A stretch of 34,745 bases of DNA, taken from the IMG/VR virus record IMGVR_UViG_3300006894_000003, positions 1 through 34,745 of that record; one strand, 5' to 3'. Of the stretch, positions 1 through 34,745 are shown in pieces (position 1 is the first letter of the stretch; each line of letters opens with the position of its first letter). The position numbers were made by a program, and so were the translations under genes. The notes under the pieces were generated by a model. It had not been told where the DNA came from, made no database searches, and saw only the letters and a program-made list of their open reading frames with translations. This DNA is from a virus.

Positions 1-1
1 C

Positions 2-457
2 CTGAACGCGCTCGGGAACCTGGGCAACCTCCTCACGTCGGCCGGTGCCGACATCGTGCGGGGCCTGATCAACGGACTGACGTCCAAGCTCGGCGAGCTC
101 AGGAGCGCTGCGTCCAAGATTGCCGACACAGTGTCCGGAACGGTAGGGAAACTGCTGGACATAAACTCCCCCTCCCGGGTCATGAGGGAGCAAGGCAACG
201 ACACCATGGACGGTTACGTGCTCGGCATTGCCGATCGCATCCCGGACTTGCGGCGCCAACTCCAGGGCGTGGCATCGCTGGCCCCGAGCTTCGCCCTCCC
301 GGGCGGTCAGACGCTCAAGCTTCCGCAGCTCGGCCAGCAGGCGCCCACGGTCCAGGTGTTCATCGGCAACGAACAGCTGAACTCGCACTTCGACACCCGG
401 ATCGCGCAAAACAACCAGGCGCGCGACCGACTCGCCTTCCAGGGGGTGCGCCGCTAA
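2..457 (+). CDS. Tape measure protein, C-terminal end (partial)
   Basis: Only the last ~150 codons are present; the frame is open from base 2 and ends at TAA 455-457. The tape measure protein sets tail length and lies inside the tail tube. The sequence shows a helical stretch followed by the LLDINSPSRVMREQG segment, which matches the SPSR-x3-E-x-G element common near the C-terminus of phage tape measure proteins, and then a Gln/Pro-rich tail. The stop overlaps the next start by one base (TAATG), so the two are probably translationally coupled. The assignment rests on the motif and on the minor tail genes that follow directly. Confidence 0.8.
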   Translation: MNALGNLGNLLTSAGADIVRGLINGLTSKLGELRSAASKIADTVSGTVGKLLDINSPSRVMREQGNDTMDGYVLGIADRIPDLRRQLQGVASLAPSFALPGGQTLKLPQLGQQAPTVQVFIGNEQLNSHFDTRIAQNNQARDRLAFQGVRR

Positions 458-1344
458 TGGCGGACGGAATCGTCTACCTCACCGCCGACTTCACCGCTGC
501 GCCCGGCACGCAGACGACCGCTAGCATTGAGAGGGGGACGTCCTTCTCCGGCCCGTGGACCCTGATCGGGTCCGTCACCCTGTCCGGAGAAGTCGGTGTC
601 TTCTACGACACCAGCGCGCCCCTGGACACCAACGTCTGGTACCGCTGGACCGGTGACCCGGGCGGGACCACGATCGTCCAGGGCCCGTACATCGAGCCCG
701 GAGACGGAACGGTCCTGCTGAAGGACCCCCTGCGCCCCTGGGCGAACCTGGTCCTGGAATTCTGCGAGACCACCCAGCAGGCTCTCGCCGCCGTCTGCGA
801 ACCGGCCGGGCCGGACATCGTGTGGGTGGGGTTCGGGGAGTTCGTCCGCCGCGCGGACGCGAACCTCTTCGACATCTACGACGCGGAGAAGCCAGCCGAC
901 ATCTACGGCCGCCGCAAGCGTCTGGACGGCTCGCTCCGCATCTTCACCAAGACCCTCGTGGCGCGCGACGCGGTCGAGACTCTGTTCACCGCAGGCGGTC
1001 CGCTCCAGCTCCAGATGCCCGCCATCTACGGGTGGCCGGACGCGGTACTCCAGCCAGGAGACCTGAGCGAGGCCTACATCTCGCGCGACCAGCGCCGCCC
1101 GTACCGGCTGTGGGAGGCGCCGTTCACCCTGGTCGACGTGCCGTTCGGCCCGGCGCAGGGGACGGCGTGCGCGAACTGGTGCGCGGTGGCGGAGGAGTTC
1201 GCCACGTTCGCGGACCTGACCGCGTCCGGCTTCACCTGGGCGCAGGTCGCCTCCGGCGAGGCGGTGTGCGGCGACGACCCGGACTGCACGGGCGGTTTCG
1301 GCGAGTGTGCATTCGGTGATGGCCCTTACGGCGATGGAGGATAA
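457..1344 (+). CDS. Minor tail protein (distal-tail-like)
   Basis: A 295-residue protein that starts one base before the end of the tape measure gene. Its position immediately after the tape measure is where siphoviruses encode the distal tail/minor tail protein linking tube and baseplate. The N-terminal ~85 residues are beta-rich and resemble an immunoglobulin/fibronectin-like domain (Thr/Ser-rich, with YRWTGDPGG). The middle has a basic RRKRLDGSLRIFTKTLVARD segment, and the C-terminus carries Cys pairs (CANWC, CGDDPDC, then a terminal CAFGDGPYGDGG stretch) that could form disulphides or bind metal. I recognise the role by position rather than by a diagnostic motif. Confidence 0.65.
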   Translation: MADGIVYLTADFTAAPGTQTTASIERGTSFSGPWTLIGSVTLSGEVGVFYDTSAPLDTNVWYRWTGDPGGTTIVQGPYIEPGDGTVLLKDPLRPWANLVLEFCETTQQALAAVCEPAGPDIVWVGFGEFVRRADANLFDIYDAEKPADIYGRRKRLDGSLRIFTKTLVARDAVETLFTAGGPLQLQMPAIYGWPDAVLQPGDLSEAYISRDQRRPYRLWEAPFTLVDVPFGPAQGTACANWCAVAEEFATFADLTASGFTWAQVASGEAVCGDDPDCTGGFGECAFGDGPYGDGG

Positions 1345-1349
1345 GACCC

Positions 1350-1964
1350 ATGGCATATGTCCCGTACTTCCCGGCGATCGCGGTGGGCTCCCTGAACTGG
1401 GGAACCCCGCTCAACACGGCGATCGCCAACCTGGACCGGGCAAACAGCTCCACAGCCCTGGACCAGGGATTCATCTCCTGGCAGTTCGACCCCGCCACCA
1501 ACATGGTCGCCACGGCCCTGACCTCGGGGACCGTCACCTGGTCCAAGCTGTGGGTCCGGCAGCCGACGACCATCACCAACGTGTGCGCGTCCATCGGCGT
1601 CGTAGGCGCCTCCCTGACGGCCGGGCAGAACTTCGCGGGGCTCTATGACTCGGCGGGCACCCGGCTCGGCGTGACGGCCGACCAGACCGCCGCGTGGGGC
1701 ACCGCAGGGTTCAAGGAGATGGCGCTCACCGCCCCGGTGGCGGTGACCCCGGGCTACTACTACGTCGCCATCCTGGCCAACGCCGCTACCGTGCCTTCGT
1801 TCGCGCGCGGCAGCGCACTGACCGCGTCCATCCCGAACGCCAAGCTGACGGCCACCGACGCCCGGTTCGCCACCGGACCCACCGCCCAGACGTCCCTGCC
1901 CGCGTCGGTCACCATGTCCACCCGCACTCTGGTCGCGAACGCGCTCTGGGCGGCGGTGAGCTGA
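1350..1964 (+). CDS. Minor tail protein, beta-rich
   Basis: A 204-residue protein starting at ATG 1350, five bases after the previous stop; GGAGGATAAG upstream supplies the ribosome site. It is rich in Ala, Thr and Val with alternating beta-type segments and no charged helices, as in extracellular tail-tip or appendage proteins. The N-terminus (MAYVPYFPAIAVGSLNWGTP, then a Leu/Asn-rich helix) probably attaches it to the tail. The stop overlaps the next start (TGATG). No enzymatic motif is visible. It is a structural protein by context; the precise role is unknown. Confidence 0.55.
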   Translation: MAYVPYFPAIAVGSLNWGTPLNTAIANLDRANSSTALDQGFISWQFDPATNMVATALTSGTVTWSKLWVRQPTTITNVCASIGVVGASLTAGQNFAGLYDSAGTRLGVTADQTAAWGTAGFKEMALTAPVAVTPGYYYVAILANAATVPSFARGSALTASIPNAKLTATDARFATGPTAQTSLPASVTMSTRTLVANALWAAVS

Positions 1965-3061
1965 TGCTGGCCGCGTCGGCCACGTACAAGACGGCCATCC
2001 ACGCCCCGCACAAGCTCGCCTTCGAGGTCGACCTTTACGCGGGCCCGGGCGGGGCCCTGCTGGAGAACGACGTCCCGATCTTCGGCGGGTCCATCACGGC
2101 GAACCTGACGCACCGGGTCACCCGGTCCGGCACGTTCTCGGTGGGCCCCGAGTGGTGGCCGACGCTCCCCACAGACGCGCTCACGCCCTACCAGACGGTG
2201 GCCAACATCCGGGCGGGCATGCGGTACGGCGACGGCTCCAAGGAGATGTTCGACGTCATCACCGGGCGCGTCGGGGACCTGACCCGCAACGCCACCGGCG
2301 ACGTCACCGCGCGCATCGACGACCTCGCGGCCGACGTCATCGGGCTGCCGTTCGAGCAACCGCGCAACTCTGAGAACGTCACCATCGTCTCCCAGATCGA
2401 GCGTCTCATCACGGAGGTGCTGCCGACGGCCACGTTCGGCGCGCACGACGTCGACCCCGACGCCATGACCCCGAAGCTGACGTGGGATGAGGACCGGGGC
2501 AAGGCCCTGGACGACCTCGCAGCGGCCGTCGGCGGGCGCTGGTACGCGCTCGGGAACGGGGACTTCGTCGTCCGGGAGATGCCCTACGACGTGGGCACCG
2601 TGGTGCAGGAATTCGAGGACGGCCCCCAGGGGCTGCTCATCCGGGGCGTGCCGAGCTTCAGCCGCGACCGGGCCGCCAACTCCGTCACGCTCGTGGTCGA
2701 GCGGTTCGACGGGGGCACTCCGTTCCGCGTCACCGCCCGGGACACCTCGCCGTCCTCCCCGACCCGGTTCGGCGGACCGTTCGGCAAGGTGGGGGAGGTC
2801 ATCAAGGTACAGACTCCGCTCACCCTGGGGGAGGCGACGCAGGCGGCCCGTGACTACCTGAACGCGGCGACCGCCCTGTCCTCGCGCTGGCAGGCGGACG
2901 TAGTCCCGGACTACTCGATGGAGCCTGGCGACACCGTGCGCCTGCGCTCGCGCGGGGTGAGCAGCGTGCAGCTGATCGACTCCATCACCTACCCGCTGTC
3001 CCCTGGGACAATGGGCCTGTCCACGCGCGCGTACGTACGCGCGCAGGCGACGCTCACCTAG
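1964..3061 (+). CDS. Tail hub/minor tail protein, DUF5047-like
   Basis: A 365-residue protein. I chose ATG 1964 because it overlaps the previous TGA and keeps the compact tail operon; the frame is open further upstream but over the previous gene. The N-terminus has a beta pattern with FGGSITANLTHRVTRSGTFSV, resembling DUF5047 proteins of Streptomyces phages. The middle has TWDEDRGKALDDLAAAVGGRWY and a long beta region ending in EPGDTVRLRSRG, the pattern of gp27-like baseplate hub proteins, in which a D-x-L-A-x-x-x-G-x-x-x-Y helix precedes beta domains. It probably forms the ring at the tail tip. Family recognition is by pattern only. Confidence 0.65.
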   Translation: MLAASATYKTAIHAPHKLAFEVDLYAGPGGALLENDVPIFGGSITANLTHRVTRSGTFSVGPEWWPTLPTDALTPYQTVANIRAGMRYGDGSKEMFDVITGRVGDLTRNATGDVTARIDDLAADVIGLPFEQPRNSENVTIVSQIERLITEVLPTATFGAHDVDPDAMTPKLTWDEDRGKALDDLAAAVGGRWYALGNGDFVVREMPYDVGTVVQEFEDGPQGLLIRGVPSFSRDRAANSVTLVVERFDGGTPFRVTARDTSPSSPTRFGGPFGKVGEVIKVQTPLTLGEATQAARDYLNAATALSSRWQADVVPDYSMEPGDTVRLRSRGVSSVQLIDSITYPLSPGTMGLSTRAYVRAQATLT

Positions 3062-3071
3062 AAGGGACGGC

Positions 3072-3632
3072 ATGGACACCACAGACTGCCTGGGGCTTCC
3101 GTTCCCTCAGTGCGATCCTCCGCTCACCAAGGACGCCTCGGACATCACCCAGTTCCAGGCCCTCGCGGAGGCCACCGACGCGGCCGTGCAGGCGTACGCC
3201 GACGACGTGGACAACCTGTACACGTCGCCCGACGCGGTGGCCATGCTCGGCGGTACCAACGTGGCCGGTCAGGACGTCGTGCACTTCTTCGGCGGTGGCG
3301 CCGAGTTCGACAACGCGGGGATGGCCGACACCACCGCCCAGGTGATCCGCGTCCTGGAGACGGGCTGGTACATGGTCGGGGGCCACGTGCTCATCACCAC
3401 GGCCACGGCGGTGTTCGTGCGCGTCGAGCCGCTGGTGAACGGCGACCCCCCGTCGTCGCGGCAGGGTCCGGGCTTCGCCACGGCGGGCACCGAGGCGGTC
3501 TCGTTCGCGGACGTCCTCTTCCTCCAGGCCGGGGACTCGCTCCAGATGATGACGCACCACGTCGCGAGCGCCGTGACCGTCAACACCTACTCGGTCCGCA
3601 TGTGGGCGTTCAGGATCCTGGTCAATGTCTAG
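3072..3632 (+). CDS. Tail fibre-like protein with C1q-like head (paralogue 1)
   Basis: A 186-residue protein; ATG 3072 is preceded by GAAGGGACGGC. The first ~55 residues (Pro/Cys-rich start, then a helix ending TDAAVQAYADDVDNL) look like an attachment/trimerisation segment. Residues ~60-186 alternate beta strands and contain GGAEFDNAGMADTTAQVIRV and GWYMVGGHVLI, which fit a C1q/TNF-like jelly roll in which a 'G.Y.v..' strand follows the first hairpin. Two downstream genes repeat this plan. It probably acts in receptor or surface binding. The last 8 bases overlap the next gene. Confidence 0.55.
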   Translation: MDTTDCLGLPFPQCDPPLTKDASDITQFQALAEATDAAVQAYADDVDNLYTSPDAVAMLGGTNVAGQDVVHFFGGGAEFDNAGMADTTAQVIRVLETGWYMVGGHVLITTATAVFVRVEPLVNGDPPSSRQGPGFATAGTEAVSFADVLFLQAGDSLQMMTHHVASAVTVNTYSVRMWAFRILVNV

Positions 3633-4368
3633 CCCCCTGCCGTTCGGGCCCGCCCCCTCCGGCGCCTTCACCGAGTCCCGCATCGGCGTGGTGGTCCTGG
3701 CCACCCCGAACTCGATGTTCGTGGACGTCGGAGGGACGACCATCGAGGTGGCCTTCGTGCTGCCCTTCACCGCCACCGCCGTCTCGCCGCCCGCCGCCGG
3801 GACCGTGGTGCAGCTGATCCGCCAGGACGCCTCGTGGGTGGCGCTGGGACGCCTCGTGGGCGCCGGGTCGAACTCCATCCTGAACTCCAGCTTCGAGGCC
3901 TCGGTGCCGGGCTCCTTCCCGTCCTCGTGGGAGTCGGCCAACGTGTCCGGCTCCAGCACGGCGACGGTGGTGGACATCGCCGGGGCGCCGGACGGGGACC
4001 TGGCCGTGCGCGTCTTCTCCGCGCAGGCCTCGGTGCACTACCTGTACAGCTCGCCCATCGCGGTCAACGCCGGGGAGGTCTGGTCCCTGAGCGCGTTCGT
4101 GGGCGGTGACTACTCCGGCGTGCTGCCCACCGCCGACGCGGCCCTGGTCGGCCTCTGGTTCGCCAACTCGACCAACCTGTACCCGACTACGTCGTCGGCG
4201 GACACGGTGGTGGTCACGGCCGTGGACGTCCCCCAATACCCGCCCTTCACGTCCCTGTACGGCAACGTCACGGCGCCCGTCACCGGCTACATGCGCGTGG
4301 CCCTGCGCTCCACCCTGGCGGCCGGGCAGGCGCTCGTGTGGGATCAGATCATCGCCCGGAAGGTGTGA
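3625..4368 (+). CDS. Minor tail protein with OB-like and carbohydrate-binding-like domains
   Basis: A 247-residue protein whose ATG overlaps the previous gene by 8 bases. Residues ~15-80 form short beta strands (RIGVVVLATPNSMFVDVGG, then PAAGTVVQLIRQDASWVALG), the shape of an OB-type domain found at tail tips. Residues ~83-247 begin with NSILNSSFEA and WESANVSG and end with an ALVWDQIIARKV-type strand. That arrangement is typical of galactose-binding/CBM4_9-like jelly rolls, where 'N-x-x-F-E' opens the domain and a 'D-x-(I/V)' strand closes it. It probably binds cell-surface glycans. This is inference from fold-like patterns. Confidence 0.5.
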   Translation: MSSPLPFGPAPSGAFTESRIGVVVLATPNSMFVDVGGTTIEVAFVLPFTATAVSPPAAGTVVQLIRQDASWVALGRLVGAGSNSILNSSFEASVPGSFPSSWESANVSGSSTATVVDIAGAPDGDLAVRVFSAQASVHYLYSSPIAVNAGEVWSLSAFVGGDYSGVLPTADAALVGLWFANSTNLYPTTSSADTVVVTAVDVPQYPPFTSLYGNVTAPVTGYMRVALRSTLAAGQALVWDQIIARKV

Positions 4369-4369
4369 C

Positions 4370-4936
4370 ATGCCCGCGAATACGCCCCGTGGCTACACGT
4401 ACCCGCTGCTGTCCGATCAGGCGGACTTCCCCACCCAGATCCAGGACTTCGCCCAGGACGTGGACACCGACGTGCAGGCGCAGGTGACCGCGACCACGGC
4501 GGCCCTGAACGCGCCGTCCGCGCGCGCGAGCCACAGCCTGAACCAGGCGATCAACCCCAGCACCTTCACGTTCGTCACCTTCAACACGGAGGAGTACGAC
4601 AACGCGGGCATGGTGAACCTGGGCGTGAACAACGACCGGATCACCTTCACGTCCACGGGCATCTACCTGGTGGAGGCACAGGTGAACTTCGCCCCCAACG
4701 GCAACGCCGTGGTTGGCGGGCGGAAGGGGGCCATCGTGCAGAACCTCTCCGGCGTGAGCGAGTCGCACAACACCATCCCCGGCATCCAGACGTTCGCCAC
4801 CGAGCTGAGCATCACGTCCCTGATCAACGTGGTGACGATCGGGGACTACGTCCGCCTGCGGGTGATCCACGACTCCGGCGCCGCGCTGAACGTCGATGCC
4901 CGGTCCATCTCGGCCACGAAAGTGAGTGCCCTCTGA
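4370..4936 (+). CDS. Tail fibre-like protein with C1q-like head (paralogue 2)
   Basis: A 188-residue protein. ATG 4370 follows the previous TGA by one base; the frame is open upstream but over the preceding gene. The N-terminus (MPANTPRGYTYPLLSDQADF, then QDFAQDVDTDVQAQ) is nearly the same as that of the next gene. The head contains SLNQAINPSTFTFVTFNTEE and YDNAGMVNLGVNN followed by FTSTGIYLVEAQVNF, a clear C1q/TNF-like succession in which an 'F-T/N-x-x-Y-D-N' strand leads to 'G-x-Y-x-V'. Like paralogue 1, it is probably a receptor-binding or decorating appendage. The stop overlaps the next start (TGATG). Confidence 0.6.
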   Translation: MPANTPRGYTYPLLSDQADFPTQIQDFAQDVDTDVQAQVTATTAALNAPSARASHSLNQAINPSTFTFVTFNTEEYDNAGMVNLGVNNDRITFTSTGIYLVEAQVNFAPNGNAVVGGRKGAIVQNLSGVSESHNTIPGIQTFATELSITSLINVVTIGDYVRLRVIHDSGAALNVDARSISATKVSAL

Positions 4937-5583
4937 TGCCCGCGAATACGGTGAACCGGGGTTACCCGTACAGCCTGCCGACGGACCCGGCGGACGTGGC
5001 CGGGGCGCTCCAGTCCCTGGCGGAGTCGATCGACGCCGACGTCTGTGCGCTTCAGGACGGGCTCACAGGGCGGCCTGTGGCGCGCTTCCGGGGGACGGGC
5101 TCCTACGCCTCCCCATCGCCCACGCACCCCGTCAACAGCCCGCCCACGCCGTACACGGACCGCATCCCCTTCAACGTGGAGGACTTCAACACGGCGAACG
5201 TCGTGATGCTGTCCGCCGACGTCGGCCAGCGCCTCATCTGGCCCCAGGACCCGGGGTTCTACTTCGCCCTCGCCACGGTCGCGGTGCCGCCGCTCACCAC
5301 GGCGGGCGCCACGGTGGTCTACCTGGGGTTGCAAATCCGTCTCGCCGACGGCACGAACCCGACGTCCCTGGTGCCCGCGCCCCGCCTGGCGGGTATCAGC
5401 AACTCGGCGCCGGTGGGCGGGGACGACCGGAACATGAGGCTCATGGCGCTGGGGTGCGGGACGTTCATGAACGGCACCACGGACGCGTTCAGCGTCGAGT
5501 TCCGCGCCGACACCACGCCCGACGTGGCGGAGTACGTGATCAGTGAGCGCACGATCACGATCCTGAAGATGACGACCAGCTGA
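4936..5583 (+). CDS. Tail fibre-like protein with divergent C1q-like head (paralogue 3)
   Basis: A 215-residue protein, translationally coupled to paralogue 2. Residues 1-45 (MPANTVNRGYPYSLPTDPAD, then LQSLAESIDADVCALQDG) repeat the attachment segment of paralogue 2. The head is more diverged but keeps the order of elements: an FNVEDFNTANVV strand, a PGFYFALATVAV strand in place of 'G-Y-x-V', and a final strand ISERTITILKM. It is the last tail gene before the holin-like gene. Conserved anchor and variable head fit receptor-binding diversification. The fold call is inference. Confidence 0.55.
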   Translation: MPANTVNRGYPYSLPTDPADVAGALQSLAESIDADVCALQDGLTGRPVARFRGTGSYASPSPTHPVNSPPTPYTDRIPFNVEDFNTANVVMLSADVGQRLIWPQDPGFYFALATVAVPPLTTAGATVVYLGLQIRLADGTNPTSLVPAPRLAGISNSAPVGGDDRNMRLMALGCGTFMNGTTDAFSVEFRADTTPDVAEYVISERTITILKMTTS

Positions 5584-5592
5584 GGAGCAGAC

Positions 5593-5808
5593 ATGACCGC
5601 GTACCTGAAGGACCTGGCCGAGAGAGTCATCGGCGTGTTCGTCATGACCCTGGCGGCCCTGGCGGCCGCTGCGGCGCCGTTCGACGTGCTGACCTTCGGG
5701 TGGGTCCGGGCGTTGACCGTGAGCGGTTCAGCCGCTGTCCTGGCGCTCCTGCTGGGGCTGGCTGCGCGCTTCCGGGGGGACCCGGACTCGGCGGGCCTGA
5801 CCCGGTAA
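5593..5808 (+). CDS. Small holin-like membrane protein (r1t-type)
   Basis: A 71-residue protein, ATG 5593, with TGAGGAGCAGAC upstream providing a good ribosome site. It has a short amphipathic N-terminus (TAYLKDLAERVIG), a first hydrophobic segment (about residues 14-30, FVMTLAALAAAAAP), a short turn with FDVLTFGWVRAL, a second hydrophobic segment (about 41-58, SGSAAVLALLLGLAARF) and a charged tail. The order 'ER-x-x-x-x-F-x-x-x-L-A-A-L-A' then 'D-V-L-x-x-x-W-x-x-A-L-x-V-x-x-x-A-A' is the pattern of r1t-like holins of Gram-positive phages. A holin would open the membrane for the endolysin, which here lies far away at 26033. A second candidate is at 27145. Confidence 0.6.
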   Translation: MTAYLKDLAERVIGVFVMTLAALAAAAAPFDVLTFGWVRALTVSGSAAVLALLLGLAARFRGDPDSAGLTR

Positions 5809-5817
5809 CCGAACCTC

Positions 5818-5844
5818 ACATCGATGTCCGTTTTATCACCTCAT
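5818..5844 (+). repeat. 27-bp iteron-like direct repeat, copy 1
   Basis: The core is GATGTCCGTTTTATCACCTC. It differs from copy 2 (5879-5905) at one base in 27. An inverted third copy is at 6319-6338. Copies are about 61 bases apart start to start. They could be iterons or binding sites of a phage regulator. Confidence 0.8.
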
Positions 5845-5864
5845 TGGGGGCTGTGGATAACTAC
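5823..5864 (+). repeat. 42-bp element with DnaA-box-like end, left arm of inverted pair
   Basis: It starts with the iteron core GATGTCCG and ends with GGGCTGTGGATAACTAC. The same 42-base element occurs inverted at 6297-6338 with 37 of 42 positions matching. TGTGGATAA (5852-5860) is the complement of the classical DnaA box TTATCCACA. Confidence 0.8.
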
Positions 5865-5878
5865 CGTCAATGACGAGT

Positions 5879-5905
5879 ACATCGATGTCCGTTTTATCAT
5901 CTCAT
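5879..5905 (+). repeat. 27-bp iteron-like direct repeat, copy 2
   Basis: Identical to copy 1 except for T instead of C in the TTTATCAYCTC part. Its 20-base core matches the inverted copy at 6319-6338 at 19 of 20 bases. Copy 2 is not followed by the DnaA-box-like segment that follows copy 1. Confidence 0.8.
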
Positions 5906-5950
5906 CGACGGCACGTTAGGTAGCTCAACTAAACAACCTGAGGGCAAGGG

Positions 5951-5977
5951 GAAGGCCCCCTTCCGGGGGCCCTTTCC
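5951..5977. terminator. GC-rich hairpin between convergent ends
   Basis: GGCCCCC (5954-5960) and GGGGGCC (5965-5971) form a 7-bp stem with a TTCC loop, flanked by further imperfect pairing (GGGGAA against CTTTCC). It lies between the rightward tail/holin unit and the stop codon of the leftward small gene, so it could terminate either or both. The pyrimidine-rich run after the stem on the minus strand (CCTTCCCCTT) favours leftward termination. Confidence 0.5.
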
Positions 5978-6214
5978 TCAGAGGATCTGGTAGTCGATCC
6001 GGTAGGTCCCGGTGGCCGGGGCCGCTCCCAGGTTCTTCACCCAGGGGATCAGGTCCCCGTCCGCCACCCTCCGGCTGTGGGTCCTGGAGGCCTTGTCCAG
6101 GGCCCCCGCCAGGTCCGTGGCGACCACCGCGTAGGTGGTGCAGCGGCGGCCCGCCGCCCGGCCCTTCGGGCTGGTCTTCGTGTAGTCCCGGATCTCGATT
6201 TCGTAGGTGTTCAT
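5978..6214 (-). CDS. Small hypothetical protein under phage promoter P1
   Basis: A 78-residue protein starting at the complement of 6212-6214; AAGGGAGACGAA upstream is a good ribosome site, and the promoter core at 6237-6256 makes longer starts impossible to transcribe. It opens with a short beta strand (MNTYEIEIRDYTK), then a basic Arg/Lys stretch with one Cys (GRAAGRRCTTYAVVATDLAG), a helix (ALDKASRTHSRR) and a C-terminal strand (YRIDYQIL). I do not recognise the family. It is a single-gene unit lying between the two arms of the 42-bp inverted element, so a regulatory or replication-control role is possible but unproven. Confidence 0.6.
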   Translation of the reverse strand: MNTYEIEIRDYTKTSPKGRAAGRRCTTYAVVATDLAGALDKASRTHSRRVADGDLIPWVKNLGAAPATGTYRIDYQIL

Positions 6215-6236
6215 TTCGTCTCCCTTGTCCCTGGCT

Positions 6237-6274
6237 GATGTCTCAATTAAACAACCTATCCAGGGTCGTGTCAA
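6237..6274 (-). promoter_or_regulatory. Phage promoter P1 (leftward)
   Basis: On the minus strand: TTGACA (6274-6269), a 17-base spacer, and TTTAAT (6251-6246), inside the conserved 20-mer GGTTGTTTAATTGAGACATC. CCCTGG in the spacer and CCAGGG after the core form short inverted arms. It drives the 78-residue gene; the expected start is about 16 bases upstream of its ATG. Confidence 0.8.
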
Positions 6275-6296
6275 CCCCTGACGGAAACTACTTTCT

Positions 6297-6338
6297 GTAG
6301 TTATCCACAGCCCACTAAGAGATGATAAATCGGACATC
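6297..6338 (-). repeat. 42-bp element with DnaA-box-like end, right (inverted) arm
   Basis: Reverse-complement partner of 5823-5864. It contains a perfect TTATCCACA (6301-6309), the E. coli-type DnaA box, and an inverted iteron core at 6319-6338. It lies just upstream of promoter P1, so host DnaA or a phage factor could affect both replication and P1. Confidence 0.8.
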
Positions 6339-6361
6339 CAAGTAGGGTCTGATCACACAGA

Positions 6362-6396
6362 GAAGCCCCTCCCGGACGAGAGACGGGAGGGGCTTC
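6362..6396 (-). terminator. 13-bp perfect hairpin terminator of the SSB-like unit
   Basis: GAAGCCCCTCCCG (6362-6374) pairs perfectly with CGGGAGGGGCTTC (6384-6396), with a 9-base loop. It lies 60 bases past the stop of the leftward SSB-like gene. No long U-run follows, which is common for actinobacterial terminators. Confidence 0.65.
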
Positions 6397-6456
6397 GACC
6401 TCAACCCCTACACCGCGCCGTCGGGGAGACGATGCAGGGGGAGCGGTGGGGTGCGG

Positions 6457-7005
6457 CTAGAACGGCGCCGCCTGGCCGGGGGCGAACGGGTCGACGTCCT
6501 CCGGGGCCTCCTCCAGGAACGCGGCGGCCGGGGCGTGCGGGTTCTTCGCCGCCGGGGTCCAGATCACGGAGAAGGTGTGCTGGCCGTTGTGTCCGCGCTT
6601 CTTCGGGGGGAGGTCCTCGCCGCGCGTCACCTCGATGTACGCGCCCGCCTCCAGCTTGCCGCCCGCGAGCTTCATCGCCTTGACCATGGCCACGTGGAGA
6701 CCGCCCTTGACGAAGAGGCGCCGCGAGCCGTCGTCGTCCGGGACGGGCTTCTCGACCCACCGCTGGGAGACCCACTCGTAGGTCTTGCCGGTGGCCTCAC
6801 CGCGCATGTCCATGATGAGTTGCATCATGGGCTTGCCGTCCGCCCAGAACTTCAGTGCGCTGGTCTCCAGGTCGGTCTGCTGGCCCATTTCCCAGGACTC
6901 CAGGGTCCCGCCCCACTTGAACCCCGGGTGGGGAAACTTGACGGAGATGCCTCCGCCGGAGAGGAACTTCTCCGCCGCCTGGGCGCTGAACGGGTCGTAT
7001 GTCAT
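6457..7005 (-). CDS. Single-stranded DNA-binding protein-like
   Basis: A 182-residue protein, ATG at 7005, with AGGGG seven bases upstream. Residues ~18-150 are beta-rich, with GGISVKFPHPGFKWGGTLES, a KFWADGKPMMQLIMDM strand, RRLFVKGGLHVAMVKAMK and GAYIEVTRGEDLPPKKRG, the OB-fold-like pattern of SSB-type proteins common in actinophages. The tail is acidic and Pro-rich and contains DVDPF and ends in PF, like the C-terminal tip by which SSBs recruit partners. It probably coats ssDNA for the neighbouring nuclease and the helicase-polymerase. A hairpin in its leader (7040-7081) may control it. The call is by pattern and context. Confidence 0.6.
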   Translation of the reverse strand: MTYDPFSAQAAEKFLSGGGISVKFPHPGFKWGGTLESWEMGQQTDLETSALKFWADGKPMMQLIMDMRGEATGKTYEWVSQRWVEKPVPDDDGSRRLFVKGGLHVAMVKAMKLAGGKLEAGAYIEVTRGEDLPPKKRGHNGQHTFSVIWTPAAKNPHAPAAAFLEEAPEDVDPFAPGQAAPF

Positions 7006-7039
7006 ATCCCCTGATCCTTTGCTCGGTGATTCCTTTGGT

Positions 7040-7081
7040 CCCGGTACCGTCCGGCTGATCAGGCTCGCGGACGGTACCGGG
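7040..7081 (-). promoter_or_regulatory. 14-bp perfect hairpin in the SSB-like gene leader
   Basis: CCCGGTACCGTCCG (7040-7053) pairs with CGGACGGTACCGGG (7068-7081) around a 14-base loop. It ends about 35 bases before the SSB-like start and is followed on the minus strand by an A-rich single-stranded run rather than a U-tract. This fits a leader control structure or a protein-binding dyad better than a terminator. Confidence 0.55.
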
Positions 7082-7167
7082 TACAGGGTGCCTACCCCCT
7101 GCGATTTGCAGCCATTCGACGGGGGTTCTTCCGGGGGGCCGGATTCTTCCGTCTCATCTGCGGGCAG

Positions 7168-7236
7168 TGCGTAAGAGGGAATCGAACCCTCTCGGCTCGT
7201 CAGCCGTCCGCCAGAACACGCGCCACGTTTTACGGC
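7168..7236 (-). ncRNA. tRNA-like element (degenerate tRNA)
   Basis: The minus strand shows GAGGG-TTCGATT-CCCTC (7191-7175), a T-arm with all invariant positions (G53, TTC, A58, C61). It is followed by TTACGCA, of which TTACG pairs with CGTAA about 55 bases upstream (5 acceptor pairs). In between, only one clear hairpin exists (CGGCT-GACG-AGCCG), with a 4-base loop that cannot be an anticodon loop. No D-arm or U33-containing anticodon arm was found. It may be a decayed tRNA, a tRNA-like structure, or a tRNA 3'-end fragment. Confidence 0.35.
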
Positions 7237-7438
7237 CGCCGCCAGGAGTCTCTAGGCCAGTCCCGTATCCGGCCGTAAGGCCTTCGTCGCCAACTGATCA
7301 TCGTTTGACTCCTGTGCGCATCCGGATCGCGAATCCGGTGTTGGCCAGGGGTCCTGTGCGGAACCCGTCCATCTGCGCGCCACCCGGATTACCCGCCGGG
7401 CCGGGGCCCCAGGCCCGCGATGGGTTCTGGTAGGTAGA

Positions 7439-7466
7439 ACTCTACCGGCCTGGGGCCTGGTGTCAA
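7439..7466 (-). promoter_or_regulatory. SigA-like promoter P6 of the noncoding region
   Basis: Minus strand TTGACA (7466-7461), 16-base spacer, TAGAGT (7444-7439). It lies directly after the nuclease stop (7473), points into a region without genes, and lacks the TTAATTAA core of the other phage promoters. It may serve the structured RNA and the SSB-like gene. Confidence 0.55.
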
Positions 7467-7472
7467 CCCTTG

Positions 7473-9395
7473 TCAGCCAAGCTCTCGCAGGCGCTGCTGG
7501 GCGAGCGCGACCAGCCGCTGAAGCTCCATGCGGTCGACACCAGCGGCCTTTGCCTGCCGCCACAGGGCGGACGCCTGATCGGACGTGGTGACGCGTGAGA
7601 AGCCGTCCTCCCAGGACCACGCAGCCGGTGGTACCGGGGTCACCGAGGCCCGGACCTCCCAGTCCCCGGTGAAGTCGATGACCGGCTCCGGAGGCGCGAG
7701 CGGGGCCGGGCCGTCGCCCCAGGGCTTCATCTTCCCCTTGGGCTGGGACCGCACGGCGTAGCACAGCTCGGCGTGCTGGGCTCCGGCCTCCAGGTCGGCC
7801 CACAGGAGGCTCACGGTGCCCTCCAGGTCGCCCTGGACGGGCATGTGGATGACCACGCCGACCTTCTCGGAAACCTGGGGTACCTGCCACGGGCCGGTCT
7901 CCACAGAGTCGCCATAAGCGCCCGGGGGAAGCCACGTGTCCGTGTTCCAGTCGTAGATGCCGTTCTGGTTCACGCCGTGCGCATACGCCCAGAGCTGCGC
8001 TTCGATCTCGTTCTTGCCGTAATCCATCGTCTTGGCGGTCTTCAGGTCACCGATCACGTACTGGCCAGAGGGCCGGTGAAAGAAGATCCGGTCGAACGTG
8101 CCACACACCCACCCGAATTCCCGGATGATCGTGGTCCGCTCGATCAGGGACGTGATCGGCTCCAGGCCTGCCTTGCCGAGTGCGTCGGCGTACAGGGCCA
8201 GTGACCGCCGGAATTCCTTCGGCGCGTCATGCCACGTCTTCAGGCCCGCGTCCATGAATTCCGTGAACTCGTGCAAGTACGTCCCGAGATCGCTGCCTAC
8301 CTTGGCCCCGGCCGCCGCCTCCAGCTCCATCGCGATGGCGTTCAGGCGGTCCTTGTCGTTCTCGTGCGTCAGCCCGTGCGCCTGGAGGAGGAGGTCCCGG
8401 CGCCGCGCCGCGCCGATGACGACGTTGCGGGCCTTCCACTCGCCCAGCTTGATGGTGCTGGACGCCTCCTTGATGAACGTCGTCACCCGGGTGTATCCCC
8501 AGGGGTTGCCGTTCTTGTACTTCCGGTATGTGGTCTCGCCGGGCAGCGCCACGGCGTACCGCTTCATGTGGTCGCGGCGGACCTTCTTCGGCTGGCCGTT
8601 GACCCCCATGACCGGCTTCACGTCCTCGGTGGAGGCCGGGTCCATGAACTGATCGGCGGTCACCGTGGGGCTGAACGTGCCGGTGGCGATCGTCACGCCG
8701 CGCGGCGCCGGGTCCAGGAACTGGTCGGCCGCCGTCACCCGACGTGCCGACACCGGGTCGGTGCCCTGCACCTTGGTCAGGGTGTCGGTGACCGGGATCG
8801 CCCGGTGGGCGATGGGCTCTTCCCCAGCGGCAGGGATCGGGTCCGCTCCGCCCATGGAGCCGTGGACGTCCGCCAGGTGCCTGCGCGCGGCCGCGCTCGC
8901 CTGCGCCTGCCAGTCGGCGTTGGGCAGCGCGTCCGTCACCGCCTCCTCGGTCGGCTCCGAGTACAGGGCCGCTACGGACGGCTCGGCGGGGTCACCGGCC
9001 GGGAGCTCCAGGCGCCCCGGGACGTCGGTCATGTCTTCGTCCCCGCAGTCCTCGCACTCGTACCCGCCCTGGCCGTCGGCCCGGATGCGGTCGCCCTCGT
9101 AGATCGCGCACTCGCCAGCCGAACAGTGGCCGTCGTACATCGCCCCGAACCACGGGCCCTTCTCGGGCATGTCGTCCCTCTCCACCGCGTCGTCCCTGTC
9201 GTCCTCCACCGTAGGGGCGGGGTCCGACACCGGGCCGAACTCCGTCGGGTCCAGCCCTTCCGGCAACCTGGCCGGGTTGACCAACAGCGGGCCGGACGGG
9301 TCGGGGGTGGGGACCAGGCACAGGTGCTTGTACGGACTGCCGTCCTTCTTGGCACGCACGTTCAGGTCACAGTCGGGGCACTTCACCGAACTCAT
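7473..9395 (-). CDS. PD-(D/E)XK (RecB/Cas4-like) nuclease with N-terminal zinc-binding region
   Basis: A 640-residue protein; ATG at 9395 follows AGAGGAGAGAC. Residues 1-26 (CPDC-x14-H-x-C) and ~90-120 (CSAGEC then CEDCGDED) look like zinc-binding modules. Residues ~120-280 are low-complexity, with repeated TADQFLDPA/TADQFMDPA. The nuclease core is at ~290-480: GTYLHEFTEF (H375, E376), CGTFDRIFF (D435), VIGDLKTAK (D450, K452) and EAQLWAYAHG (Q467, Y471). This is the H/E...D...D-x-K...Q-x-x-x-Y order of RecB-family nucleases. Such phage proteins usually resect DNA ends for recombination with an SSB or annealing protein; the SSB-like gene is next. Confidence 0.75.
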   Translation of the reverse strand: MSSVKCPDCDLNVRAKKDGSPYKHLCLVPTPDPSGPLLVNPARLPEGLDPTEFGPVSDPAPTVEDDRDDAVERDDMPEKGPWFGAMYDGHCSAGECAIYEGDRIRADGQGGYECEDCGDEDMTDVPGRLELPAGDPAEPSVAALYSEPTEEAVTDALPNADWQAQASAAARRHLADVHGSMGGADPIPAAGEEPIAHRAIPVTDTLTKVQGTDPVSARRVTAADQFLDPAPRGVTIATGTFSPTVTADQFMDPASTEDVKPVMGVNGQPKKVRRDHMKRYAVALPGETTYRKYKNGNPWGYTRVTTFIKEASSTIKLGEWKARNVVIGAARRRDLLLQAHGLTHENDKDRLNAIAMELEAAAGAKVGSDLGTYLHEFTEFMDAGLKTWHDAPKEFRRSLALYADALGKAGLEPITSLIERTTIIREFGWVCGTFDRIFFHRPSGQYVIGDLKTAKTMDYGKNEIEAQLWAYAHGVNQNGIYDWNTDTWLPPGAYGDSVETGPWQVPQVSEKVGVVIHMPVQGDLEGTVSLLWADLEAGAQHAELCYAVRSQPKGKMKPWGDGPAPLAPPEPVIDFTGDWEVRASVTPVPPAAWSWEDGFSRVTTSDQASALWRQAKAAGVDRMELQRLVALAQQRLRELG

Positions 9396-9420
9396 GTCTC
9401 TCCTCTATCCTGATCGGAGA

Positions 9421-9451
9421 GGCCCGGCCCCAATTCTCCTGGGGCCGGGCC
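9421..9451 (-). terminator. Intercistronic 11-bp hairpin with AGGAGA loop
   Basis: GGCCCGGCCCC (9421-9431) pairs with GGGGCCGGGCC (9441-9451); in the leftward RNA the loop reads AGGAGAATT. It lies between the stop of the 56-residue gene and the start of the nuclease gene. It may be a terminator/attenuator or a processing site that sets relative expression. Confidence 0.6.
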
Positions 9452-9461
9452 TCTTGCTGCT

Positions 9462-9632
9462 CTACTTGCGGGCGTCCCTCATATCCCGGATGGCCTGGAG
9501 GTACCCCTCCGTGGTGGCCGGGGCGTTGACCGTCTGGCCGGTGGCCTGGTCGTGGACGTTGACCGTCCCCGCCGGGGCCCCGGTGTCGGTGACGAAGATG
9601 ACCGGGTAGGTCGGTGCTCCGGTGTCAGCCAT
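9462..9632 (-). CDS. Small hypothetical protein (56 aa)
   Basis: ATG at 9632, one base after the stop of the preceding gene (TGACATG), which argues for coupling. The peptide starts MADTGAPTYPVIFVTDTGAP, has a short beta hairpin (AGTVNVHDQATGQTVNA) and ends in a basic helix (EGYLQAIRDMRDARK). No family is recognised. It sits between the coiled-coil gene and the nuclease gene in the leftward unit started by P2. Confidence 0.6.
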   Translation of the reverse strand: MADTGAPTYPVIFVTDTGAPAGTVNVHDQATGQTVNAPATTEGYLQAIRDMRDARK

Positions 9633-9633
9633 G

Positions 9634-9789
9634 TCAGTGTCCCCATGCGCCGGGCGGGATGGAGACCCCGCTCTGGTCCAGTGCTGCCTGTGCGTCCTTC
9701 AGGGCCTGTGCGGCAGCTGCCGCCTCCACCCTCCGCTGTTCTTCCCGCTGCGCCGCTTCTGCGGCGAGCTGGGCTTCCAGATCACTCAC
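9634..9789 (-). CDS. Small helical protein (51 aa)
   Basis: GTG at 9789 with AAGGGAAGAAC upstream; the frame is open further upstream but without a ribosome site. Residues 1-40 are one long Ala/Glu/Gln/Arg helix (DLEAQLAAEAAQREEQRR, then VEAAAAAQALKDAQAAL) with coiled-coil character, ending with DQSGVSIPPGAWGH. Similar short helical proteins occur beside actinophage replication genes, but I cannot assign a function. Confidence 0.6.
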   Translation of the reverse strand: MSDLEAQLAAEAAQREEQRRVEAAAAAQALKDAQAALDQSGVSIPPGAWGH

Positions 9790-9811
9790 TGCTGTTCTTC
9801 CCTTCTCTGAG

Positions 9812-9842
9812 GGGCGGGGCTCCACTCTCCGGAGCCCCGCCC
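9812..9842 (-). terminator. 12-bp hairpin with GGAGAGT loop after the Cys-rich gene
   Basis: GGGCGGGGCTCC (9812-9823) pairs with GGAGCCCCGCCC (9831-9842); in the leftward RNA the loop reads GGAGAGT. It starts six bases past the stop of the 208-residue gene. The same 7-base loop occurs in the rightward hairpin at 20061-20089. Confidence 0.6.
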
Positions 9843-9848
9843 GCTCGG

Positions 9849-10475
9849 TCAGTGTTCGAGGGTCCTGCTGCCGATGTGGATCCCGGCGGCGGCGGGCGCC
9901 TCCGGGCAGTTGGCCGTGTGGACTCCGCTCAGGCCCCCGGGGAAGCTGACCCGGCTCGCCGGGCAGGTGCACTTGCTGACCGGGGCCTGGGGGCAACCGC
10001 CGTCGTGGTGGTCGTTGGCGGCGTAGCTGGGCGGGCAGGTGCAGGCGGGGGCCGCGTCGATGGCCGCGAAGACTCCGGCATTGTCCAGGATGACGATGGC
10101 CTGCGAGACGCGCTCGCTGGTCTCGTCACTGCGGACGTTGGTCCGCAGGGTGGCCAGCGCCTGGATCAGTTCGGGGGTGACCTTCGGGGCAATTTCCGGC
10201 TTGGCCGTGGCGATCTTCAGGGCCGGGGTGACCGCCGCCGGGGCCTCCTCGGCTGCCGGGATGTCGGCCGTCTCCACGTTCAGGAGGGACTGGAACTTGC
10301 CCTGGCAGGTCCCGCAGAGGGAGTGACCCGACTGCTCCTGAGCCCTCTTCAGGGTGAACGCCAGGGGGCCGAAGGCCCGGATGCTACTGCGGCAGAGGGC
10401 GGAGCCGTCCTCGCCGAACGCGTGGATCTTGGTGCCGGTCCGGGTGGTGTCCCAGACCTGGGAGGTGATGTTCAT
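9849..10475 (-). CDS. Cys-rich regulator-like protein, paralogue of the 15397 gene
   Basis: A 208-residue protein; ATG at 10475 with AAGGAGATCACG upstream. The longer open frame runs into promoter P2 and is excluded. Residues 1-65 share with the 15397 product the order W8, TGxK, H18-AF, CRSSIR (C28) and C54-x2-C57-x2-KF, which could form one His/Cys3 zinc site. Residues ~70-145 are helical. The C-terminus repeats a second motif twice: CTCPPS-x5-HHDGGCPQAP and CTCPAS-x9-GVHTANCPEAP. Promoter and leader are also copied between the two paralogues. A DNA- or protein-binding regulatory role is inferred; no enzyme motif is present. Confidence 0.55.
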   Translation of the reverse strand: MNITSQVWDTTRTGTKIHAFGEDGSALCRSSIRAFGPLAFTLKRAQEQSGHSLCGTCQGKFQSLLNVETADIPAAEEAPAAVTPALKIATAKPEIAPKVTPELIQALATLRTNVRSDETSERVSQAIVILDNAGVFAAIDAAPACTCPPSYAANDHHDGGCPQAPVSKCTCPASRVSFPGGLSGVHTANCPEAPAAAGIHIGSRTLEH

Positions 10476-10512
10476 CGTGATCTCCTTTGCCTCGCGGCCC
10501 CGACGGCCTCTC

Positions 10513-10550
10513 GATGTCTTAATTAAACAACCCACCGAGAGGCCTGTCAA
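10513..10550 (-). promoter_or_regulatory. Phage promoter P2 (leftward)
   Basis: Minus strand TTGACA (10550-10545), 17-base spacer, TTTAAT (10527-10522), within GGTTGTTTAATTAAGACATC. GGCCTCTCGGTG before and CATCGAGAGGCC after the core are complementary except for one G-T. It drives the 208-residue Cys-rich gene and probably the small genes and nuclease gene beyond. Confidence 0.85.
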
Positions 10551-10560
10551 CCCCTGTCAG

Positions 10561-13500
10561 TCACTTGCACTCTGACCAGCGGAAAGCGGGCTTGGAGACC
10601 TCGCACAGGATCGGGACGCCGCGCCACTGCCAGGTGAACGCCACCGCCAGGAGCTGCGCCCACAGCTCGGCTTCACCCTCCGGAACCGAGAGCACCACTT
10701 CATCGTGGACGACCGCCCGCAGGTACGGCCGGACGTTCTTCCCGCAGTCCTCAGCCTTCCGAACCAGCCGCAGCAGCGACTCGCACATGATGTCCCGCGC
10801 CGCACCCTGGCCCATGAGGGCGGGCCCCTGCGTGTACGCGCGCGCCGGATCCGGGCGCATCAACCGGCCGAACCCGTTGTCCAGGAGGCGGCCGGACGCA
10901 GCCTCCTCGCGCACCTCCTCGATGTACTCCGCCAGTCGGGGATACGCCTCATGCTTCGCGTCCCGGATCTGGTAGCACTTCTCCAACGGAATCCCGGTGC
11001 GCTCCGAGACCGCCTTGGGGCCCTGGCCGTAGTTCCCCGCGTGGTTGAACGCCTTGGTCTTGTCGTACGTCTCGGGGGTCGCCTCGCCGAAGTAGATCAG
11101 CGACATCTCGCGGTGGGCGTTGCGGCCTGGCTGCATGATCTCCATATACGCCGGGTCCTGGGAGAGACCCGCCATCGCCCGCAGGTCGACCTGCGAGAGG
11201 TCGGCGGTGATGACGACGTGGCCCGGGTCGGCGACCATGATGTCCCGCTCGGCCGCACCGGCGCCGCGCTTGCCCATGGTGGAGATGCCCGGCTTGACGT
11301 GGGCCCACCGGCCGGACCCCTGGGCCGCGCCGATGAGCGCGTGGACGCGGCCCTTGTCCGTCACCCACTTGGCGACTTCCGCGTACTTGCGCCGCGCACC
11401 GGTGGCCTGGAGAACCAGATCCACCACCTTGCCGAGCTCCTCGTTGCCCGCGTACACCTGCATCAGCCCGGGCTGGGACTTGCCGGTGTCCGTGTTGAAC
11501 CAGGGCTCGCCTCCCAGCGCGTCCGCGCCGAGCGCCAGGGCCCCGGACTTGGTCCGGGGCAGGTGCTTGGCCCCAGCGGTCCTGAAGGCGCGCTCGATGG
11601 CCTCACGGCCGGGCGCGGTCGCCCAGGGGGCGTCGTACGGCTCGCCCGGGATCCGTTCGGCCAGCCCGCGTGCTACGGCCGCCTCGGGGAACATCTTCGT
11701 GTACCGGCAGACCGCTCGGTGCGAGTAGCCCCCTGCTGCGTCCCGCCACTCCTTGACGACCTTGAACCGGTCCGGCCGGTGAGTCGGCATCCCGTACTCC
11801 TCGGACAGGACGCGCACCGCCTCCTGGCGCTGCGCGTCCTCGTGCGCGACCCGCTCCGCCAAGAGCTCGGTGTCGGTCGCCCAGCCGTTCAGCGTCATGC
11901 GGTTCTGGAGCGCGACGATCTCCATCTCGCGGTTCGCGTACTGAATCGTGCGCTCGTCCGGACTGTTCCCTTCGTCGCCCATGCGCAGCATGCGCAAACC
12001 CTGATACGCGGCCTTCGTCGCGGCCAGGTCGCCCCGCAGGTAGTCCTGGTACTCACGCGAGTCGAGCGGGATCCGGTCGTACCCTCCGTACCGCTGGGCC
12101 AGAGCCTTGAGGTCGTCGGTCTTGCCCTCGTGGCCAAGGCGGTGCGCCACCTGGTCCAGGCCGTAATACCCGTTGGGCATGCCCTTGGCCAGTGGCGGAT
12201 CGATCAACCGGGCCAGGACCTGTGTGTCCACGGCCTTGGCCGCGAGCGCGTCGTAGTCGGCCCCGTGGTGGTGTGCGAGGGCAAGGAGGTCGAAGCCCAG
12301 GATGTTGTGGCCGTAGATGACGTCGGCCGCATTGAGCTGTGCCAGCGACGTTCGGTACGGGTCCGGCGGGTAGTGGCCGGACGGCTCAACACTGCACTCG
12401 ATTTCGTGGGCTTCGTCGTACGCCAGGCCCATGAGCCGCACAAACGACCCTTCATGCCCGCCAGTGAACAGCTTGTCGGCGTCGGCGGTCTCCAGGTCGA
12501 ATCCGAGGGCGACGGGCGAGACAGGCTGTGAATAGCCGATCACCTCGCCACCTTCACGCACCTGGGTCCATTCACCCGCGCTCGGGAAGTCCTCGGGGCG
12601 CGATTCGCTGGTGATCTCCCACTCGTCCGGCGCCGGGGGCTCCGGCTCATCCCGGACCCCGCTGAACGGGTCCATGCCCTCCTTGTTGATCTCCACGCCG
12701 CTCCACCCCCGCTGCTGCTTGCCGCCGATGCTGAACCGGCCCTGCTGCACCTTGGCCGCGCGCACCACGTCGTGCGCCCCGAACCGGGACGCGAACGTGC
12801 GGTCGTTCCACGGCCGGTGGCCGCGCTCACCCGCCCAGTCGTTGAAGGCCTTGAGCATCTCCTGTGTCTGGGTGAACCCCTCGGGGTTGAACGTCAGGCA
12901 CTCGTCCGAGAAGCCCAGGATCAGGTCCGTCTCGGCACGCCAGCTCCTGGTCTCGCGCTCCACACGCTCCGGGACCGGGAGCATCATCCGGCCGCGCTCG
13001 TACCACTTGCGGGCCCCCTCCACCATCCAGGCCAGGGCGGCATCGCGTACGGCCGGAGTGTTGGCCGCGTAGGCCAGGGTGGGGTCTCCCACGCGGTCCA
13101 GAGGCCCTTCCAGGGGCTCCCCGGCCTTCCTGAAGGTGTAGGGCCACGGCATGAGCGACAGGCGCCTCCAGGTGCCGTGGTCCGTCTCGGTGACGGTGGG
13201 CCGGTAGTTGGTGTTGATGAAGAGGCTGTGGGAGGCGATGAACTCGACCGGGTCCATCCTGATGCGGCGCGCCTTGATCGTCGGCGTGCCCACCGTCTGC
13301 TTGAGCCGCTGGACGTTCAGGTGCCGGGCCTCGGGGGTCTCCTCCATGAGCGCGTACCGGGCCCCCTTGAAGTCCATGAGCTCGGTGGGGTGCGCGTCCG
13401 GCGACGCCATGAGGACGCGGTCCGAGACGAGCACCCCGTACCCGGCCAGCGTCTTGCGCATGACCTCCATCACGGTGGACTTGCCGTTGGACCCCGTGCC

Positions 13501-14826
13501 GTGCGCGATGACCATCATGTGGTCCGGCGTCATGTAGCCCGTCAGAGCCTGTCCGATGCGGTCCTGGAACCACTCGCACAGGTCGGCGGGGACGGCCTCC
13601 AAGGCCCGGTCCCAGACGGCGTGACGCAGGTTGGGGTGGTACTCCGCGTCACAGATCTTGGTGATGCAGTGCTCGGGGTCGAACGGCAGCAGGCGCCCGG
13701 TGGGCAGGTGCACCGTGCCGTTGCCGACCGTGAGGAGGTCGGGGTCCCCGTCGAACTCGGCCGCGTCGCGCTGGAGCAGACCGCGCGAGAGGTCGCGCAG
13801 GGCGGTGAGGCGGCTCTTGCCCAGGATGGCCCGCCACCCGGCGATGGCGCCGGAGAGGTTGCGGGACGGCTCCTTGCGCTGCGTGGCAAGGACCGCGTCG
13901 AACTGCTCACTGGCCCACTGCCGGACCGCCTCCAGCGGCTCTACGTCGGAGACGTCACGCCAGATACGCCCGTCCCACCGCAGCCACCCGAGGCCCGAAG
14001 CCCAGCAGAAGCGCCCCTGAAGGGCTTCCGCCAGCTCCTCGACCAGGAACGCGTCCGTGAACGCCGCGTCCTTCTCACCGGCGCCTGGGGGCGTCTGCAC
14101 GGCCGCCGCGCCCAGCACCTCCAGGGTGCCTCCGGCCGCGAAGAAGTCGTCGACCCCCTTGACGGGCTTCCCGTCGACTTCGGCGGGCACCACGAGGTAG
14201 TTGACGGTGGCCGCGCCCCGGCTCTTGAGCCAGGCACCCAAGCGGCTCATGGCCAGCTGGACGTTGCGGTTGCCGGACGCGTCGGAGTCGAAGCAGACGA
14301 CGGCCGGGCGCCCCTTGATGGGGATCTCCTCCCAGTCTCCGAGGACACCGTCCTTGGCCTTCCAGTTGAAGACGCCCGTGAGGCCGACGCAGGCCATGCC
14401 CTGAGAGACCAGCGAGTCGACCTTTTTGACCCCCTCGGTGATCCACAGGGACGCCCCGGGCTCGTCCCGCAGGCGCTGCGCGGTGTTGGCGGGGACGTCG
14501 ACCACGTTGGGCGCGCCCTTGGGGGTCTCGTACTTGATCGGGACGGGCGTGCCGTCCTCCTTGCGGCGCGTCCGGGGGACGTGCGGCTTGTACTGGTAGC
14601 CCCGCACGTCTCCGTTCATGCCGTACATCGGGATCAGGAGGCCCGGGTAGGCGTCGTCGCGGTTCCAGACGTACGGCTTGAAGCCCAGGGACTCCAGGAG
14701 GTCCCGGTCGGCGCCGGTGCCCGTGAGGGTGCGGTAGCCCCGGGCGAGGGCCACTGAAGAGTCAATATCGGAGTCGGTCATCAGCTCCGAGTAGTGCTCG
14801 GTGGACAGAGCGGTGATCAGGTCCAT
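10561..14826 (-). CDS. Fused TOPRIM-like/SF3 helicase/family A DNA polymerase with 3'-5' exonuclease
   Basis: A 1421-residue replication protein, ATG at 14826 after GAAGGGTACCG. Residues ~1-240 resemble DUF3854/TOPRIM-like primase parts (LWITEGVKKVDSL, VVCFDSDASGN). Residues ~260-570 are a P4/D5-type SF3 helicase: Walker A GTGSNGKST (443-451), YALMEET Walker-B-like (491-497), LFINTNYRPTV sensor (535-545). Residues ~770-935 are a DEDD exonuclease: FDLET (D777, E779), NILGFD (N841, D846), Y929-x3-D933. Residues ~1195-1421 are the polymerase fingers/palm: motif A TADLSQVDLR (D1209), motif B KAFNHAGNYG (K1258, Y1266), motif C VVHDEVV (H1374, D1375, E1376). It could unwind, possibly prime, and copy the phage genome alone. 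Whether a real primase active site is present is uncertain. Confidence 0.85.
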   Translation of the reverse strand: MDLITALSTEHYSELMTDSDIDSSVALARGYRTLTGTGADRDLLESLGFKPYVWNRDDAYPGLLIPMYGMNGDVRGYQYKPHVPRTRRKEDGTPVPIKYETPKGAPNVVDVPANTAQRLRDEPGASLWITEGVKKVDSLVSQGMACVGLTGVFNWKAKDGVLGDWEEIPIKGRPAVVCFDSDASGNRNVQLAMSRLGAWLKSRGAATVNYLVVPAEVDGKPVKGVDDFFAAGGTLEVLGAAAVQTPPGAGEKDAAFTDAFLVEELAEALQGRFCWASGLGWLRWDGRIWRDVSDVEPLEAVRQWASEQFDAVLATQRKEPSRNLSGAIAGWRAILGKSRLTALRDLSRGLLQRDAAEFDGDPDLLTVGNGTVHLPTGRLLPFDPEHCITKICDAEYHPNLRHAVWDRALEAVPADLCEWFQDRIGQALTGYMTPDHMMVIAHGTGSNGKSTVMEVMRKTLAGYGVLVSDRVLMASPDAHPTELMDFKGARYALMEETPEARHLNVQRLKQTVGTPTIKARRIRMDPVEFIASHSLFINTNYRPTVTETDHGTWRRLSLMPWPYTFRKAGEPLEGPLDRVGDPTLAYAANTPAVRDAALAWMVEGARKWYERGRMMLPVPERVERETRSWRAETDLILGFSDECLTFNPEGFTQTQEMLKAFNDWAGERGHRPWNDRTFASRFGAHDVVRAAKVQQGRFSIGGKQQRGWSGVEINKEGMDPFSGVRDEPEPPAPDEWEITSESRPEDFPSAGEWTQVREGGEVIGYSQPVSPVALGFDLETADADKLFTGGHEGSFVRLMGLAYDEAHEIECSVEPSGHYPPDPYRTSLAQLNAADVIYGHNILGFDLLALAHHHGADYDALAAKAVDTQVLARLIDPPLAKGMPNGYYGLDQVAHRLGHEGKTDDLKALAQRYGGYDRIPLDSREYQDYLRGDLAATKAAYQGLRMLRMGDEGNSPDERTIQYANREMEIVALQNRMTLNGWATDTELLAERVAHEDAQRQEAVRVLSEEYGMPTHRPDRFKVVKEWRDAAGGYSHRAVCRYTKMFPEAAVARGLAERIPGEPYDAPWATAPGREAIERAFRTAGAKHLPRTKSGALALGADALGGEPWFNTDTGKSQPGLMQVYAGNEELGKVVDLVLQATGARRKYAEVAKWVTDKGRVHALIGAAQGSGRWAHVKPGISTMGKRGAGAAERDIMVADPGHVVITADLSQVDLRAMAGLSQDPAYMEIMQPGRNAHREMSLIYFGEATPETYDKTKAFNHAGNYGQGPKAVSERTGIPLEKCYQIRDAKHEAYPRLAEYIEEVREEAASGRLLDNGFGRLMRPDPARAYTQGPALMGQGAARDIMCESLLRLVRKAEDCGKNVRPYLRAVVHDEVVLSVPEGEAELWAQLLAVAFTWQWRGVPILCEVSKPAFRWSECK

Positions 14827-15045
14827 TCGGTACCCTTCAGGTGCGTGCTGACGGTGCGCGTTGCCGCCCCCGGTGCCTCTCTGAGGTTCGGGGGCGGTCT
14901 GCTGTGAGGGGCCCTGAGCTGCGCCTAAGTCGCCTCTAGACGGGTTAGACAGCTACTTTGGATCCCCCTCACGTAAGGGATCCTATATCTGAATTAACCA
15001 AACTTGCTGTCTAACCCGTCTAGAGGGCTGTTTCCGTAGGAACCT
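14827..15045. other. Origin-like intergenic region upstream of the polymerase
   Basis: There is no gene in these 219 bases. They contain the 21-bp inverted repeats and nested palindrome described separately, and an AT-rich segment, TATATCTGAATTAACC (14984-14999). They separate the start of the polymerase gene from the stop of the HTH gene, both leftward. No TTGACA-type promoter was found, so the polymerase is either expressed from upstream or from a non-consensus promoter here. Confidence 0.6.
14933..15026. repeat. 21-bp perfect inverted repeat with nested palindrome
   Basis: The left arm 14933-14953 (CCTCTAGACGGGTTAGACAG plus C) is perfectly complementary to the right arm 15006-15026. Inside are GGATCCC (14960-14966) and GGGATCC (14977-14983), then an AT-rich stretch up to 15005. 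Such dyads are typical of origins and of sites for dimeric regulators; the next protein gene upstream encodes an HTH protein. Confidence 0.85.
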
Positions 15046-15294
15046 CTAAGTCGAAATGTCCGACTCGGCTTCAGCTCCGGAATCCGGGAGCGCCAGGGTA
15101 ACCGTCTCGCGCCCGGCCACCTGGACGACCTCCTCCGCGTCGTACTCGGCCGGGCCCCAGGGTCCCTGGCGGCGGTACGTACGCAGGCGCAGGCGCGCGG
15201 CCCACCGGTTGATGGTGCGCTCGCTCACGCCCGCCAGCTCGGCCGCCTGCGGGCGCGTCACGTACGTGGTCTGGTCTTTCGTCTCTTCGCTCAT
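15046..15294 (-). CDS. Helix-turn-helix DNA-binding protein (MerR/excisionase-like)
   Basis: An 82-residue protein. I chose ATG 15294; a longer start at 15330 lies within promoter P3 and has no ribosome site, though upstream signals are weak for both. Residues ~10-35 (YVTRPQAAELAGVSERTINR) are a clear HTH: helix, GVSERT turn, recognition helix, followed by WAARLRLRTYRRQGPWGPAE and YDAEEVV, the wing-like strand and following helix seen in MerR/excisionase (HTH_17) proteins. The tail is acidic. It lies beside the inverted repeat 14933-15026 and diverges from P3, so it may control either; it could also be an excisionase-like accessory factor. No integrase is in the window. Confidence 0.7.
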   Translation of the reverse strand: MSEETKDQTTYVTRPQAAELAGVSERTINRWAARLRLRTYRRQGPWGPAEYDAEEVVQVAGRETVTLALPDSGAEAESDIST

Positions 15295-15323
15295 GCGTCC
15301 CAGGGTACGGCGGGTGTCGGGGG

Positions 15324-15362
15324 TTGACATGGGTGGGCCGGTGGTTGTTTAATTAAGACATC
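15324..15362 (+). promoter_or_regulatory. Phage promoter P3 (rightward)
   Basis: TTGACA (15324-15329), 18-base spacer, TTTAAT (15348-15353), within GGTTGTTTAATTAAGACATC (15343-15362). GGCC-GGTG before and CATC-AAA-GGCC after the core pair with a 3-base bulge. It drives the 15397-18634 unit. The -35 lies just upstream of the leftward HTH gene. Confidence 0.85.
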
Positions 15363-15396
15363 AAAGGCCGTCGGGGCCTCGGGAGAGGGAGTCACT

Positions 15397-16071
15397 GTGG
15401 ACATCGAGTCGAAGATCTGGAACTACAGCAACACCGGAATGAAGCTCCACGCGTTTCTGAACGGGGTTGCCATCTGTCGGTCTTCGATCCGGCGCCCGGG
15501 TGCCGAACCCACCGCCCTCGACTACTGCGAGGCCAAGTCGCACCAGATGTGCTCGGCCTGTGAGGCCAAGTTCAACGCGGCCATCGAGCGGGCCGAAGCG
15601 TCCATGGAGCCCAGCACCGGCGAGGGCGACTACCTCCCCCCGGCCGAGACCCCGGCCAAGCACGGCCACCACGTGGTGGGCCCCCTGCGTACCGACACCG
15701 ATCAGAAGGAGAACGACGCCATGGGCTACAAGCAGCGCCGCATCGACGGCCCCCTGACCGCCAGGCAGCTCAACATGCTGGAGCGCCTGGCCCGGGGGGA
15801 GCGCCAGTCGGAAGCGGCCAAGAACCTGAAGGTCTCCACCTCCCACGTCTCCGCCGAGGTCCGCGTAGCCGCCACCCGCATGGGGGCGTCCACGTCCAGC
15901 GAGGCGGTGGGCATCTACACCCGGGCCATGGCCTACCTGGAGGCGGCGCGTCTCCTGGAGGTCGAAGCCAACCGGTCCGTTCAAAGCGTGGGCGACCGTC
16001 AGGTCGTTCTCGTGCTGGGCGAGTTGGCGAAGCTCCTGCGCGACCGCGCCGCCGCCCTCCTGCCGTCGTGA
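15397..16071 (+). CDS. Cys-rich domain fused to LuxR/GerE-type HTH regulator
   Basis: A 224-residue protein with GTG 15397 after GGGAGAGGGAGTCACT. Residues 1-67 are paralogous to the N-terminus of the 10475 gene: W8, TGMK, H18-AF, CRSSIR (C27), C52-x2-C55-x2-KF. After a linker, residues ~117-183 form a GerE/LuxR HTH: GPLTARQLNMLERLARGERQ, then SEAAKNLKVSTSHVSAEV and ATRMGASTSSEAVGIYTRAM, the usual 'LT-x-R-x-x-x-(V/M)-L-x-x-(L/I)-A-x-G' and 'S-x-x-x-V' pattern. It is the first gene after P3, so it may regulate the P1-P5 promoter family. The N-terminal domain might sense metal or redox state (inference). Confidence 0.7.
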   Translation: MDIESKIWNYSNTGMKLHAFLNGVAICRSSIRRPGAEPTALDYCEAKSHQMCSACEAKFNAAIERAEASMEPSTGEGDYLPPAETPAKHGHHVVGPLRTDTDQKENDAMGYKQRRIDGPLTARQLNMLERLARGERQSEAAKNLKVSTSHVSAEVRVAATRMGASTSSEAVGIYTRAMAYLEAARLLEVEANRSVQSVGDRQVVLVLGELAKLLRDRAAALLPS

Positions 16072-16412
16072 GCGGCCCCCGGATCTGGACTCCGGGGGAA
16101 GTGGCCGACCTTCCGGACCACCTGCGCCACGGCGGCTCGACCGCCTACGGCAAGTACCGGTGCAGGTGCCGGGAGTGCGTCCAGTGGCGCAACGCCTACG
16201 ACCGTCAGTTGTACCTGCGCCGCAACGGCGGCCCCCTGCGCCACCGCGTCACCGGGCGCAGCCCCTGGTACGTGTGCGCCGACTTCCTGAGCCTCACGTA
16301 CGCCTGGCACGACTACGACGCCCGGGACCTGTGCCGCCGCTGCGGCGCCGACCGGGAGACCGAAGAGCTCTGGGAAGAGCGCTGGAGACAGACCTCACCG
16401 AAGAGGAAGTGA
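16068..16412 (+). CDS. Small Cys-rich protein (114 aa)
   Basis: GTG 16068 overlaps the previous TGA (GTGA). The protein has HGGSTAYGKYRCRCRECVQW followed by RNAYDRQLYLRRNGG, the 'HGT-x-x-x-Y-x-x-x-x-C-x-C-x-x-C-R-x-A-x-x-x-Y' element common in small actinophage proteins. A second cluster lies near the C-terminus (YVCADFL and DLCRRCGADRE). Both could bind zinc. It is not a WhiB protein because the four-Cys spacing and the G-x-W motif are missing. Function unknown; it is coupled to the LuxR-type gene. Confidence 0.6.
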   Translation: MSGPRIWTPGEVADLPDHLRHGGSTAYGKYRCRCRECVQWRNAYDRQLYLRRNGGPLRHRVTGRSPWYVCADFLSLTYAWHDYDARDLCRRCGADRETEELWEERWRQTSPKRK

Positions 16413-16417
16413 TCGAC

Positions 16418-16636
16418 ATGGACATCGCCGTATGGGTGTTCTTCATGATCGGGGACCCGACCCCGGAGGAGCCCGGCACCCCCTACGTCCAGGCCACCGC
16501 GTCCCCGTTCAAGCACGCCCGCGACCCCCAGGACGTCGAGCGCCGCTGCGCTGAGGAGTACGAGGACAAGTACCCGGGCCACCCCGTATGCGAGTGCGGC
16601 TGGCGCCAGCAGACCGTGAGGGTGATGGGGCAGTGA
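16418..16636 (+). CDS. Small hypothetical protein (72 aa)
   Basis: ATG 16418 with AAGAGGAAG about nine bases upstream; a GTG at 16409 overlapping the previous stop is possible but too close to the ribosome site. The sequence opens hydrophobic (MDIAVWVFFMIGD), continues PTPEEPGTPYVQATASPFKH and helix DPQDVERRCAEEYEDKY, and ends GHPVCECGWRQQTVRVMGQ with a C-x-C-G-W pair. The C-E-C-G-W motif recurs in the 21078 protein. Possible small metal-binding protein; no family recognised. Confidence 0.55.
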   Translation: MDIAVWVFFMIGDPTPEEPGTPYVQATASPFKHARDPQDVERRCAEEYEDKYPGHPVCECGWRQQTVRVMGQ

Positions 16637-16806
16637 AGCCCGGATACGTCCGCTGCCCGCTGTGCAAGCGGCCGGTGAAGCTGATGCGCAACGGGCTCAT
16701 GCCGCCCCACCTGGCCAATTTCGGGAAGGTGGGCGCCGGGTTCCACGGCCTGGGCAATAACTGCCGGGGCGGCCTGAAGCGACCGCAGGATGTGGAGGAG
16801 TCGTGA
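16633..16806 (+). CDS. Small zinc-ribbon-like protein (57 aa)
   Basis: GTG 16633 overlaps the previous TGA (GTGA), with GGTGATGGGGCA upstream. YVRCPLCKRPVKLMRNGLMP then PHLANFGKVGAG and NNCRGG give C8-x2-C11...H...C, a one-zinc ribbon pattern. The rest is basic. Function unknown; probably a nucleic-acid-binding or adaptor peptide in the P3 unit. The frame is open further upstream but inside the previous gene. Confidence 0.55.
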   Translation: MKPGYVRCPLCKRPVKLMRNGLMPPHLANFGKVGAGFHGLGNNCRGGLKRPQDVEES

Positions 16807-16964
16807 CCGAGCTGGAAGCGGCAGAGCGCCTGTGCGCGCTGCTGAACGAGGTCGAGACGGCTGGGCTCCAGGTCACCGTCGACCACAACGAGAACATCTG
16901 GGTGGGTGACGTGCAGGTTGCGGCCCCGAGCGACGACGAAGAGCCCTGGGAGGTACGTCCGTGA
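16803..16964 (+). CDS. Small acidic protein (53 aa)
   Basis: GTG 16803 overlaps the previous TGA and its own TGA overlaps the next GTG, so it is an internal member of a strictly coupled series. The peptide starts TELEAAERLCALLNEVETAG, has a short beta hairpin (LQVTVDHNENIWVGDVQV) and an acidic end (APSDDEEPWEVRP). No family is recognised. Position directly before the SF2 helicase suggests an accessory role, but nothing in the sequence proves it. Confidence 0.55.
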   Translation: MTELEAAERLCALLNEVETAGLQVTVDHNENIWVGDVQVAAPSDDEEPWEVRP

Positions 16965-18634
16965 CCGAGCTCAAGCTGCGCGACTACCAGCGCCAGGCCA
17001 TCGACGCGGTGTTCGCGGCCTGGTCCGGGGGCATGCGGCGCCCGGCCATCGTGCTCCCCACCGGCACCGGGAAGACGGTCGTTTTCTCGGGGCTGGTCAA
17101 GCAATTCATGGCGGTCCAGACTCCCGTGATTCCGATCGGTACGACGCAGGTCATGCCCGGGGCGTGGGACGTAGGCCGCCGCGTCATGATCCTGGCCCAC
17201 CGGGACGAGCTGGTCGACCAGGCCATCGCGAAGCTGCGGGCGGTCATGCCGGGGGTGAGCATCGGCAAGGTCAAGGCCGAGGACAACGACGTGGAAGCCG
17301 ACGTCATGGTCTGCTCTGTCCAGACCCTGGCCAGCCTCAAGCGGCGCGGTGACGTGTCCGCTGGGGCAGTGCGTCAGGGCCGCATCGGCCTGATCATCAC
17401 GGACGAGTGCCACCACGCCGCCGCCGCGTCGTACAAGAAGATCTACGACGCCTTCCCGGACGCGCTCCAGCTGGGCGTCACGGCCACCATGGCCCGGGGC
17501 GACGGGGTGGGCCTCGGGGACGTCTGGGACGACGTGGTCTACACGCGGTCCATCCTCTGGGCGATCAGCAAGGGCTACCTCTCTGACGTCCGCACACGGC
17601 AGATCGATCTGAAGGAACTCGACCTGGCGGCCGTCAAGGCCTCCCGGGGTGACTGGCAGGCGGGAGACCTGGGCGCCGCGCTCATGGACGCTCACGCCGA
17701 CACGGCCATCGCACGGGCGTACAGGGAGCACGCCGGGGGCCGCCAGGGCATCGTGTTCACGCCGACCGTCGAGACGGCCGTGGCAGCGTCTGATGCGCTC
17801 TACCGGGCGGGCATCAATGCGTGGCCGATCAGTGCCGACACGACCCGTGAGAAGCGGCGGGAGGTCTACGAGGATTACCGCAGCGGCAAAATCCAGGTCC
17901 TCGTGAACTGCATGGTCCTCACCGAAGGCTTCGACATGCCTCAGGCCGAGGTCGCCGTCATCGCCCGGCCGACCCAGTCCGCCTCGCTGTACATGCAGAT
18001 GGTGGGCCGGGTCCTGCGGCCCTACCCGGGCAAGAAGGAGGCCCTGGTCCTGGACCTGGTCGGGGCGTCGGCCCACAGGCTGCGCACCCTGATCGACCTG
18101 GAGCCAGGCTCCGTCCAGGAAGTGCGCGACGGCGAGTCGCTGGCCGAGGCGGTCGTCCGGGAAGAGGAGGAGAAGAACCGCAAGGTCCCCGCCGGATCCC
18201 TGGCGTTCGAGCTCAAGGTGCGCGAGGTCAACGCGTTCGCCGCGTCCGAGCACGCCTGGGTGCGCACACCCAAGGGCGTGCTGTTCATCAACTGCGGATA
18301 CACCCGCGTCTTCCTGTGGCCGTCCCGGGACGCGGACGGGCAGTGGGATGTGTGCGTGGCGGTCCCCGGACAGCCGTGGAGGCGCGTGGAACCTCACGTG
18401 AACCTGGACCTCTCCTCCGCCATGGCGTGGGGCGAGGCGGTGTCCGAGGACTACTACCCCGGGTTCTGCATCACCCGGTCGGCGGCATGGCGGAGGAAGC
18501 CCGCCAGCGACAAGCAGAAGCGGCTGGCGGCCCGGTTCGGCATCGACACCACGGGCATGAACGCGGGCGCCGTCGGGGAGGCGATCGACGCTGCGGCGGG
18601 GGCCCGGTTCTTCGATCCTTTCGTCAAGGGTTGA
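16961..18634 (+). CDS. SF2 DEAD/H-box helicase
   Basis: A 557-residue protein with GTG 16961 overlapping the previous stop. The helicase motifs are complete: Q-like LRDYQRQAI (6-14), motif I LPTGTGKT (32-39), Ia LAHRDELVDQ, motif II DECHH (148-152), motif III VTATMAR (173-179), motif IV-like GIVFTPTVET, motif V VLTEGFDMP and motif VI QMVGRVLRP (346-354). This is the RecG/UvsW/SSL2-like group of DNA helicases, which unwind branched DNA in recombination and replication restart. The C-terminal ~180 residues have no motif I recognise. Together with the PD-(D/E)XK nuclease and the Hjc-like resolvase it fits a phage recombination set. Confidence 0.85.
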   Translation: MTELKLRDYQRQAIDAVFAAWSGGMRRPAIVLPTGTGKTVVFSGLVKQFMAVQTPVIPIGTTQVMPGAWDVGRRVMILAHRDELVDQAIAKLRAVMPGVSIGKVKAEDNDVEADVMVCSVQTLASLKRRGDVSAGAVRQGRIGLIITDECHHAAAASYKKIYDAFPDALQLGVTATMARGDGVGLGDVWDDVVYTRSILWAISKGYLSDVRTRQIDLKELDLAAVKASRGDWQAGDLGAALMDAHADTAIARAYREHAGGRQGIVFTPTVETAVAASDALYRAGINAWPISADTTREKRREVYEDYRSGKIQVLVNCMVLTEGFDMPQAEVAVIARPTQSASLYMQMVGRVLRPYPGKKEALVLDLVGASAHRLRTLIDLEPGSVQEVRDGESLAEAVVREEEEKNRKVPAGSLAFELKVREVNAFAASEHAWVRTPKGVLFINCGYTRVFLWPSRDADGQWDVCVAVPGQPWRRVEPHVNLDLSSAMAWGEAVSEDYYPGFCITRSAAWRRKPASDKQKRLAARFGIDTTGMNAGAVGEAIDAAAGARFFDPFVKG

Positions 18635-18669
18635 CATCCACCCCCGAGTAGTTCGTTAATTGAGTCATC
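18631..18669 (+). promoter_or_regulatory. Phage promoter P4 (rightward)
   Basis: TTGACA (18631-18636), 18-base spacer, GTTAAT (18655-18660), within AGTTCGTTAATTGAGTCATC, the most diverged core of the five. CCCGA before and TCGGG after the core are complementary. It overlaps the helicase stop codon and drives the ParB-like gene. Confidence 0.7.
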
Positions 18670-18702
18670 GGGAAGCGGGTCAGGAGAAAGGGCCCGCTTC
18701 CC
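18670..18702 (+). promoter_or_regulatory. Leader hairpin with AGGAGA in the loop
   Basis: GGGAAGCGGG (18670-18679) pairs perfectly with CCCGCTTCCC (18693-18702); the 13-base loop contains AGGAGA. It lies right after P4 and 37 bases before the ParB-like start, so it is in the transcript leader. It could protect the RNA, attenuate transcription or bind a protein. Confidence 0.6.
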
Positions 18703-18739
18703 ACCCACACAGCACCACACACCGATCAAGGAGAAGCAC

Positions 18740-19522
18740 ATGGCCAGGATGTACGTCACCCCCGAGCTCGCGGCCCGGTTCCTGGAGGCCAACACCCACA
18801 ACCGCAAGCTGAGCGAGGACCGTGTCCGGGACTACGCCCGGGACATGCTCGCGGGCCACTGGCCCTACAACGGCGAGACGATCAAGGTCGCCGAAGACGG
18901 GACGATCATCGACGGACAGCACCGTCTGGCTGCCATCGTCCTCTCGAACGCCATGGTCGAGATGGAGGTGATCACCGGGCTCCCCATGGAGGTCCAGGCC
19001 ACGGTCGACACCGGCCGCCGCCGCAGCGTGGGCGACACGCTCACGCTCCAGGGTGAGCAGTACTCCCGGAACCTCGCCGCCATCACCGCCAAGGTGTGGC
19101 AGTGGGACAACAAGAACTACCGGTTCTCCACCCGTCCCAGCCCCACTGCGGCCGAGGCCCTGGAGACGCTGGAGAAGTACCCCTCGCTGCGCCGCTCGGC
19201 TGAGCTGGGGCACCGGGTGGCGCTGAGCTTCAGGCCCGCCCGCGCCTCGGTCCTGGGTACCGCGCACCACCTCTTCCTACAGATCGACCCCGACGCCACC
19301 GCGCTGTTCATGGCGCAGCTGGAGACGGGCGCCGACCTCGCGCACGGGCACCCGGTCCTGGCGCTCCGCAACCGCTTCACTCAGGACCGTCTCCAGCAGC
19401 GCGCCGTCCCCTTCCACGTGGGCGTGGGCTGCTGCATCCGGGCCTGGAACGCCACCCGCGCCGGGGAGTCGCTGACCATCATCAAGATGACGGCCGACGC
19501 CACGATGCCGAAGCCGGTCTAG
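18740..19522 (+). CDS. ParB-like nuclease domain protein
   Basis: A 260-residue protein, ATG 18740 with AAGGAGAAGCAC upstream. Residues 1-85 carry a ParB/Srx-type fold: YVTPELAARFLEANTHNRKL, then LSEDRVRDYARDMLAGHWPY and IIDGQHRLAAIV, where D-G-Q-H-R-L is the hallmark (G-x-H/N-R) that binds nucleotide in ParB proteins. The C-terminal half is helical, with no HTH I can name. Phage ParB-like proteins are often annotated as regulators or DNA nickases. It is a single gene under P4. Confidence 0.7.
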   Translation: MARMYVTPELAARFLEANTHNRKLSEDRVRDYARDMLAGHWPYNGETIKVAEDGTIIDGQHRLAAIVLSNAMVEMEVITGLPMEVQATVDTGRRRSVGDTLTLQGEQYSRNLAAITAKVWQWDNKNYRFSTRPSPTAAEALETLEKYPSLRRSAELGHRVALSFRPARASVLGTAHHLFLQIDPDATALFMAQLETGADLAHGHPVLALRNRFTQDRLQQRAVPFHVGVGCCIRAWNATRAGESLTIIKMTADATMPKPV

Positions 19523-19541
19523 CCTCTTTCTTCGTCAGGGG

Positions 19542-19579
19542 TTGACACCCCTCTCGATGGGTTGTTTAATTAAGACATC
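19542..19579 (+). promoter_or_regulatory. Phage promoter P5 (rightward)
   Basis: TTGACA (19542-19547), 17-base spacer, TTTAAT (19565-19570), within GGTTGTTTAATTAAGACATC (19560-19579). CCCTCTCGATG (19549-19559) and CATCGAGAGGG (19576-19586) form a perfect 11-bp inverted pair around the core. It drives the 19613 gene and probably much of the accessory block. Confidence 0.85.
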
Positions 19580-19612
19580 GAGAGGGACACGGACAAGACG
19601 AAGGAGCCCGAC

Positions 19613-20050
19613 ATGAACATCCACAGCTACCGCAGCAACGTCAACGGCCGCACCGCCGAGCACAACCTGGCCAACGGCGTCCTGACCATCTTCGAGGGCG
19701 GCTCGATCCTGGTCGAGCTGGACATCCCCCAGGGCGCCACCCCCGGCGAGATCTGGAACCACATCGAGGCCGACTACGACGCCATGAACGAAGAGGCCGA
19801 GGCCATCATCGCGGCGGTCGTCATCGAGACCCCGGCCCCCAAGAAGATGAAGATCAGCCCCCGCTACAACCACGAGGCCTACGGCATGCGGGGCCACTCC
19901 GGCCGCAAGAGCGACCGGGTCACCCGGTACAGCCGGAAGATCAACGGCAAGGCCTTCGAGTTCAGCCGGATCCAGTGGGCTGCGGGTGGCACCACCCTCC
20001 GGGCCTACGAGGCGGGCACCGCCAACATCGTCCACGAGATCCAGTCCTAG
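19613..20050 (+). CDS. Hypothetical protein (145 aa), first gene after P5
   Basis: ATG 19613 with GAAGGAGCCCGAC upstream. The N-terminus is MNIHSYRSNVNGRTAEHNLA, followed by beta strands (GVLTIFEGGSILVELDIP), an acidic helix (DYDAMNEEAEAIIAAVVIE) and a basic middle (PAPKKMKISPRYNHEAY, HSGRKSDRVTRYSRK). The charge layout resembles small phage DNA-mimic or nucleoid-type proteins, but no family is recognised. Its strong promoter and ribosome site suggest high early expression. Confidence 0.55.
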   Translation: MNIHSYRSNVNGRTAEHNLANGVLTIFEGGSILVELDIPQGATPGEIWNHIEADYDAMNEEAEAIIAAVVIETPAPKKMKISPRYNHEAYGMRGHSGRKSDRVTRYSRKINGKAFEFSRIQWAAGGTTLRAYEAGTANIVHEIQS

Positions 20051-20060
20051 GAACCCCACC

Positions 20061-20089
20061 GGGGCCGGGCAGGAGAGTTGCCCGGCCCC
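20061..20089 (+). terminator. 11-bp hairpin with GGAGAGT loop
   Basis: GGGGCCGGGCA (20061-20071) pairs with TGCCCGGCCCC (20079-20089) around the loop GGAGAGT, the same loop as in the leftward hairpin at 9812-9842. A second hairpin, CCCCGCCC-CCAA-GGGCGGGG, follows at 20114-20133. Both lie between the stop at 20050 and the start at 20154 and probably modulate transcription or RNA processing. Confidence 0.6.
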
Positions 20090-20153
20090 TCGGGGCCACA
20101 CCACCACACAGACCCCCGCCCCCAAGGGCGGGGCCACCGGAAGGACAAGCACC

Positions 20154-20384
20154 ATGGCTCAGCACATCCCCCTGGAGAAGTTCCAGTTCGAGGGACTCGC
20201 CAACCCCGTCCAGGAGATCTTCCTCAGCCAGGACCGGGACGGGAACGCCATCCAGGTCATGGCCTCTAACGGCTTCCTCGGAGTCTCCGTCCACGGAGAC
20301 GCGGTAGGGATGCTGGAGCCGGAAGACGCCGTCGTCCTCCACGCGGCCTTGGGCGAGTGGATCGCCAGCCACAAGAGCGCGTAG
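20154..20384 (+). CDS. Small hypothetical protein (76 aa)
   Basis: ATG 20154 with GGAAGGACAAGCACC upstream; the frame is open upstream but over hairpins. The protein is MAQHIPLEKFQFEGLANPVQ, then EIFLSQDRDGNAIQVMASNG and FLGVSVHGDAVGMLEPEDAV, then VLHAALGEWIASHKSA: a small beta sheet followed by a helix. No family is recognised. The tRNA-like minihelix follows eight bases after its stop. Confidence 0.55.
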   Translation: MAQHIPLEKFQFEGLANPVQEIFLSQDRDGNAIQVMASNGFLGVSVHGDAVGMLEPEDAVVLHAALGEWIASHKSA

Positions 20385-20391
20385 CACCACA

Positions 20392-20433
20392 GCCCCGACG
20401 GTCACAGGGCGGGTTCGACTCCCGCCCGGGGCA
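20392..20433 (+). ncRNA. tRNA-derived acceptor/T-arm minihelix
   Basis: GCCCCG (20392-20397) pairs with CGGGGC (20427-20432), and GGCGGG (20408-20413) with CCCGCC (20421-20426), around a canonical T-loop TTCGACT (20414-20420). A20433 is in the discriminator position. Only 10 bases (20398-20407) stand where the D-arm, anticodon arm and variable loop should be. The result is a continuous 12-bp helix with a T-loop: either an internally deleted tRNA gene or a tRNA mimic. CCA is not encoded. Confidence 0.5.
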
Positions 20434-20465
20434 CTCCGCACCACCCCTCCGAGCAAGGAAGCGTG

Positions 20466-20705
20466 ATGGGAAACATCAACTGGGCCCTCGGGCTCGTATC
20501 GGTAGCGGCCGGAATCCTGGTCGGAATGATCGTCCTGGTCGTCGGCATGTGGATCGACGCCCGCCGGGCCCGACTGGACCAGGCGGCCGAGAGGCTGGCG
20601 CACATGGCGGACGCGGCGGACACCGCCGGTGCGGCCCTCCAGGCCCTCCGCCCTCTGCCCCGCCGCACCCCGGGCGCCAGCCTGAACGACGACAGTGGCG
20701 CGTAA
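20466..20705 (+). CDS. Small single-pass membrane protein (79 aa)
   Basis: ATG 20466 with GCAAGGAAGCGTG upstream. Residues ~6-30 (WALGLVSVAAGILVGMIVLV, then VGMWI) form one membrane segment, followed by a basic stretch (DARRAR) that would stay in the cytoplasm, a helix (DQAAERLAHMADAADTAGAA) and a Pro/Arg-rich end. The layout fits a phage membrane accessory protein; function unknown. The next gene overlaps its 3' end by 11 bases. Confidence 0.6.
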   Translation: MGNINWALGLVSVAAGILVGMIVLVVGMWIDARRARLDQAAERLAHMADAADTAGAALQALRPLPRRTPGASLNDDSGA

Positions 20706-21078
20706 CACCAACCGCCAGGGTGCGAACTTCGAGCTCAAGGTGATGCACGACCTGGAAGAGCACGGGTACACGTGCCTGCGCTCCTCCGGCTCCCGGGGCG
20801 CCGTGGACGTCGTGGCGGTGGCCCGGCGCGGCTGGGACCCCGTGGACGAGTACGACTCGTCCAACCTGCTGTTCATCCAGTGCAAGATCACAAACCCGGT
20901 GATTCCCCCGTACGAGCGCAACGCCGTACAGGACCTGGCCACCCGGGCTGCGGCGATCCCCCTGGTCGCCCACTGGGCGCCCGATCAGACCACCGGCCTC
21001 ATGCGGGTCCACTACCGGCAACTCACGGGCCCCGGGCCCAAGGACTGGGAGCACTGGGCTCCCGGAAAGGACGAATGA
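20695..21078 (+). CDS. Hjc-like Holliday junction resolvase (PD-(D/E)XK)
   Basis: A 127-residue protein, GTG 20695, overlapping the previous gene by 11 bases. The motif order is that of archaeal-type Hjc resolvases: GANFELKVMHDLEEHGYTCL with E13, RSSGSRGAVDVVAV with D38, and LLFIQCKI with Q62 and K64 (the E-x-K position occupied by Q-x-K). Size also fits. It would cut four-way junctions before packaging or during recombination with the SF2 helicase and nuclease. The Q-for-E change occurs in related families, so activity is plausible. Confidence 0.75.
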   Translation: MARNTNRQGANFELKVMHDLEEHGYTCLRSSGSRGAVDVVAVARRGWDPVDEYDSSNLLFIQCKITNPVIPPYERNAVQDLATRAAAIPLVAHWAPDQTTGLMRVHYRQLTGPGPKDWEHWAPGKDE

Positions 21079-21914
21079 TGGAACTCCATCTGAACGACGA
21101 CCAGGGCAAAGAGCTGGTGTTCACGCCGTATGACGACGCCAGCCTCATGGTCCGGCTGCACGACCGGGCCACCGGCTCCCTGAAGCTGGACTCAGGCGAC
21201 GCCGACCAGCTGTGGGAGTTCCTGGGCAAGTGGCTGGACAAGGGCACCGCCCCGGCGGCCCCTGCGCCCCTCACAGCGGCCGACGTACGCGCCATCGCCT
21301 CCCAGGTCGCCGGAGAGGTCGTAGCCCTCCACATGAGCCCTCAGGCCCGCCTGAGCGACGCTGTGGCCGCGCGCCTGTGCACCGTCCCGAACTGCCAGCG
21401 GTTCCCCGGGGTGTCGGAGCACTTCGAGCACGACGCCCCGGCCACGTGCGAGGGGTGCCGTGGCGGCAACCACCCGCACGTGTTCCGCCCGTGCCCCGTG
21501 TGCGAGTGCGGGTGGCGGGAGACGGACCCCGAGCCCCACGACGTCGGCCACCCCCTGGACCCGGTCGGCACCTCCTGGTCCGACCGCATCTGGAACGCGC
21601 CCGAGCCCGTCCGCTGCACCATCCCGGCCCCGGCGGGCGCGCTTCTCACGGACACCTGCCCCATGTGCGGATACCTCTGGATGCTCCACCAGCGGGCACC
21701 CAAGCCGAGCGAGCGGCCCCTACGGACCCCCTGCGGACTCTGCGGGAAGCCCTGGAGCGACGTCCACGGCCAGCCCGGCGACCCCTGCACGGGTGCGCCC
21801 AGGCAGCTGGTCGGGTGCGAGTGCGGGCACCGCTGGGGAGTGCACGCTGAGGTAGGGGGTTGTATCCGGTGCGAATGCAGCACGCCCCCGCCGCCCGTGC
21901 CGAGTGCGCCATGA
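21078..21914 (+). CDS. Multi-zinc-ribbon protein (278 aa)
   Basis: I chose ATG 21078, seven bases after AAAGG; ATG 21075 (overlapping the previous stop) adds one Met. Residues 1-100 are a beta/helical domain with DRATGSLKLDSGDADQLWEF. Residues ~105-278 carry a series of Cys pairs: CTVPNC, CEGC, CPVCECGW, CPMCGYLWMLH, CGLCGKPWSDVH and CECGHRWGVH-x5-CIRCEC. Several follow C-x2-C-G-x3-4-x-x-H, so this may be a chain of duplicated zinc ribbons. The last third overlaps the start of the GRGTGC-word array. Function unknown; nucleic-acid or protein scaffold is plausible. Confidence 0.6.
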   Translation: MELHLNDDQGKELVFTPYDDASLMVRLHDRATGSLKLDSGDADQLWEFLGKWLDKGTAPAAPAPLTAADVRAIASQVAGEVVALHMSPQARLSDAVAARLCTVPNCQRFPGVSEHFEHDAPATCEGCRGGNHPHVFRPCPVCECGWRETDPEPHDVGHPLDPVGTSWSDRIWNAPEPVRCTIPAPAGALLTDTCPMCGYLWMLHQRAPKPSERPLRTPCGLCGKPWSDVHGQPGDPCTGAPRQLVGCECGHRWGVHAEVGGCIRCECSTPPPPVPSAP

Positions 21915-22986
21915 GTGCGCGCATCTGCGTCCACTGCGGGATGGACCACCTGGGCGTAGGGCACCCGGTACAGCTCTGCAAGTGCGGTCACTGCACCCGG
22001 GTGCACTCAGGCTCTTACGGCTACGGGAACTGCCACGAGGACGAGTGCGAGTGCACCTGGTACGCACGGGACGACCGGAAGCGGTGGTGGAAGTGAGTGC
22101 GATCAAGAGCACCGACACGATCCTGTGGGGTGCACTCGGGTGCGCACTCGTAGGCACAGCGCACTCCGAATGGTCCCTGGCCGTCAGCGTGGGTGCGCAC
22201 CCGTGGATTGCGGCGGCCGTACCCGGCGCACTCGACCTCTACGTGATCCGCGCACTCCAGGTCCGCCGGGACGTCTTCCTCTCCGTACTCGCCATGGTCG
22301 CGGCCAACGTGGCCTGGTACCTCGTGCACTCGGGGGACCTGCCCGTGGACTGGCCCCTGCGGAGTGCGGTGGGTGCGGTCGCACCCCTGGTCGTCTGGCG
22401 GGTGCACGCCCTGAAGTACACCCGCACCCGCCAAGAGCTGCTGTGGGGCCTGGAAGCGGGTGCGGAGAGTGCACCCGAACCGGAGCGCACCCGCTCGCGG
22501 TCCCGGTGGCCCTGGCGCAAGACGAGTGCACCCGCACCCGGCGAGGAGCCGCACCCGGTAGAGGACGAGTGCGCACCCGCGCACGAACCGTGGTGCGGTC
22601 TGACGCACCCGGATGACGAGCCGTGCTCCGAGTACGGGTACCCGCCCGCACCCGAGCCTGCACCCGTATGGAGCCCCGGGTACCACCTGGACGGGTGCGA
22701 CGGGGTGCACCCCCTGGAGGGGCCCGCCGAGTGCATCCTGCGGGCCCGGGAGCTTACGGGTGCGGTCGCACCCGACTACGTACCCGCCTGGCTCGAATCG
22801 GGTGACCTCGCGAGTGCGGACGAGTACGCCGACAAGTGGGAGTGCCCGGACGCACCCGTACCGCACCTGCGTGCCGTACCCGCACTCGCACCCGAAGACG
22901 AAATGGATCACACCCTGCACTCCAAGGAGTGCCCCGACGGGTGCGCGTGCCCGAGTGCACTTGCCTACGTACCCCAGGCCGCACTC
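21790..22986. repeat. Dense array of short word GRGTGC / GCACYC
   Basis: About 55-60 copies (hand count) of GAGTGC, GGGTGC, GCACTC and GCACCC lie in ~1.2 kb spanning the end of the 21078 gene, all of the 21911 gene and most of the 22093 gene. The words fall in all codon phases and often pair into palindromes such as GGGTGCACTC (21999-22008, 22128-22137), GAGTGCACCC (22467-22476, 22524-22533), GGGTGCACCC (22703-22712) and GGGTGCGCACTC (22138-22149). The array ends abruptly near 22986. The following 1.2 kb holds about two copies. Confidence 0.8.
21911..22096 (+). CDS. Small zinc-ribbon protein (61 aa)
   Basis: ATG 21911 overlaps the previous TGA (ATGA). The peptide starts MSARICVHCGMDHLGVGHPV and continues LCKCGHCTRVHSGSYGYGNC, then HEDECECTWYARDD. 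C-x2-C-G-x-x-H, C-x-C-G-H-x3-V-H and C-x4-C-x-C repeat the pattern of the C-terminal ribbon of the preceding protein (CECGHRWGVH...CIRCEC), so it looks like a detached copy of that domain. It ends with the basic KRWWK. Entirely within the GRGTGC-word array. Confidence 0.6.
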   Translation: MSARICVHCGMDHLGVGHPVQLCKCGHCTRVHSGSYGYGNCHEDECECTWYARDDRKRWWK

Positions 22987-23142
22987 ATGACAGGCGACCT
23001 GGAGTACCTGCCCACCGCCCAGGAGTACATCGCCACCGCCGACCGCCCCACCGTCCGGGGCCTGCGCCGCTACGCGAACGTCGGCCAGGCCCGCGCCGAA
23101 CGCCTCCTCGCCCACCTCGGGGTCCGGAAGGAGAAGTCGTGA
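22093..23142 (+). CDS. Membrane protein with DUF2637/SpdB-like N-terminus and HTH-like C-terminus
   Basis: A 349-residue protein; GTG 22093 overlaps the previous TGA. Residues ~8-105 hold about four hydrophobic segments (ILWGALGCALVGTAHSEWSL, AVSVGAHPWIAAAVPGALDL, VFLSVLAMVAANVAWYLV, AVGAVAPLVVW); 'W-x-A-A-A-x-P-x-A-L-D' recalls DUF2637/SpdB proteins of Streptomyces plasmids. Residues ~125-315 are Pro/Glu/Cys-rich and low in complexity. Residues ~318-345 (RPTVRGLRRYANVGQARAER, LLAHLGV) look like a short HTH. The biased codons (AGT, GCA, TGC) come from the GRGTGC/GCACYC words. A membrane-DNA tether is a guess supported by this layout only. Confidence 0.5.
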   Translation: MSAIKSTDTILWGALGCALVGTAHSEWSLAVSVGAHPWIAAAVPGALDLYVIRALQVRRDVFLSVLAMVAANVAWYLVHSGDLPVDWPLRSAVGAVAPLVVWRVHALKYTRTRQELLWGLEAGAESAPEPERTRSRSRWPWRKTSAPAPGEEPHPVEDECAPAHEPWCGLTHPDDEPCSEYGYPPAPEPAPVWSPGYHLDGCDGVHPLEGPAECILRARELTGAVAPDYVPAWLESGDLASADEYADKWECPDAPVPHLRAVPALAPEDEMDHTLHSKECPDGCACPSALAYVPQAALMTGDLEYLPTAQEYIATADRPTVRGLRRYANVGQARAERLLAHLGVRKEKS

Positions 23143-23363
23143 AGTTCATTGTGGCCCAGAACTACCAGCGCTACCTGTGGTGGTGCCGGGAGCAGAACCC
23201 CCCGCTCAATCCGCGCGGCCCCGAGGTCCGATACGTGACGGACGCCCGGGTGCTGCGGGGGCTCAGCAACATCAACTACCTGTGCCTGAACGGCTGGATG
23301 GACCGCCCCGACTGGCGGGACATCTACCACGAGCTCCTGATTCGCGGGGGGCGGCAGGCATGA
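23139..23363 (+). CDS. Small hypothetical protein (74 aa)
   Basis: GTG 23139 overlaps the previous TGA, with CGGAAGGAGAA upstream. The protein is MKFIVAQNYQRYLWWCREQN, then PRGPEVRYVTDARVLRGLSN, INYLCLNGWMDRPDWRDIYH and ELLIRGGRQA. It is compact with many aromatic residues and resembles small alpha/beta proteins common in actinophages (often starting 'F-x-I-x-A-x-N-Y-x-x-Y-L-x-W-C'). Function unknown. The GRGTGC-word array has already ended, so base use is normal again. Confidence 0.6.
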   Translation: MKFIVAQNYQRYLWWCREQNPPLNPRGPEVRYVTDARVLRGLSNINYLCLNGWMDRPDWRDIYHELLIRGGRQA

Positions 23364-23443
23364 GGGACGTCATCTCCGGCCTCCTGTGGGCCATCTTCAC
23401 CCTCGCTTCGCTCATCGCCTTCCTGGACTGGATGCTCCCGTGA
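23360..23443 (+). CDS. Tiny membrane peptide (27 aa)
   Basis: ATG 23360 overlaps the previous TGA and its TGA overlaps the next GTG, with GGGGGGCGGCAGGC upstream. The peptide MRDVISGLLWAIFTLASLIA FLDWMLP has one hydrophobic segment (about residues 5-22) with an acidic/aromatic end. It is kept here because the 4-base overlaps on both sides are the rule throughout this block. It could be a micro-holin, a signal-arrest-like peptide or a modulator of the next membrane protein. Confidence 0.45.
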   Translation: MRDVISGLLWAIFTLASLIAFLDWMLP

Positions 23444-23961
23444 ACCTGACCGCGCCGCAGGGCATCACCTACGGCACCCTCGTGATCGGCCTGATCGCCC
23501 TCGCGGCGGAACTCGCCGACTGGTACCCGGGCTGGAAGGCCCTGAAGAAGAAGCCCCTGGCCTACCTGGCCAACCTGGTCCCGTTCACCTTCATGTGGGC
23601 CGTCGGAGCCCTCATGGCGATGTGCGCAGGGGGCCTGATCGGATGGGCCACGGACTGGTTCGTCTGGGGGGCCGGATGGCTCGGAGACGGGGCCCTGATC
23701 TACGGCCTGGGCGGGGAGCGCCAGGCGGTCGCCCAGGGCCTCTCACAGCCCCTCACGAACGGCGGCCTGGCCATGACCCTCATCATCCTCACGATGGCCG
23801 TTATCCGCCTCAAGAAGGGCGGCGTGGACTGGAGCCGCAAGCGCGGCATCATCTCCGGCGCCACGCTCGGCCTGTCGGCAGGAGTTGCGGCCGTCGTGGC
23901 CGTCCCCCTCGCATCGGCCGTCAACATCGCTGGGGCCTGGATCCCGGGAGGGGCGCTGTGA
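23440..23961 (+). CDS. Membrane protein with about four TM segments (173 aa)
   Basis: GTG 23440 overlaps the previous TGA. Hydrophobic segments are near residues 10-27, 43-70, 104-122 and 136-160, separated by basic loops (GWKALKKKP, RLKKGGVDWSRKRG). A middle loop with ADLW-like aromatic clusters (TDWFVWGAGW) lies near the membrane surface. No transporter or enzyme motif is visible. Similar four-TM proteins occur in actinophage accessory regions without known function. The following gene overlaps by four bases. Confidence 0.6.
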   Translation: MNLTAPQGITYGTLVIGLIALAAELADWYPGWKALKKKPLAYLANLVPFTFMWAVGALMAMCAGGLIGWATDWFVWGAGWLGDGALIYGLGGERQAVAQGLSQPLTNGGLAMTLIILTMAVIRLKKGGVDWSRKRGIISGATLGLSAGVAAVVAVPLASAVNIAGAWIPGGAL

Positions 23962-24164
23962 GTTTCAACTTCGAGACCTACAGCCGCTACCCCTACGGGT
24001 GCAGGTGGTGTGGAACCCCGAAAGACAGGCACGGGTGGCGGTCGGGGTGCCTCAGCTCCACCCGCCGCTGGGAAGCTCCGCAAGACTGGCTGATCAAGGT
24101 CCGCATGCAGCTCCGGAAGGCCGACTCCAACCGGTGGCAGCGGCCCGGAGATGAGGACCGATGA
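23958..24164 (+). CDS. Small Cys-containing basic protein (68 aa)
   Basis: GTG 23958 overlaps the previous TGA with GGGAGGGGCGCT upstream. MSFNFETYSRYPYGCRWCGT then PKDRHGWRSGCLSSTRRWEA and PQDWLIKVRMQLRKADSNRW. C15-x2-C18 with a following His and Cys (H25, C31) could bind zinc. Basic and aromatic. Function unknown. Confidence 0.55.
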   Translation: MSFNFETYSRYPYGCRWCGTPKDRHGWRSGCLSSTRRWEAPQDWLIKVRMQLRKADSNRWQRPGDEDR

Positions 24165-24493
24165 CGCCTGAAGAGCAAGGCGCGGCCGTCCTCGTGACGG
24201 CCGCCGCCGGGGTCGGACTCGCGGTCTTCGTCTACAGCCGTGACGCGTTCGTCCTCCTGGTGTGGGCCCTCGGGGCGGCCGCCGTGTGGTGGGCCACCGA
24301 GGCCAAGCGGACCCCCAGGAAACGCGTGCAGGATGCACCGGACCACTCCCCTCCCCCACCGGGGGACCCCTCTCGAAAACAAGAACCGCAGGTCATCGCA
24401 GTGCGCGACACCACGCACCCCAACCGCTGGACCGTCACCCGGCCATCGCCGTGGATGACCGAAGAGATCGAGAAAGACAGGGACGAATCATGA
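24161..24493 (+). CDS. Two-TM membrane protein (110 aa)
   Basis: ATG 24161 overlaps the previous TGA. Hydrophobic segments are near residues 8-25 and 29-45 with a very short turn (YSRDAF), followed by a basic region and a Pro-rich, charged tail (TEAKRTPRKRVQDAPDHSPP, then RWTVTRPSPWMTEEIEKDRD). Hairpin topology with cytoplasmic tail. It could be a holin-like or membrane-anchoring protein; nothing decides this. Confidence 0.55.
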   Translation: MTPEEQGAAVLVTAAAGVGLAVFVYSRDAFVLLVWALGAAAVWWATEAKRTPRKRVQDAPDHSPPPPGDPSRKQEPQVIAVRDTTHPNRWTVTRPSPWMTEEIEKDRDES

Positions 24494-24702
24494 ACGAGGA
24501 ACCCGAGCGCACCACGAAGTACGTGGACGTGACCGTCCAGCTGATCTTCATGGGGAGCTACTACGACGCGGACGAGTGCGGATCGGTGGCCACGGGGTGG
24601 ATTGACGCCGGTCTCGAAGACCGGGACAACCTGCGCGGCTGGACCACCCGGGTCACGAGCACCCGTGAGGTCCCCGGCGACCCGGAAGGGTTCGACGCGT
24701 GA
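24490..24702 (+). CDS. Small acidic protein (70 aa)
   Basis: ATG 24490 overlaps the previous TGA (ATGA). It opens MNEEPERTTKYVDVTVQLIF and continues MGSYYDADECGSVATGWIDA, GLEDRDNLRGWTTRVTSTRE, VPGDPEGFDA: a beta strand, acidic middle and a Trp-containing strand. No family recognised. It is one of the coupled series 23139-25134. Confidence 0.55.
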   Translation: MNEEPERTTKYVDVTVQLIFMGSYYDADECGSVATGWIDAGLEDRDNLRGWTTRVTSTREVPGDPEGFDA

Positions 24703-24869
24703 ACGCCGAACAGTGGTTCTGGATGCTGATGGTCATCGCCAACGCCCTGTCGATGGGGATCCGGATCGCCCTCATGCAGCGCGACGGCATCCACTGGAGC
24801 GACTGGATGTTCATCTCCGGCGGCCTGATCATCATGGGCTACGCGGCGTACGTCGTGGGGTCGTCGTGA
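24699..24869 (+). CDS. Two-TM small membrane protein (56 aa)
   Basis: GTG 24699 overlaps the previous TGA. MNAEQWFWMLMVIANALSMG then IRIALMQRDGIHWSDWMFIS and GGLIIMGYAAYVVGSS. Two hydrophobic segments (about residues 5-25 and 36-54) separated by a short charged loop. The overlap at both ends supports translation although it is short. Function unknown. Confidence 0.5.
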   Translation: MNAEQWFWMLMVIANALSMGIRIALMQRDGIHWSDWMFISGGLIIMGYAAYVVGSS

Positions 24870-24997
24870 CCCTCAAGCAGCCCGATCCGGCCCTGGCCAA
24901 CCCGAAGTACGTCACCACCTACCAGGCCTCGCGCGGCGGGCACTACCCGCCCCCGGCCAAGCCCGTTCCCGCCACACCGAAACAGAGGGAGAACTGA
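24866..24997 (+). CDS. Small basic Pro-rich peptide (43 aa)
   Basis: GTG 24866 overlaps the previous TGA. It reads MTLKQPDPALANPKYVTTYQ ASRGGHYPPPAKPVPATPKQ REN: disordered, Pro- and Lys-rich, no domain. The AACTGATCATGGG junction after it is repeated before the 25137 gene. Confidence 0.45.
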   Translation: MTLKQPDPALANPKYVTTYQASRGGHYPPPAKPVPATPKQREN

Positions 24998-24999
24998 TC

Positions 25000-25134
25000 A
25001 TGGGATTCCGGCCGCAGCGCCCCGAGGACCAGCAGACCGTCGAAGAGATTCAGAAGACGGTCGCCGCCATGCACCAGCAGGAGCAGAACCCGCCCCCGCT
25101 CCTGCCCGGCACTGAGAACACCCAGGAGAACTGA
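25000..25134 (+). CDS. Small Gln/Glu-rich peptide (44 aa)
   Basis: ATG 25000 follows the previous TGA by two bases; GAGGGAGAA upstream gives a ribosome site. MGFRPQRPEDQQTVEEIQKT then VAAMHQQEQNPPPLLPGTEN and TQEN: one short helix and a disordered end. No family recognised. The same TGATCATGGG start context recurs at 25137. Confidence 0.45.
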   Translation: MGFRPQRPEDQQTVEEIQKTVAAMHQQEQNPPPLLPGTENTQEN

Positions 25135-25136
25135 TC

Positions 25137-25508
25137 ATGGGCTGCTACCCCAGCGCGAGCCTGCTGTACGGAGTCGACCTCGGTCTGTACGAAGAGTCGG
25201 ACTGGCCCTGGTTCACCGATGAGCTGGAGGAGGAGCACGGCAGCCCCGAGGACGTCCTGGACCGCCTGCTGCGGGGCGTCAAGGAGGTCGGCCACGACAC
25301 CTACGGCAACATCCAGAGCGGCTACACCGGCCTCGCGCTCTGCACCCAGGCAGTCCACGCCACGGCCTACAAGGCCAGGCCCGTAGGGATCGACCAGCTC
25401 ACCGGCACGGTGAAGGACGACGAAGCCCTCCGGGCCGCCTGGGCGATTCTCTACCCCGACCAGATCATGCCGGAGCCCACCTGGTTCATGGTCATCTCCT
25501 ACGGCTGA
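25137..25508 (+). CDS. Hypothetical protein (123 aa)
   Basis: ATG 25137 with CCAGGAGAACTGATC upstream. The protein is MGCYPSASLLYGVDLGLYEE then SDWPWFTDELEEEHGSPEDV and LDRLLRGVKEVGHDTYGNIQ, followed by a globular part with Cys, His and Tyr (GYTGLALCTQAVHATAYKAR) and an aromatic end (PEPTWFMVISYG). The family pattern 'M-G-C-Y...Y-G-x-D-L' occurs in other actinophages as conserved unknowns. It ends the accessory unit before the terminator at 25545. Confidence 0.6.
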   Translation: MGCYPSASLLYGVDLGLYEESDWPWFTDELEEEHGSPEDVLDRLLRGVKEVGHDTYGNIQSGYTGLALCTQAVHATAYKARPVGIDQLTGTVKDDEALRAAWAILYPDQIMPEPTWFMVISYG

Positions 25509-25544
25509 CCACTGGCTACCGGCCAGTCATGGCCTGAAGACCAC

Positions 25545-25579
25545 CACCGCCCGCCCGGGCAGATGACGGGCGGGCGGTG
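25545..25579 (+). terminator. 13-bp perfect hairpin terminator
   Basis: CACCGCCCGCCCG (25545-25557) pairs perfectly with CGGGCGGGCGGTG (25567-25579) around a 9-base loop; TCGTCGCT follows. It separates the accessory unit from the 25635 gene. Confidence 0.7.
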
Positions 25580-25634
25580 TCGTCGCTACCGTGGGAAGGC
25601 TCGGAACCGTTCCACAGCAGCAAGGAGCACCATC

Positions 25635-25940
25635 ATGACCCGCGTCTGCATCGACATCGACGACCAGGGCAACGGCAACGGGGCCGTCCCGCTGGTCAAG
25701 GCCTACGAGACCACCGTCGGAGACGGCTCCCAGGTCGACTTCTCCATCGACCACAACCTGGGCGACCGCACCCCCTTCCTCCAGGTCTACGACCTGGCCA
25801 CGGGGCTCCTGCGCGCCGACGCTGACGTCACCTGGAACGGCGACAACCGCGCCACCGTCCGGTTCGACCAGGCGCCCACCGCCCAGTCCATCCGGGTGCG
25901 CGCCGTGTCGGTGAAGCCCGCCCCCACCCCGGCCCCGTAA
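25635..25940 (+). CDS. Small beta-domain structural protein (101 aa)
   Basis: ATG 25635 with CAAGGAGCACCATC upstream. From residue ~25 it shows TTVGDGSQVDFSIDHNLGDR, TPFLQVYDLATGLLRADADV, TWNGDNRATVRFDQAPTAQS and IRVRAVSV. This matches a domain frequent in phage structural proteins ('V-G-D-G-x-x-x-x-F-x-I-x-H-N-L-G', '...V-x-V-x-F-x-x-A-P'). It is flanked by terminators on both sides, so it is a single-gene unit placed directly before lysis. It may be a head or tail decoration or fibre domain. Confidence 0.55.
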   Translation: MTRVCIDIDDQGNGNGAVPLVKAYETTVGDGSQVDFSIDHNLGDRTPFLQVYDLATGLLRADADVTWNGDNRATVRFDQAPTAQSIRVRAVSVKPAPTPAP

Positions 25941-25943
25941 GCT

Positions 25944-25963
25944 GGGACCCCTGAAGGGGTCCC
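25944..25963 (+). terminator. 8-bp hairpin with TGAA loop
   Basis: GGGACCCC-TGAA-GGGGTCCC starts four bases after the stop at 25940. It is immediately followed by a second, stronger hairpin at 25970. Confidence 0.6.
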
Positions 25964-25969
25964 ATCAGG

Positions 25970-26006
25970 ACAGCCCCCGCCACTCACGGCGGGGGCTGTC
26001 TCGTTT
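25970..26006 (+). terminator. 12-bp hairpin with U-rich end
   Basis: ACAGCCCCCGCC (25970-25981) pairs perfectly with GGCGGGGGCTGT (25988-25999), loop ACTCAC, followed by CTCGTTTA. This is the best intrinsic terminator in the window and isolates the lysis/packaging unit from upstream transcription. A promoter for the endolysin must lie in the next ~25 bases or come through the terminator. Confidence 0.75.
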
Positions 26007-26032
26007 ACGCTTGTACGAACCGACACAGGGAC

Positions 26033-27157
26033 GTGATCGAATTGGCCATACCGCCGACCGCCGACGAACTCGTAAGAGCTCTCAGGGCCGAAGGCCTGAC
26101 CGTCGTCGAGTACAAGTCCTGGCGGACCCACAACCGCAACCATAAAGGCGCCTGGGGCCCCGTCAACGGCGTGATGCTCCACCACACCGCCAGCTCGGGA
26201 GAGATGAGCTCCGTAGAGCTCTGCTACAGCGGGCACTCCACCCTCCCGGGCCCGCTCTGCCAGGCCGTCATCGCCAAGTCCGGCACCGTCTACCTGACCG
26301 GGAACGGCCGCGCCAACCACGCGGGAGGCGGGGACCCCAACGTCCTTCAGGCCGTCATCGACGAGCGCTACGGCGACGTCCCCCCGGTCACCCGCATGCA
26401 CGACGGCAGCGCCGGAGCCGTGGACGGCAACGCCCGCTTCATCGGCGCCGAGTGCATCAACCTCGGTGACGGCAAGGACCCATGGCCCCCCGCCCAGGTG
26501 GAGGCCATGGTGCGCTTCTCCGCCGCCGTCTGCCGCCTCAAGGGCTGGACCGCCAAGTCCACCATCGCGCACCGCGAGTGGTCGAACTGGAAGCCCGACC
26601 CCGCCGGGCCCGGCATGCCGTCCATGCCCCAGATGCGCGAGCGCATCGCGGCGCGCCTGTCCCACAGCTCCACCTGGACCGGCGACCGCCCCGCCCCCGA
26701 GACCCCCCTGCCCGACTACGGAAACGAAGATCCCATGAGCACACCGAACCTCTCCGCCCTCGCGCGGGCCGAGAATCTGATCCTCCTCAAGGACACCCCC
26801 CAGACCATCTACTGGACCGGGGAGCACACCGACGAAGGCAGTGAACACGGGGTCGGCGGCAAGACGGTCCTGGACGGCGGCAAGTACGTCGCCACCGTCA
26901 ACGTCCAGCTGGTGGGCCTGGGCGAGAACGAGACCGTACGCCTCTACCCCGTGGAGGAGGACGGCTCCGGCAACTACGCGGGCCAGGGCGAGGCCCACGA
27001 GATCGAGGGGCGCGGGGATCCGGCCCTGCCGGTGAAGTTCAACGCCACCATCACCGGCCGGGTCTACAACCGCCTCAGCTTCCAGGTCGTCTCGGACTCC
27101 AGCGCCACCGTCACCCTGACCAACGCCACGCTGTCCATGCTTTCGTGGCCCAGCTGA
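26033..27157 (+). CDS. Endolysin, N-acetylmuramoyl-L-alanine amidase
   Basis: A 374-residue protein. GTG 26033 is used (ACAGGGAC upstream); TTG 26042 is an alternative with better spacing. Residues ~40-215 are an Amidase_2 domain: GVMLHHTAS (H50/H51), [10 protein letters not shown] (H96), IGAECINLG (E140), [18 protein letters not shown] (H180, K187, D189), the zinc ligands and catalytic Glu/Lys of this family, which cuts the amide between MurNAc and L-Ala. Residues ~236-374 are beta-rich and probably bind the cell wall or form an oligomer; they start with MSTPNLS at a codon that could also be an internal start (26736). No SP is present, so export depends on a holin. Confidence 0.85.
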
Positions 27158-27408
27158 ATTTATCGATGGACGAGCCGACCATCCCCGAGATGCTCCGGGA
27201 CCTCCAGGCCGACGTACACCGGCTCCTGGCCAACCAGGACCAGTACGTGACGCGGGAGATCCTGGAGCTCAAGCTCGCGTCCCTCGCCAAGGACCAGGCC
27301 GAGGACCGGGCGCGGCTCGATGCGCTGAGCCGATGGGTGTGGTCGGCCGTCGTCGGACCTGTCATCGTGGGAGTCATCCTGTACCTGCTGATCGGGAAGA
27401 CGCCGTGA
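27145..27408 (+). CDS. XhlA-like holin-associated membrane protein (87 aa)
   Basis: GTG 27145 (87 residues) overlaps the endolysin end by 13 bases; ATG 27166 (80 residues) is equally possible, and neither has a clear ribosome site. Residues ~15-60 form a coiled coil ([20 protein letters not shown], then [20 protein letters not shown]) and residues ~63-84 one TM segment ([21 protein letters not shown]). This coiled-coil-plus-TM layout is that of XhlA-type proteins, which work with a holin in lysis. Placement directly after the endolysin supports it. Confidence 0.6.
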
Positions 27409-27938
27409 AAGTCCTGCGATGGTGGGCGATGGTGGTCGTCCTGTCCGTGGCCGTGGCATACGCGGTCGCATACGGGCAAGACGTCGGCCAGCGCCTTGAT
27501 GAGGCCGAACGGGACCGTACGGCACTCGCTCAGCAGGTACGGGACCTGGGCGGCACGCCCGTCGTCGGCCCACGGGGCAGCGACGGGGCCGCCGGTCAGA
27601 ACGGCACCAACGGGCGGGACGGACGCGATGGCAAGGACGGGTCTCCTGGAGCGGACGGCAGCCCGGGGCCGAGCGGCCCGCCAGGACCGAACGGCGTTGC
27701 GGGACTGGCTGGACCGAATGGCCCACGGGGCGATGCAGGTGCGCCAGGGCCCACCGGACCCGCCGGACCACAGGGGGAGCCGGGGCCGCAGGGTGACCCC
27801 GGTCCTCAGGGTCCGGCAGGTCCGAGCGGGCCACCGGGGCCGCAGGGTGACGCCGCCGAGGCCTGCCCGGCGGGGTACGAGGGTGAGATCGTAGAGCTGC
27901 ACGGGCATGACTACTTCATGTGCCGAAAGGTGACGTAA
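27405..27938 (+). CDS. Membrane-anchored collagen-like protein (177 aa)
   Basis: GTG 27405 overlaps the previous TGA. Residues 1-24 are an N-terminal hydrophobic anchor or signal ([20 protein letters not shown]). A helix follows ([20 protein letters not shown]), then 32 uninterrupted Gly-X-Y triplets (about residues 55-150, e.g. [20 protein letters not shown]) and a C-terminal [20 protein letters not shown] with CRKVT. Collagen triplets without hydroxylation form trimers in phage tail fibres and spore proteins; here the anchor suggests display at the membrane or wall during lysis. Its function is open. Confidence 0.75.
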
Positions 27939-27950
27939 GGGGCGAACGGG

Positions 27951-28439
27951 ATGGGCGAGCAGACCTGGACACGGCGTGACGGAGAGACATCCGTCGCCTA
28001 CGAAGCGTTCAAGGAGTACCTCCACCAGGGCAGCGCGCGCACTCTGGCTTCTGTCGGGGAGGCGTTGGGAAAATCCGAAGCGCTCATGGAACGCTGGTCA
28101 GCCGTCCACGACTGGGTAGCCCGCTCGCGTGACTACGACAGCTACATCGTCACCGCCGACACGGACGGCATGGTCCACGCCCTGGCCGAAACCAGGGACA
28201 AGAACCTCGCCCTCATGGACAAGCTCCGGGGCCTGCTGGACTCCCGGCTCGACGACTTCATCGAGAACCGGCAAGACCCCACCATCCGGTGGACACAGGC
28301 CTGCGTCGCCATGACGAAGATCGAGGCCAACTCCCTCGCCATGGCCGACACCAAGAAGTCCACCGAGAAGATCGTCCAGATTGAAGCGATGATCGAACGC
28401 GCACTGGAGCTCCAGAACCGGGTCCCGGAGGAGGCATGA
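27951..28439 (+). CDS. Terminase small subunit-like protein
   Basis: A 162-residue protein, ATG 27951, with weak upstream signal (GGGGCGAACGGG). The N-terminal half has a helical HTH-like stretch (AYEAFKEYLHQGSARTLASV, GEALGKSEALMERWSAVHDW) in which residues ~28-50 resemble the terS DNA-binding helix-turn-helix ('R-S-x-x-x-V-A-x-x-x-G-x-S-x-x-x-x-x-x-W-S'). The rest is helical with DKLRGLLDSRLDDFIEN, for oligomerisation. It ends four bases inside the large subunit gene, whose identity is clear. It would recognise the packaging site. Confidence 0.7.
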   Translation: MGEQTWTRRDGETSVAYEAFKEYLHQGSARTLASVGEALGKSEALMERWSAVHDWVARSRDYDSYIVTADTDGMVHALAETRDKNLALMDKLRGLLDSRLDDFIENRQDPTIRWTQACVAMTKIEANSLAMADTKKSTEKIVQIEAMIERALELQNRVPEEA

Positions 28440-29878
28440 GCCTGACCCGGGCCGAGCTGGAGCGCATGAGCCCCGCCGACCTCAACCGGCTCGGCGACCT
28501 CCTCGAACAAGTCATCACCGACGCGGAGTCCGGCAAGGTCCCCTGGCGCTGCGGCCGCCAGGGCTGCGACGGCAGGCCCCACAAAGGCGCCCCCGGCCGC
28601 CACGCCCGCGCATCCCAGCTCGCCCCCGAATGGGAATGGGACGTCTGGCTCGCCCTCGCAGGCCGTGGCTTCGGCAAGACCCGGCTCGGCTCCGAATGGG
28701 CCATCGAGAAGGCACGCACCCAGGAACGCGGAGCGCTGATCGGCCCCACCGCCGCCGACACCCGCGACATCCTCGTTCAGGGCGAGAGCGGCATCCTGGC
28801 CTGCGCCCCCGCCACCTTCCGCCCGGTCTACAACCCCTCCAAACGGCAGCTCACCTACCCCAACGGCGCCATCCAGACCCTGTACAGCGCCGACGAGCCC
28901 AACCGCCTGCGCGGGCCCCAGCACCACTACGGCTGGTTCGACGAGATGGCGGCCTGGCGCTACATCCAGGAAGCCTGGGACATGGCGCAGCTCGGCATGC
29001 GCCTGGGCGACCACCCGCAAATCTGCGTCACCACCACCCCCCGGCCGCTCCCCCTCATCAAGCGGCTCGTTAAGGACGAACGCACCGCCCTGACCAAGGG
29101 CACCACCTACGACAACCTCCACAACCTGGCAGCCACCTTCCAGCGCGCCGTCATCGCCAAGTACGAGGGCACCACCCTCGGACGCCAGGAGCTGAACGCC
29201 GAGGTCCTCTCGGACCTGCCGGGCGCGCTCGTGGCCATGCGCCACATCGACAACAACCGCGTGACCACCACCCCCACCGACCTCATCGACATCGTGGTGG
29301 GCATGGACCCGGCGGGCACCGGCGTAGGCGATGAGACCGGACTCGTGGTCGTGGGCCGGGGACCCGACGGGCGCAGCTACGTCCTGCACGACGGCTCGGA
29401 GAAGCTGTCCCCCAACGACGCCGCGAACCGGGCCTGGGGCCTGGTCGAATCCTGGTCCGCCAGCCTCCTCGTGGTCGAGGACAACGGCGGCAAGGACTGG
29501 ATCGAATCCGTCCTCAAGGCCGTGCACAAGGAGCGCGGCGGGGACAGGCACTCGGCGCCGCTGCGCCGCGTCAACGCCTCCCAGGGCAAGCGCCTGCGCG
29601 CCCAGCCCGTGGCCATGCGCTACGAGCAAGGACGCGTCTGCCACGTCGGATCCTTCCCCGACCTCGAAGACCAGCTGACCACCTGGATCCCCGAGGAGGA
29701 CCCCACCGACTCCCCGGACCGCCTGGACGCCATGGTTCACGGCATCACCCACTTCATGAAGAAGTACGACCGTAGCGAGACCAACCTGATCTCCCCGCAC
29801 GCGCTCAAGGGCCTCGCCCAGGGCGAACACCCGGCCATCGCCGCCCGGCGCCGCGCCCAGGCCCAGAAAGCCTCATGA
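28436..29878 (+). CDS. Terminase large subunit
   Basis: A 480-residue protein; ATG 28436 overlaps the previous stop. The N-terminal ATPase has AGRGFGKTRLGSEW (Walker A 76-82), RGPQHHYGWFDEMAAW (Walker B, D169 and catalytic E170) and CVTTTPRPLPLIKRL (motif III-like). The C-terminal RNase H-type nuclease starts at IVVGMDPAGTGVGDETGLVV (D291) and continues LVVEDNGGKDWIESVLK, with a final acidic part (SPDRLDAMVHGITHF). It pumps and cuts DNA at head filling. The class fits HK97-like actinophages. Confidence 0.9.
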   Translation: MSLTRAELERMSPADLNRLGDLLEQVITDAESGKVPWRCGRQGCDGRPHKGAPGRHARASQLAPEWEWDVWLALAGRGFGKTRLGSEWAIEKARTQERGALIGPTAADTRDILVQGESGILACAPATFRPVYNPSKRQLTYPNGAIQTLYSADEPNRLRGPQHHYGWFDEMAAWRYIQEAWDMAQLGMRLGDHPQICVTTTPRPLPLIKRLVKDERTALTKGTTYDNLHNLAATFQRAVIAKYEGTTLGRQELNAEVLSDLPGALVAMRHIDNNRVTTTPTDLIDIVVGMDPAGTGVGDETGLVVVGRGPDGRSYVLHDGSEKLSPNDAANRAWGLVESWSASLLVVEDNGGKDWIESVLKAVHKERGGDRHSAPLRRVNASQGKRLRAQPVAMRYEQGRVCHVGSFPDLEDQLTTWIPEEDPTDSPDRLDAMVHGITHFMKKYDRSETNLISPHALKGLAQGEHPAIAARRRAQAQKAS

Positions 29879-29889
29879 TGGGGACACAC

Positions 29890-30180
29890 ATGGACACGAT
29901 CACGATCGTCATCGCCGCACTCGTCACCGCCCGCGTCACCCGCCTCATCACCACCGACCGGCTCACCCAGGCCCCGCGCACCTGGATCCTCTCGCGCCTG
30001 GACTCCGACGGTCTCGCCGCCTACCTGGTCGTGTGCGACTGGTGCGCGTCCTTCTACGTCGGCATCGCCGTGGCGGGCGCGGGCGCCTGGGCCGACCTGT
30101 GGTCGTGGCCGTGGATCGTCCCCCTGGGGCTGGCGTTCAGCTACGTGGCCGGGATGCTGGCCCGAGGAGAGGCAGAGTAG
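29890..30180 (+). CDS. DUF1360-like small membrane protein (96 aa)
   Basis: ATG 29890 is chosen because GGGGACACAC gives a ribosome site; ATG 29875 overlapping the terminase stop is possible. The sequence ALVTARVTRLITTDRLTQAP then LDSDGLAAYLVVCDWCASFY and VGIAVAGAGAWADLW follows DUF1360 ('R-L-x-T-x-D-x-x-x-x-x-x-R...C-x-W-C-x-x-F-W/Y-x-G'). About two TM segments follow the C-x2-C pair. Such genes often stand between terminase and portal in actinophages, role unknown. Confidence 0.65.
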   Translation: MDTITIVIAALVTARVTRLITTDRLTQAPRTWILSRLDSDGLAAYLVVCDWCASFYVGIAVAGAGAWADLWSWPWIVPLGLAFSYVAGMLARGEAE

Positions 30181-32022
30181 ATGGGGATCCGGGAAGCATT
30201 CCGTATCGGCACCGGCGGCAAGGAGCCGCCCGCCAAGGCCATCGTGGCGGCCGCCATGCCCATGAGCGGGCCCGGCGTGCAGCTGGTCAACCGCTCCCGG
30301 CAGCAGACCAGCCAGGAGCAGTGGCAGCGCGAGGCCTGGTACTACTTCGACGCGATCGGGGAGCTGCGGGGCCCCCTGGTGTGGATCGCCAACGCCATCT
30401 CGCAGGCGGACTTGCACGCCACCGACCTGGACCCCGACACCGGCAAGCCGACCGGACCGTCTGAGGACGAGCGGGCGCAGGCCGTCGCCGCGCAGGCCCT
30501 GGGCGGCGTCAGCCAGCGCAGCGGACTCCTGCGCCTGGTGGCGCTGTGCTGGCAGGTGTGCGGCGAGGCCTGGATCATCATCCGTCCGCAGCCGAACAAG
30601 CGGGGGCGTCCGCAGCCCGACGCGTGGCTGGTGCTGTCCGGCAACAAGGTGCGCCCCCACGGGGACCGCTGGGAGTACACCGACCCGTACACCGGGGCGA
30701 TGGTGCAGCTCGGACCCAACGACCGCTTGATCCGTGTCTGGTGTCCGCACCCCGACGACCAGGCCAAGGCGGACAGCGCGGTGCGACCGGGGCTGCCCAT
30801 CTGCCGGGAGATCGTGAAGAGCTCCCAGAACATCGCCGCCAGGCTCGACTCCCGCATCGCCACCAACGGCGTGGCGGTCATCGCTGACGAGCTGAACTTG
30901 TCGGGCGAGAGCTTCATGGCGCAGTTCATGACGGCGGCCGAGCTGGGGCTCCAGAACCCGGGGCAGGCGTCGGCTCAGGTCCCGATCGCCTTCAACGCCC
31001 CGGCGGAGCACATCGCGGCCGGTGGCGCGTTCGCACACTTCGACCTGTCCACTCAGTTCGACGCGGCCGTGGTCGACCTGCGCGAGGCGGGGCTGAGGCG
31101 TCTGGCCGCGACGCTGGACATGCCCAAGGACGTGGCCGAGGGCACGCAGGGCGAGTCCAACCACTGGTCGGCGTGGCAGGTGGAGGAGTCCACCTACAAG
31201 ATCTTCATCGAGCCGCTACTCAAGGCCGTGGGCGACGCGCTCACCGAGCACTGGATGCGCCCGGCCCTGATCGCCATGGGCCTGACCCCCGATGAAGCCG
31301 AGAGCCAGGAGATCGGCTGGGACACGACCGCGATCGTCGCCCGGCCCGACGACACCGAAGTCCTGGAGTCCCTGTACGACAAGGTGCTCATCTCGGACGA
31401 GTACATGCTCACCGAGCACGGTGTGTCGCTGGACGCCATGCCCTCGGAGGAGGAGCGCACCCGCCGCGTCCTGGAGAAGATCGTCACCGGTGCGCCCACG
31501 CTGCTGGCCGACCCGAACGTAGCCGAGGCCCTGGGCCTGGGCATCGAGATCTCCCCGGTCGCCGCAGGCGTGGAAGCCGAAGTGGGTGCGGGCGGGGAGC
31601 TGGAGCTCCCGGAGCCTGAGCCCGTACCCGACAACGTGCGGGCGCTGCCGGGTACGCAGGGCCAGGAGCCCGAGGCCGAGCCTGTGCCGGAGGGGCTGGT
31701 CGCCGCAGCCGAGCTGATCGTCTACGACGCCCTCTCGCGCGCGGGCGGGCGCCTGCTGACGAACCAGAACCGGGGTCAGTTCAAGTCCACGCCCCGGCAT
31801 GAACTGCACACGGTGATCCCGTACGGGGAGGCTGCGCACGAGATCCTGGAAGGCTCGTTCCAGTTCACCGACCCGGTGGCCGAGGCTTTCGGGTACTGGC
31901 CGCGCACCCTGCGCGAGGAGCTGCGGGACTACTGCGTGCGGTTGCTGATGAACGAGAGGCCGCACGACCGTGAGGAGCTGCGTGCCGTACTGGCCGCGCT
32001 CCCCAAGGAGCACAAGCGGTGA
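30181..32022 (+). CDS. Portal protein
   Basis: A 613-residue protein, ATG 30181 immediately after the previous TAG, with CGAGGAGAGGCAG upstream. The N-terminus has the usual portal features: QWQREAWYYFDAIGELRGPL, 'W-I-A-N-A-I' and many beta segments, and a helix-rich clip/stem part (about residues 300-420: LREAGLRRLAATLDMPKDVA, ESNHWSAWQVEESTYKIFIE). The C-terminal ~200 residues are Pro/Glu-rich and then fold again, longer than a minimal portal (~450). It forms the dodecameric DNA gate of the head. The next gene overlaps by four bases. Confidence 0.8.
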   Translation: MGIREAFRIGTGGKEPPAKAIVAAAMPMSGPGVQLVNRSRQQTSQEQWQREAWYYFDAIGELRGPLVWIANAISQADLHATDLDPDTGKPTGPSEDERAQAVAAQALGGVSQRSGLLRLVALCWQVCGEAWIIIRPQPNKRGRPQPDAWLVLSGNKVRPHGDRWEYTDPYTGAMVQLGPNDRLIRVWCPHPDDQAKADSAVRPGLPICREIVKSSQNIAARLDSRIATNGVAVIADELNLSGESFMAQFMTAAELGLQNPGQASAQVPIAFNAPAEHIAAGGAFAHFDLSTQFDAAVVDLREAGLRRLAATLDMPKDVAEGTQGESNHWSAWQVEESTYKIFIEPLLKAVGDALTEHWMRPALIAMGLTPDEAESQEIGWDTTAIVARPDDTEVLESLYDKVLISDEYMLTEHGVSLDAMPSEEERTRRVLEKIVTGAPTLLADPNVAEALGLGIEISPVAAGVEAEVGAGGELELPEPEPVPDNVRALPGTQGQEPEAEPVPEGLVAAAELIVYDALSRAGGRLLTNQNRGQFKSTPRHELHTVIPYGEAAHEILEGSFQFTDPVAEAFGYWPRTLREELRDYCVRLLMNERPHDREELRAVLAALPKEHKR

Positions 32023-32834
32023 CCACGCCCCCGCTGGGCGAGGACCCGAACCTGCCGCAGCGCCTGCGCGCCCAGGCGTTCATCCGGGAGGGGGAGTCGC
32101 GCATCGCCCGGACCTGGTTCCGGGGGCTGACCCGCTTCCTGGACCGGGTGCGCCCGGACGTGCTGGCCGAGGGGCGCATCGATCCCGGCCGTGTGAGCGA
32201 CCACACGGGGTTCTGGACCCGGGTGGTGGACCAGGAGGTGGTGCCGGAGGTGGCAGGCGTTCTGGCGGACGCCTGGCGCCGCGTGACCGAGCGCGGGGAT
32301 CCGCCCACCGACCCGTGGGTGTCCGGCTACCTGAACGAGGTAGGCAACCGCATGTCGAACACGCCCGATGAGGTCTACGGGCTGATCGTCATGGCGGTCG
32401 AGGAGGGCATCCAGGAGGGGCTGGCGCTGGAGCGGGTACGGGACGAGATCCAGCTCATCCTGACGGCCACGGGCACGCCGTACTGGCGCAACAGGGCCAT
32501 GACGGTGGCGCGCACGGAGACGATCGGGGCCGTGAACGCCGGGATCTTCCGCAGTGCGCAGCTGGAGGCGCAGGCGCGCGGCGACGTGGCGCCGTTCAAG
32601 CAGTGGATCGCCACCGAGGACGCGCGTACGCGGCCCACGCACCGGGCGGCCGACCAGCAGCGGACGCTGCTCTCCTCCCCGTTCCGCGTGGGGGGTGCGG
32701 ACCTGATGTTCCCAGGGGATCCGCGCGGCCCTGCGTCCGAGGTCATCAACTGCCGATGTTCCGTAATCCCTGTCATACTTGGTGAAGAGATCGATTGGAC
32801 CGATCGTCAGCAGCCAAGAGGAGCAAGCTCGTGA
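32019..32834 (+). CDS. MuF-like head morphogenesis protein
   Basis: A 271-residue protein, GTG 32019 overlapping the portal stop. The C-terminal half has the phage Mu F/SPP1 gp7 signature: ARTETIGAVNAGIFRSAQLE, WIATEDARTRPTHRAADQQR, FRVGGADLMFPGDPRGPASE, INCRCSVIPVI, that is 'A-R-T-E...W-x-x-x-x-D-x-R-T-R-x-x-H...G-G...P-G-D-P...N-C-R-C'. It is a minor head protein inside the portal vestibule or an ejection protein. The N-terminus is helical. The HNH gene overlaps its last four bases. Confidence 0.85.
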   Translation: MTTPPLGEDPNLPQRLRAQAFIREGESRIARTWFRGLTRFLDRVRPDVLAEGRIDPGRVSDHTGFWTRVVDQEVVPEVAGVLADAWRRVTERGDPPTDPWVSGYLNEVGNRMSNTPDEVYGLIVMAVEEGIQEGLALERVRDEIQLILTATGTPYWRNRAMTVARTETIGAVNAGIFRSAQLEAQARGDVAPFKQWIATEDARTRPTHRAADQQRTLLSSPFRVGGADLMFPGDPRGPASEVINCRCSVIPVILGEEIDWTDRQQPRGASS

Positions 32835-33310
32835 CGCGCATCATCCCCAGGGACAAGACGTACTTCCAGGCACGCGTGAACGTCACTGAGGCGGGCTGCT
32901 GGGAGTGGAGGCTGTTCAAGCGGAAAGCGCAGCGAGGCGGTTACTACGGTCAGTGCAGCGATCCCGAGCTGGGCCGGGCCGCCGGAGCGCACCGAGTGGC
33001 GTACAAGAATCTCGTAGGGCCTATCCCCGAGGGCCACGAGGTGGACCACCTGTGCAGTAACACGCTGTGTGTCAACCCGGAGCACCTGGAGGCGGTGACT
33101 CCGGCCGAGAACAAACGGCGCACCCACGAGCGTGGCAACACGGTGAACCAGCACACTGTGAAGGAGACGTGCCCGACGCACGGAACGCCGTACGACATGG
33201 AAAGCAGGCGGGGCGACGGGCGTACATTCCGTTCCTGCCGGGCCTGCTACCGGGACTACCAGCGTGAGTACCAGCGTGGCGTACGCGCCCGACGAAAGGC
33301 GGCAGAGTGA
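32831..33310 (+). CDS. HNH endonuclease
   Basis: A 159-residue protein; GTG 32831 with AGAGGAGCAAGCTC upstream overlaps the previous TGA. An upstream TTG (32795) is not used. It contains GCWEWRLFKR, YGQ, AHRVAYKNLVGPIPEGHEVD, HLCSNTLCVNPEHLEAVTPA, the typical 'A-H-R-x-x-Y...H-x-x-D-H-x-C-x-N-x-x-C-x-N-P-x-H-L' homing-type HNH, and a C-terminal Cys4-like part (CPTHG, CRACYRD). In head-gene clusters such enzymes can be homing elements or help cut genomes at packaging. The tight overlap argues against a recent invader. Confidence 0.85.
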   Translation: MTRIIPRDKTYFQARVNVTEAGCWEWRLFKRKAQRGGYYGQCSDPELGRAAGAHRVAYKNLVGPIPEGHEVDHLCSNTLCVNPEHLEAVTPAENKRRTHERGNTVNQHTVKETCPTHGTPYDMESRRGDGRTFRSCRACYRDYQREYQRGVRARRKAAE

Positions 33311-33459
33311 TGGACCTTGTGACGTGGCACCTGATCCACGCGTGGCCTGAGATCCCGACGGATCCCGAGGAGGTGCTGACCATGGTCAGCCAGAACGAGC
33401 TCAACCTCGACCAGGACCTGTTGCTGTACCTGTGGGCACGCTCCGAGATGGGGGCGTGA
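33310..33459 (+). CDS. Small hypothetical protein (49 aa)
   Basis: ATG 33310 shares a base with the previous TGA (TGATG) and its TGA overlaps the next ATG the same way. It reads MDLVTWHLIHAWPEIPTDPE, EVLTMVSQNELNLDQDLLLY, LWARSEMGA: a single helical, acidic peptide. No family is recognised. Coupling between HNH and protease genes is the main support. Confidence 0.55.
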   Translation: MDLVTWHLIHAWPEIPTDPEEVLTMVSQNELNLDQDLLLYLWARSEMGA

Positions 33460-34718
33460 TGGCCAGGACATGGAGCGCGGTCCTCGCGCGCCTGGGCGTA
33501 CCCACGGGCGACGGCAGGATCATCGCACCGGGCGGGGGCAGCAGCAGGGACCTTCCGCTGCCGCTCCAGTGGCAGGAGCTGTCCGACGACGGCCACGGGG
33601 GTTCGCGTGTGGTGGCGCGCATGGAGTCCCTGTCCATCGGGGACGGCATGGTGACGGCCACGGGGACGATGCTGGACTCGGCTCCGTACGCGGTCATCGA
33701 GCAGCTGGAGGCGGGGCTCCTGGGCCCCTCGGTGGACCTGGACGACATCGAGTACACGGTGGACGACCAGGAGCGCCTGGTGATCACGAAGTGGCGCATC
33801 GCCGGGGCCACGCTCGTGGCCATTCCGGCGTTCGCCGACGTGTCGCTGACGCTGGACCCGCAGCCCGCCGAGCCGGTGGGCGACCCCGAGGGGGACGGCG
33901 GGATGTCGGAGATGTACATCCAGGATGGTGTTTTGTACGCCTCCGCCGCTCCCGCGCTCCCGCCCACGGGCTGGTTCCGCCAGCCCGACCTGGACCGCCT
34001 GACCCCGTTGACGGTGAGCGACTCGGGCCGGGTGTTCGGGCACATCGCCGGGTGGGAGACCTGTCACGTGGGTCTGCCGGGGTGCGTCACGGCGCCGTCC
34101 TCGCCGTCCGGCTACAGCTACTTCCACGTGGCGGAGCAGCCGACGGCCGAGGGCTACACGCTGCCGGTGGGGACGCTCGTGGCGGGGCCGCGCCATGCAG
34201 ACCCCCAGGCGGCCTTCCAGGCGGCCGCGCAGCACTACGACGACCCTTCGGCCGCTGTGGCCCGCGTCGTGGCCGGAGAGGACGAGTACGGCATCTGGGT
34301 GGCGGGCTGGATGCTGCCCGGGGCGACGCCGGAGGCGGTGAACATCTTCCGCACGTCGCCGGTGAGCGGGGACTGGCGCCGGATCGGCGGGGCGCTGGAG
34401 ATGATCGCGGTGTGCAGCGTGAACGCTCCGGGGTTCCCGGTCCCGCGCGCGCGGGTGGCGTTCTCACTGAACCAGCAGCGGACGCTGATCGCGTCCTCGG
34501 GGATCGTGCCGGTGGCCGCTCACGTGCACGACGTGGGCAACCCCGACGAAGACGGCGGGGTCCTGGACGACTGGGACAACTGCCGTGACCCGGGGTGCCC
34601 GGGACCGGAGCCCGGGGTGATGAGCGGGGGGCCGGTGGAGCTGCGCATCCCGACTGAGGACGACGCGAAGACCGCCCGGGCCCGGTGGGCGTGGGCGCTG
34701 GCCGAAGGGACGAAGTGA
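33459..34718 (+). CDS. Capsid maturation protease
   Basis: A 419-residue protein, ATG 33459 overlapping the previous stop. The N-terminal domain (about 1-140) fits the prohead protease type: ARMESLSIGDGMVTATGTML, EAGLLGPSVDLDDIEYTVDD and RIAGATLVAIPAFADVSLTL ('G-L-x-x-x-S-V-D-L...A-T-L-V-A-x-P-A-F-A-D-V-x-L'). The rest is a long second domain with GYTLPVGTLVAGPRHADPQA, YGIWVAGWMLPGATPEAVNI and Cys/His pairs; actinophage versions are known to be longer than the HK97 one. It cleaves scaffold and coat during head maturation. No coat protein is in the window because the sequence ends here. Confidence 0.8.
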   Translation: MARTWSAVLARLGVPTGDGRIIAPGGGSSRDLPLPLQWQELSDDGHGGSRVVARMESLSIGDGMVTATGTMLDSAPYAVIEQLEAGLLGPSVDLDDIEYTVDDQERLVITKWRIAGATLVAIPAFADVSLTLDPQPAEPVGDPEGDGGMSEMYIQDGVLYASAAPALPPTGWFRQPDLDRLTPLTVSDSGRVFGHIAGWETCHVGLPGCVTAPSSPSGYSYFHVAEQPTAEGYTLPVGTLVAGPRHADPQAAFQAAAQHYDDPSAAVARVVAGEDEYGIWVAGWMLPGATPEAVNIFRTSPVSGDWRRIGGALEMIAVCSVNAPGFPVPRARVAFSLNQQRTLIASSGIVPVAAHVHDVGNPDEDGGVLDDWDNCRDPGCPGPEPGVMSGGPVELRIPTEDDAKTARARWAWALAEGTK

Positions 34719-34719
34719 C

Positions 34720-34745
34720 ATGGCGTGTGGGAGCTGCGGGCAGCG
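34720..34745 (+). CDS. Start of Cys-rich head-gene-adjacent protein (partial)
   Basis: ATG 34720 lies one base after the protease TGA and reads MACGSCGQ before the window ends. Short proteins starting M-A-C-x-x-C-G follow the protease gene in many Streptomyces phages. Nothing more can be said. Confidence 0.45.

Follow-up and report, generated by a model that had tools for sequence, protein, structure and literature searches.

The question raised by this locus is what keeps dozens of copies of one short word within about 1.2 kb of phage coding DNA, and which protein would read them. The window, i.e., the whole stretch of DNA analysed, is an entire IMG/VR virus record (34,745 bp, 69% G+C) with a gene content of the tailed phage type (a large terminase was found). 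When 11 kb of this DNA were compared with phage records by megablast, there was no match. An earlier note on this DNA had described a dense array of the word GRGTGC and its complement GCACYC, and had proposed that selection acted on the DNA itself.

At the sequence level, the array (21791-22986; 57 hexamers) has its core in one gene, gene 3, and a thinner fringe in two upstream genes, genes 1 and 2. The whole window contains 118 GRGTGC/GCACYC words, and 57 of them lie within 21780-23010, where the remaining window predicts about 2.3; the kilobase that follows holds only 2-3. These counts agree with the estimates of the earlier note (some 55-60 words in 1.2 kb against about three expected, and about two in the next 1.2 kb). 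In a k-mer scan, the array was the sole word peak of this record. Its strands are balanced, with 29 words on each. The presence of words in every codon phase was confirmed, but their use is uneven (29, 7, and 23 words in phases 0, 1, and 2). A palindrome search retrieved five perfect 10-bp GRGTGCACYC palindromes, which had been reported as frequent: GGGTGCACTC at 21999-22008 and 22128-22137, GAGTGCACCC at 22467-22476 and 22524-22533, and GGGTGCACCC at 22703-22712. Every one lies within the array and none elsewhere in the 34,745-bp record, with 0.47 expected for the whole window. As had also been noticed, the words are built with codons that are rare outside the array: GCA accounts for 19 of 51 alanine codons (5% elsewhere) and AGT for 8 of 25 serine codons (2% elsewhere). 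GTA and GGT codons are likewise raised. Repeat tests excluded a tandem repeat or duplication as the source of the array.

At the gene level, the array had been said to span three genes. Words are present in all of them, but the overwhelming excess is found only in gene 3 (22093-23142, + strand). We used a null model of synonymous-codon shuffles that keep the protein sequence, with 1000 shuffles per part. The membrane part of gene 3 (22093-22431) contains 16 words against 3.9 ± 1.7 in the shuffles, and the linker part (22432-22989) contains 29 against 9.6 ± 2.2; none of the 1000 shuffles reached the observed count in either part. The claim of selection on the DNA itself thus survives the codon-shuffled null. 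The last word ends at 22986, and the stretch just past it (22990-23139), which encodes the C-terminal helix-turn-helix (HTH) domain, has none. Gene 1 (21075-21914, + strand; a 279-aa Cys/His-rich protein) presented a weak excess confined to its last 240 bp (6 words against 3.2, reached by 38 of 1000 shuffles), and gene 2 (21911-22096, + strand; a 61-aa Cys/His-rich protein) a similarly weak one (7 against 4.1, reached by 24 of 1000). Both counts are partly elevated because of the Cys/His content. We conclude that the array exists and centres on a single gene.

Gene 3 encodes a 349-aa protein, and the whole protein had no family match in Pfam, PHROGs, or NCBIfam. DUF2637, considered as a candidate for the membrane domain, found no support in the Pfam scan. 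The AlphaFold2 model has a low mean confidence and displays three parts. The membrane part consists of four helices (residues 8-32, 37-57, 59-79, and 87-109), predicted to lie in the membrane, with pLDDT mostly 50-70. The linker (residues 113-293) is predicted to be disordered, with pLDDT below 50 for most of its length. Finally, residues 300-341, within 22990-23142, form a three-helix domain with pLDDT of about 96, and the prediction was repeated on the domain alone.

That this C-terminal domain is an HTH is well supported, and its resemblance to FtsK-gamma is a lead. The best Pfam match was FtsK_gamma (PF09397), below threshold (E 0.11; 12.6 bits, where the cut-off is 30.6), and the same family matched 7 of 16 members of the domain class at E up to 1, with 0.0098 as the best value. 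A profile of the class against the PDB matched the FtsK-gamma structure 2j5p at E 0.0016; PPR-repeat matches in the same search were repeat artefacts. Foldseek gave no significant match, either with the whole gene 3 model or with the HTH alone; on the FtsK-gamma fold, 38 columns of the HTH aligned at 0.9 angstrom with a non-significant E of about 4.

Downstream of gene 3, a second membrane protein (23434-23961, + strand; phrog_16379 by PHROG match) is a possible partner, and it likewise sits beside that gene in the phage relatives and in the integrative elements L114 and L115. A phrog_5931 protein (18740-19519, + strand) with weak ParB-like and DndB-like matches is conserved close to the array in related phages as well, and could possibly be a partner in a partition role. 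On the other strand, a 1421-aa ORF (10561-14826) appears to combine a primase/helicase region with a DNA polymerase region of the family A-like type (domains assigned by eye); it shares 70-79% identity over long stretches with four related phages.

Profile and sequence searches retrieved eight loci in phage relatives, with an overall protein identity of 45-65%. The array was found in the same gene in all eight, as GRGTGC or GRGTRC, and it formed the sole word peak of four 41-44 kb relatives that are nearly full-length, two of which have matching ends. In the membrane part, 8-15 of 18 words occupy shared positions. At four-fold synonymous sites encoding the same residue, 929 of 1213 (77%) are identical inside the words, compared to 1001 of 2089 (48%) outside; since the sequences share ancestry, this comparison is an effect size without a p-value. 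Words are thus kept while the proteins diverge, the reverse of the pattern (proteins conserved, words lost) that would have spoken against selection on the DNA. The k-mer scan also brought out a local cluster of CGTTAA (L003, 10346-10398; L006, 10829-10854), which is ordinary: an apparent GVN repeat in a collagen-like gene.

Pfam searches found no tyrosine integrase in the phage records, no FtsK/SpoIIIE match in any of the nine, and no ParA-type ATPase (PF13614) in any of eight. Hence, there is no sign of a plasmid-like stage in these phages, and a ParABS system was rejected on the lack of ParA.

Beyond phages, a plasmid protein search retrieved 49 weaker homologs of gene 3. A first scan of genome contigs found none, and a profile search based on the plasmid members then retrieved 16 loci in genome contigs. 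The homologous genes examined carry a dense 6-mer array within the same gene, with a different word. Plasmids of Streptomyces and Kitasatospora have TGAGAC, one S. chartreusis plasmid has TGAGAG, Micromonospora plasmids have CGGAAA, and the Micromonospora phage pMLP1 has CGGAAG. Further homologs use TGAGCG, CCGTACGG, CGTACA, CCGGTA, CGGAACC, CGGTACC, GGATAC, GGGTAC, and GTTGCA.

We scored 87 non-redundant homologs (loci from phages, plasmids, integrated elements or genomes, and viruses) with protein-preserving shuffles. They had been picked up by their similarity to members from plasmids and phages and do not make up a random sample. Because the word of each gene was the best of all 6-mers, 106 control ORFs were scored identically. 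The 6-mer excess was above the control maximum (z 6.5) in 53 of the 87 and above the 95th percentile of the controls in 64; z was 9 for the window gene and reached 18 among the homologs. L033-L035, L037, L067, L070, and L098 were homologs without a clear array. Four of them (L033, L034, L035, and L037) have a different C-terminal domain and lack a detectable array, and serve as a natural control.

Some homologous arrays are strongly biased in strand, with 13 of 15 TGAGAC words on one strand in L011, and 13 of 14 and 14 of 15 CGGAAA words in L013 and L015, respectively. The plasmid homologs sit in transfer regions, and L013 and L015 are near genes for FtsK and a T4SS coupling protein. Seven genomes have a chromosomal copy with a same-strand tyrosine integrase 8-14 kb away, and L116 belongs to an element with an excisionase-like HTH, an FtsK-like protein, a Prim-Pol, and an integrase. 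Two homologs (L011, 6834-8864; L012, 6771-8840) present a long N-terminal coiled coil that matches the NCBIfam model of Scy, a polar growth protein (E 1e-12 and 0.035, respectively). Sequence composition may account for this match, or it may point to anchoring at the hyphal tip.

The variety of words allowed us to compare them with the parts of the protein, and the word covaries with the HTH and not with the membrane domain. The partial correlation between word and HTH similarity, given membrane-domain similarity, was 0.63, and none of 500 permutations reached it; for pairs with membrane similarity below 0.45, r was 0.48 (again 0 of 500). Among pairs with similar membrane domains, mean word similarity was 0.44 when the HTHs were similar (304 pairs) and 0.05 when they were different (426 pairs). 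Individual domain swaps illustrate this pattern: L073 and L072 (membrane similarity 0.90) carry GGATAC and CGGAAC, L055 and L052 (0.84) carry CCGTAC and CCGGTA, and L036 and L037 (0.98) carry TGAGCG and no array. In the reverse case, L036 and L097 share TGAGCG at a membrane similarity of only about 0.3. In a leave-one-out comparison restricted to membrane similarity below 0.5, the HTH-nearest gene had the word in common in 29 of 34 cases, compared to 7% when array genes were drawn at random. As counter-evidence, membrane-similar genes with dissimilar HTHs shared a 5-mer among their top words in 18 of 57 cases.

Within one HTH class, the variants SRAT and SKAT pair with TGAGAC, and SEAT pairs with TGAGAG. 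Such a pairing would be expected if arginine or lysine contacted G and glutamate contacted C; the switch from Arg/Lys to Glu, together with the change from TGAGAC to TGAGAG, may be a single evolutionary event. Two further homologs (L079, L080) have the variant SQAT and mixed words (TGAGAG, TGAAAC, and TGAAAG), possibly an array in transition between words. The HTH type of the window, GQxRA, also occurs in unrelated Streptomyces elements with the words GGGTAC, GGATAC, and GGATGC, and it pairs with the common word pattern G[AG][AG]T[AG]C.

Since the word covaries with the HTH, the array gene's own protein is its likely binder. On these sequence comparisons, the words are very probably binding sites of the HTH of the gene 3 protein, placed inside its own gene. 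The HTH would read the half-site GRGTGC, alone or as the palindrome GRGTGCACYC, the latter perhaps as a dimer. With dozens of sites in 1.2 kb, many membrane-held copies of the protein could grip a single location of the genome, which would be tethered to the cell membrane with the array as a centromere-like anchor. Such an anchor could position or keep replicating or plasmid-like phage DNA; we give an even chance to the proposal that the element is tethered to the membrane for its positioning or maintenance. Taken as a whole, the reading of the array as a cluster of sites for its own HTH, acting as a centromere-like membrane anchor of the phage genome, seems probable to us. The site could be written within the anchor gene because the linker tolerates nearly any sequence, and its position there means that site and reader are inherited together. 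Among the functions guessed in the earlier note, a loading or nucleation platform and a partition site come near this reading; a target of DNA modification, a packaging site, and the footprint of a directed process are unsupported by the covariation between word and HTH.

Other explanations account for part of these data. The array could be a clt-like site for transfer or spread: it would flag the DNA for a translocase of the FtsK/TraB type or for movement from one hyphal compartment to another, and the membrane protein would act as loading factor. The conjugation genes beside L013 and L015, the mobile element around L116, and the FtsK-gamma resemblance of the gene 3 HTH would all fit, and clt itself consists of short repeats that adjoin or overlap the translocase gene (PMC3583192). 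However, the phage arrays are among the densest and yet none of the nine phage records gave an FtsK/SpoIIIE match, the clt/TRS repeats tested are absent from the array save one chance match, and the word tracks the HTH of the membrane protein itself. For the phage, identity with TraB/clt was rejected, as the Pfam search found no motor gene; the broader idea of a transfer site we consider unlikely. Origin-like or copy-control iterons, at which the membrane protein would bind the words and recruit replication to the membrane or pair sister molecules, would agree with dozens of short sites over 1.2 kb in an early gene block near a helicase gene, and with a phage that has its own polymerase-primase. 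Sites in a coding gene are not unusual for an origin; the lambda origin sits inside gene O. Nevertheless, the gene 3 protein has four predicted membrane helices and no replication domain, and plasmids and elements carry separate replication genes (e.g., the Prim-Pol in L116), so that iterons are a distinctly improbable explanation.

Autoregulation, in which the protein would repress its operon from the membrane through the words as operators, would fit sites that lie within its own gene, and the HTH is small, as in many repressors. Yet the words are spread through the coding sequence with none placed upstream, dozens of sites far exceed the need of an operator, and the GRGTGCACYC palindromes are confined to the array; we regard this as very unlikely. 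Selection on RNA folding, with words pairing in the messenger, could be suggested by a 900-nt stretch that is more stable than its dinucleotide shuffles (z -5.6), although reverse-complementary words must pair and produce such stability by themselves. The nearly one-stranded arrays of L011, L013, and L015 indicate that RNA pairing is not a general cause, and folding leaves the link between word and HTH unexplained, which makes RNA structure hardly likely at all. As for an artefact of repeated dipeptides, odd codon usage, or tandem duplication, the words of plasmid homologs do often fall in one frame (GET and RET repeats) and the counts in genes 1 and 2 largely follow from the amino acids. Against this stand the z scores that remain after shuffling in the window gene and the homologs, the use of several frames and both strands, the lack of tandem duplication, and the conservation of synonymous sites inside words. 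For gene 3, the codon shuffles and this conservation refute an artefact of composition or codon usage, and we give practically no weight to an artefact in general.

The membrane anchor that we favour has several partial counterparts among known systems. The nearest is SpdA2 of the Streptomyces plasmid pIJ101 (PMC4170104), a protein that binds palindromes (sps) in its own gene and has segregational stability as its published phenotype. SpdA2 and the gene 3 protein would both be DNA-binding proteins of actinobacterial mobile elements with sites in their own coding sequence. However, sps comprises 2-3 copies of one conserved 12-bp palindrome (CGTCACGTGACG, with no copy in the window), whereas the present arrays consist of dozens of short words and change from lineage to lineage, and SpdA2 is a small soluble protein, zinc-finger-like at its N-terminus, unlike the four predicted membrane helices and C-terminal HTH of gene 3. 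TraB-type proteins of Streptomyces plasmids and AICEs read short repeats next to their genes (PMC3583192, PMC9513070). In TraB, a membrane protein, the reading domain is a C-terminal winged helix, and the repeats adjoin or overlap its own gene and differ between plasmids; gene 3 would resemble it in its predicted membrane helices and HTH, and in a reading of repeats suggested by covariation. In contrast, TraB is an FtsK-type motor and the gene 3 protein, with about 350 aa and no FtsK/SpoIIIE match in Pfam, is motor-less. Known clt sites cover 50-175 bp, compared to 1.2 kb of coding sequence here, and the clt/TRS repeats of pSVH1, pJV1, and pWTY27 are not enriched in the array.

FtsK gamma domains also read short and frequent words, and FtsK-gamma is the best, below-threshold match of the C-terminal domain in the window. 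Unlike FtsK, gene 3 has no motor domain, its word is GRGTGC, and its sites are clustered rather than genome-wide as KOPS are; no KOPS was found in the array. RacA of Bacillus subtilis ties ram sites to the pole (PMC6593407). This HTH protein uses a partner to hold clustered DNA sites at the membrane, and such a function is what we propose for gene 3. RacA differs in having sites scattered around the chromosome origin and in not being an integral membrane protein; no sequence relation between it and gene 3 turned up. Finally, p16.7 of phage phi29 is, according to passages of PMC4974454, an integral membrane protein of a phage that binds DNA, ties phage DNA to the membrane, and organises replication there. 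Those passages describe it as working through terminal protein and single-stranded DNA, and report no array of sites in its own gene. None of SpdA2, TraB, RacA, and p16.7 unites a motor-less membrane anchor, dozens of sites in its own gene, and lineage-specific words. In the open-access literature, we found no published dense array within its own gene matched to an exchangeable HTH, SpdA2/sps being the closest.

By kind, the locus would be an anchor-site or partition system, and there is a fair chance that it forms a separate class of its own. We lean slightly towards a widespread class in actinobacterial phages, plasmids, and integrative elements, in which a membrane anchor gene carries an exchangeable DNA-reading domain and the same DNA serves as centromere in the membrane and linker codons. 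When the domain is exchanged, the array would be rewritten to the new word, so that site and reader would behave as one evolving unit.

If this is true, DNA-binding specificities would be readable from genome sequence, as each homolog displays its word dozens of times, and the HTH-word pairs (e.g., R/K with TGAGAC and E with TGAGAG) would be a ready data set for a recognition code. It would also be a case of strong selection on a cis-acting site hidden within protein-coding sequence. Moreover, many hypothetical genes of Streptomyces plasmids, integrative elements, and phages would gain a role, and how such elements are positioned or kept in hyphae would become directly testable.
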